Origin: a virus
Length of the DNA: 33,345 bases
IMG/VR virus record: IMGVR_UViG_3300029309_000164
Span: 1-33,345 of that record
Direction: 5' to 3' (one strand)
A program made the position numbers and the translations under genes. The notes below the pieces were generated by a model. It worked only from the letters and a program-made list of their open reading frames with translations. It made no database searches and was not told the origin of the DNA. Shown one piece after another: positions 1 to 33,345 of the stretch (its first letter is position 1; every line of letters starts with the position of its first letter).

Positions 1-317
1 CATCTGCTGGTACGCCAGAGGACTTGTATACTACACCTGGAAGTACAACGACTGTGGTTATTGGTTTGATGCTAGCCAATGTTCATACTGCACAAGTAAC
101 AGCATCAGTAAAATTAGTATCAACAACATCTGGTGGTGGTCGAACAGCAACCAACACAACAACATTTTTAGCCAAAGATGTTCCTATTGCTGTAGGGCAA
201 AGCAGAAATATGTTAGCTGGTGGTAAGGTTGTTTTAGAAACTGGTGACCAGATAGAGATAGATTGTAGTGTTGCTGATAAGGTAAGCGTTACGATGAGCA
301 TAATGGAAATTACATAA
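1..317 (+). CDS. Small virion/fibre-associated protein, 5' truncated by window edge
   Basis: The reading frame is open from the first base and ends in TAA at 315-317. It encodes about the last 105 residues of a protein that is complete at 32832-33191 (119 aa), with a single residue change in the shared part (Arg to Lys in the SRNML/SKNML stretch). The protein is rich in Thr, Val and Ser with alternating beta-strand-like segments and no catalytic motif. It lies directly downstream of the tail fibre gene in the other copy and overlaps the next gene by TAATG. That position and composition suggest a small tail or fibre component, but the function is not known. It is partial only because the window begins here. 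Confidence 0.75.
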   Translation, partial: SAGTPEDLYTTPGSTTTVVIGLMLANVHTAQVTASVKLVSTTSGGGRTATNTTTFLAKDVPIAVGQSRNMLAGGKVVLETGDQIEIDCSVADKVSVTMSIMEIT

Positions 318-471
318 TGTCAGAGTATAGCATAGGAAAACAAGGTGATGGCACTAGCTATGAGCCAGTTATTCGCCAAGTAGAAAACACAATAAATAAT
401 TCATTCACAATAGACGCAACGAATAATGCTGTTGTTGCTGGGCCGATAACGATTGGCAGTAGTGCAACTGT
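1..471. repeat. Left copy of diverged terminal direct repeat
   Basis: Bases 1-471 align without gaps to 32875-33345 with about 25 substitutions counted by eye (roughly 5%). Most fall at third codon positions. The last ~78 bases are identical. This suggests circular permutation closed by two strain variants, or a true duplication of a structural-gene cassette. Confidence 0.9.
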
Positions 472-502
472 AACTGTGTCAGGGGTATTGGTGGTAGTAT
501 GA
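317..502 (+). CDS. Short conserved fibre-cassette protein, 61 aa
   Basis: A 61-residue protein whose ATG overlaps the previous stop (TAATG) and whose end overlaps the next start by 4 bases (ATGA). The centre reads NNSFTIDATNNAVVAGPITI, followed by SSATVTVSGVLVVV. This beta-rich, repeat-like ending resembles short proteins I know from tail-fibre regions of marine phages. A second, 3'-truncated copy lies at 33191-33345 with three substitutions near the N-terminus (YSIGKQG versus YDLGKQA). Translational coupling on both sides indicates expression together with the fibre proteins. No enzymatic function is suggested. Confidence 0.7.
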   Translation: MSEYSIGKQGDGTSYEPVIRQVENTINNSFTIDATNNAVVAGPITIGSSATVTVSGVLVVV

Positions 503-1422
503 GCAAAATTGAAGTAGACGAAATATCAAATCAAAGTGGCGACCAAGATAGTGGGGTTGATTTATCAACTAACGATGTGGTCGCTGTCAAAACTGCTAAC
601 ACAGAACGCATGAGAGTAGATGCAAGTGGCAGATTAAATGTCGGTCAAACAAGTGCTTATGCTCCTAGTGGTTCAGGGGTTTCCATAGCAACATTTAAAG
701 AAGGCAGCGACAGTAGAACTAACCTAGTTGTAAGCAATCAAAATTCTGGTAGCTCTGCTGGGTCTGCTATTGTGATGGGTGTACATGGTGCTGACTATAT
801 AATTGAAGCTCAAGGAAGTGGTAAGGGTGGAGCATTAACGTTTACTAAATCAACTGATGAACGCATGAGGATTGATAGCAGTGGTAACGTTCACGTTGGA
901 CGTACTGATACTATGAATATGGGTGCAAATGGTGTTATTGGCATAAATTTACAGGCTGATGGTCAAATTCAAGCATCAGTTAGTGGGGATGCACATCATT
1001 TTGCTAGACAATCTAGCTTTGGTGAAGTTCTTAGGTTTGCGTGTGCAGGAACAAGTAATGTAGGTTCAATAGATGTTACAACATCAGCAACTTCTTATAA
1101 TACATCATCAGACTATAGACTTAAAGAAAATGTGGTAACAGATTGGGATGCTACATCAAGATTAAAGCAACTTAAACCATCACGTTTTAATTTTAAAATA
1201 GATAAAGACATGACACTAGACGGCTTTATAGCACACGAAGTTTCAGGCATTGTTCCAGAAGCAATAAGTGGTAAAAAAGATGCTGTGGATGCAGATGGTA
1301 ATATCGAACCACAAGGTATAGACCAAAGCAAACTTGTGCCACTTCTCACAAAAGCACTACAAGAAGCAGTAGCAAAGATAGAAACACTTGAAGCCAAAGT
1401 TACAGCATTGGAGAGTAAGTAA
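499..1422 (+). CDS. Tail fibre/spike protein with C-terminal S74 self-cleaving chaperone
   Basis: A 307-residue protein. The C-terminal ~105 residues match the intramolecular chaperone auto-processing (peptidase S74) domain: SSDYRLKENV at 203-212, GFIAHEV at 242-248, PQGIDQSKLVPLL at 271-283, then a short coiled coil to the end. In the family, Ser and Lys of the SDxRLK motif form the cleavage dyad; here these are Ser204 and Lys209. The domain is known to trimerise fibres and spikes and then cleave itself off. The N-terminal part is Ser/Gly/Thr-rich with two similar blocks (TERMRVDASGRLNVG at 35-49 and DERMRIDSSGNVHVG at 120-134), typical of fibre shaft pseudo-repeats. No glycan-degrading domain is visible, so this is more likely an adhesive fibre than a depolymerase. 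Confidence 0.88.
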   Translation: MSKIEVDEISNQSGDQDSGVDLSTNDVVAVKTANTERMRVDASGRLNVGQTSAYAPSGSGVSIATFKEGSDSRTNLVVSNQNSGSSAGSAIVMGVHGADYIIEAQGSGKGGALTFTKSTDERMRIDSSGNVHVGRTDTMNMGANGVIGINLQADGQIQASVSGDAHHFARQSSFGEVLRFACAGTSNVGSIDVTTSATSYNTSSDYRLKENVVTDWDATSRLKQLKPSRFNFKIDKDMTLDGFIAHEVSGIVPEAISGKKDAVDADGNIEPQGIDQSKLVPLLTKALQEAVAKIETLEAKVTALESK

Positions 1423-1916
1423 TGACCTCAACATTAAAAACCGATAAGATTGAAGGAGTGACCGCAAGCGGTACTGTGCAGATGCCAGCTGGTCATGTTA
1501 TCCAATTAGTTACTAATGAATACAGCACAGCAAACGCAATAGCTTCAACAACTTATGTAGATAGTGGACTTACCTGTCAAATTACTCCCAAGTTTTCTAC
1601 CAGTAAAATTTTTATACAATGCAATATGCACTTTAGAACACAACATCCAACTACTGATAGTGGAGGAGGTTGGAAAATATTTAGAGATAGCACTAATGTT
1701 AAATCATCAACAGTTAATTATTCTATTTACATTTATGATGAGGGTGGTGATGCCATAGAGTTTAGGGGTTGGCAAGCATGGAACTTTTTAGACAGTCCTT
1801 CAACTACAAGTCAAATTACTTATAAAGTACAGTTAGCAAAATATGGAGGTGGTATTTTTGAAGCCCAAAATTCAAATAACACATCAACAATGACATTGAT
1901 GGAGGTAGCCCAATGA
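1422..1916 (+). CDS. Fibre-tip/adhesin-like protein, paralogue 1
   Basis: A 164-residue protein starting at an ATG that overlaps the previous stop (TAATG). The N-terminus (STLKTDKIEG, then SGTVQMPAGHVIQ) and the C-terminus (FLDSPSTTSQITYK ... TMTLMEVAQ) are shared with the next gene, while the central ~100 residues differ. This pattern of conserved attachment ends and a variable middle fits host-recognition modules carried at a phage tail. Its position after an S74 fibre and before a tail-assembly chaperone-like gene supports this. The receptor-binding role is inferred; no domain was confirmed. Confidence 0.7.
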   Translation: MTSTLKTDKIEGVTASGTVQMPAGHVIQLVTNEYSTANAIASTTYVDSGLTCQITPKFSTSKIFIQCNMHFRTQHPTTDSGGGWKIFRDSTNVKSSTVNYSIYIYDEGGDAIEFRGWQAWNFLDSPSTTSQITYKVQLAKYGGGIFEAQNSNNTSTMTLMEVAQ

Positions 1917-2395
1917 GTACACTTAAAGTCGATACTATACAGGGAAAGACATCTGCTGGAACTGTGGCTATGCCAGCTGGTCATGTAATACAAGTAATTG
2001 AGAACAGTACAACAACACAAGTTAATAGCACAAGTACAACCTATGCAGATACTGGCTTGACAGCTACTATTACACCGCAATTTACTTCATCAAAAATTGC
2101 AATTTTTATTTCTCAAAATGTTCATAAGAGCTATCAACATACTGACCAAATTCAATTAAATATATTAAGGGGTAGCACACAGCTTGTTCAATGGGCGACT
2201 GAACTCTTACATGATGACGGTGCTTTGAATCATTTTAACATATATGGCTCTCAAAGTTATATAGATAGTCCATCAACTACATCTCCTACAACTTATAAAA
2301 CTCAATTTAGAAGAAGGCTTTCAACATCTGCTCAAGTTAGTGTTCAATATGCAAGTGGAAGGTCATCAATAATGTTAATGGAAATATCTGGATGA
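1913..2395 (+). CDS. Fibre-tip/adhesin-like protein, paralogue 2
   Basis: A 160-residue protein whose ATGA start overlaps the previous gene's stop, so the two are probably translationally coupled. It begins STLKVDTIQGKTSAGTV and continues AMPAGHVIQ, closely matching paralogue 1. It ends with YIDSPSTTSPTTYKTQ and IMLMEISG, again parallel to its neighbour. The middle is divergent. The pair looks like a tandem duplication followed by divergence of the exposed portion, a common way to diversify phage adhesins. It is probably a component of the distal fibre or tail tip. The exact role is unproven. Confidence 0.7.
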   Translation: MSTLKVDTIQGKTSAGTVAMPAGHVIQVIENSTTTQVNSTSTTYADTGLTATITPQFTSSKIAIFISQNVHKSYQHTDQIQLNILRGSTQLVQWATELLHDDGALNHFNIYGSQSYIDSPSTTSPTTYKTQFRRRLSTSAQVSVQYASGRSSIMLMEISG

Positions 2396-2405
2396 GGAGA
2401 ATACA

Positions 2406-2819
2406 ATGACAACAATAGCAAATGCATTATCAGAATTAGGAATTAAAGAATGGGTTCTCAGAGGAGAGCCTACAACTGAAGCAGAGTTTAACGCTATGTT
2501 TCGCAAGGTTACTGGAGCTGACAGTAATAATTCTGCTATTGAAAGCTCAGACCCAAAGGACTTTGGAACAACATGGAAAGCTGTAAGCGATAAAAAAACA
2601 GAGCTAGTCAATGCAGAGCCTATGCGATTGCTTAGAGTTGAAAGAGATAGATTGCTTGCTGAAACAGATTGGATGGCAAACTCTGATGTAACTCTTGCAG
2701 ATAACTGGAAGACCTATAGACAACAGCTTAGAGATTTACCAGCTGGTGCATCACCAAAGCTATCAGCCGATGGGTCGCTAGATATGTCTTCTGTTACATT
2801 TCCTACTAAGCCTAGCTAA
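2406..2819 (+). CDS. Tail fibre assembly chaperone-like protein
   Basis: A 137-residue protein preceded by a good ribosome-binding sequence (GAGGAGAA, about 5 bases upstream of ATG). Residues 74-112 carry LLRVERDRLLAETDWMANSD followed by YRQQLRDLP. This is the signature of the phage tail assembly chaperone family usually found next to fibre genes (Pfam Phage_tail_APC, from memory). The N-terminal part, with a WVLRGEPTTEAEFN segment, is less recognisable. Members are thought to assist fibre folding or attachment. It closes the adhesin block, and its stop overlaps the first lysis-region gene. Confidence 0.75.
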   Translation: MTTIANALSELGIKEWVLRGEPTTEAEFNAMFRKVTGADSNNSAIESSDPKDFGTTWKAVSDKKTELVNAEPMRLLRVERDRLLAETDWMANSDVTLADNWKTYRQQLRDLPAGASPKLSADGSLDMSSVTFPTKPS

Positions 2820-2977
2820 TGACTAAAGTGTCGGAACGCATAACGAAACTAGAAACTGAAAATCATATTCAGTTCAAAGAAATCTTTTACAGATTAAAAA
2901 GATTAGAGGTGGTATTAATCGGTGGCATGGGTGCTGTTATTACCATGCTCATCGGAGTTCTATCACAAGTTAGCTAA
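2819..2977 (+). CDS. Small coiled-coil plus single-TM protein, XhlA-like
   Basis: A 52-residue protein beginning at an ATG that overlaps the previous stop (TAATG). The first ~30 residues form a charged amphipathic stretch (KVSERITKLETENHIQFKEI), followed by one membrane span (VVLIGGMGAVITMLIGVLS). Length and layout match XhlA/haemolysin-type phage membrane proteins that cooperate with holins. It is the first of a string of small membrane proteins leading to the holin and endolysin, so a lysis role is likely. The sequence alone cannot exclude a different membrane function. Confidence 0.65.
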   Translation: MTKVSERITKLETENHIQFKEIFYRLKRLEVVLIGGMGAVITMLIGVLSQVS

Positions 2978-3475
2978 ATGCTCGACCCTCTCTCAATAAC
3001 TGCCGCAATCGCCACTGCGAACACAGCATTTAATGGCATCAAGAGAGCTTTCCAAGTTGGTAAAGATATTCAAGGCATGAGTAATGACTTGTCCAAGTGG
3101 ATGTCTGCTGCATCAGATATAGAGAACGCACAGAAGAGAGCAAAGAATCCTTCTTTTCTCACCAAACTTACACGCAGAGGTAGTATTGAACAAGAAGCTG
3201 TTGAAGCATTGACTGCTAAGAAGAAGCTCGAGGAGCAACGTTATGAGCTACAACAGTTTATAAAGTTTACGCATGGTACTCATGCTTGGAATGAACTACT
3301 CAAGATGGAAGGTGATATACGCAAGCGTAGGCAGAAAGAGATATATGACAAACAAGTATTGCGACAAAAAATAATTACAGTTATCGTTTTGATACTTTGT
3401 GTTATAGTTGGTATGGGTATACTGCTTGCATTTGTATACGGATTAGTACAACTCGATAGGGGAAACATAGGCTGA
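2978..3475 (+). CDS. Coiled-coil protein with C-terminal membrane anchor
   Basis: A 165-residue protein starting directly after the preceding stop. The N-terminal half is helical and charged. Residues ~80-130 are strongly coiled-coil-like (EQEAVEALTAKKKLEEQR and onward). Residues ~131-158 form a membrane span (VIVLILCVIVGMGILLAFVY). The arrangement MLDPLS... plus helical body plus C-terminal TM resembles a family I have seen in marine podo- and myoviruses near lysis genes, with no assigned function. It may act in lysis (spanin-like) or be a membrane-bound accessory protein. No lipobox is present. Confidence 0.7.
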   Translation: MLDPLSITAAIATANTAFNGIKRAFQVGKDIQGMSNDLSKWMSAASDIENAQKRAKNPSFLTKLTRRGSIEQEAVEALTAKKKLEEQRYELQQFIKFTHGTHAWNELLKMEGDIRKRRQKEIYDKQVLRQKIITVIVLILCVIVGMGILLAFVYGLVQLDRGNIG

Positions 3476-3684
3476 TGACACCAGAAACGCTCGACAAGTG
3501 GCGAATCCTCCCACGCTTGATGATGCTAGCTATGACCTGTGTTTACATTAGGTGTATCGAGTGGGCATTGAGCCAGCCTGATTTGACCACTCAACAAGCT
3601 GGCTTGGTGTCTGTTGTAACTGGTGCAATGACTGGAGCATTCGCTATATGGTTAGGAAAGGAGTCAAATAATGAGCCTAGATAA
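3475..3684 (+). CDS. Two-TM holin-like protein
   Basis: A 69-residue protein overlapping the preceding gene by one base (TGATG). It has two hydrophobic segments, LPRLMMLAMTCVYIRCIEWAL and AGLVSVVTGAMTGAFAIWLG, with a polar tail. Size and topology fit class II holins or holin partners. It sits between a coiled-coil membrane protein and a recognisable three-TM holin, so this phage seems to carry more than one pore-forming candidate, possibly a holin/antiholin pair. The specific role is inferred from context. Confidence 0.65.
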   Translation: MTPETLDKWRILPRLMMLAMTCVYIRCIEWALSQPDLTTQQAGLVSVVTGAMTGAFAIWLGKESNNEPR

Positions 3685-3829
3685 ACTTACAGAACGGCAA
3701 AAGAAAACTATGAAAAGACATAGCAAACATCATAGTAAAGCACACATGGCTGCAATGATTCGAATGATGGTCAAAGGAAAGACGTTTGGTCAGGCACATA
3801 AAGAAGCCATGAAGAAAGTGGGAAAATGA
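3671..3829 (+). CDS. Small basic protein, 52 aa
   Basis: A 52-residue Lys/His/Met-rich protein nested between overlapping neighbours: 14 bases over the previous gene's end and 4 bases (ATGA) into the next gene. It contains SLDKLTERQKKTMKRHSKHH and GKTFGQAHKEAMKKVGK. Short proteins with this TERQKK...KRHSKHHS...AHKEAMKKVGK pattern recur, from memory, in marine phage structural and lysis regions without known function. The strong positive charge suggests binding to nucleic acid or membrane surfaces. Its placement between two holin-like genes is unexplained. Confidence 0.65.
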   Translation: MSLDKLTERQKKTMKRHSKHHSKAHMAAMIRMMVKGKTFGQAHKEAMKKVGK

Positions 3830-4191
3830 TTTTTAAGGCACTCTCGATGGTAGGTGGTATGGCTTCTACTTGGCTAGAGTCCAAAGCAGAATCACAAAAA
3901 CTTAATCTTGAGATTAAAAAGAAGCAGTTGACTGGTGATATTGACTGGGATTTGGAAGCGATGAAAGGTTCGCAGTCGAGCTGGAAAGACGAATATCTGG
4001 TAATTTTGTTTAGTATCCCACTTATCCTCTGTTTCATGGGAGAGTGGGGGAGAGATATAGTAGAACAGGGCTTCAGAGCCTTAGAAACGATGCCTGAGTG
4101 GTATCAGGTGACACTTGGCTGTATTGTGGCTGCAAGCTTTGGTGTCCGTTCTGTGACCAAATTCTTTGGGTTACGAAAGAATGGGAAATAA
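3826..4191 (+). CDS. Holin, three-TM gene-transfer-agent type
   Basis: A 121-residue protein with an ATGA overlap to its upstream neighbour. It has an N-terminal hydrophobic stretch, a charged middle (ESKAESQKLNLEIKKKQL), then SWKDEYLVILFSIPLILCFM and PEWYQVTLGCIVAASFGVRS. The SWKDE(Y/W)L...FSIPLIL...MPEWYQ...G.IVAASFGVR pattern is that of the GTA_holin_3TM family (PF11351, from memory), which opens the inner membrane for gene-transfer-agent or phage release. It directly precedes the endolysin, as expected. Among the small membrane proteins here it is the best holin candidate. Confidence 0.85.
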   Translation: MIFKALSMVGGMASTWLESKAESQKLNLEIKKKQLTGDIDWDLEAMKGSQSSWKDEYLVILFSIPLILCFMGEWGRDIVEQGFRALETMPEWYQVTLGCIVAASFGVRSVTKFFGLRKNGK

Positions 4192-4261
4192 TTGGGAAAA
4201 ACGTCGTGAAAATGTTCGCATACATAGGGATTGGGATATTAGAAACTTTAGGAGAAAAAAC

Positions 4262-4729
4262 ATGGCATTTAAATTATCACAACGGTCGCTGGATAAACTG
4301 GATGGAGTACATCCTGACCTTGTTAAGGTTGTTAAGAAGGCGATTGAGTATACGGATGTAGACTTTGGAGTTATCTATGGTGTTCGTGACCTGGAAACTC
4401 AAAAGAAACTGTATGAGTCTGGCAAATCCCAGACAATGGCTAGTAAACATTTGATACAAGAGGATGGCTATGCGCATGCTGTTGACCTTATGGCTTATGA
4501 TGGCAGTAATCCATCTTGGGATATTGTGGATTACGATAACATAGCTGATGCTATGCGAAAGGCTGGCAAGGAGGTTGGTGTTGATTTGGTTTGGGGTGCA
4601 GCTTGGCACAAGCTTCTTACGATGTCACCGGATAGTGCAGAGGATTTAATGAATGACTACATTGACACAAGACGAAAAGAATCAAGACGTCCGTTCATCG
4701 ATGGACCTCACTTCCAATTGCACACCTAG
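4262..4729 (+). CDS. Endolysin, M15-family peptidase
   Basis: A 155-residue zinc peptidase when started at ATG 4262, which has an AGGAG site 8 bases upstream. A longer frame from 4166 adds an unlikely 32-residue extension that overlaps the holin end. Metal and catalytic residues fit the M15C L-alanyl-D-glutamate peptidase layout (as in phage T5 Lys): SKH with His63, AVDL with Asp75, and DGPHFQL with Asp147 and His150 three residues apart. YGVRDLETQKKLYESGKSQ is the usual N-terminal helix region. The family cleaves the stem peptide of Gram-negative peptidoglycan. The lack of a signal peptide and the preceding holin imply holin-dependent release. The insertion between SKH and AVDL is longer than in typical members. 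Confidence 0.92.
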   Translation: MAFKLSQRSLDKLDGVHPDLVKVVKKAIEYTDVDFGVIYGVRDLETQKKLYESGKSQTMASKHLIQEDGYAHAVDLMAYDGSNPSWDIVDYDNIADAMRKAGKEVGVDLVWGAAWHKLLTMSPDSAEDLMNDYIDTRRKESRRPFIDGPHFQLHT

Positions 4730-4808
4730 ACAATTAGCTTTTGACTTTGATGACTATGATGGTCCAGATGAACTCTGGTTGCATTATCTGTGGTCACTTC
4801 TCCCATAG
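4701..4808 (+). CDS. Possible 35-residue ORF overlapping the endolysin end
   Basis: A +1-shifted frame starts at ATG 4701 inside the last 29 bases of the endolysin and runs 35 codons to TAG at 4806-4808. It includes the protein-like acidic stretch AFDFDDYDGPDELWLHYLW. No convincing ribosome-binding site precedes the ATG. It also overlaps the end of the opposing minus-strand gene at 4794. It might be a coupled tiny protein or mere chance. Confidence 0.2.
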   Translation: MDLTSNCTPRQLAFDFDDYDGPDELWLHYLWSLLP

Positions 4809-5006
4809 CTTCTTGCGTTCTATGTAGAGAGATATAATCTCCTCGAAGTTGTCTGGCTTTCGTGGTGGTACTGTTGTGTAGATGTTGTAGGCTTCAAAGC
4901 ATCTGTTCTCGTTGTATACTTTTTCGCTGAGTGCTTGGCATTCTCTTGCTGACTCGAGGTCGATTGTAAGCATGAGAATAACTGTGTGTGTCATTTTTGT
5001 AAACAT
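4794..5006 (-). CDS. Small protein of unknown function at the 3' end of the early operon
   Basis: A 70-residue protein. It opens with a mildly hydrophobic stretch (THTVILMLTIDLESAREC) that could be a weak signal or membrane-proximal segment, then continues CQALSEKVYNENRCFEAYNI and ends ISLYIERKKLWEK. The two cysteines and the ECQ...YNE..C pattern recall small exported phage proteins, but I cannot name a family. The upstream context AAAGAAAGCAC lacks the GGAG of the operon's other starts while keeping the GAAAGCAC part. Two perfect hairpins (5027-5107) separate it from the SSB-like gene. It ends convergent with the lysis genes. Confidence 0.5.
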   Translation of the reverse strand: MFTKMTHTVILMLTIDLESARECQALSEKVYNENRCFEAYNIYTTVPPRKPDNFEEIISLYIERKKLWEK

Positions 5007-5026
5007 ATTCTGTGCTTTCTTTGTAA

Positions 5027-5068
5027 GCTAGGAGGTCAGGCAAGCAGAGCAGTATTAGACCTCCTAGC
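5027..5068 (-). ncRNA. Perfect 11-bp hairpin in ssb-like 3' UTR
   Basis: GCTAGGAGGTC (5027-5037) and GACCTCCTAGC (5058-5068) are perfect inverse complements around a 20-base loop. The stem pairs an ideal Shine-Dalgarno core (AGGAGG) with an anti-Shine-Dalgarno core (CCTCCT). No U-tract follows on either strand, so it is not a classical terminator. It is adjacent to the second hairpin at 5072-5107. Confidence 0.6.
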
Positions 5069-5071
5069 ATG

Positions 5072-5107
5072 TTTTAGGGTCTCTTTGGAGAAAGCACCAC
5101 CCTAAAA
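5072..5107 (-). ncRNA. Hairpin exposing a complement of the early-gene ribosome-binding sequence
   Basis: TTTTAGGGT (5072-5080) and ACCCTAAAA (5099-5107) form a perfect 9-bp stem covering the stop codon of the SSB-like gene. In minus-strand RNA the 18-base loop begins GGUGCUUUCUCC, the exact complement of GGAGAAAGCACC. It can form a small inner stem CUUU/AAAG presenting CUCC. Several genes of the same operon use GGAGAAAGC(AC) just before their start codons. A regulatory RNA role is inferred. Confidence 0.5.
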
Positions 5108-5470
5108 AGGAATATCATCTGATTCAGTATCATTGTCAACAGATGATTGTTCCTGTTCTTGTTTTGGTGATAGCTTAAGAGACAGCATGATACCGTATGA
5201 GCCTTGCTTGACCCATGCTGCAACTCGACTATTGTCTGATGGTAAATCAATCGTACCAGTAAACTGTGGAGCCATTCCGTTAGAGCTCTCATTGTCCCAC
5301 ATACGACCAACTTTCATGTAGATGTCACGCACAACGCTACCATCTTTCTGTGTTGATTTGACAACGCATACTCGACTCTCGTTGCCATTGTCATTAAGTG
5401 TACCAGTACCACTTAGTTCTTCATTGTTTGGTTGAAAAACTGCACCAGTATTTGTGTTATCATATTCCAT
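5102..5470 (-). CDS. SSB-like single-stranded DNA-binding protein
   Basis: A 122-residue protein ending ESDDIPF (116-122). The acidic tail with terminal DDIPF is the hallmark by which SSB proteins recruit partner enzymes. The body has beta-rich segments (SRVCVVKSTQ, VRDIYMKVGRMWD, YGIMLSLKLS) before a Gln/Asp/Ser-rich linker, consistent with an OB-like or DUF736-like fold rather than the canonical E. coli SSB core. It overlaps the ERF gene by 11 bases and sits with recombination genes, so it most likely coats ssDNA during annealing or replication. The fold is not certain; the tail is the main evidence. Its ribosome-binding site is AAAGGA. Confidence 0.7.
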   Translation of the reverse strand: MEYDNTNTGAVFQPNNEELSGTGTLNDNGNESRVCVVKSTQKDGSVVRDIYMKVGRMWDNESSNGMAPQFTGTIDLPSDNSRVAAWVKQGSYGIMLSLKLSPKQEQEQSSVDNDTESDDIPF

Positions 5471-5903
5471 AGTTGTCCTTTCTAATTACTTTTCTAGGTT
5501 TCTGAAATGTACCAGACTTGCTTGATTCATTGCCGTCATCATCTGTGCTTTCATCTGGCACTAAGTTAAGCAGCCGTTGCAAAATGTATCGTGTCATGTA
5601 GGTAATCCCACTACCAATTTGCTGACTGCCTTTCTTGGTATCGTCCAAGCAAGTACACTCACTCTCGATGAATGTATCGCTAGGTATGTGTCGCAGTTGT
5701 ATATTGAGTATCGGTGAATTATGTTCATTCACTTTCATAGTACCAATGCAAATGATGTTTTGCTTTTGCAACTCCATTTCAATCATAGGTATGATGTCCT
5801 TTACCTTCATATACTTGGCATTGAACATTGCATTGTTACCTTCAACTTTTACTTTTTTGAACTCACATTTCATGAGTGCTGTATAGATATTATCTTTGGT
5901 CAC
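5460..5903 (-). CDS. erf: ERF-family single-strand annealing recombinase
   Basis: A 147-residue protein with a GTG start at 5903 and AAAGGAGAAAG just upstream. Residues 97-113 read GSGITYMTRYILQRLLNL, followed by PDESTDDDGN. This is the conserved ERF motif (GS..TY..RY.L..LL.(L/I)....DDDG) of the phage P22 Erf superfamily (PF04404). Such proteins anneal complementary single strands and often work with an exonuclease and an SSB, both of which flank it here. It overlaps both neighbours, so the set is co-translated. In a phage without its own polymerase, annealing-based recombination may circularise the genome or build concatemers for packaging. Confidence 0.88.
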   Translation of the reverse strand: MTKDNIYTALMKCEFKKVKVEGNNAMFNAKYMKVKDIIPMIEMELQKQNIICIGTMKVNEHNSPILNIQLRHIPSDTFIESECTCLDDTKKGSQQIGSGITYMTRYILQRLLNLVPDESTDDDGNESSKSGTFQKPRKVIRKDNYGI

Positions 5904-6066
5904 GTTCTTTCTCCTTTCTTTCTATTTCTTTTTGTGCAGATTGTAATGCTGCAAGCTCTAACTCCAGGTCATGCTTTTGCTTTAGAACAAAAGTTTGTAT
6001 CTCTGATATAGACACAAGCTTTGCAAGTACCTTTGCTTGTTGTATTTGATTATTCAGTCCGTCCAT
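5890..6066 (-). CDS. Small coiled-coil protein between nuclease and ERF genes
   Basis: A 58-residue protein starting at ATG 6066 behind AAAGGAGAAAGC, the strongest form of this operon's ribosome-binding sequence. It overlaps the nuclease gene by 17 bases and the ERF gene by 14. Its sequence is almost entirely helical and heptad-like (NNQIQQAKVLAKLVSISEIQ, then LELELAALQSAQKEIERKEK). It may be an accessory or oligomerising partner of the recombination proteins. No family is recognised, but the overlap on both sides and the clear start make it a credible gene. Confidence 0.65.
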   Translation of the reverse strand: MDGLNNQIQQAKVLAKLVSISEIQTFVLKQKHDLELELAALQSAQKEIERKEKERDQR

Positions 6067-6952
6067 TGCTTTCTCCTTTCATTATGTCATAAGCAAGTTG
6101 TATTGGCTTACGCAGCCGAATACTTCTTCTTCCGGTCTTTGATACTGATATTACTAGGTAATCATTGTACATCTCATACACATCGTCAGTTACATGACTA
6201 AGCAGTCTTTTCTTTGCATCTGCATGCTTCTCTGCTTCTGCCATAGTCTGTATGTACTCATGTGTATCATTGGTAAACTCATTACTGTGCGTCATACTTT
6301 TTTGAATCTTCCTATCAATGGGGATTGCGTTGACCTCTGGTGGGTCCGCAACCCCATTGTCAGCTGGCTTGACTCTTGGCACAACATGATTCAACCAAAA
6401 CTTTTTCACTAGCTCCATAATTTTTTCTGCATACAAGTCGTTGTATTCTATATGGGACTGATGATACTTACTGCCATTGCCTTGAATGATTGATATGAAT
6501 GCACCAGCACAATAATGACGAGTTCGTATTGGTCTTTGCTTCATCATGTGTCTGTGTAAATGCATGTAGAACTGTACTTGTGGCATATACCTTTCAATAA
6601 TATCTTGAATAGATGTAAATGGATTTGTGTGCTTGCACTCGAGAACCCATTGTCTCTGTTCTTGATGCTGTGTAATTAATCCATCAAGACTTGCAGCACA
6701 AGGTACGTCATCTATCAAATAGATTCCGATACCTTTGTTTCTCTCAATCATATTCATATCAAGATGATTGCTGTGATTCTTGACAAACCACTCGACATTG
6801 AGTTGTTCTGTTGTGATACCCATCTGAACTTGTAGATTATCAGACAAATCTTCTGGTTGCTTCTCTCCAATTTTTTCGAGATACAAACTTTCCCAGTCAC
6901 CTTTTACTAATCGGATAGTATCGCTACCACCCATGAATTTTGTTCTGTCCAT
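6050..6952 (-). CDS. YqaJ/lambda-exonuclease-type recombination nuclease
   Basis: A 300-residue protein. The N-terminal FMGGSDTIRLVKGDWESLYL corresponds to the family's opening G-(S/A)-(S/D) helix region. Asp90 in AASLDGLI and Glu105/Lys107 in WVLECKHTNPF form the D...ExK nuclease core, and MPQVQFYMHL at 123-132 supplies the conserved Gln-rich helix. YqaJ/lambda exo proteins digest duplex DNA from ends to make 3' single strands for an annealing protein, here the adjacent ERF. The C-terminal third is helical and ends with a basic segment. The ATG at 6952 follows AAGGAGAAAGCAC. Exact polarity or processivity cannot be told from sequence. Confidence 0.87.
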   Translation of the reverse strand: MDRTKFMGGSDTIRLVKGDWESLYLEKIGEKQPEDLSDNLQVQMGITTEQLNVEWFVKNHSNHLDMNMIERNKGIGIYLIDDVPCAASLDGLITQHQEQRQWVLECKHTNPFTSIQDIIERYMPQVQFYMHLHRHMMKQRPIRTRHYCAGAFISIIQGNGSKYHQSHIEYNDLYAEKIMELVKKFWLNHVVPRVKPADNGVADPPEVNAIPIDRKIQKSMTHSNEFTNDTHEYIQTMAEAEKHADAKKRLLSHVTDDVYEMYNDYLVISVSKTGRRSIRLRKPIQLAYDIMKGESNGRTE

Positions 6953-6986
6953 GTGCTTTCTCCTTATTTATATAGACATAATAGTT

Positions 6987-7481
6987 TCATTGATGCAACT
7001 GGTCAAGAATTTTATCTATCTGAGTTGCAAAGTGTTGCCGTTCATTGACATTGTTTTTCATGATTCCAAACACCTCAGAGAACGACGGAAAGATTTTGTA
7101 AGTGCGGATTGCCATACCAAGAGCATGATGAACACAATCTGCTGGGAGTTCAGCAAGTTGCTCGAGGATTGCTTGACTCCTTTCTTCAACCTCTTCCATA
7201 GTTGAGTTGTATGGTTTGTAGAAAAGATATTTCCATTTCGATATACGAGTAGCAAGTTCTGCTTTGTTCATCGGTGTTAGGTATGTTTGCAATACGTCAC
7301 TCGCTTTCATTGCAGCAGTAGAATCTCGACAAGTGATAAGCATTCCATCTATTTCTATACCATCAATCTCTTTCAGTTCGTCTTTCATTTTGATGTTTGC
7401 AAAGGTTGGTGTACGAAATGAGAGAATGTATTCAACAGCTCCCACTCCGTCTTTAACTAAATGTATTTTATTTTCAATCAT
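6987..7481 (-). CDS. Early protein of unknown function, possibly replication-related
   Basis: A 164-residue protein sharing an ATGA overlap with the gene upstream. The N-terminal half is helical. The C-terminal half contains AILEQLAELPADCVHHALGM and RTYKIFPSFSEVFGIM. A similar alternation (L..LP.D....AL......K.FPS..E) occurs in alphaproteobacterial phage proteins encoded beside replication genes, which is why a replication or helicase-loading role is conceivable. No ATP-binding or helix-turn-helix motif is clear. With no polymerase or helicase in the phage, a host-replisome-recruiting factor would be expected somewhere, and this is one candidate by position only. Confidence 0.6.
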   Translation of the reverse strand: MIENKIHLVKDGVGAVEYILSFRTPTFANIKMKDELKEIDGIEIDGMLITCRDSTAAMKASDVLQTYLTPMNKAELATRISKWKYLFYKPYNSTMEEVEERSQAILEQLAELPADCVHHALGMAIRTYKIFPSFSEVFGIMKNNVNERQHFATQIDKILDQLHQ

Positions 7482-7843
7482 GATGATTCCTTCTTTTTGG
7501 TTAGTTGTCTCTCGATAAACCTCTTGTGATAGTTCAAGCTATCCTTCTCAATATTGACTAGCTGTTTGATAAGTGTGCTAGCTTTTTCTAACGAGATTGG
7601 GAATGATAGTTTAGTCATGTCATCCATTATATCTTCCCACTCTGTTATCTCATGGTATTGTTTGTCACCTACATGATATTTGGTGCATGCTTGTTTAAGC
7701 GTTTCAATGATACGTAAGTTACGGAGAACTTGGTTCTGTATTTTCCACAACTGTTTACCAGTCGCTGCTTTCTCAGAATTTTTTTCCAAGTTCATGTTTA
7801 GTGTTTCGATTTGAAGGTTGTCAAAATTGATTTGTATTTCCAT
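7478..7843 (-). CDS. Early protein of unknown function, 121 aa
   Basis: A 121-residue, highly charged and helical protein preceded by CAGGAG. The segments ATGKQLWKIQNQVL (27-40) and FPISLEKASTLIKQL (81-95) recall a short motif (T.KQ...I ... S..(E/K)AS..I..L) seen in small nucleic-acid-associated proteins such as DUF3072. That similarity is weak and from memory. The C-terminus is basic (RFIERQLTKKKESS). It is translationally coupled to the next gene through ATGA and lies between the resolvase-like nuclease and the possible replication protein. Function unknown. Confidence 0.6.
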   Translation of the reverse strand: MEIQINFDNLQIETLNMNLEKNSEKAATGKQLWKIQNQVLRNLRIIETLKQACTKYHVGDKQYHEITEWEDIMDDMTKLSFPISLEKASTLIKQLVNIEKDSLNYHKRFIERQLTKKKESS

Positions 7844-7858
7844 TTGGAACTCCTGTTG

Positions 7859-8194
7859 TTAATTATCGTAATGCTCTATGAGACACGCAAAGACATCTTC
7901 CCATACTTCGTCTTTGATTATGACGCAGTATCTTGGAGAGCCCTTTTTGCGTTTACATACAGCAAGGTCTTTGTCTTCTAGTAAATTAAATACATTAGGG
8001 AATTGACTGCTGTCTCGATACTTAACTTCAACTATTAAGTTTTTGTCACCGATACCAATAGTCAAATCCCCTCTGTACTCACCACCTAAACTGCCCGATA
8101 GTGGTTGTTTCTTTGTACGAATACCTAAACTATTAAATAATTTTAGAAACCACCTTTCGTGATAGCTTCCTTTTGCTTTACTTTTGCTAACCAT
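7859..8194 (-). CDS. PD-(D/E)XK endonuclease, Holliday-junction-resolvase-like
   Basis: A 111-residue protein with a strong GAGGAG site before ATG 8194. SKAKGSYHERWFLKLF contains Glu13. A GDLTIG strand gives Asp43, and LIVEVKYR gives Glu56 and Lys58. Order and spacing fit the small archaeal Hjc-like/PD-(D/E)XK nucleases used by phages to resolve branched DNA before packaging. With ERF and YqaJ-type proteins in the same operon, a resolvase completes a recombination set. A restriction-like or nicking activity is the alternative; structure prediction would separate these. Length is typical of the compact family. Confidence 0.72.
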   Translation of the reverse strand: MVSKSKAKGSYHERWFLKLFNSLGIRTKKQPLSGSLGGEYRGDLTIGIGDKNLIVEVKYRDSSQFPNVFNLLEDKDLAVCKRKKGSPRYCVIIKDEVWEDVFACLIEHYDN

Positions 8195-8373
8195 GTGTCC
8201 TCCTCATAGCATTTCATACATATCTTTGTGCTTTTATAGAGGGATACAACAAAATATTGTGCTGACTTACCACACGCATCGCAGATGATTGATGCTCTGT
8301 TTTCTTCTCCTTTATTTTTTTTGAAGCGTGGCAAGTTGTTCAATAGCTTTTTCAATTTTTGCAGCAGTATCAT
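8143..8373 (-). CDS. Small zinc-ribbon protein
   Basis: Up to 76 residues with two CxxC knuckles, CDAC (31-34) and CMKC (52-55), separated by 17 residues; this fits a zinc ribbon or treble-clef module. It overlaps the resolvase-like gene by 52 bases. The start is unclear: ATG 8373 overlaps the upstream gene by 62 bases and has only a distant AGAGGA. An internal AAAGGAGAAGAAA sits just before the first CxxC with no ATG, GTG or TTG at a suitable distance. The zinc-binding part is convincing; the N-terminal 25 residues may not be translated. Confidence 0.55.
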   Translation of the reverse strand: MILLQKLKKLLNNLPRFKKNKGEENRASIICDACGKSAQYFVVSLYKSTKICMKCYEEDTWLAKVKQKEAITKGGF

Positions 8374-8521
8374 AACGTAACTCTGTTCCTCTTAGCTGTC
8401 GATAGTATGTAGTTTTTGATAATCCAGCCCAGTTAAAAGCCTTGCGTAAGTCGACGTTCAGCTGTTCTGATTGTTGCGTAAGCTGCTGCAGATAACTTTT
8501 CATAATCAACATTATTATCAT
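8312..8521 (-). CDS. Small helix-turn-helix DNA-binding protein, Cro/CI-like
   Basis: Up to 69 residues. LRKAFNWAGLSKTTYYRQLR followed by YDTAAKIEKAIEQLA resembles a Cro/CI-type helix-turn-helix with recognition helix SKTTYYRQL. Start candidates are ATG 8521, 8512 or 8503; the last (MKSYLQQ) would shorten the protein to 63 residues and reduce the overlap with the upstream gene. Either way it overlaps the winged-helix-like gene (ending 8433) by at least 71 bases in a different frame, unusual even for phage. It is likely a transcription factor acting on phage promoters. Confidence 0.55.
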   Translation of the reverse strand: MIIMLIMKSYLQQLTQQSEQLNVDLRKAFNWAGLSKTTYYRQLRGTELRYDTAAKIEKAIEQLATLQKK

Positions 8522-8822
8522 CTCGCTTCACCATTTGCAAGTACATGTTGACTAATTTATTCCCACTTCCGGTAATATAATATTTTCTGATTGTGCTTGG
8601 TGCTTTTCTATTTGCATACATAAATCTTGTTACTGAATCGCAAGGTAGTGATATAACCAATCCAAGTTTATGCTCGAGAAGATTTAATGCTGCCGATAGT
8701 GTTCCTTGTCTCATGTCTGGTATAAGTTTAGAAACATGATTTGATAATACTATTCTTTGTTTTTTTTCCTTTGATAGATAGAACAAAGCTGATAGTATTC
8801 TAATCTGGTTTTTAGTAATCAT
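8433..8822 (-). CDS. Winged-helix-like regulator
   Basis: A 129-residue protein with AAGGAT upstream of ATG 8822. The N-terminal ITKNQIRILSALFYLSKEKK, then SNHVSKLIPDMRQGTLSAAL and LLEHKLGLVISL, has the helix-helix-helix-wing rhythm of MarR/PadR-like winged-helix proteins. YITGSGNKLVNMYLQ then resembles the strand and helix after the wing. It is predicted to bind DNA, possibly switching phage transcription. It begins just downstream of a terminator-like hairpin on the opposite strand. Family assignment is only approximate. Confidence 0.6.
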   Translation of the reverse strand: MITKNQIRILSALFYLSKEKKQRIVLSNHVSKLIPDMRQGTLSAALNLLEHKLGLVISLPCDSVTRFMYANRKAPSTIRKYYITGSGNKLVNMYLQMVKRDDNNVDYEKLSAAAYATIRTAERRLTQGF

Positions 8823-8841
8823 GATATTAATCCTTCAAACT

Positions 8842-8870
8842 GGGTGGCTTGTTAGGCCACCCTTTTTTTT
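8842..8870 (+). terminator. Intrinsic terminator facing the plus strand
   Basis: GGGTGGC (8842-8848) pairs with GCCACCC (8856-8862) to make a GC-rich 7-bp stem, followed by eight T residues (8863-8870) on the plus strand. The surrounding genes are all on the minus strand and no T-tract follows on that side. It therefore looks placed to stop plus-strand (late, antisense) transcripts that run past the lysis genes into the early operon. Confidence 0.75.
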
Positions 8871-9045
8871 ATAGTTTAAGATGTAGTTGTTCATACATTT
8901 GTTGTGCTACATCACGCAAGAAATCATCAAGAACTACTGAGTTCATTCCTAATGTTTCAACCATAGATTGTAACTCAGATACTGTCAGATTGTCTAGTTC
9001 GTCATTGACAGTATCTTTGATTTGCTCGTTGATTGGGTGACTCAC
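8869..9045 (-). CDS. Small early protein, 58 aa
   Basis: A 58-residue protein starting at GTG 9045, which overlaps the upstream stop (GTGA) and follows GGAGAAGAA. It is acidic and helical (SHPINEQIKDTVNDELDNLT, SELQSMVETLGM, LDDFLRDVAQQMYEQLHLKL), with no known motif. Its stop codon abuts the opposite-facing terminator at 8842-8870. The clear ribosome-binding site and the overlap support it as a real gene. Function unknown. Confidence 0.6.
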   Translation of the reverse strand: MSHPINEQIKDTVNDELDNLTVSELQSMVETLGMNSVVLDDFLRDVAQQMYEQLHLKL

Positions 9046-9299
9046 TTCTCTTCTCCGTAATGAATCTCTCGTACCTTTGATGAGGGTACGTTAGCTTCAT
9101 TGCGTGAGTCATCTACAAAGTGATACATCTCTTTTAAACTTTCGAGTGCTTCTTTCACTTTGCCAAATGCATATCGAACATCCCAGCTTTTGATTCGTTC
9201 TTCATCTTCGTGTAGTGACTCATAGAATAGAAAGTCTTTTTGTACTCTCTCTTCTAGTGTTACCATTTCTTTACCTCTTACTGATTTTTGTATACTCAT
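9042..9299 (-). CDS. Early protein of unknown function, 85 aa
   Basis: An 85-residue protein whose ATG 9299 overlaps the previous stop (ATGA) and follows CAGGAG. An internal ATG (residue 12) also has an AGAGG before it, so a shorter form is possible. The sequence is charged and helical (EERVQKDFLFYESLHEDEER, VKEALESLKEMYHFVDDSR). No domain is recognised. It belongs to the block of small coupled genes between the DNA-binding proteins and is co-translated with its neighbours. Confidence 0.6.
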   Translation of the reverse strand: MSIQKSVRGKEMVTLEERVQKDFLFYESLHEDEERIKSWDVRYAFGKVKEALESLKEMYHFVDDSRNEANVPSSKVREIHYGEEK

Positions 9300-9616
9300 A
9301 ACATTAACTCCTGTTGTTTTGGCTCTTCGCCTAGTTGTTGTTGTAGTCCAGACAGAAACTCTTCATTGCTAGTTGCTTCATCACAATGAGTTGTACCTCC
9401 GTAATGTGCTGACTTTCGTGCGAGCATGTACGAACGATACCCAGTTTCTGTCAATGGACTCTTTACTTTGTTACCATTTACATCAGTTACATGCAGTTCA
9501 AAGTGGTCTACCACATAGGGCATACCAGACTCTGAGTAATTCAGATAGTCTCTCCGAACTGTTACATTGTGTGTCAGATTATTCCACACAAATGTTCCTA
9601 CGTTTTCTGTAATCAA
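9296..9616 (-). CDS. Early protein of unknown function, 106 aa, TTG start
   Basis: A 106-residue protein starting at TTG 9616, which overlaps the upstream stop as TTGA and has GAGGAAGG before it. The sequence FVWNNLTHNVTVRRDYLNYS, then PYVVDHFELHV, looks like a small beta-sheet. LTETGYRSYMLARKSAHYGG forms a helix-like middle, and the C-terminus is Gln/Glu-rich (EEFLSGLQQQLGEEPKQQEL). I do not recognise a family with confidence. The non-ATG start and tight overlap suggest translation set by coupling to the HTH gene upstream. Confidence 0.6.
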   Translation of the reverse strand: MITENVGTFVWNNLTHNVTVRRDYLNYSESGMPYVVDHFELHVTDVNGNKVKSPLTETGYRSYMLARKSAHYGGTTHCDEATSNEEFLSGLQQQLGEEPKQQELML

Positions 9617-10002
9617 TGTCCTTCCTCACTCCATTGGTATGGGTCAGCACTTATGTTTTCATAATGCTCACGTTCTTGCTTGAAGAATGCTTTTGGCAAC
9701 GGCATTGACTCACCACTCCTGGCAAGATTGAAGTCTGTTACTTGCTTGTGTTCTCTTCTGAATCTTTCTTCAAGCCAATACTCAGCCCATTGCTTGTCAC
9801 CTTGCTGTCTCATTGTCGTAACTATTTCTACTCCGTCTTTTTTAAGCTCGAGTATTTGAGCAGCAAGTCGCATACACCCATAATGTTTGAGTGCTTCAAG
9901 TGGTGAGATACTTCCAAACCTATCAAGATGATGGAGTATCTTATGCTTTTGAGTTGTGTATCTATCGTTAATCATGTTTACTCTTGCGTCTGTTCTGTCC
10001 AT
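9613..10002 (-). CDS. Helix-turn-helix domain protein (HTH_39-like)
   Basis: A 129-residue protein from ATG 10002, which has AAGGAGAAAGCT directly upstream; an in-frame ATG at 10029 lacks a good site. TTQKHKILHHLDRFGSISPL followed by EALKHYGCMRLAAQILELKK is a strong match to the small phage helix-turn-helix family (TQK..IL.HL...GSI.PLEAL..YG..RLAA.I..L...G). Such proteins are predicted DNA-binding regulators in early operons. The C-terminal half is charged and contains YWLEERFRREHKQ. The target is unknown. Confidence 0.75.
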   Translation of the reverse strand: MDRTDARVNMINDRYTTQKHKILHHLDRFGSISPLEALKHYGCMRLAAQILELKKDGVEIVTTMRQQGDKQWAEYWLEERFRREHKQVTDFNLARSGESMPLPKAFFKQEREHYENISADPYQWSEEGH

Positions 10003-10012
10003 AGCTTTCTCC

Positions 10013-10297
10013 TTACATGTATGGTTCATTGATTGATTTTACTTCCCTATACTCTAACTCATACTTACCTTTGGGAAGAACTGCACACTTCACAAGTTTT
10101 TTATCAATAAAGAATCGAAACTCTTTGTCACCATTCTCATGATTACGAACTGTGGTTGTGTGATGTAGGAAGACATGACTATTGTGTGATGATGTGCCAA
10201 CTCGGACTTGAACATCACCAGTATGTCTTACTCCATAGCTTTTGTCTGACTTGTATATACAAGCAGTTACCTTATTCCATATAGGGTATTGTGCCAT
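10013..10297 (-). CDS. Early protein of unknown function, 94 aa
   Basis: A 94-residue basic protein behind ATGGAGAAAGCAA. Segments include PIWNKVTACIYKSDKSYGVR, GDVQVRVGTSSHNSHVFLHH and FRFFIDKKLVKCAVL, a beta-rich pattern. A similar W.KV...(I/V).KS.KSYG...G arrangement occurs, in my memory, in small phage proteins without assigned function. It is encoded immediately downstream of the structured element at 10338-10443, which would lie in its 5' leader. Confidence 0.6.
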   Translation of the reverse strand: MAQYPIWNKVTACIYKSDKSYGVRHTGDVQVRVGTSSHNSHVFLHHTTTVRNHENGDKEFRFFIDKKLVKCAVLPKGKYELEYREVKSINEPYM

Positions 10298-10337
10298 TTG
10301 CTTTCTCCATATTTAGTTTATCATTTGTTTAAAAATT

Positions 10338-10443
10338 TACAAGCCCTCAGAACAAGAACAGATTGCATGGTCAAGGACACGAAGTGCCGAAGGGTATCCT
10401 TGACCAGAGAGCAAGATGTTTTTGTTAGAGGGAAAAGCTTGTA
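10338..10443. ncRNA. Long nested foldback with branched tip (candidate structured RNA)
   Basis: Nested pairings, outside in: TACAAGC 10338-10344 with GCTTGTA 10437-10443; CCTC 10345-10348 with GAGG 10428-10431; AACAAGAACA 10351-10360 with TGTTTTTGTT 10417-10426 (one G-U); a tandem G-A/A-G mismatch; TTGC with GCAA; then GGTCAAGGA 10369-10377 with TCCTTGACC 10397-10405. The tip can form CAC-GAA-GTG and CC-GAA-GG. The G-U pair and tandem G-A favour plus-strand RNA, but the minus strand also folds and would be the leader of the 94-aa gene. Confidence 0.6.
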
Positions 10444-10469
10444 GGTATATTAATAGGGTATTTATTTAC

Positions 10470-10730
10470 CTACATACTTACTCCTCCATATGCATGAGAG
10501 TATTTTAGTTTTACTCTGTCATAGATTTTCTTGAGCTCAACACAATGCTGGATTGCTTCTGACAATGTGTTGAAGTAGAGTCTATCGCAGTACCCATGTT
10601 CCCATTCTACTACTAAGAACTTACCTTTGGATGCTGTGTATATCTCTACGTTTCTATCTATGTTTAGCTGTGCGATTCGTTTATCTCCGGTTCTATCTAA
10701 CGTAAACATTTCTTCATCAATTTTTTCCAT
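10470..10730 (-). CDS. Early protein of unknown function, 86 aa
   Basis: An 86-residue protein with AAAGGAGAAAGC before ATG 10730. It alternates charged strands and a central helix: RIAQLNIDRNVEIYTASKGK, FLVVEWEHGYCDRLYFN, LSEAIQHCVELKKIYDRVKL. The opening resembles a small regulatory or inhibitor-type alpha/beta fold, but no family is recognised. Structured non-coding stretches lie on both sides (10338-10443 and 10793-10926), an arrangement that suggests its expression is post-transcriptionally controlled. Confidence 0.6.
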   Translation of the reverse strand: MEKIDEEMFTLDRTGDKRIAQLNIDRNVEIYTASKGKFLVVEWEHGYCDRLYFNTLSEAIQHCVELKKIYDRVKLKYSHAYGGVSM

Positions 10731-10792
10731 AGCTTTCTCCTTTGATTTTTATGGTTGATTCATACTCGTTACTGTACATTTCAATCTGACAC

Positions 10793-10926
10793 TGGTGCGG
10801 TCAGCACTCACGCCAGCCCCCACTCACCCATTAGCTCCAGCTCGACGCAGCCAATGAGTGCCTAGCTTGACGCTGGCACCATTGCTGCTAGAGCTGTTCA
10901 GCTAAAGGTCTCGATGACCCCTAGCA
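10793..10926. ncRNA. GC-rich multibranched structure (candidate structured RNA)
   Basis: A visibly GC-richer patch in an AT-rich genome. TGGTGC 10793-10798 plus CAGC 10802-10805 can pair with the contiguous GCTGGCACCA 10872-10881. Alternatively GTGCC-T-AGC 10858-10866 closes with GCT-GGCAC 10872-10879. To its right, TGCTAG 10886-10891 and CTAGCA 10921-10926 enclose AGCT-GTTC-AGCT and GGTC-TCGAT-GACC, a clean three-way junction. It overlaps the end of the 38-aa gene and forms the leader of the 86-aa gene. Mutually exclusive pairings hint at switching. Confidence 0.45.
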
Positions 10927-11014
10927 TGAACTGCTCAAATAATCCTGAGAATAAAATTGTAAACCAGAGTAGCAGAAATGCTACTCCAAGTATCTCTTCT
11001 ATAGTTGACCTCAT
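10898..11014 (-). CDS. Tiny single-TM protein, 38 aa
   Basis: A 38-residue protein from ATG 11014, preceded by GGAGGAAGCC and overlapping the upstream tiny gene by ATGA; an in-frame ATG 12 bases earlier is possible but less well placed. After RSTIEEILG it has one hydrophobic span (VAFLLLWFTILFSGLF) and an amphipathic tail (EQFMLGVIETFS). Such short early membrane peptides in phages can act in superinfection exclusion or host takeover, but nothing specific is shown. Its 3' end is embedded in a three-way-junction fold. Confidence 0.6.
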   Translation of the reverse strand: MRSTIEEILGVAFLLLWFTILFSGLFEQFMLGVIETFS

Positions 11015-11094
11015 GGCTTCCTCCATAACCAGATAATAAATCCTAGTATCATTAGATTACCTATCAAGTAACTTGCTATAACAGTTGCTAACAT
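11011..11094 (-). CDS. Tiny membrane peptide, 27 aa
   Basis: A 27-residue peptide from ATG 11094 with AAAGGAGAAAG, the operon's characteristic ribosome-binding sequence, immediately upstream. Almost all of it is one membrane span (LATVIASYLIGNLMILGFII) ending in the basic tail WLWRKP. Its stop overlaps the next start as ATGA. The strong ribosome-binding site and coupling argue that it is translated despite its size. Function unknown; a membrane-targeting early factor is plausible. Confidence 0.6.
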   Translation of the reverse strand: MLATVIASYLIGNLMILGFIIWLWRKP

Positions 11095-11116
11095 ATCTTT
11101 CTCCTTTGTGTTGAGG

Positions 11117-11139
11117 TGAGCAGTTTAGCGACTTGCTCA
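11117..11139. other. Intercistronic hairpin
   Basis: TGAGC-AGT (11117-11124) pairs with ACT-(T)-GCTCA (11131-11139) around a TTAGCG loop: 8 bp with one bulged T. It lies between the 134-aa gene stop and the ribosome-binding site of the 27-aa peptide. No U-tract follows on either strand, so it is more likely an RNA stability or processing element than a terminator. Confidence 0.4.
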
Positions 11140-11151
11140 GGTCTTTCGTGA

Positions 11152-11556
11152 TTAGCTTTCAGACTTAAGCTGTTTCTTTGTTGATGCTGTGTTGTCAACA
11201 TTCTCTGTTGCACGCTTTGGCATCTCAGCAAGAGTCCTTCTAGGCTTGGCATCTAAGTTCTGAGACTCAAGCACTTTATCCACAGCTTGTTTCATCTCTC
11301 GTAACTCTGATTGAGTCACCTTAGCTTGCTCGATTTGATTATCCAATCTTTCTAGCGTGGTGGAGACTGTGTTGTTCGTTTGGCATCTCTCCCACTCTGT
11401 GTCATACTCAGCAGATTTGTCAGCTATGTATTTATCCTTGTTAGTAATCTTGAATGTCAAGTCTGCACTAGCTTTGTCTAGCTCGTAATAACGCTGCCAG
11501 TCATTTGAGATATGGTCGTAGTATGCTCTCACGTGTGTTACTAAATCTTTACTCAT
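11152..11556 (-). CDS. First gene of the early operon; coiled-coil protein
   Basis: A 134-residue protein from ATG 11556, preceded by GAAAGGAG; an in-frame upstream ATG lacks such a site and was not used. The sequence is helical with heptad-like stretches (ERLDNQIEQAKVTQSELREM, KQAVDKVLESQNLDAK) and a basic Ser/Thr-rich tail ending KKQLKSES. No catalytic motif is seen. As the first cistron behind the divergent control region it would be made earliest after infection, which makes it a candidate host-takeover or regulatory factor. That role is positional inference only. Confidence 0.65.
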   Translation of the reverse strand: MSKDLVTHVRAYYDHISNDWQRYYELDKASADLTFKITNKDKYIADKSAEYDTEWERCQTNNTVSTTLERLDNQIEQAKVTQSELREMKQAVDKVLESQNLDAKPRRTLAEMPKRATENVDNTASTKKQLKSES

Positions 11557-11592
11557 AATATTACTCCTTTCAAATATTGTTAATTTATGCAG

Positions 11593-11761
11593 ACAGGTGT
11601 CCAGCAAAGGACTGTAAAGCAACAGCTAATTTGTTCCGCGAGGAATTGCGTCTATCAGCAAGGGGAAATTAGTTGTTGAGGTAATACAAAGACCAGCCAG
11701 CACTCTTCTGCTGGCAAAGATGCACCGCCTTTATGTATGTCCTTTGATGGTAAGACTGGTC
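11593..11761. ncRNA. Tandem branched foldbacks in the early/late control region
   Basis: AACAGCTAATTT 11621-11632 pairs with AAATTAGTTGTT 11666-11677 (12 bp with one G-U, extendable by C-G). Inside are TTCC-GCGA-GGAA, whose GCGA is a GNRA-type tetraloop on the plus strand, and TTGC-8 nt-GCAA, making a three-way junction. Upstream is a bulged hairpin at 11593-11615. Downstream, GACCA 11691-11695 with TGGTC 11757-11761 encloses GCCAGCA-CTCTTC-TGCTGGC and a second arm. G-U and GNRA features favour plus-strand RNA; on the minus strand it would be the early leader. Confidence 0.55.
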
Positions 11762-11902
11762 AGTAAATTAACATCTTGAAAGGACTATATTATGGGTGAA
11801 GCATTTATGTGACCTCGTGAGAAGCATACGGAGACCATATCTTGAATGACCTCTTGGTGGCTGTATTGGGGGCTGGACATAGAAGCTAGTGAAATTAAGA
11901 CC

Positions 11903-11932
11903 TTGACATGATTACTAAAAACAAGGTTAAAT
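11903..11932 (+). promoter_or_regulatory. Candidate sigma70 promoter for plus-strand genes
   Basis: A perfect -35 box TTGACA (11903-11908) is followed after 18 bases by TTAAAT (11927-11932, 4 of 6 matches to TATAAT). The terminase small subunit gene starts 45 bases further on. The host sigma preference is unknown, so this is a consensus-based guess. Confidence 0.4.
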
Positions 11933-11960
11933 CATGGCTGACATAATCTGCATATGACAA
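11931..11960 (-). promoter_or_regulatory. Candidate early promoter on the minus strand
   Basis: Read on the minus strand, TTGTCA (11960-11955) is followed after 18 bases by CATGAT (11936-11931, 4 of 6). It would start early transcription near 11925, giving a leader of about 370 bases before the first early gene. Its -10 overlaps that of the opposing plus-strand candidate, implying mutual exclusion if both are real. Confidence 0.3.
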
Positions 11961-11976
11961 GAGGGAGAGATGCTAA

Positions 11977-12342
11977 ATGACACACAGGCTAACAACAAAG
12001 CAGAAAGCATTGGTTGATACACTCGTAGCAAGTGGTGGCTCAATCACAGATGCGAGTAAACAAGCTGGATACAGTGCTGGAGAATCAGGTAGAGTCACAG
12101 CTAGCAAGGCTCTGAGATTGCCACATGTGCAACAGTACATGATGACTTGCATCAACGAACAGTTAAGTATGAATGCTACGAAAGCCTTGAGTAAGTTGGT
12201 AAACCTCTCTGATAAAGCAAAGAGTGAGTATGTACAACTAGAAGCTAGCAAAGATTTACTAGATAGGGCTGGCTTCAAAGCAGTAGACAGAGTAATGCAT
12301 AATCATATTGGTTCTATATCAGTCAACATAGACCTATCATGA
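11977..12342 (+). CDS. terS: Terminase small subunit
   Basis: A 121-residue protein preceded by GAGGGAGAG. The N-terminal LTTKQKALVDTLVASGGSIT followed by DASKQAGYS is a helix-turn-helix like that opening many terminase small subunits, then RVTASKALRLPHVQQYM. The C-terminal helix (SEYVQLEASKDLLDRAGFKA) matches the usual oligomerisation region. These proteins recognise the packaging start site and bring DNA to the large subunit, found about 1.2 kb downstream. It is the first gene of the plus-strand module after the control region. The family is variable, so this rests on motif layout and position. Confidence 0.8.
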   Translation: MTHRLTTKQKALVDTLVASGGSITDASKQAGYSAGESGRVTASKALRLPHVQQYMMTCINEQLSMNATKALSKLVNLSDKAKSEYVQLEASKDLLDRAGFKAVDRVMHNHIGSISVNIDLS

Positions 12343-12370
12343 TTTGCTGATAGTATGCTGTGGAACATAG

Positions 12371-12409
12371 CTGTAGGTGGGTGGCACCCCAAAAGTGACA
12401 CCACCACAG
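12371..12409 (+). other. Imperfect 14-bp hairpin after terS
   Basis: The pairings are CTGT-GGTGG-TG-CAC on the left (12371-12387, with bulged A and G) and GTG-CA-CCACC-ACAG on the right (12395-12409), around a CCCAAAA loop. It lies 28 bases after the terS stop. No T-tract follows, so it is not a classic terminator. The rest of 12343-12531 shows only an A/T-rich stretch with seven T residues and no convincing gene. Confidence 0.45.
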
Positions 12410-12531
12410 TTGCAAGGGATAGTTCACTAACATTTATGGAGAAAAAAGCTTGATAAATATTTTTTTACAGTTAAAGGGATTGATTATGCGTGTTGCTGTG
12501 TTAATGTCGAATGTATTGAGAAGGAGAAGAG

Positions 12532-12837
12532 ATGGCGAGAACTCCAGCTTGGACAAGGAAGGCAGGGAAGAATCCGAAGGGCGGCTTGAACGCAAAAGGT
12601 CGAGCAAGCTACAAAAAGGGAACTCTAAAACCTCCAGTAAAGTCAGGAGACAACCCAAGAAGAGCAAGCTTCCTAGCAAGGATGGGGGGAATGCGAGGAC
12701 CGGAAAGGGACTCAAAGGGCAGACCAACAAGACTTCTTCTCAGCCTAAGAGCGTGGGGAGCGTCAAGCAAAGCCGACGCAAAGCGAAAGGCAGCAGCAAT
12801 CTCACGAAGAAATAAATCCAAGAAAAAGAAAGGATAA
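12532..12837 (+). CDS. Small basic phage protein, DUF6321-like
   Basis: A 101-residue protein with AGAAGGAGAAGAG before ATG 12532. The sequence PAWTRKAGKNPKGGLNAKGR, KPPVKSGDNPRRASFLARMG, TRLLLSLRAWGASSKADAKR and AAISRRNK is strongly conserved in a family I recall as DUF6321, carried by many marine phages. It is very basic and ends in a lysine run. An overlapping +1 frame (12450-12815) is Lys/Ser-rich noise. Function is unknown; nucleic-acid binding during packaging is a reasonable guess given its place between the two terminase genes. Confidence 0.75.
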   Translation: MARTPAWTRKAGKNPKGGLNAKGRASYKKGTLKPPVKSGDNPRRASFLARMGGMRGPERDSKGRPTRLLLSLRAWGASSKADAKRKAAAISRRNKSKKKKG

Positions 12838-12841
12838 CACT

Positions 12842-12982
12842 ATGCCTATGGGAAAAGGAACTTACGGAAGTAAAAAGGGAAGACCAGCAAAGAAGAATGG
12901 TTCTGGTATGACTGCAAAGCAGAAGACTCTTCCTAAACAATTGCAATCAAAGATTATGGCTTCTAAAAAGAAGAAGAAGTAA
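12842..12982 (+). CDS. Tiny lysine-rich protein, 46 aa
   Basis: A 46-residue protein starting 4 bases after the previous stop and overlapping the next gene as TAATG. It contains PMGKGTYGSKKGRPAKKNGS and ends IMASKKKKK. The charge is extremely positive, with roughly one Lys or Arg in three residues. MPMGKGTYG...GRP and MGKGTYGS patterns are familiar from small phage packaging-region proteins of unknown role. It could be a histone-like DNA-compacting or virion-packaged peptide. It is supported by tight spacing on both sides. Confidence 0.65.
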   Translation: MPMGKGTYGSKKGRPAKKNGSGMTAKQKTLPKQLQSKIMASKKKKK

Positions 12983-13146
12983 TGGCAGTCAACGCAGCTG
13001 GAAACTACACACAGCCAAAGATGAGAGCTGCACTTTTCCGCAGAATCAAGGCTAGTGGTAAAGGTGGAAGACCTGGACAGTGGTCTGCACGAAAGGCACA
13101 GATGTTAGCCAAACAATATAAAGCCAAAGGTGGTGGATATACCTAA
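12982..13146 (+). CDS. Tiny basic protein, 54 aa
   Basis: A 54-residue protein coupled to both neighbours by TAATG overlaps. The sequence AVNAAGNYTQPKMRAALFRR, IKASGKGGRPGQWSARKAQM and LAKQYKAKGGGYT closely follows a small family I know from marine phages (pattern AAGNYT.P..R..(L/I)F.RIKA...GG.PGQWSARKAQ(M/L)LA..YK..GGGY). Function is unassigned. It belongs to the four-gene run of small basic proteins between terS and terL. Confidence 0.7.
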   Translation: MAVNAAGNYTQPKMRAALFRRIKASGKGGRPGQWSARKAQMLAKQYKAKGGGYT

Positions 13147-13394
13147 TGGCTTTAGCAAAGAGTCAAAGAAGCCTACGAGCATGGACAAGACAGAAGTGGC
13201 GAACCAAGTCTGGTAAACCCTCTCTCAAAACTGGGGAGAGGTATTTACCAGAGTCAGCAATAAAATCTTTATCGGATGCTGAGTATCGAGCAACTACTCG
13301 AAAGAAAAGAGCAGCCATGCGTAAGGGCAAACAAGTTTCTAAACAACCGAAGAAGATAGCAAAGAAGACAGCATCACATAGAAAGTTTTCATGA
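13146..13394 (+). CDS. Small basic protein, DUF5872-like
   Basis: An 82-residue protein with a TAATG overlap at its start. SQRSLRAWTRQKWRTKSGKP, then TGERYLPESAIKSLSDAEYR and ATTRKKRAAMRKGKQ, match a family I recall as DUF5872, present in phages and giant viruses with unknown function. It is very basic throughout and ends KKIAKKTASHRKFS. Its partners on both sides are small proteins of the pre-terminase cluster. A DNA-binding or virion-packaged role is possible but unproven. Confidence 0.72.
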   Translation: MALAKSQRSLRAWTRQKWRTKSGKPSLKTGERYLPESAIKSLSDAEYRATTRKKRAAMRKGKQVSKQPKKIAKKTASHRKFS

Positions 13395-13591
13395 GCTTCA
13401 TAAATACTCTCAAACCAGAAGACCATCGTATGTTGCGTCAGCTTGTAAGAAAGATACATTTCCAATACTTTGACGAGAAACATGGAGCTTCCTTCATTAC
13501 TAATAAAATGCTTGATAACATAATTGAAGCACAAGGTCAGGAAACTATAGAAAAGTTATTGAAGTCTGGAATAGATAAAGGTCTGAGATGA
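13391..13591 (+). CDS. Short protein preceding terL
   Basis: A 66-residue protein with an ATGA overlap to the previous gene and a 4-base overlap with the terminase gene. It contains LKPEDHRMLRQLVRKIHFQY and NKMLDNIIEAQGQETIEKLL and is helical, with no motif I can name. Similar 60-70-residue proteins commonly sit directly before terL in small marine podoviruses. Coupled translation suggests a packaging-related or structural accessory role, not demonstrated. Confidence 0.65.
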   Translation: MSFINTLKPEDHRMLRQLVRKIHFQYFDEKHGASFITNKMLDNIIEAQGQETIEKLLKSGIDKGLR

Positions 13592-15111
13592 AGTTTACTT
13601 ACAAACCTGATGGTAAAGTTATCAAAGATTTTATGAAGGATAATAGTTTTTTTCGTGGTATACGAGGTCCAGTTGGTTCTGGTAAATCTGTTGCGTGTTG
13701 TGTTGAAGTATTCCGAAGGGCTCTCGAGCAGAAGCCAAATGATGATGGAGTGCGTAAATCACGCTGGGCTATCATACGAAATACAAACCCACAACTTAGA
13801 ACAACAACAATCAAGACATGGTTGGATTGGTTTCCAGAGAATGAGTGGGGGAAGTTTCATTGGTCTGTTCCATACACTCACCATATTATTATGAATGATT
13901 TAGACCTTGAAATTATATTTTTAGCATTGGATAGACCAGAAGATGTAAAGAAGTTATTGTCACTCGAACTAACTGGAATATGGATTAACGAAGCAAGAGA
14001 GATACCAAAGAGTATTGTTGATGCATGTACTATGCGTGTTGGTCGATACCCAAGTATGCGAGAGGGTGGTTCTAGTTGGTCAGGTGTTATCTGTGATACC
14101 AACGCACCAGAAGAAGACCATTGGTGGGCTATCATGTCAGGCGAAGTCCCAATACCAGACCACATACCTAGAGAGCAAGCAACAATGTTAGTCAAGCCTG
14201 AGAACTGGAAGTTCTATACTCAGCCAGCAGCAATGAAAGAAAATCTTGGTGAGAAGGGCGAAGTATTATCCTATTCCCCAACCTCTAAAGCAGAGAACAG
14301 CAAAAACATATTACAAAGCTATTATCCAAATATTGTGAATGGTAAAACCAAAAGTTGGATAGATGTTTATGTTATGAATCGTCTTGGTATGATTCAAGAA
14401 GGTAAGCCAGTCTATCCAGACTTTGTAAGTGATTCACACATTGCACAAGAGGAAATACCAATTGCTGCTGGCGTACCTTTGTATATTGGTATTGATTTTG
14501 GATTGACTCCATCTGCTGTGTTTGGACAAAAGGTTCGAGGTCGATGGTTGGTGCAGTCAGAGATAGTTGCTATTGATATGGGTATAGTACGTTTCTCAGA
14601 ATTATTACGACAAGAGATTGCTACACGATTTGGTAATCTTGATGTGTATATCTATGGTGACCCAGCTGGAGATTTTAGGGCGCAGACAGATGAGTCAACT
14701 CCTTTTCAAATACTGCGTGGTGCTGGACTCAAAGCAACACCAGCTCCTAGCAACAGCATAGACCTAAGACTCGAATCTGTTTCTTCACAACTTAATAAAA
14801 TGGTAGATGGTAAATCTGGTTTCTTAATAGATAGAAGATGTCCACAACTTATAAAAGGATTTCAAGGTGGCTACTGCTACAGAAGAATGCAAGTATCTGG
14901 AGAAAGATATGAAGATAAACCAGAAAAAAATATGTATTCCCATATTCATGATGCTCTGCAATACTTGATGTTAGGAGCTGGAGAAGGAAGAAGTTTAATG
15001 TCTGGACAAAAACCAATGCAAGCTTTCAATGCAAGAAAAGACTTTAATTTATTTAAAAGACCTAGTATAGCTAGAAAGAGGAACTTTTTTGGAATGGACA
15101 TAAGGAGGTAA
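13588..15111 (+). CDS. terL: Terminase large subunit
   Basis: A 507-residue ATPase-nuclease. Walker A is GPVGSGKS (27-34). Walker B is LTGIWINEARE (128-138) with catalytic Glu135. The C-terminal RNase H-like nuclease shows Asp303 in IGIDFGLTPSAV, Asp358 in YIYGDPAGD and Asp455 in SHIHDALQYL. It drives genome translocation into the prohead through the portal encoded at 15409 and cuts concatemers. Length is normal for the family. It overlaps the preceding small gene by 4 bases. A strong AGGAGG for the next gene lies inside its last codons. Whether packaging is headful or site-specific cannot be deduced here. Confidence 0.95.
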   Translation: MKFTYKPDGKVIKDFMKDNSFFRGIRGPVGSGKSVACCVEVFRRALEQKPNDDGVRKSRWAIIRNTNPQLRTTTIKTWLDWFPENEWGKFHWSVPYTHHIIMNDLDLEIIFLALDRPEDVKKLLSLELTGIWINEAREIPKSIVDACTMRVGRYPSMREGGSSWSGVICDTNAPEEDHWWAIMSGEVPIPDHIPREQATMLVKPENWKFYTQPAAMKENLGEKGEVLSYSPTSKAENSKNILQSYYPNIVNGKTKSWIDVYVMNRLGMIQEGKPVYPDFVSDSHIAQEEIPIAAGVPLYIGIDFGLTPSAVFGQKVRGRWLVQSEIVAIDMGIVRFSELLRQEIATRFGNLDVYIYGDPAGDFRAQTDESTPFQILRGAGLKATPAPSNSIDLRLESVSSQLNKMVDGKSGFLIDRRCPQLIKGFQGGYCYRRMQVSGERYEDKPEKNMYSHIHDALQYLMLGAGEGRSLMSGQKPMQAFNARKDFNLFKRPSIARKRNFFGMDIRR

Positions 15112-15113
15112 GT

Positions 15114-15407
15114 ATGTGCTTTGGTGGTGGTGGTAGCCCAACTCCTGAACCTAGACAAGAGGTAAAGGAAGAAACAAAGGCTGCACAAAAGGAAGAAGAA
15201 GAGCAAAAGATTATCAATAGGCAGAAAGCTCTTGATGAAGAAGTAGAAACGTCATCTCCAGTCAAAACAAGTTTATTCTATGATACTGGTGGTACAGTAT
15301 TTAGAAGAAAAGTTGGAAGAGGTTCTTTGTTTACAGGAAGTCAAGGCGGTTCTGGTTTTCTTTCACAAGGTACGCAAACAACACAGACTGGTTTAAGAAG
15401 GTACTAA
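15114..15407 (+). CDS. Small Gly-rich protein between terL and portal
   Basis: A 97-residue protein with AGGAGGTAAGT before its ATG. It begins MCFGGGGSPTPEPRQE, followed by a charged helix (EETKAAQKEEEEQKIINRQK) and a Gly/Thr/Gln-rich tail (FTGSQGGSGFLSQGTQTTQT). Podoviruses often carry such a short protein with an N-terminal Cys/Gly/Pro stretch here. No signal peptide is present, so Cys2 is not a classical lipobox. It may be a minor virion or head-tail connector accessory. Function is unassigned. Confidence 0.7.
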   Translation: MCFGGGGSPTPEPRQEVKEETKAAQKEEEEQKIINRQKALDEEVETSSPVKTSLFYDTGGTVFRRKVGRGSLFTGSQGGSGFLSQGTQTTQTGLRRY

Positions 15408-15408
15408 T

Positions 15409-16989
15409 ATGCATATTGGTATGCCAACAGAACCAAAAGCATTAGCTAAATACTACAAAGAAAAGTTTGAGAAAGCTAAAACTATACGTCAACACTTTGA
15501 AGATGTGTTTGATGATTGCTATGAATTTACAATGCCTATGCGAGAAACATTTAAATCGAAGACCATAGGAGAACGTAGAGATGAAAAAATATTTGATGAG
15601 ACTGCTGTCGTTGGAGTACAAGAATTTGCATCAAGACTCCAGCAAGGACTTGTCCCCAACTTTGCTCGTTGGGCTGATTTTGCTGCTGGCTCAGAGATAC
15701 CACTAGATGAACGAGATGAAATAAATAATGAGTTGGACTTTATAACTGAGTATGTTTTTGAAGTATTGCAGAACTCAAACTTTGCTCAAGAGGTTCATGA
15801 GTCCTTTATGGATTTGGCTGTTGGTACTGGTATCCTTCATGTTTCTGAAGGTGATGCTATTAATCCAGTATCTTTTTCTGCTATTCCATTACCTCATGTA
15901 GTTCTGGATGTTGGTCCTGATGATAACATCGACCATGTATATAGAGAAAGACAAGTACGTTACTCTGATTTGCATATCTTGTTTCCAGATATAGAGATGC
16001 CACAAGAGCTTACCAATGCTATGATTTCTAAACCTGATACAAAAACAAAGTTGTTAGAAATTGTTTGTAAAGATTATTCAAAGCTTAATGAAGATGCGTT
16101 TATGTATATTTGTATTGAGCTTAATACTCTTGAAATTCTAAAGAAAGAATCTCTTACTGGTACTGGTAGTAATCCATATATATGTTTTCGCTGGAATACT
16201 TGTGCTGGTGAAGTCTATGGTCGAGGTCCAATATTTAACTGCTTGAGTGCAATTAAAACTACTAATCTCACAGTAGAATCAATACTTAACAATGCAGCAA
16301 TGGCTATCTCCGGAATATATCAAATGGATGATGATGGTGTTATAAATCCAGATACAATTAATCTAGTGCCTGGAACTGTAATTCCAAAAGCACCAAACTC
16401 TGCTGGATTGCAACCAATCAAACAAGCTGGTGACCTCAACTTCACTAACTTTGTATTAAGTGATATGCGTCAGAATATAAAGAGAGCATTGTATAATGAT
16501 ATGCTTGGTAATCCAGATAGAACACCAGCAAGCGCAACAGAAGTTGCAGAAAGAATGGCAGACCTAAGTAGACGTATGGGTTCTGCTTTTGGTAGATTAC
16601 AAGCTGAGATGGTGCAGCCAGTCCTTCAGCGTGTTGTTTATATCTTGAAGAAACAAGGTCGCATAGAAATACCAACAATCAATGGTAGACAGATAAAAGT
16701 AAAGTCTGTATCTCCATTAGCACAAGCACAATCTAATCAAGATATATCTGCAATAGCTAGGTGGTTAGAGCTTGTAGGTGGTTCGTTTGGTCCACAGACA
16801 GTAAATCTTTTAGTAAACACAGAAGAAACAGCAGCACATCTTGCAAGAAAGTTTGGTGTTCCTGATACTTTGATTAGAGATTTAGAAGAACGCAAACTGC
16901 TAGTACAAACTGCACAGCAGTTAGCACAACAACAAATGATGCAACCACAGAATATGGAGCAAGCACCAAATGAACAAGCAGCAGAATGA
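15409..16989 (+). CDS. Portal protein (head-to-tail connector)
   Basis: A 526-residue protein. The N-terminal region KALAKYYKEKFEKAKTIRQH followed by FEDVFDDCYEFTMP, and then FDETAVVGVQEFASRLQQGL, is typical of the bacteriophage head-to-tail connecting protein family (PF12236) used by T7-like phages. Further family-like segments are ICFRWNTCAGEVYGRGPI and TPASATEVAERMADLSRRMG. The C-terminus is Gln-rich (AQQLAQQQMMQPQNMEQAPN). Twelve copies would form the ring through which terminase packages DNA and on which the tail assembles. Size and position after terL are as expected. Confidence 0.93.
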   Translation: MHIGMPTEPKALAKYYKEKFEKAKTIRQHFEDVFDDCYEFTMPMRETFKSKTIGERRDEKIFDETAVVGVQEFASRLQQGLVPNFARWADFAAGSEIPLDERDEINNELDFITEYVFEVLQNSNFAQEVHESFMDLAVGTGILHVSEGDAINPVSFSAIPLPHVVLDVGPDDNIDHVYRERQVRYSDLHILFPDIEMPQELTNAMISKPDTKTKLLEIVCKDYSKLNEDAFMYICIELNTLEILKKESLTGTGSNPYICFRWNTCAGEVYGRGPIFNCLSAIKTTNLTVESILNNAAMAISGIYQMDDDGVINPDTINLVPGTVIPKAPNSAGLQPIKQAGDLNFTNFVLSDMRQNIKRALYNDMLGNPDRTPASATEVAERMADLSRRMGSAFGRLQAEMVQPVLQRVVYILKKQGRIEIPTINGRQIKVKSVSPLAQAQSNQDISAIARWLELVGGSFGPQTVNLLVNTEETAAHLARKFGVPDTLIRDLEERKLLVQTAQQLAQQQMMQPQNMEQAPNEQAAE

Positions 16990-17251
16990 AACAATAGGAA
17001 TCACAAGTAAGTTTGATGGATACCCTAGAGGTAAGGATGATGAAGATACTATAAGTCTTAATATGCATGCACTATTCAATACACCAGTTGGTAAAGAGGT
17101 ACTCAAATATTTACGCAGTATTACTATTGAAGCTGTGCATGGTTCAGCAGTTACAGATAGTGTACTTAGACACGCAGAGGGTTCAAGGTTTATTGTAGGT
17201 GTTATTGAAAGACGAATAGTACATGGTGATAAAATAGCAAGAGAGGACTAA
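16970..17251 (+). CDS. Bbp19-like small structural protein
   Basis: A 93-residue protein starting inside the last 20 bases of the portal gene, with GGAG 10 bases before the ATG. MHALFNTPVGKEVLKYLRSI, TIEAV and HAEGSRFIVGVIERRI agree with the Bbp19 family pattern (F.T..G..VL..L...T.E ... EG.R.(L/I)...IER.I), found just after portal genes in podoviruses. The family has been described as structural, without a firm role. It lies between portal and scaffold, consistent with a head or connector component. Confidence 0.72.
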   Translation: MNKQQNETIGITSKFDGYPRGKDDEDTISLNMHALFNTPVGKEVLKYLRSITIEAVHGSAVTDSVLRHAEGSRFIVGVIERRIVHGDKIARED

Positions 17252-17252
17252 C

Positions 17253-18032
17253 ATGAGTGAAGAACAAACATCAACAACAGTAGCGGAACAAGTTGAGAGT
17301 AATAGTACCCCTACAACCCCTACAACTCCTACAAGTGAGCCAGCATCAACAACAGAAGAACAGCCTATAGATTCTATGGGTGAACGACCAGCTTGGTTGC
17401 CAGAAAAATTTAAATCAGCAGAAGACATGGCTAACTCTTACTCACAACTCGAAGGTAAGTTGAGCCAGAAAGAAGAAGATATAAAATCTCAAATGATGCA
17501 AGACTTGGAAACAGAAGCATACAAAGACAGACCTGAAAAAAAAGGTGATTATATATTGCCAGAAGGTATTGATGATGAGCTTGCAAAGAGTAATGAGTTG
17601 TTAGAGTGGTGGGCTGAACAGTCATATGAGAATGGCTATAGTCAGGATGAGTTTGCCGAAGGTATAGAGATGTACAAAAAGGCAATGAATATTGGTACAA
17701 CTGACCCACAAGCTGAGATGAAAAACTTAGGCGATAATGCTTTGGAAAGAGTACAAGCAGTAGAGCTGTGGTCAAATAAGTTTTTTGCACCAGAGCAACA
17801 TGCACAAATAGCAAATCTTTGCTCAACTGCTGATGGTGTTAAGGCTATGGAAACTGTAATGAATGCTCTAAAAACAAGTACATCTATTGGTGATGCTGCA
17901 CCTACTGGTCAGCAGAATGAAGCTGGATTAAGAGAGATGATGAAAGACGAAAGATATTGGAGCATGACAAAGCGTGACCCAAACTATGTTCGTCAAGTAG
18001 AAGAAGGTTTTCAAAAACTATATAACAAATGA
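17253..18032 (+). CDS. Capsid scaffolding protein
   Basis: A 259-residue acidic protein. After a Thr/Pro/Ser-rich N-terminus come RPAWLPEKFKSAEDMANSYS and QLEGKLSQKEEDIK, the standard opening of T7-type scaffold proteins (WLPEKFK..ED...SY..LE.K). The helical middle and the basic end (DPNYVRQVEEGFQKLYNK) fit capsid-interacting scaffold. It would fill the prohead during assembly and then leave. It overlaps the next gene by 4 bases. It is encoded before the capsid gene as usual, but a gp13-like gene intervenes. Confidence 0.87.
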   Translation: MSEEQTSTTVAEQVESNSTPTTPTTPTSEPASTTEEQPIDSMGERPAWLPEKFKSAEDMANSYSQLEGKLSQKEEDIKSQMMQDLETEAYKDRPEKKGDYILPEGIDDELAKSNELLEWWAEQSYENGYSQDEFAEGIEMYKKAMNIGTTDPQAEMKNLGDNALERVQAVELWSNKFFAPEQHAQIANLCSTADGVKAMETVMNALKTSTSIGDAAPTGQQNEAGLREMMKDERYWSMTKRDPNYVRQVEEGFQKLYNK

Positions 18033-18550
18033 CATACATTCAGAGAGGACAGTTTGAGTTCAGACCATGTAAACTTTCTGATGTAGACCACCTTGTTAAT
18101 AATCTAAGACTATCTGATGTTCGAGAATGTGCATTAGTTGGTGCATCTCCAGAGATGGCACTTGCTGTTCCTTTTATGGAAGATGGCGCAAAAGGATTTA
18201 CTATAACGCATAAAGGTACACCTATTGCTATGTGTGGTGTTACACCTCTTGATGATGTGATGCATGTTGGTAGAATATGGTTTCTTGGCACTAATACTGT
18301 AGATAAACATTGGCTTTCTATCTTTAAACATAGCAAATTGATACTCTCATTTCTTAAAATAGACTTTGATTTTGTAGAAAACTTTGTGCCACAAGACCAG
18401 ATAAATACAATAAAATGGTTAGAAAGTATGGGATTTCATCAAGAAGAAGACCCATATTACTTCGATTCTATACCCTTCATTAAACTTTTCTATTGCAATT
18501 TAGATAATTTTGAGCAAAGAATTAGTAAGTCAAGACCCACTATGCACTAA
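18029..18550 (+). CDS. Internal virion protein A-like (T7 gp13/DUF2833), GNAT-like fold
   Basis: A 173-residue protein with an ATGA overlap to the scaffold gene. RPCKLSDVDHLVNNLRLSDV, then GASPEMALAVPF, GTPIAMCGVTPLD and VGRIWFLGT follow the DUF2833/T7 gp13-like pattern (PF11090), a GNAT-like fold. NTIKWLESMGFHQEED is the typical acetyltransferase-like C-terminal helix. T7 gp13 is needed for assembling the internal core but is not in mature virions. Unlike T7, where gp13 follows the tail genes, it lies here between scaffold and capsid. Real acetyltransferase activity is uncertain. Confidence 0.8.
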   Translation: MTYIQRGQFEFRPCKLSDVDHLVNNLRLSDVRECALVGASPEMALAVPFMEDGAKGFTITHKGTPIAMCGVTPLDDVMHVGRIWFLGTNTVDKHWLSIFKHSKLILSFLKIDFDFVENFVPQDQINTIKWLESMGFHQEEDPYYFDSIPFIKLFYCNLDNFEQRISKSRPTMH

Positions 18551-18562
18551 GTGACCCCTTGT

Positions 18563-18596
18563 GGACAATCATGTCGAGGTGCAAAACGGACAATCA
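18563..18596 (+). repeat. Direct repeat upstream of the capsid gene
   Basis: GGACAATCA occurs twice (18563-18571 and 18588-18596), 25 bases apart and each followed by a similar short sequence (TGTCG, then GCGACG). This 81-base gap is the largest in the structural operon and leads to the highly expressed capsid gene, so a regulatory site is possible. No clear promoter boxes were found. Confidence 0.45.
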
Positions 18597-18631
18597 GCGA
18601 CGTAATTGAAACTTAACAATGGAGCTGAATA

Positions 18632-19447
18632 ATGGCAAACTCAATTGATACAGCCTTTATTAAACAGTTCGAGTCTGATGTTCACATGGCATATCAGCGT
18701 ATGGGTTCTAAACTACGGAATACTGTGCGTACTGTTGGCAATGTGGCTGGAAGCGTAGTACGTTTTCAAAAGATTGGAACTGGTAGTGCGTCTACTAAAT
18801 CGAGAAATGGTATGGTGACACCTATGGAGCTAACACATACAACTGTGGAAGCAACCATGAGTGACTTCTTTGCTGCTGAATACATCGACAAACTAGATGA
18901 ACTCAAAACTAATATCGACGAAAGACAAGCAGTAGCACAAAGTGCTGCGGCTGCTCTTGGTCGAAAAACTGACGAAATCCTATATACAGCGATGGACTCT
19001 GGAGCAAACTCAACTCAAATACATGATACAAGTAGTGCTGTTGAAAAGGCAGACTTGCTTGCTTTATTTGAAACTTTTGGTACAGCGAACATTCCTGAGG
19101 ATGGTGGACGTTATCTTGCTATGCACCCAAAGGGATTTGCAGACTTATTCTTAATTAATGAGTTTGCATCATCTGACTTTGTTGGTGAGCAGAATCTTCC
19201 ATTCGCTGGTGGTATGACAATGAAGCAGTTTCTAGGCTTCAACATATTCTCAACTGCTGCAATTACTGCTGGTAAGAATATGGCTTATCATACTACTGCT
19301 GTAGGATTGGGCGTAAACTCTGATGTTTCCACAGAGATAAATTATATCCCTGAGAAAGCATCTCATCTTGCAACATCTATGATGTCAATGGGTGCTGTTG
19401 TTATTGATGACAATGGTATCTATGAAGTCTTAGATAACAATACATAG
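18632..19447 (+). CDS. Major capsid protein
   Basis: A 271-residue protein with GGAG before its ATG. The opening SIDTAFIKQFESDVHMAYQR, then RFQKIGTGSAS, and the central EYIDKLDELKTNIDERQAVA followed by SAAAALGRKTDEIL, match the phage capsid family used by many small marine podoviruses and assumed to adopt the HK97 fold. GRYLAMHPKGFADLFLINEF and the MTMKQFLGFNIFSTAAI region complete the pattern. It is somewhat shorter than typical (~300 aa). It would assemble with the scaffold encoded just upstream; the next gene may decorate the shell. Confidence 0.9.
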   Translation: MANSIDTAFIKQFESDVHMAYQRMGSKLRNTVRTVGNVAGSVVRFQKIGTGSASTKSRNGMVTPMELTHTTVEATMSDFFAAEYIDKLDELKTNIDERQAVAQSAAAALGRKTDEILYTAMDSGANSTQIHDTSSAVEKADLLALFETFGTANIPEDGGRYLAMHPKGFADLFLINEFASSDFVGEQNLPFAGGMTMKQFLGFNIFSTAAITAGKNMAYHTTAVGLGVNSDVSTEINYIPEKASHLATSMMSMGAVVIDDNGIYEVLDNNT

Positions 19448-19456
19448 GGGGTACTC

Positions 19457-19720
19457 ATGGCTTATGCAGCAAGTGGATTACACAGAATGGCTGGTGCTAG
19501 TGGTGTGAATATGTGGATTTATCAAACTACAGATTCTGTAGCCACAGTAAATAGTGCCAACTATTTTAATAGTGCAGCAAATATGTTGAATGTGCGTGAC
19601 CTCATAATTGTGATGGATACAAACACACCAACAACACATTTTTGTACTGTGTTATCAAACAATGGGACAGCAGTTGATGTATCTGATGGTACAGCAGTTG
19701 CTGAAACTGATGGTGATTAA
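19457..19720 (+). CDS. Capsid decoration/head fibre-like small protein
   Basis: An 87-residue protein starting 9 bases after the capsid stop, with a GGGGG-containing ribosome-binding sequence. MWIYQTTDSVATVNSANYFN, then SAANMLNVRDLIIVMDTNTP, is a conserved beta-rich module (T.D..ATV...YF..A...L.V.D.I.V) that I associate with small structural proteins encoded after capsid genes. The acidic C-terminus ends TAVAETDGD. A shell-decorating role is likely from position and length but not established. A stem-loop follows its stop. Confidence 0.7.
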   Translation: MAYAASGLHRMAGASGVNMWIYQTTDSVATVNSANYFNSAANMLNVRDLIIVMDTNTPTTHFCTVLSNNGTAVDVSDGTAVAETDGD

Positions 19721-19723
19721 GGA

Positions 19724-19743
19724 TAGGGGGAGCAATCCCCCTA
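19724..19743 (+). other. GC-rich stem-loop between head and tail genes
   Basis: TAGGGGG (19724-19730) and CCCCCTA (19737-19743) form a perfect 7-bp stem with an AGCAAT loop, 4 bases after the decoration gene stop and 8 bases before the next ATG. No T-tract follows. It could stabilise the upstream capsid mRNA or partly block read-through, helping set head versus tail protein amounts. Confidence 0.6.
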
Positions 19744-19750
19744 CTCTAAT

Positions 19751-20341
19751 ATGGCAGTAGTAAGTACCAAATCAGATACAGCAATCGACATTTGTAATAG
19801 AGGTTTAATCTTTATTGGAGCAGAACCTATTACATCTTTTGATGATGGAACAACAGAAGCAAGAGTTGCAGCAAATGTTTATGAAGATGTAGTGCAAACA
19901 TCTTTAACTAATGCTCGATGGAGATTTGCAACTAACCAACAAGCATTAAATAGATTAACAGATGCACCAACAGCACGATTTGATTTAGCTTATCAACAAC
20001 CAAATGACACTCTTATTATTCATGCAATTACAGTAAATGATAATCCTATAGAGTATCAAATATATGGTGATATGATATATGCAGATACTACAACAACAGA
20101 TACAGTAGTTGCAGATTATACTTTTAGACAAGAAGAACAATTTTTTCCAAGCTATTTTATAATGGCAGTTTCCTATAGCTTGGCTCAGATATTTGCAACA
20201 TCTATAGCAAGAGATGGTTCTCTTACACAAACAATGGCTACACTTGCTGATAGGGCTATGTTAAAAGCAAGAAGTGTAGACTCACAACAACAGACAACAA
20301 GAAAACTAATTACTGGAAGGTTTGTTCAGAATAGGAGATAA
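19751..20341 (+). CDS. Tail tubular protein A (T7 gp11-like)
   Basis: A 196-residue protein. TKSDTAIDICNRGLIFIGAE, TSFDDGTTEARVAANVYEDV and QTSLTNARWRFATNQQALNR are the recognisable opening of T7 gp11-like tail tube/adaptor proteins (IDICN.GL..IG..PI.SFDD.T..A......YE......L....W.FA). FPSYFIMAVSYSLAQIFATS matches the later helix. It forms the ring joining portal and nozzle. It lies immediately before the gp12-like gene, the normal order. No strong ribosome-binding site is visible; the preceding stem-loop may matter for its translation. Confidence 0.88.
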   Translation: MAVVSTKSDTAIDICNRGLIFIGAEPITSFDDGTTEARVAANVYEDVVQTSLTNARWRFATNQQALNRLTDAPTARFDLAYQQPNDTLIIHAITVNDNPIEYQIYGDMIYADTTTTDTVVADYTFRQEEQFFPSYFIMAVSYSLAQIFATSIARDGSLTQTMATLADRAMLKARSVDSQQQTTRKLITGRFVQNRR

Positions 20342-20343
20342 CC

Positions 20344-22608
20344 ATGAGAAAGTTGAGAGTGCCTTTATCAAACTTTCAGTTTGGTGAAATAAGTCCTTCT
20401 CTAATTTCAAGAACAGACTCAAAAGTATATTCAAACTCAGCACAGAAAGTAGAAAACTTTTTTATAAGGGCAGAGGGTGGTGTAATCAAAAGGTCTGGTC
20501 TAAGTAATATACATGAGTTTGATACTTCTGTAGATACAAGTAAAGTACAGCAACATAGAATAGTACCATTTATATTTTCTGATGATGAACGATATATAAT
20601 CTCATTAGAAAATTTAAAGATAAGAGTATTTAGAGTTGATACATCTTTCAATGTAACTCTTGCTACAACAATAACACAAGATAGCAGTAGTGCAGCTTTA
20701 CCATTTACACATGATAATATACATGAAGTAACTTATGCACAATCAGGTGATACAATGTTTATTGCTCACCAAACATTTATGGTTAGAAAACTTGTACGAA
20801 CTGGTCTTACATCTTTTCAAGTAGAGACATATACCTTTGACCAGAACTCAGCAAATACAATAGTGCATCAACCATATTTTAGTTTTCAGACTCCAGGCAT
20901 GACACTTGACCCTAGTGCTACAAGTGGAAGTGGTGTCACTTTCACTACAAGTGCAGCATATTGGGATACAACTGGTTCGCAGTCTGGTGGTAATTTTCCT
21001 GATTCAAAACATGTCGGTATTAACTTTAGGTATAATGATTCAGAGTTCCAAATAACATCTGTGCAATCAGCAACGCAAGCAACTGGTACAGTATTTGGTA
21101 ATCTTAAAAGAAGATTGAAAGTAGATTCATTTAGAACAAATGAAGGTGTTGGAACTGTTAGGGTTACTCTTCTTAATCATGGGTTATCTGCAAGTGATGC
21201 ATTTACTGTTGCTGATGCTTCTGCTGTTGGCGGTATTGCAAGGTCAAATTTAAATGGAGCAAGAACAGTAGCAGAAGTAATTGATGATAATACTTTTACA
21301 TTTACTGCTGGAGCAAACGCAACATCAGCTACTGCTGGTGGTGGTACACCAACATTAGAAACGCATGCACCAGTAACTGGATGGGAAGAACAATCTTATT
21401 CTGCACTTCGAGGATTCCCAGCAGCAGTTGCCTTTCATCAAAATAGATTATGGTATGGTGGTACGATTGGACAGCCTGATGGATTATGGGCTAGTAAGAC
21501 TGCAACATTTTTTAATTTTGATGTAGGTGATGCAGAAGATGATGATGCTATTGATATTACAACTAGCATTGGAGAAGTAAATACCATACGACATATTATA
21601 TCAAATAAAGACCTTCATGTATTTACATCAACAGATGAGTTTATTGTACCAGCATTACAAGGACAAGTTACAACACCAACAAATGCATCGATAGAAAGAC
21701 AGACTTCTTTTGGCTCTTCTTTTCTTCGACCTTATATATATGATGGAGCAACAGTATTTGTAGATTCATCTGGTGCAATGGTACGAGAGTTTATTTTTGC
21801 TGATGCTGTGAAAGGGTATACCGGTCAACCTATCTCTACATTATCTAGCCATTTAATTAACACACCTATACAGATGAGTATGCTATCAGGTGCTATTGGC
21901 AGAGCAGAAAATTATTTGTTTATTGTTGATGCTGATGGTACTCTTGCTGTGTTTAATTCTAATAGAGTGGAGCAAAGAGCTGGATGGACACAATTTACAT
22001 CTCAAGGTAGTTTTCATTCATGTTGTGTGATTGATACCCATGTTTATGCAGTTGTTAAATTCAATAAAGGTGACGGCACTAACAAATATTTTCTTTGTGA
22101 GTTTAGCAATACTTTTAATACTGATTTGGCTAAAACTTATTCTGGTACTAATGGGGTCTTCAGCGTTAGTTCCGATTTCGCAAACGGAGCTGTGGTTGAT
22201 GTGGTCAATGGGACTTTTTATCTTGGGAGTTTTACTGTGTCTGGTGGTAACGTGGACGTATCGTCAGTAGACTCTTCTATATCTTCAGCAGAGATAGGTC
22301 TTAAGTTTGATGTTACTCTTAAAACGAATCCAATAGACGCACAAGTTGCAGATGGACCTTTGACTGGACAACCAAGAACAGTACAAAGAGTAGTTCTTGA
22401 TTTGAACAATACTCTTTCCGTTACTGTAAATAATACTAATTTAATTATACGTCAGGTAACTGATGATATGAGCCAGCCAAGAAATGCAGTTACTGGTAAG
22501 AAAGAGTTTAGATTATTAGGGTTTGGAACAGACCCACAAGTAACTATTACACAGAATGCACCATTGGCATTACAAATTAATTCAATAGTAGCGGAGATAG
22601 CGTTTTAA
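20344..22608 (+). CDS. Tail tubular protein B (T7 gp12-like nozzle)
   Basis: A 754-residue protein behind AGGAGATAACC. The start RKLRVPLSNFQFGEISPSLI followed by ALL-type R.D...Y......ENF...EGGVIKRSG is the signature of T7 gp12-like nozzle proteins. The rest is beta-rich with typical segments (WEEQSYSALRGFPAAVAFHQ, NRLWYGGT, VDSSGAMVREFIF, GYTGQPISTLSSHLI). Six copies would form the tail nozzle and carry the fibres. Length is close to T7 gp12 (794 aa). The last base overlaps the next ATG. Confidence 0.92.
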   Translation: MRKLRVPLSNFQFGEISPSLISRTDSKVYSNSAQKVENFFIRAEGGVIKRSGLSNIHEFDTSVDTSKVQQHRIVPFIFSDDERYIISLENLKIRVFRVDTSFNVTLATTITQDSSSAALPFTHDNIHEVTYAQSGDTMFIAHQTFMVRKLVRTGLTSFQVETYTFDQNSANTIVHQPYFSFQTPGMTLDPSATSGSGVTFTTSAAYWDTTGSQSGGNFPDSKHVGINFRYNDSEFQITSVQSATQATGTVFGNLKRRLKVDSFRTNEGVGTVRVTLLNHGLSASDAFTVADASAVGGIARSNLNGARTVAEVIDDNTFTFTAGANATSATAGGGTPTLETHAPVTGWEEQSYSALRGFPAAVAFHQNRLWYGGTIGQPDGLWASKTATFFNFDVGDAEDDDAIDITTSIGEVNTIRHIISNKDLHVFTSTDEFIVPALQGQVTTPTNASIERQTSFGSSFLRPYIYDGATVFVDSSGAMVREFIFADAVKGYTGQPISTLSSHLINTPIQMSMLSGAIGRAENYLFIVDADGTLAVFNSNRVEQRAGWTQFTSQGSFHSCCVIDTHVYAVVKFNKGDGTNKYFLCEFSNTFNTDLAKTYSGTNGVFSVSSDFANGAVVDVVNGTFYLGSFTVSGGNVDVSSVDSSISSAEIGLKFDVTLKTNPIDAQVADGPLTGQPRTVQRVVLDLNNTLSVTVNNTNLIIRQVTDDMSQPRNAVTGKKEFRLLGFGTDPQVTITQNAPLALQINSIVAEIAF

Positions 22609-23069
22609 TGGCGATACAATTTTTACAAATATTAGGAGCTGTTGGTTCTGTTATGTCTGTTGCGTCAACAGTTGCAGCTGGAGATGCAGCAAGACAACAA
22701 GCAGAATCAAAAGCAAGAGAAGCAGAAGAAGATAGAAAGAGAAATAAATTAAAATTTGCACAGCTTCATAATGATAGAATAGAAAAATACTTTGCTGACC
22801 AATCAATAAATAATGCTAATTTATTTGGTGGGACTGGAAGAGATAAAGGAACTGATAGAAGTTTGAAAGCATTTAGAAGAAAACAAGAAGAGATTGTTAG
22901 CAAAGATGTGACAAGAATGGATAGACAGGCATTGTTTACAGACGATAAATTTAGAAGACAAGCTGAACAATTTAGAATAGAAGGTGAAGCAAAACAAAGA
23001 GCTTACTATCTTCGAGCAGTATCGCAAGGCATTCAATCTTTCTACAACCTTAATAAGACAAGTGTATAA
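22608..23069 (+). CDS. Internal virion protein B-like (T7 gp14-like)
   Basis: A 153-residue protein with a one-base overlap to the nozzle gene (TAATG). An N-terminal hydrophobic stretch (FLQILGAVGSVMSVASTVAA) precedes a highly charged helix (ARQQAESKAREAEEDRKRNK). This is the layout of gp14-like ejection proteins that insert into the outer membrane during infection. It is followed by two very large proteins, giving the gp14-gp15-gp16 order of T7. Sequence similarity is limited, so the call rests on topology and position. Confidence 0.78.
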   Translation: MAIQFLQILGAVGSVMSVASTVAAGDAARQQAESKAREAEEDRKRNKLKFAQLHNDRIEKYFADQSINNANLFGGTGRDKGTDRSLKAFRRKQEEIVSKDVTRMDRQALFTDDKFRRQAEQFRIEGEAKQRAYYLRAVSQGIQSFYNLNKTSV

Positions 23070-26000
23070 TGGTTAAAGTAATAAGACAGACAACAAGTTT
23101 TAGAAATCAACCTATAGGATTGATACAGAGGTCTAATGCTGTGGAGCAATCTTTTGTCAGCACAGCAGACAGTATTAATCAATTAAATAAAATTACATTT
23201 GATGAACTAGCTGCAAATGCAAAAGAGGTTGGAGAAGAAAGAGCAAGGTCTGCACCAATAGAATCTTTCACTACACTTGATGAAGATGGAAAGTTCAAAG
23301 CTTATTCTACTGAAGAATTTCAAAAGATGGGTTCTATAGGCAAGAAAGCCTTTGAGCAGTTAGCTGAAAAACGCTACATGAAAAGTGTAGAAGATGACAT
23401 TAAGCTACGCAGTAAAGAGTTAAGAGCAAAGTATCAAAATACTGTTGGTGGTGACCAAGCGTTTAATAATGCTATGTCAAACTATCTTGACCAGATTGTA
23501 GATAATAGTCCTGATGAATTTAAAAATATAATTAAAGATGCTGGTACAGCAACTGTTCGTGACCATGTAGCTGACCTTACATTATTACAAGTTAAGGCAG
23601 CACAAGCACGAAATGAAACAATGATAAATAATGATGTTGCCGAATTTATATTTAATTTAGAAACTGGATTAGAGCAAGGCAATACTCAGCTTATATCAGC
23701 AAGTCTCAATCAAATGGATAATATAATCAAGAGTGCTGAAATGCATGAGCAAACATCTCTTGATGCATCAAGTAAAAATTATGCACAAGGTGTTAGACGA
23801 AAGATGAAAGCAATAGGCACAAAGACTTCTATTGCTTCTTTATATGACCAGCCATTATCAAAAGAAGAAATACCAGCGTTAAATATATATCTTCAAACTG
23901 GATTTAAGGATGCTGTGTTAGAAGCAAATCCAGAACTTTTGAATCAGGCATCAGAAGTAAGAACAAATATGAAATATTATGAGCAAGAGTTTGTTTCAAA
24001 CTATTCTAAGAAACTAGCTGTTGCTAAAAATTCTATTGTTGCAAACTCAGATAAGTCAAGTTCAAGCGGTAAGAATGCAAAGAAAGATGAAGCATTAAAT
24101 CAAATAACAGACATATTAAGTGAGTATAAAAATCTAAGAAATACTAATAAAGATGTTTTCAATGATTACTTAGGTCGTATTAAAAAGGTTGCTCAAGATG
24201 CTGGACCTGATGTTTTGTTGAGTGCCAATGTTGAAAGTACATACAAAAAACTAATGCAAGGTGATATTACAGAAAATATTACACAAGAAATACTGAGCAT
24301 CAAAGGTGTAACAAGTAGAGATATAGATGCCATATCTTTATATCTTACTACTGGTAATGAGGAAGATTTAGAAAATGTTGAACAGTTAGATGGTAGTATA
24401 TCTGATTCAATACCAGAAAATATAAAAAATAGAGTAAGAGAAATAAGAGGTGATTTATCAGATAGAAGTTTCCTTGAAGCAACTAACTTGAATAATTTGA
24501 GAGAAGATATTAATCAACTATCAAGACAACAAAGACAAGGTGAGTTATTAGTAAAAGCTGCATTTGATGCATCCGAAAAAAAAGAAAAAGATTTGCTGGG
24601 ATTAGAGACTGCTATTGAGTTACTCAATGAAAGTAAATCAATACTATTTGATATAGATAAAATAGCTAAAACAACAGATATAAGCCAAGAGAATATAGAT
24701 GCTATGATAGCTATAAGAGATTCTTATCTTACAAAAATACAAACAGAAATGAAAAAAGATGGTACTAAAATTACTATTCCATTTTTTGATGGTGCAAGAA
24801 AAAATATTGATGAAGCAATAACACAGGCAACACATAACGTGATGTTGCAGATGGTAGAAAAAGACTTGCAATCAAATGTAAAAATGCTTGTAGAAGTTGA
24901 TGGAGAGTTTGTTGTTAATCCAGATATTCAAAAGCGTATAGACTCTGTAGTAAATTATATAAAGAATCCTTTAAATAAAGAAGGTGTTTCGGAAGAACTT
25001 ATCGCATTCAAAGAGAATACAGTAGACAATAAAGAATACTATGTGCCAGGTGCTGATAGAACTTTAGAAACAAGACTTCGAGAAATACAGTCACAGGTGC
25101 AAGCAACAGCAAATGCATATAAAAAGATTGCAGATACTGCTAACTTTAATAGACAGATTTTCAATCGAACAATTAAATCAAGTGAAAAAACATCTACACA
25201 TACAAATGATATTCTAATTGATTTGATACGAACACAAGCAAGAGGTTTTTATAATTCAAGTGAAAGTCCAGAGCAAAACTTAGAAAGATATTTACTTAGT
25301 CCAGCATCATTAGAAGCAAGTAGTAAAATTACAAATACAATGTATAAGTTTATTGCAGATGGCTACTTGCCAGCATCATTTATTAGAATTGTTGATAAAG
25401 CATCTAGTTTGAATAATGAACAGTTGGGTGCATTAATAACTCATGTGCAAAGGCTACAGCATGGAGCAATACCTGGCACTAATTTTAAAGGAAGTGCATT
25501 TGGCTATAGAGGTGCAAGAGTTGAAGGTGGTGATTATAAGTTCAAAGAGATAAACGATACAATTAATAAGTTATTAGCTGTAGCACAAGTTTCTAAGCTT
25601 ACTGGCAATGTAAGAGAAACAGAAATGATAAGTGCTGATTTTTCTGGTGGTGATTTGCCAGATTCATCAATGGTAGAAGTTACAAGAAGTGAGCCATTAA
25701 AAGAAATATACAAAGCTATGACTAATCAAACATCAAAAGATTTGAAAGATGAGTATGCTGAAATACGATTAGGACTGATTGAGTATATGCCACAAGAGTT
25801 AAAGAATCCCCAGCTTAATGCAAACACAGATGCAATTATCGAAGGTCTTATACATTCAGCAGATGTTTTCAATAAAGGCAATATTCCGGAAGAAATAAAA
25901 ACTCTTACAGATTATTTATACAGAAGTTATATGGTCAATAAAAACAATGTTGATTTGAATGAGTTTCATGCAGAATACAAAGATTTTTTAAAAGACTATG

Positions 26001-26614
26001 TAAATCAAGAATACATGGAATCAGATGGTAACATTCTTGAGTTTACAAATAATGGTCCAAAAAGTTTTACAAGAACAAGGCATGGCTTGCAAAGATACTT
26101 CAACTCACCACAAAAATATAATGCAGCAATAGAATATATAAATAGTCTTTTGCCAGAAGGTTTTGTGTTTGACCCAAATACAGTTACCAGTCCTGAGTTT
26201 CAAAGAACTTACGGTGACCCAAGAGAAGAAATAGACCCAACAACATTTACATCTGCTGCTCAACAAAAAGCATATTATGCATCACAAGCAATACAACAAG
26301 CAAACAGAACCCAAGCAATGGTGCAAGATTTAGATGGGGGTAAGGTTATATTAGTTGCATACCCAACAGCATCAGCACAAGAAACTGTATATCAAGCATT
26401 TGTTCAAAAGAATGGTAGACTTACACCAGTTAATGTTGTGTCAACAGAACAAGAAGGTGAAGTGCCTTTGGTTTTTTCTGCACAGAGTTTGAATAATGCT
26501 TTGGTACAAGATGGTGTCTTTGATGATATATTTGAAGATTTGATTGCAGAAGGTGTAGAGAAACGTAGAAGTTTATTTGAAAAACTTGGATTGTCATTAG
26601 ATGGTCAAAACTAA
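23069..26614 (+). CDS. Large internal/ejection virion protein (gp15-like position)
   Basis: A 1181-residue, mainly helical, polar protein overlapping the previous gene by one base. It opens VKVIRQTTSFRNQPIGLIQR and carries long charged helices throughout (for example ADSINQLNKITFDELAANAK, AEKRYMKSVEDDIKLRSKEL). The C-terminal part contains FVFDPNTVTSPEFQRTYGDP and VILVAYPTASAQETVYQ. I see no lytic transglycosylase or peptidase motif. By order and size it corresponds to T7 gp15, which forms part of the internal core and the DNA ejection channel. It is longer than gp15 (747 aa), so extra domains are likely. Confidence 0.75.
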   Translation: MVKVIRQTTSFRNQPIGLIQRSNAVEQSFVSTADSINQLNKITFDELAANAKEVGEERARSAPIESFTTLDEDGKFKAYSTEEFQKMGSIGKKAFEQLAEKRYMKSVEDDIKLRSKELRAKYQNTVGGDQAFNNAMSNYLDQIVDNSPDEFKNIIKDAGTATVRDHVADLTLLQVKAAQARNETMINNDVAEFIFNLETGLEQGNTQLISASLNQMDNIIKSAEMHEQTSLDASSKNYAQGVRRKMKAIGTKTSIASLYDQPLSKEEIPALNIYLQTGFKDAVLEANPELLNQASEVRTNMKYYEQEFVSNYSKKLAVAKNSIVANSDKSSSSGKNAKKDEALNQITDILSEYKNLRNTNKDVFNDYLGRIKKVAQDAGPDVLLSANVESTYKKLMQGDITENITQEILSIKGVTSRDIDAISLYLTTGNEEDLENVEQLDGSISDSIPENIKNRVREIRGDLSDRSFLEATNLNNLREDINQLSRQQRQGELLVKAAFDASEKKEKDLLGLETAIELLNESKSILFDIDKIAKTTDISQENIDAMIAIRDSYLTKIQTEMKKDGTKITIPFFDGARKNIDEAITQATHNVMLQMVEKDLQSNVKMLVEVDGEFVVNPDIQKRIDSVVNYIKNPLNKEGVSEELIAFKENTVDNKEYYVPGADRTLETRLREIQSQVQATANAYKKIADTANFNRQIFNRTIKSSEKTSTHTNDILIDLIRTQARGFYNSSESPEQNLERYLLSPASLEASSKITNTMYKFIADGYLPASFIRIVDKASSLNNEQLGALITHVQRLQHGAIPGTNFKGSAFGYRGARVEGGDYKFKEINDTINKLLAVAQVSKLTGNVRETEMISADFSGGDLPDSSMVEVTRSEPLKEIYKAMTNQTSKDLKDEYAEIRLGLIEYMPQELKNPQLNANTDAIIEGLIHSADVFNKGNIPEEIKTLTDYLYRSYMVNKNNVDLNEFHAEYKDFLKDYVNQEYMESDGNILEFTNNGPKSFTRTRHGLQRYFNSPQKYNAAIEYINSLLPEGFVFDPNTVTSPEFQRTYGDPREEIDPTTFTSAAQQKAYYASQAIQQANRTQAMVQDLDGGKVILVAYPTASAQETVYQAFVQKNGRLTPVNVVSTEQEGEVPLVFSAQSLNNALVQDGVFDDIFEDLIAEGVEKRRSLFEKLGLSLDGQN

Positions 26615-29600
26615 TTTTTTACTTGATATAAATTATTATCCTACTGGTATGTCAGAGATAGGAGAGTTTGTTCCTAATGAAAACATCTCACCTACATTTT
26701 GGGAGACAACACAAGCACAGCTTGGATTTAACTATGATAGTCAGATAGAAGCGTTTAAAGAAGACCTTGAGTTTGACACAAAAGGTATTGCTCGACCTCT
26801 TTCATATTACTTTGGATTAGCTGGTAGTGTGCCACCAACACTTGGAATGCCAGAAGATTTTGATTCTTTCAAAGCATTAGAAGATATAAAGAATGCACCA
26901 CCAGTTCCATTTGACCCAGACTTTAATCCTTTTGACCAAGAACTTATAGCTGGATATGAAGAGCATGCAGATTACTTTGCAGACTCAAAGAATCTTGAGC
27001 ATTTTAATTTTAAGAAAAGAGTTCTTGATGAGAATATAAAAAGAAGAGAAATAATTCAGTTTTCTGGATTCTTTCAGAACTTAGGTGCAGCATTCTTTGA
27101 CCCAATCAATTTTATTGCCTTACCTTTTGGTGGACCTACTGTTGGCATAGCAAGGTCAGCAGTCCGAGTGGGTGCTGGTACTGGTGTTATAGTAGCAGCT
27201 CAAGAAGCAACAAGATACCCCTTTGACCCATTAGCAACTCCAGGTGAGGTTGCAGCAAGTGTTGGAACAGCAGCAGTATTTGGTAGTGTACTCGGTGGAT
27301 TTATCGGTATGCCAAGAACTTTACAAGCTCGAAGAATAAGAAAGACAACAGATGAGTTTGTAAAAAATGTGCAAAGAAATAATCAAGATGTTGATTTTGC
27401 TACTCATGCTGTGCGAACAGCTCAAGCTAGAGATGTTGGACCAAGACCAATAGCAGATGCATTATCTCCATATAGTAAAGACCAAGTAGCAGATGTTTTG
27501 AAAGAGGGTTCTGATTTAGCATCTGGTATACGCATGAGAAGAGATTTATTAAAAGGCAATAAGTCTGCACTCGAAAGATTGGCTAATGATGCTGGTGATT
27601 CATTGCCTGATTTTAGAGCTAGATTAAAAAGTGAAATAGATGATTTAGTACAAAGGCAAAAAGAAAACTCTTATGTTCAAAGACAAAAGATATTCAAGGA
27701 TTCAAGAAAACTCGCTGAAGGTAAAATCAAAGAAATTAAAATTAATAATAAAGTTATGAAAGCTGATGAAATAGAAGCTCTTGCTAATAGTGATAAGCTT
27801 ATTGGTAATAAAAGAATGTATGAAAAAGCATTACCACAGCTTAAAAAAACAATCAAAAGTATAGAAACTAAGATAGAAAAACTAGGCAAGAAGCTTGAAG
27901 TAGTACAAGGCAGAATAAAACAAAATGGATTTAGCAGCCCACAGCAGCAAGAAGTATTACGTTTTGGGACAAAGAGAGATGAAGCTTATCGAGAAGGAAA
28001 TCCTCTTCATGAAAAACAATTAAAAGAGTATGTATTACAAGCAACAAATAATAACAAAGAAATGAAAACTTTAGAAGGTTCTCTAACTGCTACGCAAAAT
28101 AGATTGGAAGAATTAAATCTTAGAAAAAAAGATAATGATGTTGCAATACAAAATACACGCAAAGCTATAGATGCAAAGAATGAGTTTCTTGATTTTGAAA
28201 GAGGTAAATTTATTGATAGTCCTTTATTTAAGTTTGTTCCTACACCAATAAAATCATTATTGTTCGATGAGACAGCGACTGGTACAGCAAAGTATGCTAT
28301 GTTAAAGATTGGACATGATAGTGGTATAGGGCTTGAGCTTGTAAAACGTGGTCTTAAATTAGGCAGCAGTATATTCCAAAGAAAGAAAACTCATGATGGT
28401 AAGATATATGACATGATTCTTACTATGAGAAGTTTTTATCTGCGAAGTATTGGTATGAGTGATTTGAAAGCAACCAACTTATTTTCAATGGAACAGATAG
28501 AATGGCAAAAATTGTATACTGGTGCAACTCAAAGAATGGGTGGTGGATACATCAAAAACGAAAAAGAGTTTATGCATGATGTTGCTGTAAAATATATGGC
28601 AGATGAAAAAGGTACAAATGACTTTGAACAAGCAGCATTAGATTATCTGAAGAAAAAATTTAAAGATGAACGTCTTGAAAAAGAATCTGTAGGACTGCTG
28701 GGTGGTACAGATTTTCTCAAAACTCTAATAGAAAATAAAAAACTAGATATAGAAAACAGACAGCCAGTTAGAGATAAGTATGTAAATGAATTAAATAAGC
28801 TTGAGCATTATTCAAATCCAAAGCTAGGGACAAAAGAAGACCCATATCTTTATCACGGTTTCAATTTAAAAAGTGTACTTGATGACCCAAGTGATGCAAA
28901 TAAAACGCTTGATAGTTTTATAGATGCTAATGGTAATCTCACTCTTAAACAAACTGGTGATGATTTAGTTGGTGATAAACAAATCGGTTTATCTATGTCA
29001 GAAACTTTTGCTGGAGCAAGAGAATACACATCAGTAAGAAATAAGATTCTTAAAACAAATAATAGAAAAGCTATTGGTGATGAGAACTCTTATGTTATTC
29101 AAATAAAGAAGTCTGCTTTACAAAAACGATATGAAACAAAAGGTGAAGCAATGGATGAAGTAGTCATTACTGGTCCAAAAGATATTAGGATAAAAAAAGG
29201 TGATTACGAAATTTTTGACTTCAAAACTAAAGCAGCAAAAAGAGCTCGAGATGAAGGATATATTTCTAATTATCTACCATTCTTAGATAAGATACCAAAG
29301 TATTATAAAGAACGAATACCACAGCTAAAATCATACATAAAAAATTATGATGAACGACTTACTGGTTTGAAAGAAGAAGTAAATGATTTAATCGAAAGAG
29401 TAAAATCTATGGATGAAGCCAAGAAACTTGGCACAGAATATTTAGATGATAACTTTTTTCCAAGAAACTTTGATACACAAGCAATTAGAAATAACAGAGA
29501 ACGATTCATTAACATCCTCACTACAGAGTTGATGAAAACAAAGTACAGGTTTAATAAAAAGAATCAGATAAAAAAAGGTTTGATGTCAGAGCCTGATGCT

Positions 29601-31262
29601 CGAAAACTAGCAGAGCAAACAACCAAAAGAATATTACATGAAGAAGAAGCACCAGTTGATGAAATATTTGTAGGTGTAGGTGTATCAAAGCATTTAATGG
29701 GTAGAGTCTTAGATATACCAAATAGTAAGCTAGTAGATTTTATAGTTACCGACCCAATAGCAGTATACAGAAAATATGTGCAATCAACTGCTGGTCTTGT
29801 AGAGTTCAAAAGAGAGTTTGGAATATTTAAAACTATAAATGATATTAAGGATGATATATTTGATTCTGCTATAGAAAATGGTCATAGCATTGCTGATGCA
29901 GAACGGCATTTTATGAACGTAAGGTTTATGTATGATAGAGTGGTTACTGGTAGATTGCATGAGAATCCTTATAGTATATCAAAGAAGTTAATAAATGTTG
30001 TTAGAAGTGGAGCGCAGTTAAACTTTCTTGGAAGTGTTGCATACTCAACTATTGCAGAGCCAGCAACTATAATGATGAATCATGGTGTAGGTCGTACTTT
30101 GTACGGATTGAGCCAAGTATTTTTTAATCCACAAGTATTTAGAAACACAATACAAAATATTGGTAAAGCTGGAGAAGCAATAGACCTTACATTAGGTTCT
30201 GTAAATAATAGATATGTAAGTGAAATGCAGATGAATCAAATGGGTGACCATTTTTTAGATAAAACAAAAAATGTATTTTATATAATGAATGGTCTAACAA
30301 TAATCACTACAGCATTAAAAAGATTAGATGGTATATTAAGAACTGACCATTATATTCAAGCAGCAGTTCGATGGAGCAGAGGTCAAGCAAGTGACTTTGA
30401 TAAACAGTATCTTCTTAGATACAACATAAACAAAGCAGATGCTGATAAAATCACTAAACTTGTAGACGAAGGTAAAATACAAAAACACATGGAAGGTGAT
30501 AAAGGATTGTATCTTGCTGATTTTGATGAGTGGGGTGATGAGGTTCTTGTAGATAATTTTAAAAGTTCTTTATCAAGTGGTATTTTGAATACTGTTCTTA
30601 TGGGTACTCCAGCAGATAAGCCAAAGATTGTAGATGGTTTGGTGTTTTTGCGTACATCTACTATTAACAAAGCTGGATTAGGTGGATTGTTAAAAGAAAG
30701 TAAAGATTATCCAGGCTATGTTAAATTAGATATTCCATTGCTCGGATTACCTTTTCAGTTCTTCTCATATTCGTTTGCTGCTTTGAATAAAGTTACTGCA
30801 TCTATTGCTCAAGGAACTGTTAAGAGTAGGGTTATGGCTCCAATAATGGGTATTGGGTTGGCATATGCTGGATTGAGTTTGCGTAAAGAAGATTACGTTT
30901 GGGACAATATGGCATTCCAAGATAAAATGATGCAGTCAATAGAATATTCCGGTGTAGCTGCTCTTTATATGGATTTGTTTTATGAATCTATGCATACAAT
31001 TTTAGCTGTAAATGGCACAAATATTACTGGTGGATTTCTTAGCCCTAAGTATAAAGATACTGCACATGAATCATTGATAGGATTGACTGGTGCTGGTCCA
31101 AGTCATTCATTGAGTGTTGTTCATGCAATACATGAAATGATTGCTGGTGACTTTGGTAAAGGTGCTGGTGATTTATTGAAGCTAGCACCCTTTGCAAGCA
31201 TTCCATATATCAAAAGTCATGTTAGAGATTTAGCATACACGCTGGATGAGAAGTTTGACTAA
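26601..31262 (+). CDS. Giant internal/ejection virion protein (gp16-like position) with ART-like segment
   Basis: A 1553-residue protein starting in the last 14 bases of the previous gene; no clear ribosome-binding site, so ATG 26649 is an alternative start. Residues ~155-250 hold hydrophobic stretches (INFIALPFGGPTVGIARSAV, GTAAVFGSVLGGFIGMP). Residues ~400-530 are coiled-coil. Residues ~745-885 resemble an ADP-ribosyltransferase-like fold: YLYHG at 749-753, QIGLSMSETFAGAREYTS from 794, then ENSYVIQIKKSAL and DEVVI near 852. The C-terminus (~1240-1553) is hydrophobic and family-like (LGLPFQFFSYSFAALNKVTA). No transglycosylase motif like that of T7 gp16 is recognised. It probably enters the host with the DNA. 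Confidence 0.75.
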   Translation: MVKTNFLLDINYYPTGMSEIGEFVPNENISPTFWETTQAQLGFNYDSQIEAFKEDLEFDTKGIARPLSYYFGLAGSVPPTLGMPEDFDSFKALEDIKNAPPVPFDPDFNPFDQELIAGYEEHADYFADSKNLEHFNFKKRVLDENIKRREIIQFSGFFQNLGAAFFDPINFIALPFGGPTVGIARSAVRVGAGTGVIVAAQEATRYPFDPLATPGEVAASVGTAAVFGSVLGGFIGMPRTLQARRIRKTTDEFVKNVQRNNQDVDFATHAVRTAQARDVGPRPIADALSPYSKDQVADVLKEGSDLASGIRMRRDLLKGNKSALERLANDAGDSLPDFRARLKSEIDDLVQRQKENSYVQRQKIFKDSRKLAEGKIKEIKINNKVMKADEIEALANSDKLIGNKRMYEKALPQLKKTIKSIETKIEKLGKKLEVVQGRIKQNGFSSPQQQEVLRFGTKRDEAYREGNPLHEKQLKEYVLQATNNNKEMKTLEGSLTATQNRLEELNLRKKDNDVAIQNTRKAIDAKNEFLDFERGKFIDSPLFKFVPTPIKSLLFDETATGTAKYAMLKIGHDSGIGLELVKRGLKLGSSIFQRKKTHDGKIYDMILTMRSFYLRSIGMSDLKATNLFSMEQIEWQKLYTGATQRMGGGYIKNEKEFMHDVAVKYMADEKGTNDFEQAALDYLKKKFKDERLEKESVGLLGGTDFLKTLIENKKLDIENRQPVRDKYVNELNKLEHYSNPKLGTKEDPYLYHGFNLKSVLDDPSDANKTLDSFIDANGNLTLKQTGDDLVGDKQIGLSMSETFAGAREYTSVRNKILKTNNRKAIGDENSYVIQIKKSALQKRYETKGEAMDEVVITGPKDIRIKKGDYEIFDFKTKAAKRARDEGYISNYLPFLDKIPKYYKERIPQLKSYIKNYDERLTGLKEEVNDLIERVKSMDEAKKLGTEYLDDNFFPRNFDTQAIRNNRERFINILTTELMKTKYRFNKKNQIKKGLMSEPDARKLAEQTTKRILHEEEAPVDEIFVGVGVSKHLMGRVLDIPNSKLVDFIVTDPIAVYRKYVQSTAGLVEFKREFGIFKTINDIKDDIFDSAIENGHSIADAERHFMNVRFMYDRVVTGRLHENPYSISKKLINVVRSGAQLNFLGSVAYSTIAEPATIMMNHGVGRTLYGLSQVFFNPQVFRNTIQNIGKAGEAIDLTLGSVNNRYVSEMQMNQMGDHFLDKTKNVFYIMNGLTIITTALKRLDGILRTDHYIQAAVRWSRGQASDFDKQYLLRYNINKADADKITKLVDEGKIQKHMEGDKGLYLADFDEWGDEVLVDNFKSSLSSGILNTVLMGTPADKPKIVDGLVFLRTSTINKAGLGGLLKESKDYPGYVKLDIPLLGLPFQFFSYSFAALNKVTASIAQGTVKSRVMAPIMGIGLAYAGLSLRKEDYVWDNMAFQDKMMQSIEYSGVAALYMDLFYESMHTILAVNGTNITGGFLSPKYKDTAHESLIGLTGAGPSHSLSVVHAIHEMIAGDFGKGAGDLLKLAPFASIPYIKSHVRDLAYTLDEKFD

Positions 31263-31289
31263 AATTAAAAAAGAAAGTAGAGTTTCGTT

Positions 31290-32819
31290 ATGACCATATC
31301 AGTATCAAATAATACACCAAGAGTGTCATATTCGGTTGCTCAAGGGCAAACACAGACCTCTTTTACAGTAAATTTTGAGTTCTTTGCAGCAGCAGACCTG
31401 AATGTATTTGTAGACAATGTGCTAAAAACAATCACCACTCACTACACAGTATCAGGTGGCAATGGTTCAACAGGAGCAGTAGCTATAAGCGTAACAGGAG
31501 CAAGTGGTGGTTCAACTGTAGTAATAACAAGAGATATAGCTCTTGAAAGAACAACTGACTTTCCAGTTTCTGGTGCATTTAACATCTCTTCTCTGAATAC
31601 TGAGCTAGATAAATTAGTTGCAATAGACGCTGATGTTGATGACACAATAGGAAGGTCGATAAGACTACAAGATTCTGACGCTTCAGCATCTATGGAGCTA
31701 CCTCTCAAAGCATCAAGAGTAGGAACTGTATTAGGATTTAATGCAACTACTGGTGCTGTTGAAGCTGGACCAACTATTACTGCTGTTCAAAGTTTAGCTG
31801 ATGTAACCACATCTATAAATCTATTGGGTACTTCTGCTGTGGTAGAAGACATGGGCTTGCTTGCTACATCAGCAGTTATAGAAGATATGGGATTGTTAGC
31901 TACATCGAGCAACATATCTGCTATGGCATTGTTAGGAACAAGTGCTGTTGTTACAGATATGGGATTACTTGGTACGTCTGCTGTTGTAGAGGACATGGGA
32001 TTTCTTGGAACATCTGCAAATGTAACGGCAATGGCAAACTTAGGAACATCTACTGTTGTTGGTCACATGGCGGCACTCAACGCATCAGGTGTTATATCAA
32101 ACATATCAAGTGTGGCTACTGATATTTCTAATGTAAACACAGTTGCATCTAACTTATCTGGAGTAAATAGCTTCGCTGAAAGATATAGAGTAGCGTCATC
32201 AGAGCCGACATCATCTCTTGATGAAGGTGATTTATATTATGATACAACAGCCAATCAGTTAAAAGTCTATAGGTCTAGTGGATGGATTGCGGCAAGTGCA
32301 TTTGGTAATTTATCGTCAGACAGTTCTCCAGAGCTTGGTGGTAACCTAGATGTAGTTACGCATAGTATTGTATCGGCTAGTAATAGAAATATATCTTTAA
32401 CACCAAATGGTACTGGAGTTGTACAGATTGATGGAACAACTGGAGTAGATATATCTCAAGGTGCTATATCTATTAAGAATGGCGGTGCTCAATCATATGT
32501 ACGTTTTTATTGTGAAAGCTCTAATGCACATTATGCACAGCTTACTGCACCAGCACACGCAGATTTTTCAGGTAATATATCAATAGTTTTGCCAGCAACT
32601 GCTGGTACATTAGCTCTTACTTCTCAAATACCAACATCAGGAATATCAAATGGCAATGTTGCTACATTTACATCTGGTGTAGCTGATGATGATTTCTTGA
32701 GAGTAAGTGGTACTTCTATCGAGGGTAGAAGTGCGTCAGAATTATTAAGTGATATTGGTGCAACTACCGAAGCAACTGCTGAAGCAAATTCGGTTGCATT
32801 GGCTATAGCTTTGGGATAA
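31290..32819 (+). CDS. Tail fibre protein with T7 gp17-type N-terminus
   Basis: A 509-residue protein. The N-terminal ~150 residues (RVSYSVAQGQTQTSFTVNFE, LNVFVDNVLKTITTHYTVSG, VVITRDIALERTTDFPVSGA, FNISSLNTELDKLVAI) are the Phage_T7_tail domain (PF03906) that anchors fibres to the nozzle. Residues 178-273 are eight 12-residue repeats. Then follow the family-like segment SLDEGDLYYDTTANQLKVYR and a beta-rich tail with ISLTPNGTGVVQIDGTTGVD. It attaches the adhesin cassette or contacts the receptor. The C-terminus lacks an S74 domain; that is on the separate 307-aa protein a few genes on. Confidence 0.9.
   Translation: MTISVSNNTPRVSYSVAQGQTQTSFTVNFEFFAAADLNVFVDNVLKTITTHYTVSGGNGSTGAVAISVTGASGGSTVVITRDIALERTTDFPVSGAFNISSLNTELDKLVAIDADVDDTIGRSIRLQDSDASASMELPLKASRVGTVLGFNATTGAVEAGPTITAVQSLADVTTSINLLGTSAVVEDMGLLATSAVIEDMGLLATSSNISAMALLGTSAVVTDMGLLGTSAVVEDMGFLGTSANVTAMANLGTSTVVGHMAALNASGVISNISSVATDISNVNTVASNLSGVNSFAERYRVASSEPTSSLDEGDLYYDTTANQLKVYRSSGWIAASAFGNLSSDSSPELGGNLDVVTHSIVSASNRNISLTPNGTGVVQIDGTTGVDISQGAISIKNGGAQSYVRFYCESSNAHYAQLTAPAHADFSGNISIVLPATAGTLALTSQIPTSGISNGNVATFTSGVADDDFLRVSGTSIEGRSASELLSDIGATTEATAEANSVALAIALG
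31821..32108 (+). repeat. Eight in-frame 36-bp repeats in the fibre gene
   Basis: Eight consecutive 12-codon units follow the pattern (L/F/N)-L-(G/A)-T-S-x-x-V/I-x-x-M-(G/A), for example LLGTSAVVEDMG and FLGTSANVTAMA, degenerating in the last unit. Codons differ widely between units while residues are kept, so these are old repeats under protein-level selection rather than recent slippage. They probably form a regular fibre shaft. Confidence 0.9.
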
Positions 32820-32831
32820 AGGAGAAATAAT

Positions 32832-33191
32832 ATGGCAAATACATTTAAGGTAGTTAGTCACGATGTCATGCCAGCATCTGCTGGTACGCCAGAGGACTTG
32901 TATACTACACCTGGAAGTACAACAACTGTGGTTATTGGTTTGATGCTAGCCAATGTTCATACTGCACAAGTAACAGCATCAGTAAAATTAGTATCAACAA
33001 CATCTGGTGGTGGTCGAACGGCAACTAACACCACAACATTTTTAGCCAAAGATGTTCCTATTGCTGTAGGACAAAGCAAGAATATGTTAGCTGGTGGTAA
33101 GGTTGTTTTGGAAACTGGTGACCAGATAGAAATTGATTGTAGTGTCGCTGATAAGGTGAGCGTCACAATGAGCATAATGGAAATTACATAA
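32832..33191 (+). CDS. Small virion/fibre-associated protein, complete copy
   Basis: A 119-residue protein 12 bases after the fibre stop, with AGGAGAAATAAT upstream. ANTFKVVSHDVMPASAGTPE is followed by a Thr/Val-rich beta pattern (LYTTPGSTTTVVIGLMLANV) and LETGDQIEIDCSVADKVSVT. The window's first 317 bases hold another copy lacking the first ~14 codons. Position between fibre and S74 genes suggests a fibre-associated or tail-tip component. A beta-sandwich is likely from composition. Function not known. Confidence 0.8.
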   Translation: MANTFKVVSHDVMPASAGTPEDLYTTPGSTTTVVIGLMLANVHTAQVTASVKLVSTTSGGGRTATNTTTFLAKDVPIAVGQSKNMLAGGKVVLETGDQIEIDCSVADKVSVTMSIMEIT

Positions 33192-33345
33192 TGTCAGAAT
33201 ATGATTTAGGGAAACAAGCGGATGGCACAAGCTATGAGCCAGTTATTCGTCAAGTAGAAAACACAATTAATAATTCATTCACAATAGACGCAACGAATAA
33301 TGCTGTTGTTGCTGGGCCGATAACGATTGGCAGTAGTGCAACTGT
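32875..33345. repeat. Right copy of diverged terminal direct repeat
   Basis: Aligns gap-free to 1-471. Substitutions cluster around the start of the 61-residue gene (nine within about 40 bases), while the final ~78 bases are identical. The reading frame is kept in both copies. Confidence 0.9.
33191..33345 (+). CDS. Short fibre-cassette protein, 3' truncated by window edge
   Basis: An ATG overlapping the previous stop (TAATG) opens a frame that runs off the window after 51 codons. Its product matches the 61-residue protein at 317-502 except for Ser-Ile to Asp-Leu and Gly to Ala changes near the N-terminus. It confirms that the right end repeats the order of genes at the left end. Confidence 0.75.
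   Translation, partial: MSEYDLGKQADGTSYEPVIRQVENTINNSFTIDATNNAVVAGPITIGSSAT

Follow-up and report, generated by a model that had tools for sequence, protein, structure and literature searches.

A conserved RNA foldback between two early genes of a phage related to Pelagibacter phage Hodr

What does a long foldback do when it occupies the gap between two early genes of a small phage? The foldback considered here lies in an IMG/VR virus record of 33,345 bases, which was analysed over its full length and is referred to below as the window. The portal protein encoded in the window shares 58.6% identity with its counterpart in Pelagibacter phage EXVC031P Hodr and no more than ~35% with any other, and the window's RecE-like exonuclease likewise finds its best phage match in Hodr. 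Because the Hodr record is circular and comprises 34,238 bases, the window is probably a near-complete phage sequence, and the relationship to Hodr makes a Pelagibacter-type bacterium a plausible host. Genes run leftward, on the minus strand, from ~11.6 kb to 5.1 kb and rightward in the rest of the window; the leftward genes encode, among others, a RecE-like exonuclease, an Erf-like annealing protein, a RusA-like resolvase and an HTH_39 protein. Since no RNA polymerase is found among the 29 window proteins scanned against PHROGs, the early operon is probably transcribed by the host polymerase.

On the plus strand, positions 10338-10443 fold exactly as the first-pass annotation had described, into five nested helices of 7, 4, 10, 4 and 9 bp with a tandem G-A mismatch and two GAA mini-hairpins at the tip. 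The helices are TACAAGC/GCTTGTA, CCTC/GAGG, AACAAGAACA/TGTTTTTGTT (which includes one G-T pair), TTGC/GCAA and GGTCAAGGA/TCCTTGACC, respectively. The annotation's further claim, that this order lies far above chance, is borne out: the minimum free energy as RNA is -47.0 kcal/mol for the plus strand and -41.7 kcal/mol for the minus strand, and 0 of 200 dinucleotide shuffles fold as well (z of -8.8 and -7.8). DNA folding parameters give z of -8.2 and -7.2. In a fold scan of the whole window, the foldback ranks first on the plus strand and takes ranks 1 and 2 on the minus strand.

Because the two neighbouring genes are both encoded on the minus strand, the natural (operon) RNA is the minus-strand copy, which reads CCCUCUAACAAAAACAUCUUGCUCUCUGGUCAAGGAUACCCUUCGGCACUUCGUGUCCUUGACCAUGCAAUCUGUUCUUGUUCUGAGGGCUUGUAAAUUUUU. 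This RNA has UC/UC in place of the G-A mismatch, UUC in place of the GAA loops and an A.C mismatch within the 10-bp helix; the central rod comprises 31 consensus base pairs. The features of the locus are listed below.

10470-10730, minus strand: open reading frame of the 86-aa gene, upstream of the foldback; its predicted protein has no assigned function.
10441-10473, minus strand: short hairpin GTAGGTAAATAAATACCCTATTAATATACCTAC, 33 nt, beginning at the 86-aa gene's stop codon and sharing 3 nt with the outer helix.
10437-10443, minus strand: 5' arm (TACAAGC) of the outer 7-bp helix, pairing with 10338-10344 (fold, homologues).
10331-10432, minus strand: conserved RNA element, an 89-nt rod (CCCUC...GAGGG) followed by an invariant 3' tail ending UGUAAAUUUUU (fold z, 13 orthologous contigs, alignment).
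10380-10395, minus strand: invariant tip, about CCCUUCGGCACUUCGU, which may form an open loop or two mini-hairpins; the same in all six versions.
10338-10344, minus strand: 3' arm (GCTTGTA) of the outer helix (fold, homologues).
10331-10335, minus strand: T5 run (T6 in some relatives), 2 nt past the outer helix and invariant in all versions.
10315-10342, minus strand: promoter-like TTGTAA-N16-TAAACT, then leader AAATATGGAGAAAGC (10305-10342 with the leader); its first hexamer overlaps the tail of the element.
10013-10297, minus strand: 94-aa gene, downstream of the foldback; L006-L010 and L182 have another gene in its place.

Scans with the neighbouring genes and with sequence patterns located the foldback in 13 further IMG/VR contigs. 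In each it occupies the gap that follows the 86-aa gene, and the genes on its two sides point the same way. Six distinct versions are represented, the window's included. The window and the most divergent version, in contig L182, are identical at 95 of 102 positions, compared with mostly 41-73% and at best 81% in the surrounding 100-base blocks. The conserved block extends from CCCTC through the T-run and ends there, with the sequence past the T-run diverging in L182. At rod positions 11/78 and 16/73, an A-U pair is replaced by G-C through changes on both sides, and at mismatch 12/77 both sides change together and remain unpaired. In L182, a U71 to G change faces C18 and closes a mismatch, and a C31 to A change breaks one pair; changes at rod positions 36-39 affect only the tip. 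Pairing holds in 98.4% of alignment cells, against 36-42% for slid partners. Covariation thus comprises two compensated positions and supports the lower rod only, the mini-hairpins at the tip showing zero variation across the six versions. The structured RNA proposed in the first-pass annotation gains support from the orthologues in 13 contigs, the two compensated pairs and the lack of an intact reading frame. A protein-coding gene was rejected for either strand; a 1-base deletion in L003 shifts every frame. On these comparative grounds, we regard the foldback as a real, conserved and previously unnamed RNA element.

The homologues also distinguish the two strands. Among relatives, no part of the foldback is less conserved than the outer helix, which is absent in L009 and not clear in L006. 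In the sense RNA it is kept through a G-U pair in L003, L007 and L011 and replaced by a different helix, AUAGA/UCUGU, in L182; none of the four retains it in the complementary RNA. One detail points the other way: where the window's sense rod has its A.C mismatch, the complement has a G-U pair. A plus-strand noncoding RNA, one of the earlier proposals, is not favoured given the minus-strand flanking genes, the T-run after the minus copy and an outer helix kept only in minus-strand RNA. The related remark that the foldback lacks a terminator tail holds for the plus strand and fails for the minus strand, where AA and then T5 (10335-10331) follow.

Searches for copies elsewhere, or for a known class, were negative. 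None of the 4227 families of Rfam 15 matched at gathering thresholds, and raising the limit to E = 10 gave only chance-level matches far below them. DNA searches of phage and plasmid records found no copy of the element, and a scan of 84,980 GTDB genomes with 18-mers returned seven unrelated chance matches, none with a similar fold. A very permissive stem-only palindrome pattern run on viral contigs gave only unrelated hairpins among the matches listed. A covariance model found no new copies in 56 loci or in 15 whole records, one of them the complete Hodr genome; its weak opposite-strand matches were the same palindrome. In the library searched, neither Hodr nor structured RNAs of pelagiphages yielded a relevant paper. 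A tRNA or tmRNA was ruled out, ARAGORN finding 0 genes in the window.

The foldback resembles intrinsic (rho-independent) terminators in being a stable sense-strand stem at a gene end, followed by T5-T6 and located before a promoter-like site. Unlike them, it has AA between stem and T-run, carriers without the outer helix (missing in L009) leave ~8 nt between GAGGG and the T-run, and the terminator scan gave no match here; the definition of an intrinsic terminator therefore does not apply. Like structured intergenic RNAs of phages and bacteria predicted by comparative genomics (for example PMC2864571, PMC8040213), it is intergenic, conserved, compensated and without an assigned function; it differs in matching no Rfam family. 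As it fails the intrinsic-terminator definition, matches no Rfam family, and is neither a tRNA nor multi-copy, the foldback is best described as a new RNA element whose general kind is already known.

The gap itself has alternative occupants among relatives. It contains the 33-nt hairpin alone in L208, L209 and L212-L215; a tRNA-Trp gene plus the hairpin in L018/L211; the foldback alone in L006, L008, L009, L010 and L182; and both foldback and hairpin in the window, L003, L007 and L011. The hairpin has been gained or lost independently of the foldback, and the 3 nt that it shares with the outer helix suggest that the two structures may be mutually exclusive. The tRNA-Trp (CCA) gene lies at 2386-2459 (plus strand) of L211, and is also present in L018, in the same gap of relatives without the foldback; the foldback is like such early-operon tRNA genes of phages in filling this gap and unlike them in not being a tRNA. 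The L011 contig (3300025127_005591) looks recombinant, combining an 86-aa gene and foldback of the L006 type with a window-type hairpin and downstream gene.

Whichever occupant is present, the gap is followed by a promoter-like site. The motif TAAACTAAAyATGGAGAAAGC, or TAAACT-AAA[CT]ATGGAGAAAGC, occurs once per contig in all gap states, even with a different downstream gene. A TTG is found 16-17 nt from TAAACT in the window, L003, the L006-type contigs, L182 and L208, of which L182 and L208 have spacers that differ in sequence; a TTG at that spacing arises by chance in ~5-8% of shuffled spacers. TTGnnn-N16/17-TAAACT is likely a sigma-70-type promoter, putatively assigned from its sequence. In Hodr, reading by eye, a hairpin and then a TTGACAT...TAATAAT promoter-like site follow the first rightward early gene. 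The first-pass annotation had also suggested a leader element. The foldback does lie upstream of the 94-aa gene, as a leader would, but the conserved promoter-like site separates it from that gene, so the element more likely ends the upstream message. The downstream gene can be swapped, the 94-aa gene giving way to a different 134/135-aa gene with the foldback retained.

The reading we favour, to which we give about an even chance, is that the foldback is a cis-acting 3'-end or processing RNA that punctuates the early operon. Once made, the sense RNA would fold into a ~100-nt rod after the 86-aa gene of the leftward operon, and this rod would define the 3' end of the upstream message. It might be cut as double-stranded RNA by an RNase III-like enzyme, block 3'-to-5' exonucleases, or aid polymerase release at AAUUUUU as a weak terminator; the internal promoter behind the rod would then start the next message. 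Consistent with such punctuation are a fold beyond chance, the compensated pairs, the shared site in 13 contigs, an outer helix that relatives keep in the sense RNA only, conservation that stops at the T-run, and a promoter-like site in every gap state. The different hairpin that foldback-less relatives carry in the same place, the hairpin and promoter-like site of Hodr, and a second conserved fold across the 86-aa gene point the same way. Against it, the sequence, tip included, is conserved beyond the needs of a generic processing stem, the T-run does not directly adjoin the stem and some carriers have a missing or unclear outer helix, as would not be expected of a standard terminator, and the close relatives L208-L215 lack the foldback.

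In coliphage T7, RNase III processing sites sit between early genes. The R1.1 RNA, a ~60-nt RNase III substrate, is cut into 47 and 13 nt (PMC4858673). The foldback is similar in being a long irregular stem with internal mismatches between co-directional and probably co-transcribed early genes, and its 31 consensus pairs suffice for the roughly two helical turns that such a site calls for. It differs in being longer and more conserved in sequence and in having a T-run and a promoter-like site behind it, and no T7-type polymerase was recognised among the proteins scanned in this phage. By analogy, the foldback would act most like the T7 early-gene RNase III sites, a likeness of action rather than of class.

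The main rival to operon punctuation is a discrete ~100-nt small noncoding RNA, produced from the early transcript's 3' region and acting in trans on host or phage RNA or protein through the invariant tip and tail. The element combines conserved sequence and compensated structure with no reading frame, as a small noncoding RNA would; it is conserved above every neighbouring block, is retained when the downstream gene is swapped, and lies in a gap that, housing a tRNA-Trp gene in a relative, can host RNA genes. High sequence conservation with an invariant tip speaks for this reading, but we consider it on balance improbable, as no promoter of its own is recognised upstream, the element is missing from close relatives, sequences complementary to the tip are no more frequent elsewhere in the phage genome than chance predicts, and any partner is hypothetical. 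More tentatively still, the element could be the first of a new class of phage small RNAs, acting in trans during Pelagibacter-type infection through the tip CCUUCGGCACUUCGUG and the tail UGUAAAUUUUU and encoded in a gap where relatives have a tRNA gene or other hairpins.

It is unlikely that the foldback serves instead as a protein-binding site in the mRNA, recognised for example by the 86-aa product or another phage protein and controlling the neighbouring gene. The conserved internal mismatches and loops would suit such a site, as would its persistence beside the 86-aa gene while the downstream gene changes. However, L208-L215 have relatives of the 86-aa gene without the foldback, and the ribosome-binding site lies outside the element. 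The 86-aa product has no match in Pfam or PHROGs, and its structure model (pLDDT 74.7, moderate confidence) gave no usable match in a structural search, including none of use to a nucleic-acid-binding protein; the model is evidence neither for nor against RNA binding.

We consider it very improbable that the element works as DNA, forming a cruciform or single-stranded foldback in replication or recombination. This proposal of the first-pass annotation gained no support, although compensation alone is also compatible with a DNA fold. The DNA fold is equally unusual, the two GAA mini-hairpins form on the plus strand, and genes for a RusA-like resolvase and RecE/Erf recombination proteins are nearby. 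Of the readings considered, however, it is the least consistent with the outer helix, which G-U pairs maintain in the sense RNA only and which is lost in the complement; the fixed site between co-directional genes, the sense-strand T-run and the absence from close relatives, which must replicate too, also speak against it. A mobile inverted-repeat (MITE-like) insertion would fit the variable presence among close relatives and an identity higher than that of the flanks, but hardly merits belief, given compensation that argues for selection and a single copy at one syntenic site in all carriers, with none elsewhere in the window, the 15 whole records or the matched viral contigs.

In the literature searched, RNA-level control in SAR11 phages is almost absent, the one match being off topic. 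As a compact and well-bounded element with presence/absence variants, compensated variants and alternative gap occupants, the foldback offers a natural test set that bears on how the early operon is partitioned in a small marine phage apparently reliant on the host polymerase. The element also provides a seed for a new RNA family.

Other folds were observed nearby. A second, strongly structured RNA flanks the 86-aa gene on its opposite side, at 10838-10925 of the window (minus strand; z about -6.5 to -9.6). It is conserved across the ten nearer-clade contigs, where compensated changes occur in its pairs (G-C to A-U and C-G to G-C). Upstream of the 86-aa gene in L209 (3535-3600; scan z -9.6), and also in L208 and L211-L213, all without the foldback, there is a strong rod, CGCGAAAAAACAAACGCTGGCATACACTTTGTGCCAGCTTATTATTTTTTCGCG. 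Before the first leftward gene, at 11556-11960 (minus strand), a long region containing a GCCAGCA...UGCUGGC stem folds extensively, with a raw energy of -100 kcal/mol over 405 nt. Finally, a strong fold (z -6.9) is present at 9001-9120 (plus strand), opposite minus-strand coding sequence.
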